This document shows positions 1-64,000 of a stretch of 64,000 nt of DNA, one piece after another (the first letter of the stretch is position 1; every line of letters starts with the position of its first letter). The notes below the pieces were generated by a model, which was not told where the DNA came from, did not search any database, and saw nothing but the letters and a program-made list of their open reading frames with translations. The position numbers and the translations under genes were made by a program. The stretch is from contig JAUPFP010000007.1 in NCBI GenBank assembly GCA_036925085.1, positions 687,501 through 751,500 on the forward strand, given 5' to 3'. The stretch is from Brachycybe producta. Taxonomy: Eukaryota; Arthropoda; Diplopoda; Playtdesmida; Andrognathidae.

Positions 1-2258
1 TTCCCCCTTACAAATGGGCAATCACTGCTTGCACATATCTGTTTTAGCCTCACAGCAGGGGCCCCATTTCATTCATTGTAGACACACTATGTATACCTTT
101 TTTTCTTCTTATTATTTTCGCTTTACTTAAGATTCAAATTTAAGATGGAATCTTGACCCTTCAAGTGTCACTTGAAATCTCTGAAAAGGGTTTCAAATAT
201 GGAAAAATCATGTTCAAAAAGGAACTCAACAAAGGCAGGGTTTTTCGATTTGTTGGACCTCTGTTCTGAGGGTTCAAATTCAAGTTGCCCAACTTTTAAA
301 CTGTTGAGTATTAGAGAATTTGTTTTAATTTTTATTTTATTTAATAAAAAATTAAAATCAGCTAATTTTATTAGTTTTTTTTTCATAATATGTATTTTTA
401 TTTAACATTTTAGTTTATATTATATGGAAGTTCTACTTTATTTTTTTTTTTCCAAATACTTTTTGTTGGATCCATATAATACATTTGTAATGTTGTTGTT
501 GGGGGGGGTTTTTTATTCAGTGTGTGTTTATGTTTTCTCAAAGATGGCGTCTTTTTTGTATGTAATACAATATTTGAAAGAGAAATGGAAAGAAAAAAAG
601 ATGGGCGAACATTGTTCGTGATGTTGTGTACTGTGTATTAGGTTTGTGTTCCACTGACCTTGAACATGGCAAACTGAAAAGGGATGAAAAGAGGGGATAC
701 AGACACTTATCCCCCATCCCCTCTCGCACTCCCCCCTCAAAACCCCAGGTTTTCACCCCAAGTAAATCGATTTTTCTCCATAGATTTCCTTTTATACTGT
801 ATTAGACTCTAGTTATGAAACATACAAAGACTCTTTTGCTCTATTCCCCACCCCCTTTAAACCCCCCTTACCCCTACTTTATTCACTCAATCTTTTTTTC
901 TGTGAGTTACTGAAATATCACCCTCTCTATCCATCTTTCCCCTCCCACTTTTTAATCCCCTGGTAAAATACATTGAATATCACTTTTTAAGAAAATTTAG
1001 TTAAGATCAACCCTCCTCCCGTCCCCTTTATAAATGGATGGATAAATGGCCTATTTGCAAATCATAAAAATTCATAATTTATAAATGATCTAGGGTGATG
1101 ATGATACTTTGAACAGTGAGTAGTAGTAATCTTTAAAATTGTGTTAAAACAGTGGCTAATTTAGATAACCAATGGCCAACCCCAAAAAAGGGATCATCAT
1201 CCAGATTTGGTTCGCATTTTTGCAACCCGAATTCATTTCTTACAAATCCACCATTTCCATTAGATTTCATTGAACCACAGAGAGTTTATTATTATTATTA
1301 TTATTATTAGTCACCATAATAATAACAAACTCTTTGGACTAATCATTCGTTTGATATAGGTGGCGCCTGCTTATGAACCCAAGCTATGCAGAAACCCAAT
1401 AAGGGGCCTAAAACCTATGGCCACAGAATAAGGAGATACACAGAAAGGAGACTTTTGTGCGGCACCTTTGATATTGCTTTGACAGAAATCCATAACCTTG
1501 GAATCGGATTCCTAAGACACTTCTACGGAGCCGCCATTTTGAAAAAGAATAGAAAAGAAATTTTATCATAGAAGTCTATGGAAACTTGTTGCACCTGCGC
1601 AGAAAAAAAATCTGTCACAAGTTAATGACTCTGTTTTTCTTCTGTGTATCTTCTTATTCTGTACTATGGCGGCCATGTTGATAATTTCCGTTTTTAAAGT
1701 TTGGCAGAATTTCTCACACCTATTTTTACATGATTAGGGCTCGGATTTGTTTACAATATCATGAAAATATTGCGCATCTTGTGGTTCGAGGGCCAATATC
1801 TTGCCTTCTCTAACCACCCTTTTTTGATTAGACGACGTATAATTGCAATTACTCTATCACGTTCAATGAATTTCTGAAGGTGCATTCTCATGGTTATCTG
1901 TATAGAAGCACATTATAACTATGCCCAGTATGAATTGGTATATCATTTAAGGCGGTCAAATGTAAAATGTCATTCATTTTTTGTACGTCCATTGAACCCT
2001 ATTGTAACTGAAGCACTACGTATAGTTTGCGCCACCTATTGGCCACACTCAGTTTTGCCACGAAATGCTCCATAGAATGAGATCTTAGTTGCATTATCTC
2101 TTTTTTTAAACCTTTTTTTGGTCGTATTTGAAAATCTCTTTTTTACACTGATAACAAAATAGTGTCCGCGACCTCTTCAATCCTGTTGTCGTAAATCATA
2201 ATTCATTCATTTCTGTATGGGGCTTTATAAATGACACAAAAAGTTGTCGCTTCATAGG
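1..2258. other. Non-coding stretch left of the last visible sif exon
   Basis: I see no exon that can be supported here. On the minus strand this is probably a sif intron, because the exon ending at 2657 ends in a complete codon followed by GTAGGA and the catalytic domains are still missing. It is AT-rich with many C-rich runs. A degraded relative of the 52.8 kb MITE lies near 1733-1810, and a short inverted pair (ATAGGTGGCGC near 1357, GCGCCACCTAT near 2029) may mark another old element. The small open frames have no recognisable protein. Confidence 0.5.
1733..1810. mobile_element. Degraded half-copy of the 'TAGGGCTCGG' MITE family
   Basis: The stretch TAGGGCTCGGATTTG-TTACAATATC, followed by a TTGTGG...GGCCAATAT segment, resembles the left end and subterminal part of the complete element at 52841-53094. 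No matching right terminal repeat is visible, so I read it as a truncated or diverged copy. Confidence 0.45.
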
Positions 2259-2537
2259 TCCGCTTCACACGGAACACTTTGTGTCGTCACATTGTGTTTG
2301 ACGCGGCTTGCTTCACAGAAAACAATGCAATATTGTTAAAACATTCCACTGATATATGTAACCTTGATCACAAATGACGAATAGGGCGTGTTTGCCGTTT
2401 TTCGCTGTACTCTTCGCAACTGTGGTGCAAATAAAAAACGATGGCAGTGTCTCATGTGAACACCCCCATAATAATCAATGTTCTGCAAAAAACTTAACAT
2501 TTTTTGTGGCGACACAAAGTGTTCTGTGTGAAGCGGA
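2259..2537. mobile_element. MITE-like element with ~32-bp terminal inverted repeats
   Basis: The left end TCCGCTTCACACGGAACACT, continuing TTGTGTCGTCAC, is mirrored at the right end by GTGGCGACACAAAGTG followed by TTCTGTGTGAAGCGGA. The arms match with only two or three differences over about 32 bp and enclose about 215 bp without a coding sequence. This is the structure of a non-autonomous DNA transposon. It lies just downstream of the last visible sif exon, probably in an intron. Superfamily is not determined. Confidence 0.72.
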
Positions 2538-2656
2538 ATTTACTTTTTTAAGAGGCTAAAAATAGGCCACCCCATACATTTGGAGATAAATAAATGAAAA
2601 AAAAGCAACTGATTTGCGCATCTGTGTCAATATAATAATGAAGTTGGATTTCCTAC

Positions 2657-5600
2657 CTCGGACGATGTGAGATAACACAGGCGTGAGTCGGCACTCTCGA
2701 GTGAGGCCTGTTGTACGATACTGTGCTCGTGGTGATGATGATGATGTTGATGGGCGGCGGCGGCGGCCGCAGCGGCCAAACTAGCCGAACTGAAATGCAT
2801 GCCCGATTTGGAGTGGGTTAGGGGCAGGGTGCTCGATTTGCCCATCGGTGGACTGCCTGAGAAACACAAACACAGAACATTCACATTAGCAGCATACACA
2901 ACACTCATAAGATTAACAATAATCCGAACAAAATATATATTTGCCTATTTGGGGGGGGGGGGGGGACAAGAATTTTAATTTTGTTTTGTAAATTTTCAGA
3001 AATAAGAAAAGTTCTAAAAGGAATGAAGAACAATTCCGATGGTCTACTAACAGATAGTGGTTATTATTATATAATTAGTTAATTGCGTTGTTAATTACAG
3101 TGCCGAAGATAATCAACAGCCAATGAAACGATTGGTTAATTTAAGGTGGGATAAGTAAACAAACAAAAAACAACTTATATGTTAATTTCTCATTATGAAA
3201 ATTATTTCAAGTATTAATTGTAAAAAGGTGTTTCTTAATTAATTGAGGGTGAGATGGAAATATTTCGTTATTTGAGTGTGTGTGTGGGTGTGTTTTAGTG
3301 GGGGGGTTTAAGGGACTCACTTGATTGTGGTCTCATGGTCATCATCGGCTGTTGAAATCTTCGGTGTATCCGGTTGATCTCATTTAAGAAATCGAGTTTG
3401 GCCTCCCTACTACTCCTAGCGTTGGACCAATGTTCTGTTCCTTGTTCTTGGTCAACAACATGCACAGCTTCCGATACAATCGATTCTACATACATATATA
3501 TTAATATGTATAGTACGTATACGCACACACACTCACACATAGATTCTATACAAATCATAACAACAATAATAACAATAACAACAACAACAATAATTAGGTG
3601 GGTAGGGTGGTAATATTATGATTGAAAATCATTGTAAAATATTAAAATGCGGGTCGGCCACAAGAAAAGAGAGAGTCGGGAGACGCGGCAACTTATTATA
3701 AGACGTGTTTTAAGAAAAAAATTATCTATTTTTTAAAACACTTGTTATCTTAGGCTTGGAACACACAGACCACTTTTGGTCTGGTCAATTTCAACTGCAA
3801 AGTGAAGTCGGGTTGTCGCCAAAACCGACCACCACTTCGAATCTTTCTATAAAAAAAATATATTGAAACCACCTGTAACTTCATTTTGAAGTCGAAATCG
3901 ACCACTACGAGTGGTCTGTGTGCCAAGGCCCATAATCAAGGATTCAAGTGACCTTTTCACGTGAAATAGAAATAAATTTGTGAAATTGGCTACAATGAAT
4001 AACAGAATCGAATAGAAGGAATGAATTTTTTTTTTTTCATCATGAGGAGAAGGTTGGGTTTCAAATGGGGGTTTTTTTTTGGCAAGAGACAAGGATCCAG
4101 GTTCTTCTTTGACCTTTTTGTGATTTGTCTAGAAATAAGTCAAATAATGTCTTCTTCACCAGGCGGGGAGAGAGAGGACCCTTTTCATAAGTTATTATTA
4201 CAATGGGAGAATTGGTTTCTTTTTGTTTGTGCATTTCGTTGGCTTTTAAAAGTGATAAAATTAAAATGGAAAATCACCACAATACAAATCGATGATGGCT
4301 GTTGCTTACCTAGATTCTCCATGCTCTGAGTGAGAAGGGCCTCGAACGTATGCAGACTGTAGCTTTCGGCGTCCAGGCCCCTAGCAAGGGTGTTTCTCAG
4401 GTGCATTTCGTACTCCATGAGTAGACGGCTAGTCGGTGAGTTCGGTAGACCGGTAATGGGCAGACGATCGTCGTGACCGTAACCTCCACCCTCGCCGTTG
4501 CTTGAGCTTGGAGTGGTCGCATAACACTGATTATCGAAGAGAATGTTATCCGAAGGTGGCGACTGATCGTTATTCGGGAGATCCAGATACGTGCTCTGAT
4601 CGATGCTGCTACGGAAACTGTCCGAATGCGTGTAGGTGCTCTTGCGATCATAGTCCTGAGAACTGCTCCTTGATGACATGAGGAGACCTTGTTTGGAGGA
4701 CGATCTTCTGGAACGGCCACCGTGATCACGATGATGTTGGTGGTGTAGGAACGGGTGTATCATTCCTCCGTGATAAGACATGGCCCTCTCAGACGGAGAC
4801 TCATCGCCTGGAGATTCAGTCGACGTCATCGGTTGTAACATGCGCTTTAGAGCGTTGCTATCCAGACTCAGCGTTGAAATATCTCCTGACTGAGCGCCAC
4901 CCATTCCACCTCCTCCTCCTCCTCCACCACCGCCGCCACCTCCTCCTCCTGACCGACCACTTCCACCAGAACGTCCGGTTGCCGACATGGCCTGTTCGAA
5001 AACGTCGTCGGAACTCTTACTCTTGGTACGTCGATGACCTGGACCAGTACCAAACTTGGGAGGTGCCTCTCGGATGGACTCCATTTCACTGTAGTCAATG
5101 GATTTAGCAGCCTCTTTGCGAAAAAAAGCAGCACGACCTCGACCGTCTGACGCCGCCGTGCCGTGAGTGTTTCCATTTCCAACTCCGCCTCCTGTTCCCG
5201 TCTGATGCGTGACTCCGTCCATTGGAAACGATTTGATAGACCCATCACTTTTTGTCTGTTTGACGCCCATTTGATGGACGTTGCCATTGGCCTGAGCATT
5301 AGCTTGGTTGGAGGTTGCAAGTGGATTCACTCCTCGTCGAAGGGAATTCGCTACGTTGTCATAGACGGACGCACTGGACGGTGCCGTCGCGATCCGTTCG
5401 CGTTGGGTGGTGGGCATGCACGCGTCGTCCACACCTGTCCGTCCGCCCTGTTGTACTCTGGGTAGAGTCGATGCACCTACAAAATATAAAAGAGAAAACG
5501 GTTGTAATGCTAATGATTACGACGAAGACGATGTTTTACCTGTGATTCTTCCTCTGGCTTCTGCCCTCATACGTTGAAGGTTGTGTAGGTTTTCTCGGGT

Positions 5601-7820
5601 CATGCAGGTACATTGAGGCTCTCTGAGGCGTGAAGGAGAACTTGGCGTTGACAATGGTTTCCTCTTGCCTTTGATCTTTTGCTATTGTTGTTTGACATTA
5701 TTATAGACGAAAATAAATTATTAATCCAGAATTAATCTACTCTCCTCCATGTTTGAACTTTGTTTCTCACAACTTAGCTCTTAGCTGTTGATTTTACGTG
5801 TGTTTAATGTCAGGGATATTAAAAGAGGAAAGGGGGGGGGGTGATGGTGAGATTATTATAATAATATCGTATCTACATTATGTGACATGGTCATTTAAAG
5901 AGCGGCCACACATGTAGAATAGAATCATTAATGGTCATGTTTGGGTCAGTCAGTGGTCATCCGTCATTACTTAATCGTACGTACCTTCGGAGGTTCTAAT
6001 TTGAGCGAATAGGATGAAGAAGCTTTCCGAGAAAACTTGAATGATGGAGACTGTAAAGAACACCATCATCATCATCATCATCACTTTAAATTTATTACTA
6101 AAACATGGTTTAAGATAGGAAATAGAAAGGAAGGACTTTATTGGTTGAGACTAGAAGAGGCACAGGAGAGATACATCTGGTCCGAAATTTCACTTAATTA
6201 TACTTATTTATTTATTTGAACGGGGAAATTGACGACATTTAATCTTCTAATTAAAGTGAACAAATTTTAAAATTAAAAAATAAAACTACACGAAGGAGAG
6301 ATTGAGATTGTTCGCAGTGATTGCCTACCTTCAGGCGGTCAACTAGTATTTCAATTTGAAGATGTTGACTATTTTTTTTTTTTCAATCCTTGTTCCAAAT
6401 AACAGGCTAACAGACAACCAAATACAAAAAAGGGGCGTGGGAGGGTGCGAGGTGAGTGGGGATTCTGATAGAAGACCATAGTAATGGTGGGTGGTGGTGA
6501 TTGAATCGATTTGTGTGTTCGAGACTTGTTTTCGTTTCATCAACTTCAACGGTTTTCCTTGAGATTTGATTCAATTCACTCACAGCTAAAACCCTTGTTA
6601 TTTGTTTTCATCATCATCATCATCATCATCATCATACGCATCAATCATGTGACCTTTCCTTTTATTATTGGGTCTTACGGGTGCTTTTTTCTTCTTATTC
6701 GATTTATTCTACATTTTTTAGTTTCCATGCAAACAAAGGGCCTAATATTACAATTAATTTCGTTATTTTCACTTTACTTCCTGTGTTGGAATGGTTGGAT
6801 CTGTTTAGGGAATCCCAATTTACACGTGAATTATTAGTAATTAGAGGAGGAGGAGGATTATTGGAAGTAAGCTTGCTTCAAATAAGTGTTGGGTTTTATT
6901 TTAACTTGATTCAGTAATATTCGTACAAAGTTAACTAAGTAGAGGAGAGTTGTATTCGTATTATTTATATTTAATTTGGTAGTCAATCTGATTGTCCCTC
7001 TCTCTTTCTCTTTATCAATGAATTTAATTACCTTGGCCAACCAAAACAGTGGATTCATCATGTGGAAGTATGTTGTAAATGACCAACAGACGACAATTAC
7101 GACTACGAAAGATGGGATGTGCTGAAGAATAAGACGGTAGTTTTGTTGGTGATTCTGGTGTTGGTGGTGGGGATACGGTTCTGATTTGAACATGACCTCT
7201 TCTTCTGTCTCCTTCTCGGCATGTACGTAACAAACGTATGCACGGCATGCACAAAATCTCAACGAGATATCATCGTCATGCAACATGCAACAAAACATCC
7301 AACATAAAATAACTAGTTATATAACTAATTAGTTATTTGCAGTGTGAAGTTCCATATTAGTTCGACCATCATCATCATTCACTGTTTGGTCCAGTTGTGT
7401 GCGCACATCGATGCCAACAAGACTTAAGTTTTGCACTAAGTTTCATCCGTCGATTCGTTCAACTTCTGGTTAGGTGGTCCGTGTCTCTCCCTCTCTCTTT
7501 CTCATTCTATCTATCTGCATTCAATGCATATGCATAATATGTGCATTCAATGGCACATATAATATATATATATAGAGAGAGAGAGACTCGGATTACATTA
7601 GAATTGAGTTCTCTCTTTTTTCCCTGGTTTTCACATTTTTCCGCTCGTAATCGATTTTTCTTTCTCAGTTTTTTTAGTAGACACCACCAACGGCATTCGA
7701 TTAAAATACTGCTACTAGAAAGTATAGTCTCTAAAAGAGGAGCAAGAATCCTTATGGAATATGCTTGTGTATTAGGAGGAGGAGGATAGTAAGAATGGTA
7801 AAGGCCATTGTGATGATAAG

Positions 7821-7886
<66 letters not shown>

Positions 7887-10800
7887 GTCCTGAGTAATAT
7901 AGTGACAGTGCATATCTGTTCCCCATGTGGCGTTGACAGGTGAAATGCACCCTGTGAAGACATTACAGGAGATAGAGGCCATGATCCCTTCTAACTTGTG
8001 CCCCACCCTCTTCGTGTTGACATTGAGTGTATGATTTTAGATTGTCTCTTATTCTCTTATTCATCGGTTTATCCACCAATGTGATGACACGTCTATAGAT
8101 ATGTTTGAATTCGGGATGGGCAATTCGAATCTTGCTAATCTTGACAAATATTCGAGATTCGAAAACTCGAATCTTCGCTCTTTTTTCGTCTTTCGAATCC
8201 TAACCGAAAAAAACTGTTAAAACTTTTGTAAAATTAGTTTTAACTCCAATAGAAGCGTTCGTTAACAAAAAGCCACACCGTTTCTTATCAATTCAATATT
8301 TAATATGTATTTATTAATTTAGTATTATTTCATTTATTTGAATCGGAATATATAGACATTTGTCCTAAAACCACTTTTTTTGTTCTCTTTTCATATGGTT
8401 TAGTGTCTTTCGGTCTAGTATGTTAAATAGGTTTTTGCGCGCCTGGGGCGTACAAAAAACGTCAAATGACGTGAATTTACACTACTGATTAGTGCAAATG
8501 TCCTTTTAGACCAAGTGGTTTTAGGGCAAATGTCCCTTTAAGGCAAATGTTGTTAGTGCATTTGTCTATTGGGCAAATGTCTCGCACCCATTTGTATCTT
8601 TTTAATGAATAATATAGGATTCTTATATGAAGAATTCGAGAGATTCGAGAACCTTTTAGGATTCGGATTCGGATTTCTAGAAAATTTAGGATTCGTCCCA
8701 CCTCTAGGTTGAGAACATATTATCACACAACTTTAAATTTATACAAATGTCCTCCTCCCGTTAAAGCGAGTTCTTTGGAACTAAGTGACCACGTTTGTCC
8801 ACGCAACTAACCAACGAGTGTGGTTCACAACAATTCCGATTATAATTATAACACAATCAGATAAATTAATTAATTATAGTATATCAATTGATTGGCGGGA
8901 AAGAGAAACCAAGTGTATAGAAGTGGACATTGGTGGTCATTCTTGAACAGGGTGGAAAAAAATCGGATTATTTTTAATTTAAATCGTGATAAAAATTAAA
9001 AATTTAAATAAATATAAATTATATTTTACATAAACAACATAAAACAAGTAAAGTTTTAAGAAACAATTATTGACTTGTAACTACAAATTATTAATTTAAT
9101 TTTTTTAATAAACGTAGTTATTTTTAATAATAATAATCATCAAATAATCAAGTTTTTCTTAATTTTTTTTTTTTGAAAAAAAAAATCCAAAAGAATCTGT
9201 TTTTATTTTTTAAGTTTTATTTAAAAAAAAATCACTTGATTGAAATTGCAAATTAAATGAATCCACCCTGCTTTTGACTATGGTTATACCTTGTACACAC
9301 ATGAGTTAAATGAATTCAAATTAAAATGTGTTTAGGTGAATTTATACGGAATCCAGTTAAGGACATGAACACCTAATAAAAGTTGACTTTATTATTAATA
9401 TTTTAAATTGAAATACTAAATCAATATTTTGTCAATAGTTTATAATATTAGATTTAAGTATTAACTCAATATTTTCAGGTTAATTAACTGAACAAATTGA
9501 ATTCGACGACATATTGTTTGTTGCCCATCACAGATTGCTCTGTAGAACACGTTTATTATTTAAATTGCATTTAAATTATCAGGTGTGTGTACTAGGTATT
9601 AGGTTAGGATGTTATTTCTGATGTTTCTCCTGTGCTCTTCTTCTTCTTCAGTCAAAATGTTTGACGAGAACGCGGTAAAAAAAAAGGAAATGTAGGAAAG
9701 AAGAAGAAAATGTTTTCGAATTATTTTTTTGTCGACTTACGCAACATTCTCGAAATTGTTTGGCATCGATCGGTGACGTAAAATTGAGCCCCCAGGTGTC
9801 GCCGGTTGCTGGATCTTTCCAGTAAACGAAACATTCCGAGGCCTGTCCTAGTCTGGTTCCTATAAAAATAATAACAATTAATAATAAACTCTCCGACCCT
9901 CTTTTTTTTTTTACGGTCGATCGCGTGTGCTTTTTATATATAAATCATACATATTACGGTACCTGGTTGTACGAGGCGAACGTCCAGAATCTTATCCACT
10001 TGAGAATTGTAGGCAGTGATGTGAAACACACATTCGGGCGTGTCTTGAATACAGGTGATGTTGACGGGGACCAAGTCCTCGGACACCTGCTGCCATTTGA
10101 CGTTGCCCTGAGCGCTCACGTGAAACACCTCCGCCCAAAGCCTATTCCGAAAAACACGTAACTTAATTACTAAACGAAACACAACACTCGTTCGATAATT
10201 GAGTTCTTCTTTCGACCGTCTGTTTGTTTGGAGCCAATGCTAATTAGGATTCTTAAAAAAAAAATCTTTCTAGTCCCTTACTATTTTCTCCCTCCTTTTT
10301 AGTGAGAGGTGTGCCGCAAGATTGTGGTTTAAATGTGGGTGTCTCAAATGTTTTAACACATGATGAACACCGGATGTATATATATATATATAGAAATAGG
10401 TATATTAGGTAAATAGATAGATAGATAGGTTGAGAGATAGGTATAACTAGAGAGAGAGAGAGAGAGAGATGGGCGTGTCTGTTGATCGTTTGCCATTTAA
10501 TATGGGCTGCCATCGTGTTTGCAGTGATTGCCTGCAGACAAGGGGGTTAATGTAAAAGTTACAGAGACGTGTAACAATGTGATCGTTCAGTTATATATTC
10601 CCAGTAAAATTGCAACATATATACATTAAGATAAAAGCAAACACAAAAAACCGTTGTTCACTTTTAACATACGCTCGTTTTTCTAGATGTTCGTCTGCTT
10701 ACAAATGTGTGTAAAAGAGAAGGAGGATTGTTTAAAAGGGGGGAAGAGGGGGAGAGAGGGCATAACTCCATCCATTTCTTGTATAAAGAGCCATTACTTA

Positions 10801-11531
10801 AAAAATAACACATGACTTTAAATTACTCTCAAGGGAGTAATTCTGAGCTGTGTGTGTTTCATTTTTGACTGTTAAACGAATGAACATACACATAACACAT
10901 GTGTCTTGTGTGTGTCGCTACTGACACAATTACATTGTGCTCTTCTTATAAACAAAATCAATAGAGACGAAATAAACCAACTGAAATGGCTATCCATTCA
11001 TTCACATTCATTGCGAATTTGAATGAAAGATGTGACTTATATTGGGGGGGGGAGGCTGCACGTCCACCAAAGTTAAAATATAAACCCATTGTGTAACATA
11101 TCACTCAATTAACAACAACACACTTTATTAGCACTAATAATTATTATCATTTAGGTGTGACCTAAACTAATTAACCAATATAAAACTAATTAGTCATTGG
11201 TTTAATATCTGGGTGATTTACACCGCAAGAAGATAGAAGCAACGACGACCTATTAGAATTCGTTAATTTATAATTAAATGATCTATCTATCTATCTCTCT
11301 CTCCTTCTTCTTGACTGAAATTTGATCCACTGGTGAGGCCTGTCCTTAGTTATAACTCCAATGCCTCCTCTGCCCCCCCCCACCCTCACGAACTAGGCTA
11401 TAAGGAAGCAAAAGCCCAAAATGGAAAAATGGATTTCTCTCTTTCTCTCTCACTTTTTCTATCTGTCAGTCTCTCCTTCCCTCTCTTTATCTATCTTTCA
11501 GCCTCTCTCTCTCTCTCTATCTATCTTTCAG

Positions 11532-11582
<51 letters not shown>

Positions 11583-11814
11583 TTCAGCCTCTCTCTCTCT
11601 CTTTTTCTATCTTTCAGCCTCTCTCTCTCTTTTCGTTTGATCATCTCTGTGCAGCCGTTCGTTGCCATGGCCGCCAAGACGTTTCCATGGCAACAAGAAC
11701 GCACACACATATGCACACAGCTGCTGATTTCCTTCTCTTCTCTCTTTCCCTTGAAATCATGAATCGAATCGACGCCACCACCGAAGCAGTCTCATTATTC
11801 TTTCGTCTTCTGGA

Positions 11815-11852
<38 letters not shown>

Positions 11853-12477
11853 ATTATATAATAACATATGAACGCGATCAGTACACACTACAAGGGGGGT
11901 TTAGAAGGAGGTACGGAAGGAGGGGTTCTTTTATGAGGGTAGTCCGCGAATTAACCAACCTTTTTGAAGAGAACCACTCGCTGAAATTGAAACTTGCAAC
12001 AACAAAAAATAATTGTAATTTCTGTCTGCGCTCAATATTTCATAAACCACCAGAAGGAGAGTGTATATTTTCTTCCTTTTTAATCTCATTTCTATGCAAA
12101 CGTATTACGAAATTGAAATGAACCCCCAGAGAGAAAGAGAGAGAGAGAGAGAGAGATGGTTATTTATACACATATATAACGCATCCATTTACATATAACG
12201 CGTCCATTACACGAAATGTATGTCTTATTTCGCGAAATGCACATAGAATTGACCTGATGCAAAATATACAATGGACAATTATACGAAATGGATGCTACAT
12301 ATGTACTGTAGATTACATAGATCTACATACTGTGTACATGAGAAAATATAAATTAAAATTAGCCTCTTACCGAAGGAGGTGTCCGTCGCGCCGCCTGGTG
12401 GCTTGCCATGGCGAATCCTCGTAACGATACGCCTTGCGGATGAGTGGCGCACAAGAGCAACTCAATTTGTTGCCCAT
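2657..12477 (-). CDS. sif: still life / TIAM-family Rac GEF, N-terminal part (partial, runs off left edge)
   Basis: Eight coding exons are visible: 12371-12477, 9963-10141, 9741-9859, 5985-6050, 5540-5681, 4310-5476, 3321-3485 and 2657-2856. Together they give 715 codons with phase kept at each junction. The start at 12477 reads MGNKLSCSCAPLIRKAYRYE; Gly2 plus nearby cysteines suggests possible N-myristoylation and palmitoylation. Exons 2-3 encode a WH1/EVH1-like domain, about residues 36-135, with LWAEVFHVSA and TWGLNFTSPIDAKQF. Exon 4 reads SPSFKFSRKASSSYSLKLEP and exon 5 has KRKPLSTPSSPSR and CTCMTRENL. These match the Drosophila SIF N-terminus as I remember it. Exon 6 is long, Ser/Gly-rich and has a polyglycine run; exon 8 has Ala8 and His6 runs and ends RLCYLTSSE. 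In the family, PH, Ras-binding, PDZ and DH-PH domains follow and activate Rac at synapses; none of these lies in the window. Introns reach about 3.7 kb. Identity is confident; untranslated exons are not resolved. Confidence 0.88.
2949..2966 (+). repeat. Homopolymer G run in a sif intron
   Basis: A run of about 17 consecutive G bases lies within the intron between the last two visible sif exons. Similar long G or C runs occur near 13670, 15451, 30593, 40340, 53638 and 55240. They are a feature of this genome and are prone to length error in assembly. Confidence 0.8.
3753..3930. mobile_element. MITE-like inverted-repeat element in a sif intron
   Basis: The left end GGCTTGGAACACACAGACCA and the right end TGGTCTGTGTGCCAAGGCC are inverted copies with one mismatch. 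They enclose about 140 bp of AT-rich sequence that contains further GAAGTCG/CGACTTC pairs. No open frame is present. It lies between sif exons 6 and 7. Confidence 0.68.
7821..7882 (+). repeat. (GA)n microsatellite in a sif intron
   Basis: About 60 bp of uninterrupted GA dinucleotides lie in the long intron between sif exons 3 and 4. The Ser-Leu repeat open frames on the opposite strand are an artefact of this repeat. Confidence 0.95.
8100..8710. mobile_element. Possible old repeat built of ATTCGAA-type motifs
   Basis: The stretch begins GGGATGGGCAATTCGAATC and ends GGATTCGTCCCACCTCTA, with many internal ATTCGA/TCGAAT and GGATTCGGATTC motifs. The G-rich start and C-rich, roughly complementary end recall short, imperfect hAT termini. 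No clear target duplication was found, so the call is tentative. It lies in the long sif intron 3. Confidence 0.3.
11282..11640 (+). repeat. Pyrimidine tandem repeat (CT/TCTA with CTTTCAGCC units)
   Basis: A CT-rich satellite contains four near-identical joins in which TCTATCTTTCAG is followed by CCTCTCTCTCT, at about 11490, 11530, 11585 and 11615. It lies in sif intron 1 but on the strand opposite to the gene. The long Ser-Leu open frames here are repeat artefacts. Confidence 0.9.
11681..11694 (+). promoter_or_regulatory. X-box-like RFX motif in sif intron 1
   Basis: GTTTCCATGGCAAC fits the palindromic X-box consensus bound by RFX/DAF-19 factors. A partial second copy, GTTGCCATGG, lies 20 bp upstream at 11661. 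It is about 0.7 kb inside the gene from the sif start codon. Motif identity is visible; function is inference. Confidence 0.5.
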
Positions 12478-12481
12478 TCTG

Positions 12482-12489
12482 TGACGTCA
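12482..12489 (+). promoter_or_regulatory. CRE palindrome in the sif 5' leader
   Basis: TGACGTCA, the full cAMP-response/bZIP palindrome, lies five bases upstream of the sif start codon. By position it would be in the leader or core promoter. No other promoter element is obvious. Confidence 0.35.
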
Positions 12490-14713
12490 AATTGCTTCCT
12501 ATCCACGTCACTTTGGGCATTTTAGCGCCATTAGACAACTCTACAATTATTAAACAATTGGAATTGACTAAATTAGAACTTAATTCTTTAGACACAAATT
12601 GGGTGGGTGGTGTGGAGGGGCCAATAGGTTGCTTTTTGTTCTTATATTTGATAATAATTGTCCTGTACAAGCTCCACACAGTTGGTGATGTGAGGAGACC
12701 GCATTAGGTGTGTGGAGGAGCTGCATTGGAGGACATAAATCGACATTTTTCTTCTACTGAAATTAAATACTAACGTTGTAACCCTGCTCATTGATGGTCA
12801 CCTGTGTCAATTGCATTACCAGATCCCCAATTTCATTGTCCAATAGAACCATAATAAAACTGAGAGGAGGGGGTGGAGCGAGCAACTGAACTAAGGAAGG
12901 TGGGTTTATAGACTAAAAGAATTCCAGGTTCCGTTTTGGGTTTTTCTTTTAGTTCTTTTGATTTTGATTTTTATCTTAACAAAAAAAAAAGGAACAAATG
13001 TTTTGTTTTATTCTTTGCTTTGTATTAGAAACAAACATTTCCTTTTTAAAAATAAAATTGAGGCCCATGAAGCCCACCAGGCCCATGTTTGTAGGTCTCT
13101 TCTACTTTTATGTTTTGTTATCAAATGGTAAATGTTTGAAACCTAAAGGTTGAACATACATTCAGTTACTTCCTTCGTTACTTTTGTCACCTCCCACTCA
13201 ATACATTCGCATGCAAAATATACATATCATATTGTAATATATGATATTTGTCAAAGAATATATTGTATAGAAAATCGAACAAAAAAGCACTTTCCTCAGT
13301 GTAAGTTAAGAGATTGAGTTGCAACATTTGAAAATGGCCTCGTTATATACGTATACGCCCTATGCGTACATACGTACGATTTATAACGTCACCTTTCGTG
13401 TTACTCGTATTATATTCTATTTTGTGCGTGGGTCGCAGATCATGGAAAGGGGGAGGGGTCACACAGGTGTGGTCAGTCTTACTCTTACGGCAACTGAAAC
13501 CAGTTTCTTGCATATTTTACCATTTCATGTGTGGGTTTTTCATATGTAGGCCACATTTTCAGAGTCACACACATACAATTCAGTACAATTATTAATATTT
13601 ATATACTGTATATTATTATATTGTATATACTGAAAAAAAAAAGAAACAAATCACACAAATTGTGAGAGCGGGGGGGGGGGGGGAGGGAGGGAAGAGAGAC
13701 TCACAGAAATATTGGTTATTCCCCTGCTTTACACCAATACCACCACCACCACCTATACTAAAGTAGACCCTTTTGGCACCTATTTTGGCGAATAAAAGTG
13801 ATCCAATGCAAATAAGGTTTCTTTCGTCCATTCTACTTTTCTACTCACCTATAGAGCACGCTTTTATGTTGCTATCAAAAGTGACAAAATTCAAGCATTA
13901 AAAAAAAACCGGGAATCCTTGTTAATCGTAATAATAGTAATAATCCAGAATATAGTTCTTTTTTTTCAGTCAGTGTATTTTCATCACCATCACCACCACC
14001 ACCACCATCATCATCGTCGTCGTCGTCGTCGTCATCACAGTTCCTTCCTGTGTCTATGGATGTGTTTTTGGTTGATGCATGGGATTCTGGGAATGCAGTT
14101 TATAAATGGAGATCTCTCTTTCAAACACAAACACACAAAGAAGAGGAGAAACGAATTGAAAATCTCCACCAGGTGCTATTTAGTCCCATTTTGTTGTACT
14201 TCTAGCACTACTACTAGTCTTAATAGTATAACCTGCAGATTGGCAGCAGCGGCGGCGGCGGCGGCGGCCTCAATGAGAGAGAGAGAGAATAAAAAGATGC
14301 TGCAAATCGAGTTTGAGTGCCTGGTCATTTATCCCTCCATCCCTACATCTAGGCTAGAATCTAGCCATCCATCCAGGCTCTAGATCTAGCCATTTATTAA
14401 TCCGTAGGTTCTCAGGGTGATCTTCAATTACACTGAACCACCACCTACATTGTCTAACACTGTATATAGGTAGTGATAGTTAAAAGTTAACTACCTCTTT
14501 TAAAATATTGCTATTGGGTGTGCAACTGACACACGTAGATGATGTTTCTCTTCTTATATCGTTGTATGTGTGTGTGTATATATAATATATATATATATAC
14601 AATAATAATTGTAAAAGACCCACTTTTTTCTCTATGATATTTGCTCACTCAGAAAAGTTGTTGCCAGATTCAAGCTTCCAGTATTTTTACTTATGTATAT
14701 TTCTTATAACGTG

Positions 14714-14972
14714 CAATGGCGTAGCTACGGGAAGTAGTTTGCTCCTGGCGCCAGCCTCCAAAAAGGGCGCCTTGAAAACTAATTTTAATTTTATCTTCAA
14801 TTTCCTTATAATTAATATTTTTATATTAATTAATAAGGTAAACTCTGAATTCTAGCATCTAACCAGCTTTTAAGACTGAAAAACTCATTTTTAGTTTAGG
14901 CTTACTTATAGATTTCTGTTTTTAAATCCCTATATTTTTGCTCTTGTCGCCAAAAACCTGACTATGCCACTG
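14714..14972. mobile_element. Non-autonomous hAT element with perfect 8-bp target duplication
   Basis: The element starts CAATGGCGTAGCTACGGG and ends CTGACTATGCCACTG, so the termini are inverted copies of a CA(A/G)TGGC(G/A)TAG type of end. It is flanked on both sides by ATAACGTG (14706-14713 and 14973-14980), an exact 8-bp duplication typical of hAT transposition. The 259 bp carry no transposase. The subterminal GGCGCC and GTCGCC parts are also partly palindromic. Confidence 0.9.
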
Positions 14973-15352
14973 ATAACGTGTAAGTGGGTTAATTTATAAA
15001 ACTGACCCTCTCTAAGTCAAGATACTTTTTTTTTTTGGATGGTCATCCTAATTAATTATAGGCCAAAATTAGTGATCATTGCATCGCATCGTTGATGTTC
15101 CCAATGGATTGTCCAGGAAATTGGTCTACAATAAAAAAAAAATGAAATCTATTTTAAGGCCTTACTATAGAGCTCCACGAAACCTTCTTGAAATGATGGC
15201 TTTTAGGAAGCCAGTGATTTAGAGAAAGGTTTCTTCTATCTTTTCTAAATGAATGATAATCTGGCAACACTGTGTTGGATGTTCCGATCTCTTCTTCTTC
15301 TTCTACTGATGATGATGATGATGATTAGGATGATGATGACTATGCGCCAAGT

Positions 15353-15366
15353 GTTGCCATGACAAC
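15353..15366 (+). promoter_or_regulatory. X-box-like RFX motif between sif and DOP1
   Basis: GTTGCCATGACAAC differs by one base from the symmetric X-box GTTGCCATGGCAAC. It lies about 1.6 kb upstream of the DOP1 start and 2.9 kb upstream of sif. Function is inferred only. Confidence 0.4.
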
Positions 15367-15773
15367 TGAACCAATGGCGTCTGTGTGTGTTTTATATTAA
15401 GTATATTATTATGAATGTTCGTGAATAGATAAACAAATAACGGTTTAAAGGGGGGGGGGGGGTATTTATTCCTTTCGTTTCTGAAACTGGGTCACTATTT
15501 GAACACTTTAGATCTTCTAAATTTTCTAAACATTTCATATATACAGAAAAACTTTTTTTTAAAGCCTATTGTTATTCAGAAGTTTTCTATTTTGGGGGCT
15601 GTCGACTTGGTTATATTTTCTTTAGCTTTTATTTAGTGCCTGAAATTGGATGGAACACAAAATTCAGTTAAAAAAAAGAGAGAAGCAGATGTGGTTTTGG
15701 TGGGGGGAGAAAGAAGGGGGGAAAAGAGGTGCGTTTTGTTAATATTTATTGCCTCACCGTATGAAGAAGCTTG

Positions 15774-15939
15774 TGACGTCAGAGGGGTTGACAAGGGCGT
15801 GTCATTTTGTCTGATAAAAGGGGGTAAATAACAAAAGAATGCAAAGAACACATTTGTTTTAACGTTTGCTGTCATTCCTTTTCTATCAGACTAAAATGAT
15901 GACACAAGCCTAAATTTGTTGTCAACCCATCTGACGTCA
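15774..15939. promoter_or_regulatory. Pair of CRE palindromes upstream of DOP1
   Basis: Two exact TGACGTCA sites lie at 15774-15781 and 15932-15939, about 1.0-1.15 kb upstream of the DOP1 start codon. Paired full CRE palindromes are unlikely to recur so closely by chance in AT-rich DNA. They may also be part of a diverged repeat, since nearby sequence (GTTGACAAGG...GTGTCA and TTGTCAACC) is partly mirrored. Confidence 0.35.
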
Positions 15940-16926
15940 CAAGTGTCCTCTTATGGTGAGGTAACTATGCTTGTGTGTTAGTAGTGATTTAAAATCTTCA
16001 AATTATAATGTTAAGATTTTAATTATCTATTGAAAAAGAAAGTTCAGGTACTGCAGGTAATGGTCATTTTATGTATGTGATGGCGATGTCCTGTGGTCGG
16101 GCTGAGGTCATCCAGGTCAGACTCACGTCCTGCGAGACGTGAGTGTCGATTTCTTAATAATTGTTAAGTCAAAGGTAGTGCTAAACGCATGAACTTTTGA
16201 CAGGATGTTTTATATAAAAGTTGACGAGTTTCTCACCAGCTTTTTTGACTTTGAAGCCATAATAAAACATTTTTTTTATGGTAAAGGCAATGAGGTTAAA
16301 TGTATTTCAATGTAACAGCTGATACTTTTTTTATTTTACAAACGAAAATGGCGGAATTAGCTTTAATATGACGTCTATGTAATGCCTTACGTGTATGAAG
16401 AGAACCAAGATGCAGAGAACCTGGGCTTTTCGAAGGTGGCAGTGGCGCCATCTATATTCCTAAACGCTTAAACCGGAAGTGAATTTCTTTGAATATCTCT
16501 CAGAGGACCCGTTTTGTTTATGCATTAAATCGTCATTATTTCAGTTTGATTCTAACTTTTAATGTTTAATTAAGGTTCAGCCTCGTATTTCAGGTATAAT
16601 TTATGCATTAATCTTGTAAGTCACATTTCTAGGACGGGGTTTAATTAAGGGGAAAAAAATAAAAGAGCCCTTTTGTCCCAAACTAAGATCTTAAGGGTAG
16701 ATTTCGATTCAGTAACAAATTTCGATGTCCCTTAATTACCCTCCCTACTGGTTATGATGTTGTTCAAATAAACATTTTTCTGTTGGGATGTGTGTACAAG
16801 GGCACTATTGTATTCGTGTGTTTTTCATTGCATTTTATTCAGTGTCGTACGATGGTTTTTACATTCCGACTCGGTTCGTGAACCTGGAGTCAATAGAAAG
16901 AAATCTCTGGGATCACCGCCTCAACT

Positions 16927-19900
16927 ATGGCCAACTTGAACCTAACCGTCGAAGAGTACGAGCTCTGGGCCGAGCCCAAGTATAGAACCTACGTTTCGGC
17001 AATAGACAAAGCCCTGAAAAACTTTGAGTCCACGAGCGAATGGGCCGATCTCATTTCCGCGCTAGTAAAACTGAACAAGGTTTTTCACTAATCGTCTCCT
17101 CAATCCCACTACCATTTGATGAAATGTTCGCCTGTTTTCTTTCGTAGGTGTTGACGGCGCACATCGACAGGCCGGTAATACCCCGCCGCATTGTTATCAG
17201 TAAGCGATTAGCACAGTGTATGCACCCTGCGCTGCCGGGTGGAGTCCACCTTAAAGCTCTGGAAACCTACGACATCATTTTTAGATGTATTGGAACGTCC
17301 CGTCTCGGCCGAGAACTCTTCATTTACAGTGCGGGTCAGAAACATCGATTCGAGTAGAGCGTCGATGATAGCCTCCAACGAAACTCCACTTATTTCCTCT
17401 GTTGTTCCACAGGTCTTTTTCCTCTGTTAGCCAATGCAGCAATGAACGTGCGTCCGGCATTATTAGCGATTTATGAATCTCACTTCGTTCCTTTGAAGGA
17501 GAAATTACGACCGGGTCTTCCCGGTTTCTTAAATGGCGTTCTTCCCGGTCTCGAAGAAGGATCCGAGTATTACGAGAGGTCGCGCTTTTGTCTTTCCCGT
17601 TTTGCTGCAGTCGTTTTATTGGTGCCGTTTTTCATACGCAGAACGAACGTGTTACTCGAGAAGGTTTCTTCCGGAGTTGCAATGGACTATTTCTACGGCT
17701 GTCTCTGGGAATGCATTTTGGCGAATGCAAGTGTCCGACTTCCAGCCGTCACGTTCGTCCTGAACCACTTCAACCGCCGGCTCAGTACGGAGGATCAGTT
17801 GCACATCATGGGCACCGATGTCGACATCATGGTGTGAAACGATTACATGATCGTTTGTTGTACGTTGTACGTTTTGTGCTGTTTTTATAGGTGCAAGCGT
17901 TGTCTTGGGCCGTCCTCGACAGCAGTGTTCTCGTGCAGAGGAGCACTTTAGACTTTCTACTGGTCGCGTTTCCATTCAACTCTGGACACCTCATTCGACA
18001 GGACATGGAAAGGATACTAACGTCGGCCGTGAATGTCGTTCTGCGTAGAGACATGTCTTTGAACAGGAGATTGTATTCATGGTTGCTCGGTGGAGAAGGT
18101 CAGAACGATGTGGGACCGAGAGGAGTCGGTGGCAGTGTGGCCAGCAGCGATTCCGAAGCATCGTCATGTTTCTTTGAAACGTACTCGAAGGACATTCTAG
18201 TTCAAGCTCTTTTTTCTTGTCTTAAGGTGTCGTTTGTAAATTTTATGCGTCAGTTATTTTTTTTTTGTATCTTCTTTTAAACTGATCTGATTCTGTATGT
18301 TTTAAGGGTGTGAGTCGTTGTTCGTCCGGAGATAACATTGCGCTCCACCTGAGGCCCTATCGGCTCCTCATTAGTCTTCTAGACAAACCAGAGATTGGCC
18401 AGGCTATATTGGATGACATTCTTCTAGATGTTTTTAGGTTTTTAGCGGCTTCTATCTTGAGTGGTCGGGGGATTTGGATTAAATCCAAGTTTAACTTCGC
18501 GTGTTTGCGTTTTGATTTTCGTTTTCTGTAGAGCTTTACATTACGAGTGTTTTGCGAATTCGACGGCGTCTTCCTTATCGTCGTGCCAGTCGAAAGACCG
18601 TGACCATCGTAGCGAGATCTTCAAAACGGCCAATCTTCTGTTCGGCACCCTAGAACCACATTACATCTGGGACTATCTCGGCGAATACTTTCGCAATACG
18701 TGTTCTGGACTAAAAATGGAAAGGAAATTGGACGTTGCTAAAGTGTTGCGTGTGGGATCCGGGAAGCCAACCGTTCTGGAACTGTGTCTACTCACGGAAT
18801 TCTTGCTCGATTTGGTTTCTGTGGTAACTTTATCTCTTCTTTGATCCGAATAAATCGTCTTTCGATTTTCAAAGTATCGTTTTAATTCTAGGAGACGTAT
18901 GTGGAACTGCAATTGGAACATCTTCCGAATCTTTTGCAAAACCTTTCAAAGACGTTGATGGCGACCTGCGAAAAATTGTCCACTTTGGAAATCACAAAAA
19001 CCCTTAGTCTTTGTTCGCTACTTTTGGGAAAGATTCAGTTGCCCATCGGTCCGGTTCCAACTACGAACCGCGGGTCGATTACTGGCAAATGTGTTGCAAA
19101 CGAACGTATTTCATCTCCGGAAGTGACAGATCATTTCGACTGTGATGCATTTGGCACAGAATCGATATCAGAGAGAGTGTCTTTTGTAAACGACAAAGAT
19201 GTGGGTGCCGACGTAGTTCACGATGACGAACCGTCTTCTAGGCCCGTCGCACTTCTGCGTTCCTGCATCAAAACCTTTCAGCGGTGTTTCGTTCGGTTGT
19301 CCGATGTGCTTTTATTCCAACAGGGGCACGATCACGAGAAGATTCTTCGAGATTTTCTTGTCTTTCGGCCAGACGAACGTAGCGAGAAACTGGAGCGACT
19401 CTTATGGAACTCGCTTCAAAGTGATTTTTGTGACAAATCGTCTTTTGAAAGGCTGCCTTCTAAAGTGACTCGTTGCGCTTCACCTGTCGTTCTCCTTCAT
19501 TCTAATGCTGCCAGTTACGTCGAAGGGTTTCGAATATCTTGTCAGATCCTCGTCGACTTCTCGTCTCTTCCCACCTGTATCGCTTCTGGTAGTCGTAGGC
19601 CGAAGGGATTTTCACATACTAACAGTAAATCTCTCGGTTTCCGTCTACATTTACTCCCAAAAATCTCATGTTGTATTTTCAAACTTTATGAATTAGATTT
19701 TGAGGATCCTTGCGTCATTCCAGAGTGGCTTCGCCCATTACTCATCATTGCTTGCTTCGTAAATCAAGTGGACTTGCAGTTGATTTCTATTGGTACTGTC
19801 CTGGAATTGATGGGATTATCGCAGTCGGCCGTTCGTCCCTCTCCGGTGGAGGCGTCTCGGCCAAGTGGCGGAACCTTTTCAGTCATCATTGATCCACTTC

Positions 19901-22900
19901 TAGACACGACCCACTTAGAATTTATTCAGCGTCGGACACACTTCAGTCAGGTTGCAATGAGATGTTTTCTATTTTTATATGCTATCGTTCTAACCGTTAA
20001 TTAACTTCAGTTGGTAGCTAGGATTCTTTGGAATCACATTGGAGAGATCGAGGCGGGAAGTTTAAGGCGTTGTGTCGAACTTCTCCATCAATTTCACAAT
20101 TTGGAACCGGACAGTAATACCGTTGAGGACGTGATAGGCGAATCGATGGCTGCCGACGACGAGAAGGTACCGGAAGTTGTTTATTACGATCACTATTTCA
20201 GGTTTTTTTTTTTTTGGTGTTTCAGAAAAGAGTGACTTCGGTACAGAAGTTTGCTATCTTGTGGCATCTTTCACGTGATCTTCCGTCAAGAGTGAGTCCG
20301 TCTGGGAAGGTCCGCCTCTTGGACCGATCTCTTCTTGTGATGCTAAACTGTTTGAACAGGTCGTTTGGACCGCAACGTTCGGAAGTTCTCTCTTGGTTGA
20401 CACATTCGCTGCAACGTGGAGACATCGGAGCAATTCTAGAGCCTATTCTTCTCATCCTTTTGCACCCAGACACTGCAAGGGTTTCTGTTCAACACGTCAG
20501 TATTCACAGCCACAGGTTAGGAAGGCAAACTGAGAAACCGAACGAAGCTTCGTCTCGTCGCACGGATGTGGACGAATCGGACAGTTTTTCTGAAACGAGG
20601 GTTTATGCGATCAGCAGTGTAGAGGGTCAAGTGATTTATCACATAGGCAGTTCGTTGCCTGGAGAGACGAGCCATTCGGGAAGTTTTGGGGGAACCGCGT
20701 CGTTGCCTACGTCTTCTTCGCGACCTGTGTTTGCGCTTTCGTCCATTTCTTCCGAAGGGGAGACTAACAATCGGGTGGTGACGGCGAAATACGATGTAAG
20801 CGTCTTTGATCTGCCATCTAGCATCGAAAGAGGAAATCTGAACGAACCCATGTGTGTCTTTGTCAATCCTTTCGTTTCGTCTAATTGTAACACGTCGTCC
20901 AGTTGGGCAGATGGACTTTCCCAAAGTACGTCGGTGGTTGACCTCAGCCAAGCTCATCGTATAGATGTTGCAGCAATTCGTAACTCGTCTAGTTTCGATG
21001 ACAGCGATGCCACCTCTAGAAATTCTTTGGAAGCATTGTCCTCTTCTCCGATGAAAGTAGTTGGAACTGCGTCCGATACGAAGCCGTTGGATGTGGTGAC
21101 ACCTATTTTGGACCAGTTATTGGATGGCGTATTCAGCACGGATGAGGATTCGCAGTCTTTTTCTGAGAGTCGCAGCCCAGAGTGCGAAGTAGTACTGAAA
21201 TCTGATGCCGATGTTCCTCCGCCGCCGCCACCACCGTTCCCTCGGTCGTCTCAAACTCCCCAGTGGGAGGGTTTAGGAGACGTGAGCGTACACCCGTTGC
21301 ACACTTACATGTTACTATATTCGCAGTGTTACGACACTCGTCGTGTTCTTTATGCATTGAAAACGCTGAAAGGAATCTTTCAGGCAAATGCCAGGGTGAC
21401 TGTTTGTGCCATGGCCACGACTGGCATCAGTAGTTCTGGCAGCAGCCGCCAGTCTCTTCTGTACGAACTTCTTGCTCGTCATCGTAAAGCAATCTTCGGC
21501 AAAGGTTTTCTCGGCGTTCTTCCTTCGGACTCTACGACCGCGTTTCGAAGTAGCATGTACCTCGAGATCATCATCACAGTATGTCTCTATTTCATGCGTA
21601 GCTTTTATCCAAACCTGGCTCATATGCGTCTCTCGGACGACGATCTCACCGACAACTGGGAAGTGCAGCTGCTTTCAGTTGAACTACTCACTTTGTTGTT
21701 TGCAGAGTTAGCGACTCTCGTTAGGGATAGTGGCAAAGGTTTTGCGTCGTACATAATGAATCTACTGGCCAAATGCAAAGTTCAAAAAGCAGTTTTGCAT
21801 TGTGTTCTTTCTGGAATCCATCGCATCGATCCGTCTCCCGGATCTTCGTCTCCGACAGCCGTTTTTAATGCCAGTGATGGTGGAGTCGCTTCGGTTCAAA
21901 CTTTCACCGAGACAATAATTCGATTTAACGAGATGACGATACGTGAAGGTTCAAAAGACGGCGGAGATGGTTCTCTGCCCTGTGACTTCCAAGAAACATT
22001 CCAGATTGCCGTTCTCCGATTGCTTCTCGTTCTCGTCATTCTAGAGGACCAATTAGCAAATCATAAGGTCGACGTCGACGTCAAAATAGACTCAGGATCG
22101 AACAGCAGCGATAAGACGTCCAGAAGTGGGAGTTCCACTCCGCAACAACAGCCCTCTCTGCGTTATCTTGCAGGTGAGTTGACTCTCTTTCTTAGATATT
22201 TTTTAAATTTGTCTGTAATTATGATGTGGTATTAAATTGCGAACTCAGGTGTTCTGATACCGTGTCAGCCGATTTTCCAAACCGCGCTCCAGAGTGCCCT
22301 GAAACAACCTTACACGAGCCCTCTTCACCAGCATTGGGTTGGTCTTGTGTCCTGCTTACTGCCTTTCATGCGAAAGGCCTTATCAAGCACTGTGGTGTCC
22401 ACTGTCGGGAGGCTCTGTATGAATCTAGAATCTCTTTCTAAACTTTATGTTGCTGACGAAGGAAGGTTGGTTTTTCCTCACATTATGACCACACACGTAC
22501 ATGATTCACTCGAGTCCGTGACTGTTAGCGTAATAATTTGTTTGTGGCCTTTAAAATTAGGTCATCATCGGATGTTCAGTCAATATGTGAGCTGCGGGGC
22601 AGCGCCCTTCCCGTCGATCACCTCATTCTTCAGCTTGAAGGGCTGACCACTTTGTGCCACTATTGCCTCTTGGATGCAAATAATCTAGTTTCCACCGTGT
22701 TGGCTGGGGCTCAGTCTTCGATGGCTAGTGTCACCACTCACGGGCTAATGTCGGGCCCTAACGCAACACAGATCATTTCGAATTTGATAAACGTGTTTGC
22801 ACCGTCGATCATTCGAAAGAACGGCGAGGCCGGTTCTGACTCGAGTGTGCGAATCGACCCGTTAACTGCTGCGAGGCACAGTCTCCTCGCTCAACTTCCG

Positions 22901-23571
22901 CGCCTCTTGTCTAGCTTAGCCACTCTCTGGAAGGCTGCCTCAGACTGCGCCTCTAAAGGACGACAGCGAGCATCTTGGGTGATGGGGACGCCAAAGGTCA
23001 TTCAGCAGCACATTCTAGAACTGCTCAGTCCTCTGTCTCACCATCATGGTGTCAACTTTTTGGCTGCCGTGGCACTTGCGTGGAACGATAAGAGAGGAAG
23101 ACAGTCGGTAGCGCCTGCCTCCAAGAAAGTGATTCCAATCTGCTCGGACGAACAGCTCTCATTGGTCGAGCTCGTTCGTGCAATCAAGGTGATGCCGATG
23201 GAAACGGTGATTCAACTTGTACGTCAAGTGATCAAACAACCGCCGGCCTCTTGCATCAAGAAAAAAGTTAGTTCCTAAATGGTTTTAGAATAACATGATT
23301 GCTAATGAACCATTTTTTTTCTCGAAATCTATTTATCTGTCTACATTAGACTGTTGTCGAAGTTCTCGTACTGCAATTTTTTCATGCGTATATCCAATCT
23401 TCTCCCGGAATTCATCTTGTCGAGTCGTGGGCTTCTTTGCAAAACCTAATGAAAGATACCCTTCAGATGAACAACTTTTGTCCGCCAGCTCTTTTTTTCT
23501 TATTTGGGTCCGTTCATGTTCATTTGTTCTTGTTAATTCTTATGGTTCTATTTGTGTAGTTTGTAGTCTCT

Positions 23572-23602
<31 letters not shown>

Positions 23603-26600
23603 ATTTGTTTGTATTTTCTCCAAAAGGATTCTGAATGAGTTTGTGCAGAGAGCTCCAACAATTGAAGACCGCAAGGATCAGAAAGACCTTCAGGTCTACA
23701 TTTTGAAATCCGCACCTTGTGAAACTCGTAAATTGACAATTGTTGTATTTGCAACATTCAGGACTTGACGCAGAAATTGGTTGAATCGTGCGGGAGTGTG
23801 GCTGGAGCATCTCTCGAACAGACGACTTGGCTAAGACGTAACTTGGCTGTGAAACCCGGTCCGCAGACCGACATTGACGACTTGGACACTTATGTCGAAG
23901 GTGACGTGACGTTAAAAAAAACAGAAATTAAATTATAAGAGGTCGTTCTCTTCGTTAATTTTCAGCAGGATCCAGATCTGGAATGATTTCGCCCGAATCA
24001 GAGAAGACAAGTTTGTCATCGAGCAAGACACAGAAATCGAGTGACGGCAATGGCGGCGGTTCGAACAACAATTCGAGCTACAGCGTCCAAGCCCTGTCTA
24101 TCTTATCTGAAGTACGTTTCGCGAGCGAGGAGAAAAGGTCTAACGTGTCTGGTAGACTTTAGAAGTATTGACGGGCCTGTTTCTCTGAAATGTTGTAGAT
24201 GCTGGCGCCTCTGCTCGACGTCGTCTACCAGAGTGACGAGAAAGAGAAAGTCCTCCCTCTTCTCGCCGCTCTGATGTACAACGTGACACCCTACCTACGC
24301 AATCACCACCAGCATAATGTTCCTAGTTTCCGTGTTTGTTCCCAACTGCTGGCCAGCATCAGTGGCTATCAGTATACGAGGAGGGCTTGGCGTAGAGACG
24401 TTTTCGATTTGCTTCTCGACCCTTCCTTTTTTCAGATGGAAGTCGGTTGCCTTCGATCTTGGAGGATCGTTATAGATAACCTGATGACCCACGACAAGAC
24501 GACCTTCCTCGACCTCATGGGTGAGGGCCCTGCGGGGTTTCAAATTAGGCGACCTTACGCCGCTTCTTGAAGCCGAAAAAAGTCACTCTTTCGTCGGTGA
24601 ATAATTTATGTTTCTTATTTCTGTTGGCATCACAGCTCGCGTATCCATTGCGCAGTCGGGAAGTCTCAGTCTGTTCAGCAGTAAAGAACAAGAGTACGAG
24701 CAACGTGCTCAGCTTCTTAAGCGCCTCGCTTTTGTCATCTTCTGCAGCGAAGTGGACCAGTACCAGGGTTACATGCCTGAAATACAAGGTGAGTTGTTAG
24801 TTTATTGACGTCTTTTTAGTTTCTCTCTCTCTCGAGGTCGTATGAAAATTGTTCAATGTGATGACAAACATCCTTGCTCGCATAGTTTTTATAACAATGA
24901 AGAGAAATTCCTTTTTGGGCCTTTTAGACGCCGCCGTTGGTGTCGCCAATCTGATTGAAATTTTATTGATTGCTGCTCTCTCTTTTCTTTGATTCTGTTA
25001 CGATTGGATCTTAACGTTGCTTGTCGTGTGTCCATTTCATGTTTCAGAGAGACTTACCGAGAGTCTAAGACTACCCCAGGTGCCTGGCGTTCAGGCTCAG
25101 GTGTTTCTCTGCTTCCGTGTCCTCCTGTTGCGGATGCTTCCACAACATGTCACCTCGCTGTGGCCTGTCATCATCACCGAAATGGTGACTGCGCCTTCCT
25201 TTTGCACACTTTAATTATCTGTTATATGATCGTGTCCTAATTGAATTGCGATCGGTCTCATTTCAGGTTCAGGTTTTTCTACAAATTGAACAAGAGTTAT
25301 GCAAGAATTCTGAACAGTTCAGGTTGTACATTATTCTATATTTAAAATCTCCTCTTGTTTGGGTTTCTGTGAATTGTCGTGATTTTAATAACACCTTACT
25401 AAAGATGCTTTTCTACCACCGTAGCAGCCTTTTTTTATGTGTGTGTTGACATTAGTCGCAATGTATTGTAGATGTGTGTGCCTCTCTGTTCCTGTCTAGT
25501 CTAATGGGTTTTTCTGTTTTTAATTTCATTTCTAACCTAACTACTTCTACATCAAATTCCGTCATCAAATTCATTCATCAATTTGTGTCTCTCTTACAAA
25601 TCTGTTCGTTTTTTGTGGAACTTTGGTACTGCTGCAGGCAAAGCCCAAGGTACGAATGAACGTATTTCGTATTAAATTCTTAGAAATGGAGGATTTCTTG
25701 TGGTGTGCTGGTGCCTTGTGATTATTAGTTTAGACAACTTCTCCTTTCCAAAGCTTTTATCTTACGGTGCGCAAGTGAGATTTGTTTCTTGTTTTCCTTC
25801 TCTGAGAAGTGCTTTCTATTGCGAATAACTTTTTTGATTTTGCTGTCCAAATGTTTGTCCATTTTGTTTGATATCGCGTCACCGTTCTGAAGACAAAAAC
25901 TTCTGAAACTTTTGTTGAAATAAGTTGAATCTATGATTCTTATGAACATATTAAGTAATGAAAATAGAGCACGAAGTATTAGTTGACACTAGCAATTTTC
26001 CTAGATTCAACCACAAGAAAGAAGAACTTGGTAAAAAGAGGCGACTGTCGTTTTAACGGCATTTTTTTTGTTCCTTCGTAGCAGTCACCTTCGTCGCCTC
26101 TCCACTCTCGATACGTCGTGGGTCGTCAGTTCTAGTAACGGGTTAAATGCACACAGCCATCCGGCCTGGTTGCAACTCTACTTGGCTGTCTGCAAACTTC
26201 TTGACTTGTGCCTTTACCTACCGGCCGACAAGTTGCCTCAGTTTCAGATGTGAGGCTACTACTGTTCCCGTTTTTCGGAGTTTTCTTTTTATCTTAAATT
26301 CTACTTTTTTATGGGCTTTACAGGTATAGTTGGGCTTTTGTTGGAGAACCATTTGCCAATAACGTCGACAAGGTAGCAACAAAAGACATGTCGTCCACAA
26401 CGCCGGTTCCATATTCGGAATTCACCCCACATGTTGTTCGCCTGGCAAAACTGATGAGTACTAAGGTATGTACCGTTCCTGTTGTCGACAAGCTATTATG
26501 TTTCTAACAGGGGTGCATTTAACGAATTGAGATGTACTGTTCACAGGAGTCAAACTCCAAGATGGCGTACAAACCGGGACTCCCACTTTTGACGACGAGA

Positions 26601-26783
26601 CAAATAAAGACGGTTTACGACCTTCAGCCGTTCCTGGAGACGGTTGCAAACATGGGAGTAGCACGAAAGAACACAAAAGACGCGTCTGGCGACAGCGTAG
26701 TTCGTACTTCTCAAGACATAAGTTGTATGGAGAGGCTGATTGAAACGGATTTGTTGGAACCATTACCAACATCTCCAATCTGA
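16927..26783 (+). CDS. DOP1: DOP1 (dopey) family leucine-zipper protein, complete
   Basis: The protein is 2421 residues, close to human DOP1A and DOP1B. Exons: 16927-17079, 17148-17334, 17413-17578, 17642-17831, 17891-18226, 18307-18437, 18532-18823, 18892-19950, 20011-20166, 20226-22173, 22249-22465, 22561-23266, 23350-23507, 23627-23693, 23762-23900, 23966-24111, 24199-24520, 24636-24788, 25048-25184, 25267-25322, 26082-26249, 26324-26465, 26547-26783. The N-terminus reads [20 protein letters not shown]. Family blocks are [42 protein letters not shown] and LPQFQM. The acidic, Ser-rich middle (exon 10) is typically variable. DOP1 binds MON2 on Golgi and endosomal membranes and works in retrograde traffic and kinesin-1 recruitment. 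Most introns are 50-95 nt; that between exons 20 and 21 is 759 nt. An AATAAA lies at 27034. DCAF6 converges from the right. Confidence 0.95.
25638..25649 (+). other. Candidate 12-nt optional microexon of DOP1
   Basis: In the unusually long intron between exons 20 and 21, GCTGCAG is followed by 12 nt (GCAAAGCCCAAG) and then GTACGA. These flanks look like a 3' and a 5' splice site. The flanking exon junction is in phase 2 and 12 nt keeps frame, so inclusion would add four residues. The upstream pyrimidine tract is weak, so this is only a candidate. Confidence 0.3.
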
Positions 26784-27275
26784 CAACCCCCACCCCCCCA
26801 CCCTAGTCTCGAACTCCATCCCGACGGACATTCGCAAGAGGAACTCTCCCTCTTTCTATATGGGGGGTTTCTCTTATATTTTACACCTTTCATTCATTTC
26901 GAAAGATCATTGCCGCCTGCAGGTAGACGCCATAATATATAATTGCGACATGTTGGGATGGACGTCCCATTCCAAGTGGGGAATTCAAGTCGGTTTTGAT
27001 TTATTTTTTTAATATTTTATGTACATGTTGAAAAATAAACTACTTTATCAAATTTTTTCTTATATTTATAGGGTTTTTTCCCATTGAAATTCAAATCTAG
27101 AATGTTAACTTGGGTACATTAATTTTATTATGCAATAATAAATAAGATTTTAAATTAATATGGAACACATTTTGCTGCGTTTTCAATCAAAAACAATCCC
27201 AATAACAATGATTTTTAGATAAATCGATTTCTACTAATCGTGTGTTTCCTTTTTCTTCAGGTAGAAGCACCAGTT

Positions 27276-30200
27276 TTAATTAGCGTTCGCATTGTTTCTC
27301 CGTGCTCGCTGCCTCCATCGCGCCAACATTCCTCCTTAAAACGGGTTTGAATTTAGTACAAAACACAAAAATAATCTGAAACGGATAAGATAACCTTGGC
27401 GTAGATGGTTGAACGATGCGAGCATTCGAATCATGAACGACGCCGGCACGGTGATCGTGTCTCTCGTTTCTTCCTCCATTACTCTGTTTCGACCGATGAC
27501 CTGAAAACTAAACCGTTAAAAAAAGAGCAAACGATGGGTATCGTGCTTTACATTAGTCACACCTCTGAGGCATATTCCCGATCGAAGTCCGGCTGCTCGT
27601 TCAAAGGTGCCCACAGTTTAACGTCGTAGTCAATGCCACTCGTTGCCAAAACTGCACACGGGAACAAAATATTAAGTTTGCCTGCGCTTAGAAAAGCATT
27701 TGGCGATTACTGCAAATAAGTCATTCTCCTCCCTCACTGGGATCGAAGGGATGTGGCTGGAGACAGTTAACCACGTGTCCGTCCGCCTCCACGATCATTA
27801 CCAGTTCGCCTGTGTTCCTTTCCCAGATGAACACGTGGCCACAGTCGGAACCGCTCATCACAAAATTGTCGCCCCAAAAATTGGCTTCCTTTATCTGCAG
27901 TTAAAAACAGGATTTTTTTTTAAAATGTGACTCTCCATCGGCAATCAAGAACCAATGACCATTGTGCGAGAATTTCGATGTCCCACGTATTTTTGCAAAA
28001 GGGACGGCTGTTTCCAATTGAAACAAGAGTTATTGTCTAACTCTCGTCTGTCGTACTTTTCTAGAATTACGTCTTCCATACTCTGAATGATGTCACGTCT
28101 AACTCTAAACGGAGATCGAATGCAAACTTGATAACTCCTCATCACAGGACTTTCCACAGCTTCCTTTTTACCTGTCCCGACTGACCGACGCACTCAACTT
28201 TGCTTCGGAGTCACTTTCCTTGATCGGTTCCTCCGAATGCACCGCCGCGGGGTCCAATGTTTTGGTCGTACGAGACGTTTCTACTTCACAGTCCAACTCG
28301 TGGAAGCCTTGGAGTGAGAATTTTGTATGAATGGATGGGCATTATAACTCACTTACAACGTTAACTATACTTTGCTACCTTCGGGTGATGGTTCAGTGGA
28401 TTCATTTGCATCCGTCGACGGACTCTTATTTCGACGTTCATCAATTGAATCCAACACTACAGAGCAACTGGTAGTTGTGGAAGCACAAGGTATATTCACC
28501 TCTGCCGCGTCTATAACTGACTGCCCCAAATCCACGTTACTATCCACAGAAACACTTTCGACATTTGGAGACTGGACTGTGTCGAGAACGACTGATGACG
28601 TCCCAGCAACATTGAGGTCCGATTGCACACTCTCGTCGCCCTCAAGAGCAGATGATGTAACAGTGGGAGAGTTACGAACGGGATCGTTAATCATTCGAGT
28701 GAGGACGTCGGACACGTGTCTCATCAGACTTGCACGGACCGACGGCTGTTGACCAGAATCTTTAAAATCGCAGTAAAAAGTTTTAAATGTGAAATACGTG
28801 AGAAAGTTACACTTTGAAATCGAATCTGGTTTGCAACTCGCCTCTCCATTCTGTTTCGGGACGGGCGTTTGGACCCGTATCTGACCAGTCACCTCTCAGA
28901 CGAAGTTTCTTAGTTGGTCTGATGGAAGGTACTGCCAAGGACTTCTCGTAACTCTCATCTCCCAACCTCTCCCGAGTTGTGGACAAAGAACTTTCTCGAC
29001 CCTGCACGTCAAAAACACGTAATTTACAAGTTGATTAGGAGCCGAATAATATTGAATATGAAAGACACACATCGAGTCGTAAGAGATAAATGTTTTCCGA
29101 AGAGTAGCTAACGAGCATATCTTTGCCATCGGCGCTGTAAACGAGCGAGGTTATACGGTGAGGTCGTCTCTCCAACTCTTGCACAGAGAATATATTGACG
29201 AGGCCGCAGTGGCCTGGAGTCTTTGCCTCGACGTCGGTTTCCCTCGCACCGAGCATGCGACGGTCGTAAATGCGGACATAACTGTCAGAAGCGCCGACAG
29301 CCAAGCTGTAGGGCGCCACGGGATCCAGGGCTAAGGCCGTGATCGGATGTTGACAGTTGATCAATGTGTCCTATTCAAATTCGAAACCAAACATAAAATC
29401 TCGTTATAGTTACTAATACCGAAGAAACGGATTGGGAACACCTTCGAAACAAACAGACAACCCCGAAGTGATGTGGAAACTGTGAACCACACAATCTATT
29501 TTTAACCCCGTTTTGTGCAAATGAAGCAAGAGGAATTCACTTAGACCTGTACCTGTGTACAGTCTTCGACCGTGCAACTTGTCTTGATTCGCAAATCAAA
29601 GCAACGAACCGTTCCATCCTCTCCACAGGACAAAAAAGTGTTTCCATCGTTGGGAATCGTAACGACCTCATTCGAAAATAAGAAAACAAAACATAAAGAT
29701 CTTAGGAACAATAGTTACGGAGAGTTCTTGAATATAATTCATTTTTTCTCTCTCTCTCTCTTTCTCTTTTTACTTTGTAGGCAGTTCCCGTATGGCAAGA
29801 GAAACAATTTCCTAGATCATTGGCACCTTCTGAACTTCGATCAACTTCGGTGTAAACGACGAGGCCGTAACCGGAACAGGAAACCACCTCGAAGACGTTA
29901 AAATCGATGAGTTAGGTTGGCTGGTACAGCCACACATACACTTAATTACCCGTTTGTCAGACGAATTCGGAAGGAATCTGGCTGAAAAAATGTTAGCCCT
30001 GTGCCTTGTTCGAAGCGATACGATAACCTAACAACAGAGGAAGAAGTTAGTCTATCTGTGCAAATGTCTTTTTTCCGCATATTCTTAGACTTTGTGCGTC
30101 CAGGCGTTTGTGATACAGAGATGTCGGTCATCTGAACCCGAAAGAAGGAGGTCGCCGGTTTCGTTCCAACTAACCGTGTTCACCTGTCATGACGTACAAA

Positions 30201-30519
30201 ACACACAAAAGACGTTACGGAGAGGAATTAAGATTGGATGCTGGTTGCATTAATCTTACTTACACAACCAGTGTGAACGGGAAGCTTCTTTAGAAGACTC
30301 AGACGTTGCACAAATTCGAGACTGTCTGAAAAAAAGAAACAACAATTACTGCGGATTGGGTTTTGGTATTTAACCTTTAGGGTTAATTTCGGTAGTTGGA
30401 GGAACGAAGATGATATAATTAAAGAATGAATTACTTTTTGTCGACTTCGCCACATCGTTCCATTGTTGTTGTTTCACATAAGAACGATTGCAAACGTCGC
30501 GAAAAACACTCGACGACAT
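27276..30519 (-). CDS. DCAF6: DDB1- and CUL4-associated factor 6 (WD40 protein), complete
   Basis: The protein is 697 residues; human is about 860. Exons on the minus strand: 30435-30519, 30264-30325, 30091-30183, 29950-30027, 29774-29887, 29553-29666, 29071-29370, 28813-29001, 28379-28745, 28172-28307, 27960-28104, 27738-27894, 27563-27651, 27395-27500, 27276-27334. N-terminal WD repeats include [47 protein letters not shown] and [13 protein letters not shown]. The last two carry the FDLR and YDRR forms of the DWD motif that contacts DDB1. [19 protein letters not shown] is a strong family signature. After a divergent acidic linker, two more WD repeats read [16 protein letters not shown] and [15 protein letters not shown], and the C-terminus holds [19 protein letters not shown]. 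The family acts as a CUL4-DDB1 ubiquitin ligase adaptor and, in mammals, as a nuclear-receptor cofactor. The last exon boundary is the least certain. The gene diverges from RNPC3 with 443 bp between start codons. Confidence 0.94.
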
Positions 30520-30962
30520 TCCCGTCAATTTCCACTTTATTCTTCAAGTTAAAAAATACTTCAAGTTCTACAGACTGAAAGGGAGACGGGAAAGGGGGGG
30601 GGGGGGGGGGGGAGGTAGCTCAGCCGCTCAGAGGAGTAAGGGAAGAATGTTAGGCCCAAATCCATGAAGAGGCACTTGAACCTAAGTATTCAACCCTCAG
30701 AAGAAAAAAGATTGCAACACAAAAAGGGCCCTATTTTTATCAAATACGAGTATCTAATAGGTTTTATTTTTGGAACCCTGTACAGAGAGTTTAAGTTTTA
30801 AGCAGCAAGTGTCGTTTTTTGAATTTGGGCCTCATATCGATACTTTTTGAAATTATCCTATTTGTTTGTGATCGATTTAAAATATACGGATCGATATTAC
30901 AAATGGCGGCGTTCATGAATTAAAATTATAATCTGTCAATTCGTTAATCAATTTTTTAAAAA
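30520..30962. promoter_or_regulatory. Shared divergent promoter region, DCAF6 / RNPC3
   Basis: The start codons of DCAF6 (minus) and RNPC3 (plus) are only 443 bp apart, so this interval must hold both promoters. It contains a G run of about 20 bases (30593-30612) and no convincing TATA box. Bidirectional promoters between housekeeping genes are common in compact animal genomes. The polarity is seen; promoter function is inferred. Confidence 0.55.
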
Positions 30963-33364
30963 ATGGATGCAAGAGAGTGTGTATTAATTATAAGACATTT
31001 TCCTTCCGAATTAACCATTGAAGATGCAACAGAGTTGCTGAGAAATTTCGGATCGATTAGGACAGTAAAACACAATCGAAAAGTGAGTCACTTATCAACT
31101 TTTTGCGTAATTTTCTTAAGATTTACCAACTAAACTGTTTTAATTATACTTCTGTTGTTTCCTTCAATATAGAATGTCGTCTATTCTACGTTTTCCTGCA
31201 AATCGGATGCCAAACTTGTTCGTAACACACAAAGAAAGCAAATCGCTATTTAATTACGCTTTATTTATTATTATTGTACTCTCTTAACATCGCTTTTGAT
31301 GTTATTTTAAAGGCGCTTTCTCGTCTGCATCAGCTTAAAATATTGAACAGAAGGCTCGTCGTAGAGTTTGCTGATGAATTTTCTAATGAATACTTTAACT
31401 CAAACGCGGACAATCCATCCTGGTAATGTGACTGACGACTTCTGTTGCAGCTAGCCCAACGATTGTTTGTTTGTTCACCTCGTTTAACAGGTCTATAGAT
31501 TCCGCAAAGAAAACTGCAGACGGAGAAGAAGCAACGAGTTCAAATACAAAGAGGAGCGACTTGCAGGAGAAGTTGCATGACTTTTCTCGTAACCTGAATG
31601 CTGTCGGAAAGGCTTTTGGGTGTGGTCCCAACCGACTCGGAAGCAAGAAGAAGTTGCGACTAACCTTTGTTTCTTTTTTTAGTTTGGATTTCCCGATGTC
31701 TGCCAAACTTTTTTATTCCTATCCTCGTCCGAGTGCGTCCACATTACATAACATCAACAACGCGCTAGTGGCCGTTCCAAAGTTCTACTTTCAGGTGCTG
31801 CATCTAATGAACAAGATGAACCTTCCAGCTCCGTTTGGTCCTGCTGTTGATTTTCCAGAGGTGTATCATCTCTTTTCGATTTACTTTTTTGTTTTCTTCT
31901 GCGAAAGTTAGGTTCTGTTTGTAATGTGTTACAGCTTCCATTGGCAGCCGAAGATGAAATGGCTGGATTTCTTGAAGAAGAAGAGTCTGAACTCGAGAGC
32001 GACGTTGACGATTCCACGAGGTGAACTTGAAAACAATTTTTTTTAAAATGGTTTAAATCTACAGAGCCGTCTTTTACAGGGCTTTAGAGAAAGCGTTATT
32101 CTTGGAAAAACGTCGCCGTCCAACCAAAAGAATGACTTCAAAGAGACCAAAATTACAACCGACTATTCAAAAGGATCCTGCAGAGTTCCAGCCTTCTAAG
32201 GATTTCATTCGGCCGACAGAAGTATTCGAAGTGCCCACCACCTTACATACAAAAAAGATAGAGTTCAAATTGGATGTTTCCCATCCCGCCAACACCGTGG
32301 ACACCAACGTCCCCGTTGGTGACGGTTCGTTCCCTTCGAGCTTACTCAATCTTGAATACAGTCTTCATTTATCGTTTTTTTTTATAGGATTTGGAACTTT
32401 CGAACCTGTCGAGAACTTAGAAAGTGGTAGCGAGACCCCGGTTGAAACGGCATCTGTATCTTCTTTCATCGAAATCAAATTTGCGAGCGAAGAAGAATTG
32501 GCGCGCAATCGGATTTCACGTGAAGGTATTTGTTTCTAGTGTTATATCATCTCGTACAGCGTTATTTCGTTTTTCTTTGCATCTTTCTCTTTCACGAAAC
32601 ATTCCAGAGCTGGAAATGCTTCCCGTTTTTAAGAATTATGAACCTGGCAAACCGACGAGAAGACTGTATCTTAAAAACCTAGCAAAACAAGTGGTGGAAG
32701 AAGATCTGAGCTTCATTTACAGACGATACGTTGATGATAACGACGAAAAATCTACGTAACAATTCAAATGTGTTTATCATTACACATCTTTTAGAGCCTG
32801 ATTAAAAGTTTTTTTTTTTGCGGTCTATAGGTTTGATATCCGCCTTATGAAAGAAGGTCGAATGAAAGGTCAAGCGTTCGTCACCTTAAAAGATGAAGAT
32901 TGTGCTCTGAAAGCTCTCCAACAAACGAACGGTTACGTTCTTCACGGAAAACCCATAGTAGTCGTATCCTTTATTTAAAAACGAGTTTTAATCTTCTGGA
33001 ATTGCGTTGAGATGGGTTATGGAATGGGTGATATTCGAACTCTTGGTTATTTTGCGTTTTAAGAGCAACACTAATATGAAATTAATTAGAAACGAAAACG
33101 GTAGTTGGATCACTTTACAGTATTTTTATGTTATGTTAAAAAAATACTGTCTCCTTAAAGTTAGGGTCATTTTTAAACTGACATAAAACCTAATTTTTTC
33201 GTGAGTGAAAGCTACCGTTCCAGTTTCTAAAACGTCTCTGTTTTAAATTTTGCTCCTGAAATATATAATAATCAGAGTTACGGGTTTTGAGTTACACTTT
33301 TAAAACACCTTAATTCATTTGTTTTTTTAAACAGCAATTTGCAAAATGCAACAAGAGCGATTAA
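30963..33364 (+). CDS. RNPC3: RNPC3: U11/U12 di-snRNP 65K protein, two RRMs
   Basis: The protein is 453 residues; human is 517. Exons: 30963-31082, 31173-31217, 31313-31422, 31491-31619, 31683-31860, 31935-32020, 32080-32324, 32388-32525, 32608-32755, 32831-32963, 33335-33364. RRM1 (about residues 5-80) has RNP2-like VLIIRHFP and VVYSTFSCKSDAKLALS. The middle reads LVAVPKFYFQVLHLMNKMNL, a strong 65K signature, followed by EEEESELESD. RRM2 has RRLYLKNLA and the RNP1-like KGQAFVTL, with the last strand PIVV-QFAKCNKSD split by the final intron. In the family, RRM2 binds U12 snRNA and the N-terminal part binds U11-59K, bridging the two snRNPs during minor-intron recognition. The final intron begins GTATCCTTT, a U12-type donor; see the separate entry. 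Intron 4 is 63 nt and open in frame. Confidence 0.94.
32964..33334 (+). promoter_or_regulatory. U12-type (minor spliceosome) final intron of RNPC3
   Basis: The intron starts GTATCCTTT (32964-32972), identical to the GT-AG class U12 5' splice-site consensus. It ends TTTTTTTAAACAG with ACCTTAATTC (branch A near 33312-33313) about 21 nt before the AG, close to the U12 branch-point consensus TTCCTTAAY. Splicing here is supported by the product: VV-QFAKCNKSD completes the RRM2 last strand. If unspliced, translation stops after four intron codons at 32976-32978. The intron is the longest of the gene and contains a foldback element at 33038-33279. Confidence 0.8.
33038..33279. mobile_element. Foldback MITE inside the RNPC3 U12-type intron
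   Basis: The left arm AACTCTTGGTTATTTTG...TAGAAACGAAAACGGTAG and the right arm CTACCGTTCCAGTTTCTA...AATAATCAGAGTT are inverted copies over roughly 65 bp. The same terminal motif (ACTCTTGATTATT with TTCAGGAGCAAA) occurs at both ends of the element at 45762-45934, so both belong to one family. Confidence 0.65.
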
Positions 33365-33797
33365 ATAATACGTAAGAAAAGTTTTTTGCGGTTTGAAAAA
33401 AAAAATGCTTTTAATAATATTAATTAACGATGAGAACGAAGATGTAGACACACACAAACAAACGGACAAACACACATAGAAAGTGAAAAAAACGTCAATA
33501 TAATAATAATGACTTAAGACAACAAACACTCCTCCAAGAAACAAACACACATTTGTTTTTGTGCCCTCTTTTTTCTTTTTCCTCTTAAAATGGAACTATT
33601 TTACAAGAGCGAACGAACGAGCGCAACTGGGTGGGGAGATAACGGAGTTTTAAGAGAGAGAGAGACGGAGGACTCCTCCTCCTCCTAGTATTCGAATATT
33701 TTCGTTAACGGCCTTCATCGTCTCCTCCTCATGGAATATAAATGACCAGATCACAACGACAAGGACGATCATGAAACTATTCCTAATTTTTTTTAAA
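33365..33797. other. Short convergent interval between RNPC3 and TBPL1
   Basis: These 433 bp separate the stop codons of RNPC3 (plus) and the TBP-like gene (minus). They must hold both 3' untranslated regions, which may overlap. The sequence is AT-rich with CACACA and TCCTCC runs. No other gene is seen. Confidence 0.6.
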
Positions 33798-34919
33798 TTA
33801 TTCCAAGCTGTTATCGCTATCAGTGTCGTCATCATCCTCATCACACATGATGCGGCGACGCTTTTGGTCGTTCTTTGCCACCACCTCCTTTCGACTATTG
33901 AGCTTCTCTTTGCGGTGCATTGCTTCCTCGCACCTCTTGGAACGTTCTTTGCGGTACTCGTAAACGATGGGAAAGATGTGTTCGATGGCGGACTGTACAT
34001 TCAGCACTGATGGAGCTTTAACGAAAACAACAACAAAAAGAGTTAAGAGCGAGTTCCACCGATCCACCTACCACTATCCTACCGGTCACTGTTATGCTTC
34101 CCGTTGAAAAGATCTTCATAGTTGCTTTTGGTTCCTTTATCTTGTACGTCACTCCAGGATGCAGTTCCGGTTCGTAACTGATTAAACGATATACATCGAT
34201 TGAGCGATACGGCATCACACATACAAACACAACGTCTTCATAACAAAAAACCTGGCATTCGATCTGTGATCCCTCGAGAAGTTGATGATGTTGATGGCGA
34301 ACGGCATCGAGCACGTGCCCAACACGTTCACGACACGATAATTACTGAAACGAGTCTTGAATCCGAACTTCTGCAGGAGACGGGCGAAACGACGTGCAGC
34401 CACTTTTGCCAGGTCTTCACTGATTTCAACGACAAAAAAATACCAAAGTTAGAAGACGTGAACCTTGAAGAAAAAGGAAAGATCGCATTAAAAAACGAAC
34501 CTAGTGGCTCCGGTGCAAGTGATCTTTCCGGACGACCACAGACTGGCCGTCGCATTCGGCTTTCGTAATTTCATTGTGACCATCTATATAATAACGATAA
34601 TAAAGAAGAAGTTTATCGTCGTCTGTTTTGTCGCCTTTCGTATTCAGATTGTTACCCCGTTCTCTCTTCGATACTCAACGTTGATTGCATTCAATGCAAT
34701 CTTCCTGAGATCCAAGTGGCATCGAACATTGAAGCTACACACAACATTGTTGATGATGATGTCCAGAGTTAACTGTGGTTCTGCCGATTCCCCTTGACCG
34801 TTCAATGTGTCGTTGTCTTCGGTACCTGAATGGTTGTTCGTAGTCGTGCGATGGAGGACGTGGTGTCCGTCTCCAGTCGCCGACTCTGTAAGTCTGTGAT
34901 CTTCTGTAATCGCAGCCAT
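33798..34919 (-). CDS. TBPL1: TBP-like protein 1 / TBP-related factor 2
   Basis: The protein is 275 residues. Exons on the minus strand: 34656-34919, 34501-34583, 34252-34419, 34083-34177, 33798-34015. The core fold holds both TBP repeats in the TRF2 form: LDIIINNVVCSFNVRCHLDL, MKLRKPNATASLWSSGKITC, ARRFARLLQKFGF, VVNVLGTCSMPFAI, SYEPELHPGVTYKI and FSTGSITVTG. In ordinary TBP, phenylalanines intercalate into TATA DNA; the TRF2 family has lost TATA binding and directs TATA-less promoters with TFIIA and TFIIB. Compared with vertebrate TBPL1 (about 186 residues) there is an N-terminal extension of about 50 residues and a basic then acidic tail ending DEDDDDTDSDNSLE. The gene converges on RNPC3. 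Identity is confident; the in-frame ATG at 34919 is the first usable start. Confidence 0.94.
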
Positions 34920-36294
34920 TCTGAAATCAAAATTTGGAATTATGAGGATTGAGGGTCAAGAAAACCTTAAGCCCGTGTGGTTCCCTTTTGTATAGTTGCA
35001 TTCCTCCCGTAATCAACTGAGACCCAAATGGGGCACAGCCCCCTCCCCTCTCCTCCCGCCGCCGTTTCAAAATAAGCGGTTGGGGGTGGATTGTTTTTAG
35101 AGAAGCAATTCCTTTGTAAATTTCGTTACTTTTTCTGTATTAATTCCTTATTTTTTCTTTCACTTTCCGCCACTAAATTTATGCAAATCAAAGGAATTCT
35201 ATCCAAACCTTCTAATTTACCTTTAATTATGCGCTCTATTGGAAATCAATTCCCGACCGGAACATCACTTGGTCGGACGTGAAGCAAAATGAGAACTTGA
35301 AGAAGAAGCTAAACAAAGGAACGAAAGAAGACTCCAAACACCACCACAACCAAAACACCAATGAAAATGTATGAGAAATTAACAACACAGGAGGAGGAGG
35401 AGATAGAAATAGAGAGCAAGCAGGAAACTAGCGTCTCGCCACTAGAAAGTTGAAGAGCTTTTTTATGCTAAAACCAAACATTCTAAAGGTTCGTTATTTT
35501 TTTCTTTACTGAGAAAATTGAATTTAAAATAAGTACAGTCCATCATTTTATGGAAATTTCCAATTTAAATCTGAATTGAATTAAAAACTTTCATGAATTA
35601 AAAAAAATAAAATTCTATTAATTTAATTTTTTTTAAAAAAAAATAGGCCCATTCAATATATAGAGGTAGCCCAACTCAGCTGCTAGGCTGAGTGTGGCCA
35701 ATGAATGGCTCTACCTCCATTTAGAGCTACAGACCTTCTTGAAAATACAAAAACAATGGATGTGATTATAAAAGAGTGACGGGATTCTCTTTTTAAAAAG
35801 AAACCTTAACATAAGGTGGAGTAAGTGGAATAAAGAAAACCTTGAAGAGAAATTATATACAATTAATGCTCAATCATCCGCGACATTTTCATCTAACATC
35901 GAATTGAGCTACCTCTATATATTTATTCTGGGTTCATTAAATTTTAAAAGTAAATGGAAATAGTGCAAAAAAAAAATACATGAAATTTTCGCAAGCCGCT
36001 CTATGTCGTTGAGCGCATAGTGTTAAACACCAAATAGGAATTTCTAGTTGCAAAAAATTAACAGTGTTGCTAGATATCACACATTCGTCTGAGCGTCTCA
36101 TAATGAGGAATTTATCATGCAAATATCCAACACAACGCAATCTGTATTTTAAAATATTTTATTTAGAAATCAATACATGATCCAGGCAAATGGAATGGAT
36201 ACAAATAACAAAATCGATTAATATTTCTCGAGAGTTTTCCCCGGCGTCACACAGAAAATTACATTCTTAAAGTTGTTATCTGGCAACATGGAAA
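34920..36294. other. Non-coding interval between TBPL1 and SF3B5
   Basis: No gene can be supported. It holds the TBPL1 promoter side, AT-rich DNA and an inverted-repeat element at 35656-35922. TTTATT at 36158-36163 gives AATAAA on the minus strand, a plausible poly(A) signal for SF3B5. Confidence 0.55.
35656..35922. mobile_element. MITE-like element with ATATATAGAGGTAG ends
   Basis: The left end ATATATAGAGGTAGCCCAAC is mirrored by GAATTGAGCTACCTCTATAT at the right, about 20 bp with few mismatches. The inside is non-coding and contains a further TCTACCTCC copy. The target duplication is unclear because the ends are AT-rich. Confidence 0.55.
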
Positions 36295-36552
36295 TCAGTC
36301 TTCCGGTTTTTCTTGCGGAGGTCCGCAAGGCTGCAACATTTTCTCCATCAGATTAAACCGTATTCTCGCTTTCGTTTCGTTTTCTGCGATGCTGAAAAAG
36401 TTGAGCATATCGTAATGTCCCATGTAGGAGGCGTAACTGTCTCTGTGTTGGTTGACCAACCATTCGAATCGACCCGTGTCCGCATGTCCGGTCCCGATGT
36501 ACTTGGACTGGAGGTGCTCCAGTTGACTGTGGATGTTATAACGATCTCCCAT
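36295..36552 (-). CDS. SF3B5: Splicing factor 3B subunit 5 (SF3b10), single exon
   Basis: An 85-residue intronless open frame, the usual length and structure for this highly conserved protein (86 residues in human). It starts MGDRYNIHSQLEHLQSKYIG and carries HADTGRFEWLVNQHRDS and LNFFSIAENETKARIRFNL. SF3b10 wraps SF3B1 within the SF3b complex, which recognises the branch site in both the U2 and the U11/U12 spliceosomes; it is also reported in SAGA. It is divergent from TMEM65, with about 720 bp between start codons. The start is fixed by family length. Confidence 0.97.
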   Translation of the reverse strand: MGDRYNIHSQLEHLQSKYIGTGHADTGRFEWLVNQHRDSYASYMGHYDMLNFFSIAENETKARIRFNLMEKMLQPCGPPQEKPED

Positions 36553-37273
36553 CGTACGGATTCAAACTAAACGAAAAATCAATCAAGTATCAATAAGGTA
36601 TAAAAACTAAAATGGAAAGAAAGAAAAAAACAATGATTCTCACCGGCTTTCAATCTTTTCACTTTACTTGCGGCGTAATTTTGCCTTTTGTGTTGTCTTG
36701 TGAAGTTGTGAACAGACACAATATAGAAAATTGAAAACTGGCTCAAAAACAACTACAGCGCTCTACCTAATGGCGTTGAAGATTATGTTTATTACATTTG
36801 TCGCATGGTGCGCTGATATCTAACTTCCGGTCGAGCTGAAGCCTTGAAGCACTAACTTTTCGTTTGCCCCGCCCTTTTATGAGCGTCAGACCAAATATCA
36901 ACTAATTATAAATTGGAAAAGGCGGTGCATGTGACATCAGACCAAGTAACTAACTAATTAGAAATTGATGACGCTCATAAAAGGGCGGGGCTAACAGAAT
37001 TTTTCGGGCTGCGCCCAACTGCCTGTAAAAAAATGTCCACCTTATTTGAACTGTGGTTGACGTGATGTTTGTTTTGCCGTATTTTTTTAGTTGCTTAATT
37101 TGCTTTGAATCACAGAAATGAGTATACAACTATGCTACTTGTCATAAACAGAATCGCAAATAAGTTTTTTTTACGAACGGGTCGCTTATTATCGCGTAGT
37201 CTGTTGTGGCTTTGTTTATTTTTGGCGCCATTTTCCGGTGATCGATCATTTTCTTCTGGGGACAACAATCACG
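36553..37273. promoter_or_regulatory. Divergent promoter interval SF3B5 / TMEM65, interrupted by a MITE
   Basis: The 721 bp between the two start codons must contain both promoters. A palindromic element at 36866-36991 occupies the middle. No TATA box stands out. Promoter activity is inferred from gene orientation. Confidence 0.45.
36866..36991. mobile_element. CCCCGCCC palindromic MITE, copy 1
   Basis: The left end GCCCCGCCCTTTTATGAGCG, continuing TCA, and the right end TGACGCTCATAAAAGGGCGG, continuing GGC, are perfect inverted copies over 23 bp. Internal CAGACCAA(A/G)T and AACTAATTA...AAATTG motifs are repeated. A second copy with the same core lies at 40036-40173. Confidence 0.75.
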
Positions 37274-38856
37274 ATGGCGGCATACAGTTTGTTGGTTCGT
37301 TCACGTATTGTCAGCTGTTCCATGTTGCGTTTTTATCCGTTGTTATTGTCGATTACAACTTCGAAATGTCGTCGTGGTCTCAGTTTTCATCGTGGAGATC
37401 GACCGTTGAGACAAATTCAGGCGCAGGAGCTGATCGTCCAGCTGAACGAGGAAGAAAGGTCCATCTTATCGGCTGAATTGAGACGTTTTCAAGAGGGTGC
37501 GGCCGATGGAAAATCAACACAGGGTGAGTCGCCACCGCCCACGTTGTCTCTTCCTCCCCTTCATTCCATTTAGCCTCGCGTTATCTATCGATCTCATCTC
37601 TGTTAATTCCGTTGGGGTTTCAAATGTTTTTACAGGTAATGTCGTTCCTCCGAGTGCGGCACAACTCAGAGCAGGTAAAACATTAATCCCCATTCATATT
37701 CAATATGTTACAAGAAAGAAAGAATGAGAGAGAATCTTCGTTAATCGGTTTTTGTAGTCGCCACGTGTAGCGCCATTCCTTTCGTTGGTTTCGGATTCCT
37801 CGATAACTTCATCATGATTCTAGCCGTAAGTAATGAAGGCATTTTTATTCTCATTCTATTAGCCGCTTCTCTCTTCTCCTCCGCTGCACTTAAAAAATAA
37901 AAAGGTCAGTTCTTCTTCTCGTGGTTGCTTTTTCTTTCTCTGTTGGTTCTTTTTGATTTCATTTCCATTCGTCGTCGTTGTCATTCGTATTCCTTCCACG
38001 TGACGGTGATTTTTGTTTCTGTGGTAATTTTAAAGTTTGGTTTTTATCCGTTATTCTTGAGTCATGTCGTTGGCTGTTGTTGTTGTTGTTGCAGTTGAGT
38101 TTTGTCTTTTTTTTTCTCGTTCTTTTTTTTTTGCATTTCGGTTTGTGGTTTGTGAACTCGTCCTCTTCCTCAGGGAGATTACATTGATCTGTCGTTAGGT
38201 ACGACGCTGTGCATCTCCACTATGGCAGGTATGATCGGTCGGTGTGTCGATCAGACGTAAGTTTCGTCTGCTCCACTGGATCTTCGGTATGACCGAATGT
38301 GTCATACCGTTTACGAGTGGAGAGGATGAGTTGGGCAGTGGCCAACAAGTTTGTTTCTGATCTTTTTTTTTTCTTGTTCTCTCTTTGTCTTGTCTTTCGT
38401 TTCTCTTATGTATTTGATCATCAGCTGCTGCTTTGGGCAACCTCATCTCCGACGTGGCTGGAGTTGGGTGTGTGTTTATGCATTTTTTCACGTGCCTTCA
38501 CTTGATTTCTCTCTCTCTCGCTTTTTTGTCTGATCCATATGGTGTGGCCTGCTTTCCAGGTCCGCTTGGTACGTTGAGAACTTATCTGCAAAGGTAGGAA
38601 TGATTCCGCCCCTTCTCACTCCAGAACAACTCGCTCTCTCGTCGACCACGTGGTTCTCTTACCTGGTCAGTTGTGTGTTATAATTATGAGCAAGACGGAC
38701 AAGTGCCGTTTCTTTAGTCTATTTAAACGTGTCTTGTGTGGAATCTCATTTCAGGGGAAAGCCTTGGGTGTGACCCTCGGATGTTTCTTGGGAATGATTC
38801 CTCTATTGTTCCTGCCAACGCAGGATAAGAAACAGAAAGACAAACAACATCAGTGA
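37274..38856 (+). CDS. TMEM65: Transmembrane protein 65 (mitochondrial inner membrane)
   Basis: The protein is 220 residues; human is about 240. Exons: 37274-37523, 37636-37674, 37758-37825, 38174-38228, 38425-38467, 38560-38665, 38755-38856. The N-terminus MAAYSLLVRSRIVSC with many Arg, Ser and Leu looks like a mitochondrial presequence. Hydrophobic blocks hold the family signatures AIPFVGFGFLDNFIMILAGD, LCISTMAAAALGNLISDVAG and GKALGVTLGCFLGMIPLLF, three membrane segments. The product is known from mitochondria and, in vertebrate heart, intercalated discs; recent work links it to mitochondrial Na/Ca exchange. The start is the first ATG before the presequence. An upstream GTG in frame is unlikely. 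Its stop is 80 bp from that of EEF1E1, tail to tail. Confidence 0.95.
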
Positions 38857-38936
38857 CAAGACAAACGACTTTCAATATACGCACACAAAAAAAGAAACTT
38901 GGTCTTTATTGAGACGAAATTAGTTTATGATGTTTT

Positions 38937-39918
38937 TTACAGAGGAGTTTTACTAAATATAATCCGTGGACGTTCCGTTTCCAAAGGTCGTCTTGTATTT
39001 CCATTCACAGCACTCCAGTTTTCATGCACCTGCCGATTAATGAAAAAATAATAAAAGATTACTGCTTTCGAATGACGTTTCTAATTGAATATTCGTTATA
39101 GTCCAGACCAGCTGAAACCACCGTCCGATATGAGTGTACGCTTCACGCTCTAACAAACTGGTCTCGGTCTGCATAACAATGAAGGAGGTTGAGTTCCAAA
39201 TAAAACTGTAACTCATTAGTTCATAGGTTCCTCACCAAAATAGGCGCCAATCCCAAGTAGACAACATAATCGACCACATTCACGTTAGCGCCCGTTAAAT
39301 ACGATCTCCTTTTGAGGTGTCCGTTTAGATCCTGTCAACAAACGAAACTCATTTTGTAATAAGACTTGAGTTTGTAGAAAAGTGTGCCATTAGGACCTGG
39401 AGAAGCTGTTTTCTGTCCCGTTTGTTATGTCCACACTGGTCAATGCGCTTGGTCCTGTACTCCATCCACTGCAGTTGGGCTGCCTTTTCCGCTCTACTTA
39501 GTCTCCCTTTTGTTTGAGAACAACATCGTAAGTGACATTCTGACCCTACACTTAAACATCAGTCGGCCCTCCCTCCTTCACTTTCTCTACTAACCGTGAA
39601 ATGTATCCTGGTCTGACAGGTGCCGTCCGATTGCAGTCAGTCCAGTTATGTGTCGACCATCAGATGTGTGGGCATCTGGGAGCTGAAATTGAAGTGTATC
39701 GGACATTTCACTTTTGTTTAAGTTTGAAGAGGGGGGGGGGGTGTGAAGGTCTTTTGCAGATAAGCGTTTCATCTCTCGTCAATAGAGTAAACCTCACTAA
39801 AATATAAAACCATTACCTGGAATTTGGGATCGACGGAAAGGTGCAAATCTTTAAAGCCAGCACGTTCACAAACGTGTTTCATATCGTTCAGAATGCATGA
39901 CGATGTCGACGTAGCCAT
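38937..39918 (-). CDS. EEF1E1: EEF1E1 / AIMP3 (p18), multisynthetase complex factor
   Basis: The protein is 182 residues; human is 174. Exons on the minus strand: 39817-39918, 39595-39682, 39397-39506, 39236-39331, 39109-39168, 38937-39029. Family blocks are GRHITGLTAIGRHLSDQD (compare human SLTGLTTIAAHL), AEKAAQLQWMEYRTKRID, YLTGANVNVVDYVVYLGLAP and LLEREAYTHIGRWFQL. The second half is the GST-C-like helical domain. The protein docks on methionyl-tRNA synthetase and eEF1 in the multisynthetase complex and acts in DNA-damage signalling in mammals. The C-terminal 30 residues (from VHENWSAVNG) are divergent. The donor of exon 5 (CTG|GTCTGG) is weak, so the tail is less sure. A minus-strand AATAAA lies at 38905-38910. 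Confidence 0.9.
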
Positions 39919-40035
39919 TGTTGGTTACTTGGTTCCTATCGATGTTATCGTCACTTCATTGAGTATCGATGTTTAGCATCGATGCGGTTGCTATTAAGGT
40001 TGGGTTGCTATGTTTACCATTAATATTAAAAAGAC

Positions 40036-40173
40036 AGGCAAGTGTGCTCAGCACAATACAGTCGTTTACCCCGCCTTTTTATGAGCGTCAGACCAAATAA
40101 CAACCAATTATAAATTGCTGTTCCTCATAAAAGGGCGGGGTAAACTGCTGCATTGTGCAGAGCACACTTGCCT
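40036..40173. mobile_element. CCCCGCCC palindromic MITE, copy 2 (near-perfect foldback)
   Basis: The left arm starts AGGCAAGTGTGCTCAGCACA and runs through TTTACCCCGCC to TTTATGAGCG. The right arm is its inverted copy, ending GCAGAGCACACTTGCCT. The arms cover about 50 bp each of a 138-bp element, so the transcript would fold into a long hairpin. The central CCCCGCC-TTTTATGAGCGTCAGACC core is shared with 36866-36991. Confidence 0.78.
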
Positions 40174-40811
40174 AATTAAGTTAGTACGAATCTTATACGA
40201 TAGATGGCAGTCGAGTGACACCTTCTTTTTTCGTTGTCCATTCGTAGGATCGATCTATCCCATTTGTAATCGATATGATTTCGGATGCTGGATGCTGCGT
40301 TTTTTTTTCCTTTCTATTTTGATGTATGGAGGTCGAATCGGGGGGGGGGGGGGGGGGGGGTTAAATGTGGCTAACGTATTTGTGAATAAGACGGATTCAC
40401 AATTGGAAAGAAAATAATACTAATGTCAATATTAAACATCAATATTAGAATTTATTTTAAAAAATAAGTGTGTGGTTATTTGTTGGGTTTTGGGAAGAAA
40501 GATAGCGGGTCTTTTTTATTAGCTTACTGAGAGCGTTGAGTGAGAGTGAGTGAGTGTGGGAGAACGTCCCAAACTCCCCCTGACTGTCATCGACCTGTGT
40601 GTGTGTGCACTTGAATGGAGGTCGATCGATACATTTCTACTGTGTATGTGTGTACATTATGTGATAAGAGCAGGAAAAGAGAGAGAGAATGGCGAAGTCA
40701 CATGTGCGCATGTGTGTTTGTAGATGGCGGCAAGTTGTTCATCCAGAGCCTCATTGTCCCCTCCTCCTCCTCCTCTCTCTCATTCTCTCTATCTTGCTTC
40801 TTCCCATTGAT

Positions 40812-40842
<31 letters not shown>

Positions 40843-41923
40843 TATATTACTTGCGTGCGTTATGGCTATACATGAGAAATGTGAGAGGGAATCATTCTAA
40901 CTCTGACTAGCGTCTGAGACTAGAAATTACTATGGGATGTTTAACATTGTACGCTCCGTTTGAGCTCTCAACTAGTTGATGGGTCGAGTCACTATATAAC
41001 ATTCGTTATGTACAATAAATGTTAAAATTAATTAATACTCAAGGAAGGATTAAGTCAAAAAGGTCCTCTGGGGTTTTTGGTGCTTGTGCCCCCTTTAAAT
41101 TCTTGTCAATAATAATTTTAATATTGTTTTTTCAAATCCTTTAGCATGGTATGGTATCTACTAGTATTATTATAGCGAAATAATAGTCTGATCTGTTAAA
41201 TTGTTTCCATTGCTGAAGCTTTTTTTATTAGTAATTATTTTTTTATTTATGTTTATTAGTATTTTTTTTTAACTTTCGCACGGGGGACCTCAATAGCTCC
41301 AGGCTTCTAGGCGTCAACCTACTTCGCCTAATGAATAATCGGGCCCCGCAATATCAAAGGAGAAAAAAAAAACGAATTAAGGAGAATTTTTCATACTTTT
41401 AAAACCAATGAGAAAATAAAATAAATAATAATGAGCTCCAATTAAGAATATTCCTGTAACTTTTTAATTGAGGAGGAGAAAAAAAAAGCTCTAATCCGAA
41501 CTGCTTCTATTATCGTTGACGTCATCAATTGAGCGTAAAACATAAAAAGGTTATCTAAATTTCTAGTCGCGTGACGCTACCTCTTAATTTTGTGTGCGTG
41601 TCCCATGATCCTCTCTGGTGTACCGTTCGCCATCTCTCTGGCGCGTGTGAGTGAGTGAGTGAGTGTGTGTGAGTGAAAGTGTGACCGATGATGGCAGACC
41701 GACAGACTGCGTCTACATTTATTACATGTAGTACGATGAACATGTACAAGTAGTCAAGAGTCGTTCGTGTATGTGTGCGTGCGTGCGTGAGTGGTGCGTC
41801 CGTGCGTGTTTATATATACATATATATCTTTACATACTACTTTATTATATTATATACAGTATATATGTATAATAATACGATGAGGAGGATTTGTGCACTT
41901 GTTGTTTTGGTGATACTACATTC

Positions 41924-41958
<35 letters not shown>

Positions 41959-42245
41959 GTCGTCGTGGTGGTCGTTATCATCGTCATCAACAAACCACCA
42001 ATTTGTGTTTCAAACTAGAAAGGGTCACTCAATAAGAAAATTCCCTTTTTTCTTTTCTTTTTTCTAGTCTTTTTTTCTTTCTTTTGCTCTCCGTTTGTTT
42101 GTTTGTTTGTGTGTCATCTCCATTAATAGTGTGTGTGTGTCTCACTACTACTATCATAAGGGTTTTTTTTTAAGTAATCGGACGACCTAGGAAGGAATTT
42201 TTCTTGTTTTTCTCGTTGCTGCTGCTGTCGGGTTTTTATTTTTCA

Positions 42246-42277
<32 letters not shown>

Positions 42278-43531
42278 GGAGGAGATGATAATGATGATGA
42301 TGATGATACTATTATTGTTATTGTTATTTTGTATCTCGAATTTGGACTAAAACTTGTAATGATTTTAATGATGGTGAAGTGTGAACTGTGTTAATACTAT
42401 TACTGAATGAAGTGGGAATCCTTCTTCTCCTCCTCCTCCTCCTCCTCTTTTAACTGGAATATTTAGTATTTCTCAGTGATAATTTCTTGAATGTGGATAG
42501 CTGTAGTTTAAAACAATGTTGGGGCTGTGTAATAAGCTTCTTCTTCATCTTTTACAACTAAATACGTCTAAAGGGGGTTCAAGGGGGGGGGCATGGAGTC
42601 ACCTGTGCTGTGACCTCATAAGAGGAGGGACGTTCCTCCTCCTCCTCCTCCTAATAACCCCCCCCCCCCCTCCCCCTTCCTATAATCACAACAGAGAATC
42701 CCTTTCATTTTATAAAGTGTGAAAGGTGTGTCCATCGACGACTGACCATCGTTTCCTAGTCTTATTTTTTAAAAGGGAAGTGGGGGTGGAGGTGAGGGGG
42801 GGGGTTGCTTGGCATTCTTGAAAGAATTTCAGTTTTTTTTCTTTTTCTTTGGTGAAGGGGGGAGGGAGGGAGGAAGACAGACATTTTGTTAGCTGTCATG
42901 GCGACCAAATATTATCATCCTCCTCTACTAATATATATACAATGTACTACTCCCTCACTTACTTACTGTACGTACAAAAATAAACAAGACAATGGAAAAT
43001 AAGAAGAAAAAAAGAACCGTCAAGAGTATTCGCCACGTATTTGTGCGAATATCTTAGGTCTTAAAGGGTTTTTTTCAGAGGGCTCAATGTGTGTATGTCA
43101 AACAGTAGAAAAATATATTTTTGAAGCACACCCTCCCCCCTCCTCTTTTCATTTGACCCACATTTAAGAATACTAATGAATGACCATTTATTAAATTGGG
43201 GTGTTGGCTCAAGAAGAGAAAAAGGACCCACAGAAAATTAGAGGGTTTTTTTTAAAATACATTTTAATATAGTGTAGTGTGAGATCCACTTTCAATGGCG
43301 CCCATGTTTAGAACTTAAAAAAAATGGTCGGTCCTTTCTATCTTTTATAATAACGGATTATGGAGAGGGAGGAGTTAGAAGGGCGCCATTTTAAGGAGTG
43401 AGATTGTAGGGAATGATGGGAACGAACTGACGACGACGACGGCGACCAAAAGTAAAGTTGTCGTAGGCGGCGGCGGCGGCTTCTTCTTCTTCTTCTTCCT
43501 CCTCTCTGTTACTGTAATATTCACAAATGGG

Positions 43532-43545
43532 GTTGTCATGGCAAC
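43532..43545 (+). promoter_or_regulatory. X-box-like RFX motif upstream of the RGS gene
   Basis: GTTGTCATGGCAAC fits the X-box consensus (GTNRYC, two-base spacer, GGCAAC). It lies about 1.0 kb upstream of the RGS start codon. Function is inference. Confidence 0.45.
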
Positions 43546-44514
43546 GGTCATAGACGGGATGTATTCAGAGTGAATGTGGGTGTTGATGGGGCTCCATAAG
43601 CTAAATACACACCCCCACCCTCCCTTTTTTCAATATAGTAGAGTGAGAGAGAGGTTTCGTTTTATTTACCCGTCACCCCCCCCTCTCCCCCTTAGACACA
43701 TACACATTTTGCCGTTCTCTTTCTCTTCCTACTCTGAAGTCTGTTCCTCTTCAGTTTGTTCGTTTTTTCATCTCAGTGTCAGCCTTTGACTTAAGGGGAA
43801 AGAGAGAGAGAGAGAGAGAGATAGGAAGAGTGAGAGGAACACGCAAAGTATTGATTGTTGGCGCTACTGCAGAAGCACTGCAACACACATAATATGTACA
43901 CTCCTCCCTCCCTCTCTCTTCCCCCCTCCGCCTCCCTATTCCCTAAAACACATTGCACTGACTGGAAATATCAGTTGGATGTGTTTGTAGTACTATGGCA
44001 CCACGTACATTATTTCGCTCTCATTTCAACTCTTCGTTTTTAGTAAGGAATTAGGGATGGGGACGGTTCGGTTAGGTAAATACCTAATTTCGCATTTTTT
44101 TTTTCTGGGGTTATTTTTTGTGGTTATTTCTAGTCTTTTAAAGTTGTTAATTTGACTGTAAGAGCGGAAGTGAAGTGATTAAGGGGAGAAGAAGGAGGAG
44201 GATTGGGGTTTAAGGGGTGGTGTGGGGTACATTACCTAATCAATGGGTTGAATTCCTCTTAAAATGAGGTTTTTGGGATCCCGATTTTGAAAAGCAACCC
44301 CTGAAATATCGTTTCCTTTCATTACTTCATTTTATCATTGAGAAAAATTGGAGCCATGATGGATGCCTCATTCAGGGGTTGCTTTTTCATTTTCGACGGA
44401 TCCAATTCTTATTGTAGTATAATAGAAGGAAAGTGTAAGCTTTAGTTAAAAGAATGTTTTGTTTTTCTCTTTTCTGTTCTTTTATGATGTTTTAATTGGT
44501 TCAGGTTCTGCGAC

Positions 44515-46608
44515 ATGTCTACTAGTGTAGAAAAGATTGAGGAACCCGACCTTAAAAGCCCTCCTCCTGATAATGCAGCAGGAACTTCGAGTATTATGGA
44601 GGAAGAAGAAGAAGAAGAAGAAGTCGCTGCTCTACGGCACGATACGACGACGACCATCAGGACGACGCCTCCTCCTCCTCCTTCTCATCCTCCACCTCAG
44701 CCGATTCGATCATCATCTCCCTTGGCTCCTACTGAATCTCCATCGCAGACCATCGTGGAGGTGGTGGCGACCACGGCGGCGGCGGCGAAGGAGACGACTA
44801 CCACCACCTCCTCAACGACGACAGCTACGACAACGACGGCAAGTGTAACTGTGATGACAACGACGATGATGACGACGACTGCCATTTCTTCTGCAATTAC
44901 GACGAGCACAACGACCACCACGTCTCTGTCTCGGAATAACCGCCGCCGTTCGCCTCATCCGAGCGGCGTAGGTGGTGGAGGTACAGGAGGAGGAGGAGGT
45001 GGTGGGCTAACGGTAGGAGGAGGTGGTGGAGGAGTTCCTCCTCCTCCCTCTCCTGGCAGCAACGGCCATAATCCAAATCGAGGGTTTGCTCGTACTTGCT
45101 GTTTGTGTTGGTGCTGTTGTTGCAACTGTTCCAAGTGAGTTACTCACTACTTTTGTTGTTCTTCTTCTTCTCGTCACTTTTCTTCTTTTGACTTATTTTT
45201 TTTTTGTATTTCGTTCGTGTTGAAAACAGAAAGGATGCCCGTTGGTAAGTAGTTCCGTTTGGTCTCCATTCTTCTCGCTCTTCCTGCTTCAGAATCAAAC
45301 GAGACTTAGGATTTTTAAAATTTTTGTTTCAGCCTTAGCGTGAGGAACAACGAAGAAAAAAGTGCTAGGGCGAGAGAGACCAATAAACTAGAAATCCTGA
45401 ATGGAGAAAACGAACCTCCGTAAGTTACGATTCGGAAAGGAAACCACCAAATCGTCAGTTTTCAATCTCTCGCTCATTTTCGTCATCATTTCTTTTTTAT
45501 TTTCTCCCAGTCCAACTCTAGAAGATATAAGAGCGTGGGGAGAATCGTTTGATAGACTCATGAGGTGCTCAGGTGAGGCATTGCAATTGGAAATGGTCTC
45601 CCAGTTTGGGGGGGGGGGGTTTGCTGATTAAGCCGAATGCGATGAAACTGTTTAGAGCCTAAGATAATCCGCGACTGATGGTTACGTGTTGATTACATCT
45701 AGCCTCTAAACAGTCTTTTTTATTGTAAAAAAGCACACTGATTTTCACCTTAAGGTTGTTTTACTCTTGATTATTTTATCTTTCAGGAGCAAATTTAAGA
45801 GAAACTAGAAAGTGGTTTAGAGACTAGAAAAGCAGCATCTCAATGGGGCTGTTGATATCTTTCAAAATACTGTTCTAGTTTCTAAAACAGAACAATTTCA
45901 ATTTCTCCTGAAACGTAGAATAATCAAGAATTCGAAAAAATTAGCTTTTGTTCATTGAGACAGATTCTTGATAATTGAGACAAAAATTTAATTCGTGATG
46001 AGACTGTTTCGAGACTACATTGAAGCCTCCAACCAGTCTTTTTGTTTGCAAAATAAAAGCACTATTTGTTGTTTTTTGATGAGACAATGATTTAATTTGT
46101 TTCAGCTGGAAGAAAAGTATTCAGGGATTTTCTACGCTGCGAATACAGCGAGGAAAACATTTTGTTCTGGTTGGCTTGTGAAGAGTTGAAGCGAGAGACG
46201 AACGCGGAATCGGTCGAAGAAAAAGCTCGTCTAATTTACGAGGATTACATTTCAATATTATCTCCTAAGGAGGTTCGAAATTGCGATCATTATCTTCCTC
46301 CTTTTTTTTTTTCTGAAAAGAGAACCGGACTCTCACTTTCTTCTCTATTTTTCTGTCTCTCTCTCTTTTTCTCTCTGTCATGTCTTCCTCTTTTTAAATG
46401 ATCCTGAATGAAGGTGAGCTTGGACTCCAGGGTTCGCGAAGTGATAAACCGCAACATGGTGGAGCCGAGTCCCCACACGTTCGACGAAGCGCAGCTACAG
46501 ATATACACTCTGATGCACCGAGACTCTTATCCGCGGTTTGTCAACTCGCCCATCTATAAGAAACTAGCACAAGTGAACACTTCCAGTCGGAAGGAAAGTT
46601 CCGCGTAA
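44515..46608 (+). CDS. RZ-family regulator of G-protein signalling (RGS17/RGS20-like)
   Basis: The protein is 381 residues. Exons: 44515-45134, 45230-45244 (15-nt microexon), 45333-45419, 45511-45572, 46106-46272, 46414-46608. A cysteine string, TCCLCWCCCCNCS, precedes the RGS box as in RGS17, RGS19 and RGS20; it is palmitoylated in the family and directs membrane binding. The RGS domain holds AGRKVFRDFLRCEYSEENIL, FWLACEELK, YEDYISILSPKEVSLDSRVR and MHRDSYPRF, including the SEEN asparagine that stabilises the G-alpha transition state. RZ proteins accelerate GTP hydrolysis by G-alpha i/o/z. Unlike vertebrate members (about 210 residues), there is an extra N-terminal region of about 190 residues rich in Pro, Thr, Glu and Gly. 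The start is the first in-frame ATG after a pyrimidine-rich stretch ending TTCTGCGAC, so an upstream leader exon is possible. Confidence 0.93.
45641..46062. mobile_element. Composite repeat in RGS intron 4, with nested foldback element
   Basis: Two related blocks begin GATGAAACTGTTTAGAGCC (45641) and GATGAGACTGTTTCGAGAC (45997) and both end near CAGTCTTTTT...AAAAGCAC. The first block is itself an inverted pair (ACTGTTTAGAGCCT and AGCCTCTAAACAGT). Between them lies a foldback element, 45762-45934, with ACTCTTGATTATT at one end and AATAATCAAGAAT at the other, related to the RNPC3 intron element. No coding sequence is present. Confidence 0.6.
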
Positions 46609-49600
46609 CGGACTGCCCGAACCAATCATCCATAACCTCCTCCCGATCCACACACACACACACACACACATTAACATTAGACACACATCCACGAACCAAA
46701 CACACATTTCACACTCCTCACTTTCTCGAAAACCCTAACCTTTCCTTCGTTTCCACCTCCTCCCCCCCCCCTTTCTCCTCAATCCATATCTCGTTAAATC
46801 TCTCTATTAAATCTCCCCATTCCTGATCCATCCTTCTTTTCGAATGAAATCGAAAGGTAAAACAGCCAACCTCCTGCCATTCCCCACTTTTCATATACAA
46901 ACGATGACGCTTAGATTCGCTCAATTCCGTCGCGATCTGACTGCGAGGTATCATTATTATATAAACTTTCCCCTCTCTCCTTTTTTCGTCTTCTAATCTC
47001 TCTTTGGAACCCAATTTCGTTTTTAAAGAAAAACAAAAAAAAACTTCCTTCTTTTTGTCGAATCCTCGGCTCCCCCTCCCACACCTCGAAACTGTTCTTC
47101 GTTCGTCCTTTCTCTTCCTCGTTAGATCTTGTCGATAGCTAAATTTCGTTTTTTCGCAACCGTACGTTTTTAAAGGACACTAGTACGTGGATTTTGTTTT
47201 AAGTTTTTCATTTTTTTACGTCTTTTTTTTAATTTCTTTTGAATGGTGACGCCTTCGAACGTTCATCGGCTTTTATATGTTTAGAATGTGACGGTGAAGT
47301 GGACTGACACATATACGACTTAACAGAAGTTGTTATCCCTCATTTCCCCCTCCCCCCCCTTTCCGACACACTTATCACCCCACAGTTGCTGCCACCGCCG
47401 AAACTGCAACATTCTTCTTCTTCTTCTACGACTTGTTCATCTTTCGAGTGACTTGTGTCCCAGCGTCTTCTTTTATAAAACATAAATTCGTTTCTAGTCA
47501 ACGACAGTTAAAATCGTCTTTATACATTTTTCCCCATCTGTTTCTTTGCAAGGTTCGTTAGTAAAGTTAGTTTTAAAGTTATCCCGATCCTTCCCTAAAT
47601 CTCTCTCTCTCTCTCTCGTAGAGTAATCGTGAATGGGTTTTGAATGTCGTCAAAGTAACGATTTCTTACAGAGCCCTATTTTTTAAATGAAGTAAAGAAG
47701 AAAGAAAAAAGAGGGACTCTGGGTTGAAACTTTGTCCGTCTCTCTCTCTCTTGCTATCTTCATGTCTTCTCTATTTACACTACTCCAACCCCCACCCCCC
47801 AAAAAAACAACGCTAGTCAATAACGATTAAATTCTATCCCTTTTTGAAGATCCAATTTTATTACATTGCTTCAATTTCTAATTTCCCGTGGACCAAATAA
47901 GATATGGGAAAAGAAACAAAAAAATACTAGTTTTCGTTTTTAATATTTCTTTTTTTTTTGCATTTCTTTTTCTCTTTTTTTTTTGTAAAAATGGCGACGA
48001 ATTCATTTGCATTCCAGTGATTTCATCGCTCTTCTTAATTAATTATTAATTAACATCAATTAGATTGTTGTTGTTATGTTTTTTAAATTATTTATTTATT
48101 TTATACAAGAAAATTCTTTTATTATTATTATTATTTTGCATAATTGCAGAAATTGAAATAACAGAAAACGCCGTTGAAGTTAATCCAAGTGAATGATGGT
48201 TTAAAAAAAAAACTCCATCATGATAAAATAATTAATAAACATGTTGAATGTGATGAAAACCACAATTATTTTTGTGTCTTCTTCTTCTTTTTTTTTGTTT
48301 CTTTTATTTTTATTTTATTTATTTTTAATTTGGCTGTTTGTAATTTTGTGTCCGTCTGTTATGTGTGTGTGTTTGTCTATTGTATGTAAGTGCGTGTCTT
48401 TTGTTTTTTTTCCAAATCGATTGATTGCATGAGTGAGAAATAAAAACAAAAAAAAAAATGTAGAATTTTGTGCGATCAATTTTTTTTTTTTTGCTCCTCC
48501 TCCAATCTTTGGCTTTTTAACACACATATAAAAACAACACGAACAATTCCCATTTTTACCGGAAAAAGTCATTTGATTTTTCTATTTTCTCTCTCTCTCT
48601 CTCTCTCTCTTTCTGATAATTCATTGAGTTTCAAGTCTCTTTTTCTCCCCCTGAATTGGTTTCCTTCTCTGCACCCAGAAACAAAAACCTAATTTCATAA
48701 AATTAATGGATTCAGAAGTGACAGAGCTTTATTACTGAATTTTGGATCTTCTAGTCTATAAAGAAAATGATGAAACACATAGACTTTAGTTGTTAACCTC
48801 GCTCTCTCTCTCTATTTTTTAAAATTCCCTCTTTAATTTTTGCGTTTCAATTGTACCGGATAATGGTTGCAATACGTATGAATGTTGAAACGCAAACGAG
48901 ATGGCGCTCTAGGTGTCGAGAGAGACAGAGTGTTTACTCCAATTTATACAACTACTACTACTACTCCTCCCCAATATTAAATATTATATTAAATTCTATC
49001 TCTCTATCTTCTTCCTCCTAATAATAATTCCTCTTAACCCTAACCTAAGAAAATTCGCCCCCACCCTTCTTTTACATTTGACCCCACTAAAAACCACTAC
49101 CTTATTACATGTAGATTTGTGAGATGGCCAGTTCACTTTGTTGTATTCATTTGTAGACGCTGTTGTATTTTTGTTAACTGGTTTTTATTTTGGTTTTGTT
49201 TTTCTACTTTATACGAGAGCAACTTTTATCTGTATAATCTTTTAAATCACACGTTGAATAAAATTATGACATTAAGTTTAGGCTACTCTGACAATTTATT
49301 GCATCCTTACTCGAAGAAAAATTCCAATTTTTTTTTTTCAGTCCTCTCCTAATACTCAGTGACCACTAGTGTTTTTCTTTGACAATTTAAGGCAATTGGC
49401 CCTTTAAGACATGATAGTAATATTATTGCAAACACAGCTCTACAGTTGTTCTCAATTAAAAGACTTTCTTGGAATTTTTTTTTTGCGTGTAGATTCATCA
49501 GGTGGGAATATTAATTAAAAGGGCATTAATCACATCATAAACTGTATTACTCACCATCCAAATGATTACACTGATAAAGTGGGCCGTTGACCCCCCCCCC

Positions 49601-51860
49601 TCCCTCTTTTCTACACATACATAATACTACATTTGATGTCAAAATGAAACCCTCCCCTCCATCCTTAAATAATTCGATTTTGGTTTATAAAGTCTTCTCC
49701 CCCCCCCCCTTTCCTATTTTCAGCCCCAATGTTATATAATTTTAACAGGTTTAAAATTTGCATCCAAAATGCCCTTTTTCAATGAAGTGAAATATGTTTA
49801 AAAGTCTGGTTTTATTTAAAGCAGATGACTCAACTGTGTGAAGGTGACCTGTTCTTCCATTTGTTACCTTTGAAGGGTTCACGGGAAAGGGGCACCTGCA
49901 CAAAAGCACACAGGTCCTTTTACTTTACCTGGTCCTCCTGAGCTTTGCAGACGTTCCCACGACTTGTGGGCCATGTAATACTAGAGATAAAAAAAAACAT
50001 ACCTGCAATTGTGTACAACATAGGGAAAGAAATTTGAATGGATTACACAATGGTCCTTAGTACTTATTCTATGTACACGGGACCCTTACCTTACCTTATC
50101 CCCTTCTTCGTTCCCCTTCTGTTTCGTGAGTTTTAGTGAGTCACATTTTCTAGGCTTTCTTTTTTTAGTATTAAATCAGATATATTGGTTCTTTTTTTTT
50201 TTATATAATTTCATTCCACGTTTACAATCTTTGTATGAATAAATGTAGAATAACGGATAATATAAATATCGGGTCCTTTTCAATTGCGTCTGAAATCAAA
50301 TCGATTACCGTTCTGCTTGACTAAAATAGAAATAGTCCTTCTAATTCAAGTCTTTTATATTCTAATATTAAAACGGTCTTTTCTAAGGGTTTCAATTAGT
50401 AACGAAATTAAATCGAAATTAATAAATTTTCATTATTTTGTGCTCGACGTAGCATAACATCAAATCTAGTCTAATGTGTAAGTAGGTTTTTTCTTTTCTG
50501 TTATTTCATCTTTTTTAATGAAGTCTAACTTTTGCTTTCTTAGTGAAGAAGAAATCCTTTTTTTGGTGCACATATGTCCTGATGAAAAAAGTGGCGAAAG
50601 AGAACAACGGGAAAAATAAAATTACTTTGTCGAACGCTTTGAAAATATTCCAGAGGCCTCCTCCTCCTCCTCATTCTAATGGATCTCGTTCATACAGTTC
50701 TATTTAGGTAAAGTTAAGGGGGGGGGGAAATGTGAACGTTTTTCAGAGATGAGGGGGATTTTATCCATTCTTTATTATTTTTTTCTTTCTGTATAGGTAT
50801 TTTCTTTTTCCTTGTGTGTGTTTGTGTACGCACCAAGAACACAGCAGATTCGGTAAAATGTCAAATGATGCAGAGAAAATAGAAGAAGACGACGACACCT
50901 GTCGGTTTAGAAGCCAATGCCGATGGGGGGACCTATTAATAATATAATACAAGGTAGTGTGAATCTACCTGAAATGTTTGAGAGAGGAGGTAGGTTGGGG
51001 TGGGGGTAGTGTAGGAGAAGATGTGAAGGGTGGATGTGTGGGAAATATTGCGTTCACTATGGAAAAACTATACCACCGTCCAATGTCACTTGTTATCCAT
51101 TTCAAAGAACACATTTTTTTTTTCTCATGGGCCACTGACTCTCTTAGAACAGAATTGAAAGGTGGGTTGTGATGGTATTTTTCAGGTAGTCGAGTGTCAC
51201 CCCCCCCCCTCCCCCCTTTCCTCCCTTTTGCATCAAATACAGGTGAGAGAGAGAGCCATGACGTTCTTCATGGTAGTCTTTGCCAATGATTCCTTTCCTT
51301 CCCACTGCCGCCACAAACAGACTGAGCGCCATGTTTTTTCTCTATTTTTCTCTCTTTCAGTGGTGGACCAGGCTGTGAGGCTCTACCTGTATGTTTAATA
51401 GTCTACCTGTGCTGCAAGGCCACATCCTCTAACAAGGGGAGGGAGGGGGGGCGGAAGGGGATGGAGGATTCGTAAACGTGGTTCTTCGGCCAACCTACGC
51501 AGGTAAAAGTAAGGTGGTGGTGGTGGTGATGGTGATTGTGGTATCCATGCGCCTATACAGGTGACCGCCATGCACTCGGCTTCAATTTGTGGTGCTGCGT
51601 CTCTCCTGTTGTAACTGCTACAACTATTGCACTTAACCCAGAGAACAACAATAACCACCGTCCTTCCCTATTTCCATTGTGTGTGTGTTTTTTTCTTCTT
51701 CTTAAACCTTTTCTTGTTTTTTTTTCATGAAGAAACTGTGTTCTTTTGGTGTGATTACATTTGGGCCGTGTCGTCTGCTTCCATTTTATCTTCTGAATGA
51801 GTTAATCGAAACAATTTTGGACAGGACCCGGAGTTGGGGAACTGGTTTGGGACCCCTACA
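46609..51860. other. Long non-coding interval: RGS 3' region and grainyhead upstream region
   Basis: About 5.25 kb with no supportable coding exon apart from a possible in-frame extension just before 51861. It is pyrimidine-rich, with a (CA)n tract near 46653-46671, CT tracts near 47602, 47740 and 48590, and many poly-T runs. It should contain the RGS 3' UTR and the promoter and leader exons of grainyhead. Confidence 0.55.
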
Positions 51861-54760
51861 ATGGAAGCGACCGTAACTCGGCCGACAGGTTTTACTAGTT
51901 TTGCTGTTGCTGTTGCTGCTGGTTCTCCACCTGCGCCCAACAACAACAACAACAATAATAATAATAATAATAACACCAGCAGTAACACCACTGTTAATAA
52001 TAATATTGATAATAACGGTGGAGACGTTGTTTCTACTTTGGGATCTTCGAATTCTTCTTCTTCCTCTTCAGCCGTCAATTCTTCGAATTCTTCGGCGGCG
52101 TCGGTGGTCGTCGTGTCGGCCGTCAACAATAACGGTCGTCCTTCGACGCCTCTCCTTAACAGGTAGGAATTCAACCAATAGACTTTATTTTTAAATATAT
52201 TATATAAATATATATTTGCCCTTGTTTCTTTTTTTTTAAAAAATAAATTTTCCCCAAATTATAAAGTTTTCTATGAGCTCATAAAAGACACGAAACAACG
52301 AACACAATTGTTTTATTAGTTTTTAATTTTAAGTAGATTCATTTTATTTTCAAATTGAATACAAAATAAGATAGAAAAAAAGTTTTTGTAAAGAAAAAAA
52401 AAATGTCCCGGGACGTTTTGATGTCCAAAATGGCGCCCATTTTGTTTGTGAACGAAATGGCGGCCAAAAAAAAAAAAAATAATGAGCACATTCTGACTGA
52501 GAGGAGCCTCACAGTGAGTGAGTGAGTTTCAGTGGTAGAAAGAGGAGGAGGCCTAAGTGTACACATTACATGAGGAGGATACATTCAGAAAAAATACCCT
52601 TTTTTGCTTTTATTAAATTACTTTACATATTTTTTTTACAATATTCTTTATCGATGGTCAGTGGTGGTGTTTAGCATAAAAAACGTAGGCTGACCAAACG
52701 GACGGACAATTGTCTGAAATGGTGACTGGTCCACAGGTTAAATTAGAAGTGTGGCGCCATCCGGGCTTTTTTGTTTTTTTACTTCACCTGTCCTTTTTAT
52801 AGAAGGAGAGGCTAAGATTAGTTACTGTAGGTTATTTTATTTACTAATTAGTAGGGCTCGGATTTTTATGCAATATCCAGCAAGTGTTTCCCAATTTGTG
52901 GCCCAAGTGCCAATTATTGTGAAGTAATCATCATCATTAGAACAAATGCAATTATGCTTTTTTCGATCGAAAAAAAACCATAATTGTTGGTTGATCTAAA
53001 CTGAGATGGTTACTTCACAATTGGCACTTGGGCCACAGATTGAGAAACAGTAGCTTGATATTGCATAAAAATCCGAGCCCTACTAATTAGTAATTATTGA
53101 TTAGGTTAAAAATGATAAGTTACTCATTAACTACAAAAATAGTTTTACGAATTCCATGGTGACATTGATTTAATTAACACCTGAAATAAGAAAAAGGTGT
53201 TAAAACTATATATATATATATAGTCGAAATTAGAAGAGAGGTCACGGGTTATTTTCCAAGTGTACAAAGGCCCACAGTTGGTTTTTTTAATGTAAGCTTG
53301 TCAATTAAATAGTAATATCATTTATTAATTATTGCTGGCAATTTGGCAAACCATAAAAGTGATCGTGCAACCCCCCCTCCCCTCGTAATAAAAGGGGTGG
53401 TGATAGTGGTCGGTCATCTCTCTCATTTGGTCAAATAGCAACAAAAAAAAAAGATCATCATCATCATCAGGGGTAGAAATATATAGAAGGAGAAGAACCT
53501 CTCCGCCCCACCCATTCCCAAAAAAGGAACATGGTGCCAGGTATGGCTTACACATAAAAAAAGAGAGGTACAGGTAAAGGGGGAGGTTGTGGAGGAGGTG
53601 GTGGTATCTTCTCCCTTTTCCATCCAACCACCTCCACCCCCCCCCCCCCCCCACAAATATATATATATATATATATCTGTATGTATATGCAAGAAACGCC
53701 GTCGGCGGGATCCGGTCCCGTGAAGGTCAAAGCCGTTGCAAATTTCTCGCCATTGCCATCTATACCCTCGTATCTTCTTCTTTCGAGTCATCCTCTCTCT
53801 CTCTTTCTCTCAATGTGGGCTTCTTCTTTAACTTTTTTTTATCATTATAAAAGATATGTGATAGTTGCTATACGATGGCAACCATCTTCTGAGACCGTGG
53901 CCGGGTCATCGCTCTCCATTGCACCTTTCTTTCCTTTTTTTTTGTGTGTCTGTTGAGAAATGAAAGAAAGAGAAGAAGCGCGCGGTGGTGGGCTAATATC
54001 TCAACCAATGAAGACGATTGGTTTTTTTTTTTCAAGAGAGAAAGAATATTTTCAAAGCATTCGATCAAGTGTCTTGTGTTTTGCAATGCAATCCCTCCTT
54101 CGTTTGCTCCCTGCTGTGCCCCTTTAAACCCACCCCGAAAATCCACCCCTCATCCTGCTGTACACACCACACCTGACACTTATTACACACACACACACTC
54201 AAACAAATTAATTATTGTTGTAGTTAGCATGTGGGTGTTGAAGGATTGAACAAGTCACAAGTGCATAGGCCTCATTCAATACCAATTAAAAGGTTTATTT
54301 GTTGCACACCTCATATTTACAAGTTAGAATTCTATTTGCAATTAAAAGTATCCCTCCCCCCCCCTCTCCCATTCCTTAAATTGGGGGAGGGAGGAGAGGT
54401 GAATCGATTGAGATTACACTTAAAAGGGTAGGTCATATTAAAGGAATGTGTCCGGGTTCTCTTACATTTTGCTACATTCCCAATCTATTGTGATATACAA
54501 ATTCTCCAATCAATTTATGGTTTTTCTTTGATTTCTTCAGTCATAAGATCAAGCTCGGAACGGCGGAGGATTTTGCACCAACCGTTACCCCTTCTGCCCC
54601 TGGTGGTAGTGGCAGTGTTGGTGGTGACGGTGACACGGACGGTGGTGGTGACCAAATGACAACAGACATGCCAGACGGGGGCGAGGAAGACGGATCGGCT
54701 TGGGGTGCCTATTACGAAGAGCACCATCATCACCAACAGCCCCAGTCTCACCACCACCAA

Positions 54761-54792
<32 letters not shown>

Positions 54793-57700
54793 TCATCACG
54801 GTCACCACCAGCACCAACAACACCATCACATTGAACACCCTTTGACGGCTGCCACTACGGCCATGCTCAACATCAATGGGGCTGGTGTGGACGAACAAAC
54901 TTCCGGAATGGCTCTCATCTATGACTATTACAAGGGAGACAAACACCCGTTGAAATACTCTGAGATCACCGACATTTGGAGGCAAGTCCTCTCATTTTTT
55001 TACAATTTTAGGGTTGTATTCTTAAAATGATTGCAAAGTCATAACTAGTGATAAACTTTGAAATGCAACTTCCTATCAAAAGTTGATGCGTTTAGCTTTC
55101 AGACACTACTTTTGGTTTAACAATCATTAAGAATACGACCCCCTTTGATCTATACTTTGAGCACCTTTTTTTATTGAGAGTGTATGCACTGACTTGCATC
55201 ATATGAGATTTATTTGAAAAGGCACCCCTGGCCCCCTCTCCCCCCCCCCCCCCTTCTCTCTCTCTCTCCTTTTCGCTACACCTTAAAACAAGAGTTCCAA
55301 CTCGATGGGACGACGGTCCATAAAAAAGATATAAAACTTCTAAAAAAATGTCCCAACATGAGAGGAGAAAGAGGTTGGAGTGACCACTGACCACCACATA
55401 CTTCTTCTACATGATATATATAATGTAGTCAAATTAGTGCGAGCATTTTTATCGTTGCATACTGACCATATATAAATAAAGTGACGTTTGGGTGTGGCTT
55501 TTTTTAAACTTTTTGTTATTTTACATGTCATTGACAAAATATCTTTTTAAAAGAGATATTTCTTTTGCTTGATGTTGGTGATGGTTGAGGTGGTCAGTGC
55601 CATTCACTGCCCACTTACCTTTCGCGACACACAGAGGGGGGGGGTGGGTTGGGGGAGGAACGATGTCATAGACTAAGCCATCCACCTCACCCCTTTAATG
55701 TGCGCCCATTGCAGCACCCCTTCTCTCCCCAAATGTCCTCCTCCCCGATGGTTGCCCCTCGTGTAGGCGGTTCGTAGTCGGACGATGACTATGGGCGTTC
55801 TTTTTTATTCGTCGTCGTCGTCGTCTTCTTACCTTTTTGACGACATACGTAATTCTTTTTCCTCCTCCCCTCATTTTATTATACCTCCTCCCTTCCTCTT
55901 TGAATCACACCTTTCGCAAAACTGAAATGTGGTTTAACGCCTTCATTTGCCATTGGCACCACAAGCTCACCTAAGCACCTACTTTGCTCGCGCACTTGTA
56001 ACCCCTCATCGGTAAATTTGTGATTTGTTTTGCATTTTTTTTTGTATCTCGAACCAGTTCTCCGTCGGCAATTCCCAACGACGGTTCTGGAGGTGGAGGA
56101 GAACTCGTTCAGGTGGTCGTCGACGATCCTTCTGTCGTAACGGTTACTGCTGGTAGAGGTGGTAGTGACGGTGGCGGCGTGTGTTCTCCATCTAAGGAAT
56201 TGACCTGTAACGGCCCTCAAAGGGGAGTAGACGTCGTCGACGATGGGGTGTTATCTCAACAACATCGGCACTCGGACGACAACGCGTCGACACAGGTGCA
56301 TGTCATCTATTTGAATCGCGGAGGGGTCAGCAACTCGGCCTCACCCAATGGCCCGAGTAGAGAGCCCGAAGATCTGACTAGTGCTCATCGGAACAAGAGT
56401 CCGTGCATCGATCGTCACCCTTCGCCCGGAGGCGACGGTCTATGTAAGACCGTCAATGGGTGCTTGGCCAACGGCGATCCAGTAGTCGACGTTTCCACTT
56501 GTTCATCCATTCTGTTGAACATCAAACGAGAACCAGAGGACCACCGCAGTCCCGAAGGCGTCGGAGTCGAAGGAACCCTGAATTCGCCTCCGACACCGTC
56601 GGCCGAAGAGGTGGACATTCAGTCCAAGGGTCAGTCGGACATGTCTTCGTTTCCGGTGCAAGGTACGGCTGCGTCTGCCTACGCGATCGCCTACGACCAC
56701 AACGCAGTGACCCAGTACAGTGTGTTGCCGGCAGCACAACCCCAGTTTAGTTGCACGACTACGGTTTCTCCGTCTGGGGCCGGCGTCACCGTCGCAGGAC
56801 TACGACCATCTCCGGTCGCCACGTCCTCTTACGTGTCGGCAGATTACTATCGTGATTATTTTGTGGGTGGTAGTGCTAATGGAGGTGGTGTCGGGGGTGT
56901 CGTCAGTGGTGGGGGTTCCAGTGACCATTATGCTTCGGTCAGGCAACAATTGGTTTACGGAGATGCTCAAGACAGTGTGGCCTACGTTGAGAGGTACATC
57001 CGACAGAACGCCACCTCCACTGCCACCAACAACAATAACAACAATTATAAGGGCAGTGTTGGATTAACTGTGGATTTACCTTCTCCGGACAGTGGTATCG
57101 GAGAGGCAGCCATCACTCCGAGGGACAGTGCTGGACTACCCCAGGTAGGACCTAATTCCTTTTCTTTTTATGCCCATTTCATTTGAAGAAGAAGACAAAA
57201 ATATGCCCAAAGTGTATGTGTTATTTAGATATTCGATTATTCGGATTTGCCCCAAAATCATTTGGTGAGTCCGGACCCAACGGGTGCAGGAGGTGTGAGG
57301 TCGTCGAATGCGGCCAACAGTGCTGTTGCTGCTGCTGCTGCTCGAAGACCGTGGCACGATTTCAGTCGTAATTCCGAAGCCGAGAAGATCCAGATCCCCA
57401 AACTGTAAGCACCATTATTATTATTATTATTATCCAATCCCCTTCCGCTTAAGGAATTGCAGTGGTGGATGAATATCTCTTATTTGTGTGTCGTTGGAAT
57501 CTAGTTTCTCGTCGTTTGGATTTCGTTATTTTTTGGAGTCTCCGATCTCGACGAGTCAAAGGCGAGAAGATGACAGAATAACTTATATTAACAAAGGTTT
57601 CTTAATTATTTAAATCCACGATACATTAAATCAGTACCTGATTTACCTATTATGCCTATACACCTTTTTTTTTTTTTTTTTTGGTTTTTGTTATTTGTTG

Positions 57701-60700
57701 TTGTTTCTAGGACAATTTTATGGAATCTCTTTAGAATATATTCCCGACCCCGACAAGCCGCTCAAAAGTCAGACAGTCAAGGTAACGTGTTCTTATTTTT
57801 GCTCCTGATTGATGATCTAGCCTAACAATTAAATGGGTCAATTGTGGAGAGATTGAGAGAGAGAAAGACCATACAAAATAGCATAGAACAGAATAGAAAG
57901 AGAGAGAGAGAGGCCTAGCCTACATATTACACTTGTTGTTATTGTTATTGTTACTTTGGGGGGTTTACCTATGGGGATTTTAACTATGGAGGTGGGTGGG
58001 GGGTGTTGAGATTGAGGATGTTTCTCTCTCTCTTTCTCTCTCTCTCTCCATGTTACCTGTATAAATGGCAAATAATAGTTTAAAAACGGATTGGATTTTT
58101 TTTTCTACTTCATGAAATAATAATGATGGAAGGAGAGATAGGGGTGGTGGTGGTGGTGATGGTTCTGGTGGGACTTCGATAGTTAAGTTCGATTTAAAAG
58201 TCGATCCACCTCTTTATGATTTTTTTGTACAATAGGGTGAGGGGGAGTTTAAAATATTTTTTTAAACAAAATGCAAAGTCATAGGTTTATTATCGATTAA
58301 TTCTCTTTAAGAAAAAGCGGCAATCACTGGTAATATTTACAACAGCAAAGAGTTGAGGCAAATGTTGCCTTAAATCTTTCGCAATATTTTGTAAACAACA
58401 TAAGTCCCATACATTAACATAGGACTCATGTTGTTTCTAAAAAAAAGACCGATTAATTATAGAGACGAGCAATTGCTACAATTCCAGTCCGCAAGAAATC
58501 ACTGCAAAATATGGGTCTTAAGTCTGGTGCGCCCACAAGGGCGAGTGACAAAGACTAACATGACTACATGGGACAAGAAATAGCCTGAAATACACCCAGG
58601 CTTGGGCCGCTTGGCCCGCCCATTCATGAAGTTCACAATATTGTGTCTTAGCTGAATTATCCGGCGTGAAAATACTCTTGAAATTCAGTTCAATTGTGTG
58701 TAATACAAAATCTTTTTTGAATCTTTGAAATACATAAAAAAAGCTTTCCAATTTAAATATTTCTTTTTCTTATAACTTTTGAAGAGCGAAGCGAGTCATA
58801 AAAATAACTGCATCGCTTTATTTTCCTTTAAAATATACAAATTGTATATTAAAAGAAAGAATTTGGCGCCCACGTCTCGAGTTTTGCCGTAAATAATGTC
58901 ATTATGATTGCAATATTAGATAAAAACAGAATATTTATTTATGCTGGACTATTGGTAAAGGGTTCCTAGGACATTATTTAGTAAAAGTCAATTAATGAGA
59001 GAGAGAGAGACAGATAGTGAAAGAGTTATAATGGAAGTAAAATGAAAATCAAAGTCAACTAAATTAATAAATGTGTTATTTCTAGAGTGTGGTGTTGTTA
59101 GTATTTCGAGAAGAAAAAAGTTCTGAAGACGAGATGAAAGCCTGGCAATTCTGGCACAGTCGCCAGCACAGTGTCAAACAAAGAATCTTGGATGCAGGTT
59201 AGGATATTGTTGTTGTTTTTCTTACTAAGATTGGAATGTTCATCCGTCACTCACACTTGCTATTTCGATCTGTTTGATGATTCAGATACGAAAAACAGCA
59301 GTGGATTGGTAGGTTGCATCGAAGAAGTGACCCACAACGCCATTGCCGTTTACTGGAACCCCTTGGAAAGTGCCGCCAAGGTAACAAATGACGTCACACT
59401 CTCTTTATTTCTACTTTATTAATTTCTTTTAATTTTTATTATTTTTTATTTTTTTGAATTTTTATTATTATTATTTATATTTTAGATTAATGTCGCAGTT
59501 CAGTGTCTAAGTACGGATTTTAGTAACCAGAAAGGAGTCAAAGTAAGTCCCATATTCACTGGGTTGGTGGTGGTTTCGGTGATGGTACAGGGAACAGGTC
59601 GCAACCCCTTTTTTTTTACTTCCTTTGTGAAATTGCCCCGTTACTATTATTATTCTTAATCCGATTTCTCTCTTCGAAGTATAAGAAGAGTTTTTGGTGT
59701 GTGTGTGTGTTTTCTCGTTATTATCCTATCGTATCGATTGTAAAACCAGTTGTTGTTAAAAAAGAAGAAGGTCGTCGACATGCTGAGTGCGGCCATTCCA
59801 CTCCAACTGCCAAATGCATGCCTCCTGTCGTTGTCTACGACGGGACGCCCCGAGCAAACACACACATATATATGGCAGAGCACTGCCACCACCACCACCA
59901 CCTCCGAACACCTCCTTATAAACATATAAATACCAAATACCATTTTTTTTTCTTCTTCTCTAGTGGTCATCATTCTTTTTTTTTTGTATTTTTTAATTTC
60001 TTAAAGGGTCTTCCACTTCACCTCCAGATTGACACCTACGAAGATATTAGAGACCCAGGACCTCCCGTCCATAGGGGTTATTGTCAAATTAAAGTGTTCT
60101 GTGATAAGGTACGTTCATTCCACTTGGATTTCATATTTATATATGATTATTATTTACCTGTATTTAGGCCTTGAGTAAAAAAAATGAAAGAAATTAGACT
60201 GACCTTCTCCCACCCCTCCCTTCTTGTCCTCAGGCCCACCATCACCACCCATAGCCATTCATAGCCTTCTATAGGCCCACCACAGCCCATTCTGTCAGTT
60301 TTTGAAGAAAGAATTGATGAATTTTAAGCCATTTTTAATAAACACTTTTTTGTCCCTGTGCAACAACAGGTAAAAGAGATAGACAACGACCAGAACAAAG
60401 TGCCATGACCACAAGAGTGTAGTATGCCCCGAGGGCGAGACTTGTCCCATCCAAGTGGCCGCTTCATTGATAGTCGTGTCACGCAACCAACCCCCTTCTC
60501 TCCGGCCCCCCCCCTCTCCCCTCACCAACCACCGACCTCCCTTCTTCTTATATATCCCTTGGCCCCGTCTTCTTGACACGTGATCACTCTTACATTCCCA
60601 AGGTTGGAAATGCGAAAAAAAAAAGAAAAGAAAAGAAAGAGCTAATGAGATCAATTAATGTTGGGCGTTGTCCAGTTTGGAAAAATTCTCACCCCCTCAC

Positions 60701-62271
60701 CTCCTTCTTTCCCCCCATCCCCACCTCCGTTTCTGTATTGCCACCCTTTCCCACCCCCTCCCCTTCCCCCTTTTTATTTCCTCCCTTCCTTAAACGGACT
60801 GATTGCATGTCAATCGCTTTCTTATCAGTTTTATGACTTCTTGGAATTAGAGTTTACTTTTGGAGGACCAACTTTTGAGTGCAGTGTGTCCAGGGGGATG
60901 AGGAGCACACTCACTCAGGAGCCATTCCCCCCAATAATAAAACACCTACTTTGAATGTCCTCCTTTTTTTCATTTGTCTATTTAATTCTAATTTTTTTTT
61001 GTCTTAATTCCTGATGTGTTCGTTTAGGGAGCCGAACGAAAAACTCGCGACGAGGAACGGAGGGCGGCCAAACGAAAACTGACCGTAACCGGACGCAAGA
61101 AGATGGATGAACTCTACCATCCACCTTGCGACCGATCCGAATTCTACTCGATGAGTGACCTTCTAAAGGCTCCCATGCTATTCAGTCCTGCGGAAGACCT
61201 GGAGAAAATGGCTTCGATGGAATTGTCTTTTTACAATTCCACCGATGAGAGCAGCATTGGGTTTGTTTAGATTTTGCACCCGAGCAGGTAACGACGATCT
61301 AACTGAATGGTGCGCCGTTTTAGGTTGGACAAGAAGGTTTCGGACGGTGGTGGACCGATCCTTCTGACGAATGCATCTCCGCCTCCTCCTCCGCCACCAC
61401 CTCCACCGGATCCCATCTTCACCGTGCCACCGATGAAACGGAGCAAATCGTCACCTCCGAACGACAGAGGTCTGTTGTTGTTGTTTTTGTTGTTTACGAC
61501 TGACCAATTGTGTGTTAAATATTAGTGATGTTGTACATCCGACAAGAAGAGGACGAGGTTTACTCTCCGCTCCATCTCGTCCCACCGTCGGTGGTTGGTC
61601 TTGCCAATGCGGTATGTCATTGTTTGGTTTCTTTGTTTTGTGCTTTTTAACTTAATTTAGCTTTTAAATTTGCCCTTTTGTTATATTTGCTAATCTGGGT
61701 TCTTCTTCTTTTTTTTTTTTTGCTTTTAACTACTACTCTGGGGGTTTTGTGTCGCAATTGATTTTCAATTTGGAGGACAAAATACCTTAAAGGCTAAGCC
61801 CAATCCGTTTGTTTTCCTGTTTTTGCAGATTGAAAACAAATACAAAATTAGCGCGTCCGACCTCAAGAACCTCTATAAGAGGTCGAAGAAGGGGTAAGTA
61901 GACTTTTACGCTTGCTTAACGTCTAGTATTTTACTTTAAGATATTTTGTCTTCCTTTTTTATCATTATCATTATCGTTATCATTAATTAATTAATTAATT
62001 AACGAGACTGGGCTTACTAGCTGCATGATTTATTTCAATTCTTCTTTCTTCTTAATCCATCGGACGATCGATCGAGACTCTCTCGATTTCCTCTGATTCG
62101 AATAACCCTTTTCTCTTTTTTCTTTGTTTCATGTGTTCTTGTGCGTCCAAAAGGGTTATGGTGAGGATGGACGACGAGATGATCAGGCACTACTGCAACG
62201 AGGACACTTTTATTATCAACTTTAACAAATTGGACGATGGCTACGAAGTCACATTGACGGAACTGCTTTAA
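51861..62271 (+). CDS. grh: Grainyhead (CP2-family transcription factor)
   Basis: The protein is 1060 residues from the ATG at 51861. Exons: 51861-52162, 54541-54981, 56058-57144, 57229-57404, 57505-57596, 57711-57781, 59086-59197, 59286-59380, 59486-59542, 60007-60108, 61028-61260, 61324-61469, 61526-61611, 61829-61893, 62154-62271. The N-terminal half is low-complexity (Asn, His, Gly) with the conserved [17 protein letters not shown] and [16 protein letters not shown]. The DNA-binding region starts near RPWHDF and holds [54 protein letters not shown] and [20 protein letters not shown]. The C-terminal ubiquitin-like dimerisation part has [13 protein letters not shown] and ends VTLTELL. Grainyhead drives epithelial and cuticle genes and neuroblast programmes. 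The second intron uses a GC donor. The frame is open upstream of the chosen ATG (to about DPELGNWFG), so an earlier spliced start is possible. Confidence 0.93.
52841..53094. mobile_element. Complete MITE with ~37-bp terminal inverted repeats (grh intron 1)
   Basis: The left end TACTAATTAGTAGGGCTCGG, continuing ATTTTTATGCAATATC, is matched exactly in inverse orientation by the right end (GATATTGCATAAAAATCCGA, continuing GCCCTACTAATTAGTA). Subterminal ACTTGGGCCAC/GTGGCCCAAGT also pair. There is no open reading frame. A degraded relative lies at 1733-1810. Confidence 0.85.
53638..53675 (+). repeat. C homopolymer followed by AT repeat, grh intron 1
   Basis: About 15 C bases are followed by CACAAATATATATATATATA. 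The small open frames in this stretch are repeat artefacts. Confidence 0.85.
54982..56057 (+). other. GC-AG intron of grainyhead
   Basis: Exon 2 ends TGGAG and the intron begins GCAAGT, the usual context of a GC donor; the acceptor is GAACCAG. Only this GC donor gives the phase (2) needed to join the next exon in frame. The nearest GT, three codon positions later, would break frame. The intron is about 1.08 kb and carries C runs and CT tracts near 55240. Confidence 0.7.
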
Positions 62272-64000
62272 ATGACATAATCAATCGTAATTGATATTTT
62301 GTGGAGAAGGGAGGTTAACGAGAGACACTTTTCACTAGTCTTATTGCCCTCCTCATCCTCGTGCCATACATATATGCGGTGAGTGTGTGTGTGTTTGTAT
62401 GTCTGTGCATACGTACTGTATGTGCATTAGTACGCATAACGCACAGAAGGGTCCGGTCGCCAACACAAGAGAGAGAAGACCGCGGACCACACACGGGGCT
62501 TACCGGAACGGACCGAACAACACGTGATCGATGCTCTTTTTCTCCCACTCTCTCGCTCTCTCTAACTCGAGTGTCTCGTTGCTTCTCGTACACTCCGAGC
62601 ACTCAAGAATAAAAAAGGGACACAAAAAAACCTTTTATAGCTGCCATATTTTATTTTTTTATTGTTGTTGTTTTTATATAAATTGGGCTTCCATTCGAAT
62701 TAGATCGCAAATTCTTCCACATTCCTCAAATTTTGTAATCTACATTATATACGATGATGAGCATCTCGATCACATTAGAAGATGAAGAAGAAAGGATGAT
62801 TACAAACAACCAAGTGCCATTTAAATGTTATATTTGTCTTTTTGTCACAAGTAACAAGTGACAATATTTCAACAACAACAAAAAAACTCCTTTATATAAC
62901 AACACGAATTGCGTTATTATATACTCCAGTGCGGTTTTGCCATAAAATTATAATTATAATAATTAATAATAGTGATGACACCAAATGTTGGTTGGTTAAA
63001 GGGGGAGGGGGTTGAACACAAGAGGGTGGTGTTTAAAGAAAACAAAAAAGCCAAAATGTATTAGGTCTAATCATTTGCCTTTGGTATACACACAAACAAC
63101 AATTTATTATATATATATATAAATATATATTATAGATATTATAGTCTACTTATGAATTTTATCTTTGTAAATATTGTTTCGACGCATTTCTTGTTTGCTT
63201 TTATTGCAATGGCCCCCCTTTCGTGAATGTGTGTATAGTCTTACCTTTTTTTTAATGTTGTTGTTGTTGTTTTTTTTTTTTTGTTATTGTGCTTTTGATC
63301 CATTTGTTTTTTTGTTTTTGAAAATGGTCAATGCGTGGACATCATCAATCATGGAATAATTTTGTCCAACTTTTGTTTCATACCCACTTTGCTTAGCTGG
63401 TTCTTCGAGGAGGTGTCTTTTTAAAGAAAAAAAGGGTGGAATTTAGTATATATATATATATTTTTGTAAATGTGATCTCATTTGTTTATATGTTTTTTTT
63501 TGTATGTTGGGTGGGTTAAAATTTTGATTTGCTGGTTGGAGGGGCCTTTTTTTAATAAAAAAACAAACAAAACCAATGTGTGGGGGAGGGGGAGAGATAA
63601 GTCAATCTCTGGTCACAAGCGCAGTTTAGATATTTTATATATACACATAATTTGATTCATTTGATTATTGTGAAATTTGTGATAATGTGTGTGTGTCTGT
63701 GTCTGGATGATTATTGTTTAAATTGCGCTCCAATCATATAATTAATAATTACATCAATGCTTTTTTTTAAAAAAAATATGCTTCCAATGTATGTATATAT
63801 TATAAAATATATTCCACCTGAAAGCCTCAATGTTTTTCTTCTCTCCCCTCCCCTTATTTTTGTTTATCCCCTGAATCCTCTCTCACTTTACCACACTCTT
63901 TGTGCCTTGTGTATTTTTCTTTTTCTGTTTGTCTGTCAGCTAAAGTACAAAGAATGTTGTTGTTTTTTATGATTATTATTTTTTTGCCTCCGTAAATGCT
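62272..64000 (+). other. Probable grainyhead 3' untranslated region
   Basis: No coding exon is seen after the grh stop. AATAAA signals occur at 62608-62613 and 63554-63559. The sequence is AT-rich with TA repeats near 63105 and 63450. A TGTAAATA Pumilio-type motif lies at 63166-63173. How far the transcript extends cannot be decided from sequence. Confidence 0.5.
63166..63173 (+). promoter_or_regulatory. Pumilio response element-like motif downstream of grh
   Basis: TGTAAATA matches the UGUAHAUA consensus bound by Pumilio proteins. It lies about 0.9 kb after the grh stop codon, upstream of the second AATAAA. A single 8-mer can occur by chance in AT-rich DNA. Confidence 0.3.

Follow-up and report, generated by a model that had tools for sequence, protein, structure and literature searches.

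A related, described system is the USSE of vertebrates. According to the account in PMC5473595, U11 sitting on this tandem 5'ss element favours a nuclear and unproductive 65K mRNA, which amounts to a negative feedback. PMC3584512 describes the USSE as occurring in plants and animals and as absent in Diptera. The 65K gene itself, RNPC3, is named both as a minor-intron-containing gene and as a component of the minor spliceosome (PMC6865273, citing Olthof 2019). The same source gives 648 of 20,444 human genes (3.2%) as containing a minor intron, RNPC3 among them, so that the base rate of such genes is not tiny. In human 65K, R502X, which lies directly after QFA, deletes 15 residues and is described as deleterious (PMC3958305).

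Here we analysed the last intron of a 65K gene in a 64,000-nt stretch of DNA from Brachycybe producta, which as a whole is called the window. That RNPC3 can hold a minor intron is already known; the new part is the position of the predicted branch site, which falls on the terminus of a repeat with many dispersed copies.

The 65K gene and its last intron

The gene was modelled by hand and its last intron was delimited by donor, branch site and protein frame. The features are as follows.

30963..33364, plus strand: U11/U12-65K (RNPC3) coding span, hand-made model with 11 exons, 453 aa
32831..32963, plus strand: exon 10, encoding RRM2 as far as ...GKPIVV (gene model and RRM2 alignment)
32964..33334, plus strand: intron 10, predicted U12-type GT-AG intron in phase 0 between VV and QFA, 371 nt
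32964..32974, plus strand: donor GTATCCTTTAT, able to pair at 11 of 11 positions (G-U counted) with the genome's U11 5' end
32976-32978, plus strand: TAA, the stop reached if intron 10 is retained (VSFI*; gene model)
33007..33313, plus strand: foldback repeat copy with TTAA-type ends (TTGA 33007-33010, body 33011-33309, TTAA 33310-33313)
33306..33314, plus strand: predicted U12 branch site CACCTTAAT, 10.0 bits, U12 duplex -6.9 kcal/mol
33335..33364, plus strand: last coding exon QFAKCNKSD*, which gives back the VVQFA of human 65K RRM2

Both RRMs of the window protein, N-terminal and C-terminal, match RRM_1. The C-terminal one finds its best match in RNA-binding protein 40 (RNPC3, 65K; 1.3e-35), followed by the weaker matches FLJ11016 (4.9e-21) and RBM41 (8.5e-21). 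Its alignment with human RNPC3 runs over the last junction (...HGKPIVV/QFAKC), and with the 65K RRM2 as protein query the genome (295 Mb, 442 contigs, all searched) gave the window gene as the sole match at E<=0.001. RBM41 is described as having one RRM (PMC11039992). Two RRMs, the second nearest to 65K and with RBM41 scoring lower, point to 30963-33364 as the U11/U12-65K gene, the identity already given in the initial annotation.

In the model, the normal stop is TAA at 33362-33364, and introns 1-9 measure 59-95 nt each, compared with 371 nt for intron 10. The exon edges at 31218 and 32325 were set by protein fit alone; the introns there seem to open with GTTCGT, a poor U2 donor. At the end of the gene (33360-33372) an ATTAAA overlaps the stop codon, with GTAAGA further on at 33372, and if this ATTAAA is the poly(A) signal of the 65K gene, the last exon would be very short. 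No AATAAA occurs on the plus strand of 30800-34100. Long G runs are seen in the window at about 30596-30613 and 40340-40360.

The donor word of intron 10, GTATCCTTT, agrees with the U12 consensus at 9 of 9 positions. Extended to 11 nt, the donor pairs throughout with the 5' end of the genome's own U11 (AUAAAGGGUAU), and in the same register all nine other 65K donors show breaks. With first-pass matrices built on the general U12 consensus, intron 10 reached a donor score of +15.7 bits, the nine other 65K donors -2.0 to -21.3 bits, and 2 of 7382 GT sites on both strands of the window came within 3 bits of the best. The other of these two sites, a second GTATCCTTT at 18009-18017 (minus strand), was judged probably fortuitous as a donor, being without an evident frame to use it; the best branch-like word for this donor at 18017 scored 6.2 bits and lay 516 nt on (1.3 kb scanned), compared with 6.7 bits for intron 10 on the same first-pass matrix. 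Genome-wide the donor word was found at 852+866 places, and its reversed form at 1397+1321 places. The word is hence rarer than its control, and the donor alone is no evidence. It is also seen in tandem arrays with steps of 27-29 nt (C1:5951556-5951760 and C1:11292735-11292857).

The last A of CACCTTAAT is located 21 nt upstream of the final G of the intron. The word shares 6 of 9 letters with the U12 branch-site consensus TTCCTTAAC, including the whole CCTTAA core, and the next best branch word in the zone -55..-5 scored -0.4 bits versus 10.0. A branch score at least equal to that of intron 10 precedes 80 of the 7163 AG sites of the window (first-pass matrix), and under a Markov null built from intron 10 the branch site, taken by itself, has P=0.023. 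Splicing across 32963/33335 would restore the frame of human 65K, in line with the initial annotation, which had placed the intron between VV and QFA of RRM2. Phase 0 accounts on average for 22% of minor introns (PMC10639083), so the phase of intron 10 is unremarkable.

The genome has one match each for U11 (79.4 bits) and U12 snRNA (119.8 bits), both above the Rfam cut-off, which indicates that a minor spliceosome is probably present. A genome-wide pattern for short GT-AG introns, combining a U12 donor with a CCTTRAY core, matched at 39 places, compared with 31 for the reversed pattern; the pattern is thus not specific and proves little alone. We examined 30 of the 39 places as loci, which reduced to 25 distinct ones, and selected, by eye, 10 whose junctions looked protein-like. 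A Pfam domain spans the junction in 8 of them: the hosts are an EML HELP motif gene, Smg8_Smg9, a mitochondrial carrier, TCP-1, zf-C3Hc3H, eIF2A and two kinases resembling ERK and JNK, the JNK-like one under the gathering score. The two other candidates, read as PSMA1 and TMEM41, gave no Pfam match and were set aside.

Measured against a profile of these eight controls, intron 10 scored 15.2 bits for the donor (leave-one-out range 6.2-16.5) and 10.6 bits for the branch site (7.0-11.4). Both values lie inside the ranges of the same genome. Since the controls were found with the core motifs fixed by the pattern, this profile compares the other positions and the distances more than the core. The branch-to-AG distance is 13-23 nt in the eight controls and 21 in intron 10, and the duplex with U12 snRNA has -4.8 to -9.3 kcal/mol in 5 of the 8 controls and -6.9 for CACCTTAAT. 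From these data intron 10 would be a genuine U12-type GT-AG intron, as far as can be judged from sequence, and the U12 class assigned to the last intron of RNPC3 by the initial annotation is borne out by the 9/9 donor, the 11/11 U11 pairing and the position of CACCTTAAT.

U11-48K was not found in the genome; the single CHHC match there was rejected as 48K, as the gene has two fingers and seems GTSF1-like. CENATAC was found in pieces, and no [AG]TATCCTT occurs on its strand in the 6.7 kb around its matches. The genome search with RRM2 of 65K mentioned above matched the window gene only and gave no RBM41, which could escape such a search if it were split into short exons. In one further locus (L012) we saw ATATCCTTT at 4032 and TTTCCTTAATT...AG at 4498, about 466 nt apart, a possible AT-type minor intron; this ATATCCTTT directly follows what we take to be an acireductone-dioxygenase-like frame, with the presumed GTSF1-like gene nearby. 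The mitochondrial contig (15,359 bases) carries a COX1 with in-frame TGA and with four AGA codons at positions that would suit Ser, judged against typical COX1 sequences. Many protostomes use this code, which is consistent with an arthropod but no proof of one. COX1-like stretches in large contigs, at C1:12697416-12698753 and C17:4027703-4029047 are probably nuclear copies of mitochondrial DNA.

A dispersed foldback repeat at the predicted branch site

About 300 nt of intron 10 are a copy of a dispersed foldback repeat. Intron positions 42-370 have at least 42 other matches in the genome, on both strands and with 69-80% identity, a lower bound because the best candidates alone were scored. Identity averages about 75%, which makes a recent insertion improbable. 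The predicted fold of the repeat is one long stem with imperfect pairing (z -3.86, 100 shuffles).

The 42 matches are covered by 39 regions, in which 70 inverted ends were mapped, two of them inside intron 10; 67 ends outside intron 10 had sufficient flank for alignment. In the aligned boundary column, exact TTAA is present in 23 of 65 ends and 3-4 letters are right in 35 of 65. The remaining columns 6-22 have exact TTAA in 0-6 rows, with the 6 in the adjacent column, and the bases beyond the boundary are mixed. Among 29 two-ended copies, exact TTAA is found at both ends in 4 (two of them the near-duplicates L048 and L049), at one end in 13 and at neither end in 12. The repeat therefore qualifies as a TTAA-type foldback element: it has many copies, its ends are inverted, and TTAA marks the boundary. 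It may belong to the piggyBac-like MITEs, foldback elements with TTAA as the target.

One type of end carries an inner TTTTAAA. For one end type the 3' side consensus, taken from 21 word-picked termini with the intron copy excluded, is ...CACTTTAAAACCAcCTTAA, where the lower-case c stands for 40-55%. The matching end in intron 10 is ...CACTTTTAAAACACCTTAA, and it coincides with the predicted branch site; the CC of the branch site would belong to the element end, in the stretch CACCTTAA. Exact TTAA is followed by GA in 13 of 23 ends (TCTTAA) and by GG in 5 of 23 (CCTTAA; two of these are near-duplicates), so that within the family only a minority of ends have the CCTTAA core. On its left side the intron copy is bounded by TTGA and not TTAA. 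The U12 donor word is present in 3 of the 39 repeat regions.

When the insert is removed and the flanks are joined, intron 10 shrinks to 68 nt, the size of the neighbouring introns. The best branch word is then TGCGTTAAT, again 21 nt from the AG, with 6.7 bits versus 10.0 bits now and with a U12 snRNA pairing of -3.1 kcal/mol versus -6.9 for the present site; TGCGTTAAT is made of present-day flank, which has drifted since the insertion and may differ from the ancestral branch site. The 68-nt length, together with the weaker word and the weaker pairing, makes it likely that the element inserted at the branch-site TTAA and that its end supplied the CC. The predicted branch site CACCTTAAT, as CACC plus TTAA, appears to lie on the terminus of an old mobile element. 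In the order of events that we propose, an intron of about 68 nt would have received a TTAA-type foldback element in the TTAA of its branch site, the element end ...CACC beside TTAA would have yielded a CCTTAA branch core, and splicing would have survived. That the element in this way rebuilt the site (CACC/TTAA), so that 65K production is tied to a branch point made by an element, is a proposal to which we give a chance slightly short of even.

We also asked how accessible such a site is. In the ensemble (60-nt flanks) the branch-site CC is paired at 0.94 in the 65K intron and at 0.78 or more in 7 of the 8 controls; occlusion of the branch site by the foldback stem was rejected, since most controls are paired too. 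The U12 consensus TTCCTTAAC contains a TTAA. This, together with family ends of the form CCTTAA or TCTTAA, means that such elements could enter the branch sites of minor introns and leave the intron alive, and they could also bring U12-like branch sites to new places. Among the entries listed in a literature search, titles and abstract openings gave no report of U12 branch points made by mobile elements, which does not prove that none exists.

Possible retention of intron 10 and its proposed role in the control of 65K

If intron 10 is retained, reading ends with ...GKPIVVVSFI* and gives 448 aa compared with 453 aa for the spliced form. The initial annotation had expected a stop at 32976 and the loss of the final strand. 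The stop is indeed there; the strand, on the other hand, would not simply be lost, as VV-QFA turns into VV-VSFI. In the model no exon junction follows 3' of intron 10, so EJC-type decay would not be expected, which holds for the hand-made model, as a 3'UTR intron is possible, for example from GTAAGA at 33372. We infer that retained 65K RNA is likelier to be held up in the nucleus than to undergo EJC-type decay.

An intron that responds to the level of U11/U12 could act as a sensor, as was proposed initially by analogy to vertebrates; the data give no support to a role akin to the vertebrate one, whose sign would moreover be reversed here. Low U11/U12 would give less spliced 65K and, with that, still lower U11/U12, so the loop would be self-reinforcing and would not hold the level steady. 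Such a loop could do harm, have no effect or serve as a switch. A regulated sensor, in which intron 10 stays in the RNA at low U11/U12 activity and either this RNA or the protein ending in VSFI acts back on the minor spliceosome, would accordingly not be homeostatic, and we regard it as unlikely. It can draw on human R502X, as the loss of the last 15 residues after QFA was described, together with P474T, to impair di-snRNP formation (PMC3958305), and on activity-dependent minor-intron switches, existing or proposed, in SRSF10 (PMC7244321), CENATAC (PMC8329584) and dUrp (PMC3584512). However, the spliced window protein ends 6 residues beyond QFA, so most of the human tail is missing anyway, and minor introns are frequent enough for chance. 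Around intron 10, a scan for GTAAG and GTGAG words found them just at 33201 (the nearest to the U12 donor) and at 33372, and an exact tandem of TATCCTT is absent from the plus strand of 30800-34100, which holds one exact copy. Words with one mismatch to TATCCTT lie close together on this strand at 31145/31158 and 34075/34093; the latter pair (34075-34099, 18 nt apart) is within a neighbouring minus-strand gene.

The same donor could instead be a single-copy, USSE-like landing site for U11 that governs, as in vertebrates, the upstream 3'ss of intron 9, and exon 10 (133 nt) does sit between a U2-like 3'ss and the U12 5'ss. The USSE is described as a tandem repeat that is itself unspliced (PMC5473595), whereas here we find a single exact site and a protein frame that suggests splicing of the intron 10 donor; we give this account hardly any credence. 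That the major spliceosome removes intron 10, alone or together with the minor one, is scarcely more credible. The T-rich tract ahead of the AG would suit U2AF too, but GTC/GTATCC looks like a poor U1 target (judged by eye on the U2 consensus), the U11 pairing is complete and the remaining 65K introns look different. It is also quite improbable that VSFI* is a normal or equal C-terminus, with intron 10 often kept and the 9-residue and 4-residue ends both serving as working isoforms. VV-VSFI retains a hydrophobic, strand-like end and the two lengths are close (448 versus 453 aa); RRM2 of human 65K, however, matches QFA, and PMC3584512 and PMC5473595 describe RNAs with an unspliced U12-type intron as presumably retained in the nucleus.

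The observed signals, the U11 and U12 genes, the repeat family and the position of its end lead us to a joint reading that we consider probable: intron 10 would be U12-type, 65K would depend on it passively, and an element would have inserted into the TTAA of its branch site. Full-length 65K would then need working U11/U12, because intron 10 would be removed by the minor spliceosome. In its simplest form this reading sees a dependence that is carried along passively and reinforces itself weakly, rather than a homeostatic sensor.

Comparison with known systems

Should the branch point indeed lie on an element end, the 65K gene would be a tangible example of a minor-spliceosome signal provided, or re-established, by a mobile element, and, if true, a testable route for the survival or the origin of minor introns. 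Moreover, a 65K output tied to minor splicing in a self-reinforcing way would be the reverse of the vertebrate feedback.

Intron 10 resembles U12-type GT-AG introns in its donor, CCTTAA core, short branch-to-AG distance, the presence of U11 and U12 genes and the restored frame. It differs from ordinary ones in that its predicted branch site coincides with the terminus of a dispersed repeat. The repeat shares with piggyBac-like MITEs, as we call this class, the inverted ends, the TTAA peak at the boundary and the many dispersed copies; a point of difference is that exact TTAA is seen at both aligned ends in only 4 of 29 two-ended copies. Human RNPC3 holds a minor intron as the window gene would, a likeness at the level of the gene. 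SRSF10, CENATAC and dUrp are, like the 65K gene, splicing-factor genes in which the output hinges, or may hinge, on a minor intron. Those genes have competing U2 sites or unproductive outcomes, of which none was found at the 65K intron at the level of GTAAG and GTGAG. Finally, as in the 48K and 65K genes with a USSE, a U12 5'ss-like sequence lies near the 3' end of the gene. Unlike the USSE, it is present here as a single exact copy, is apparently spliced and would belong to a loop of opposite sign.
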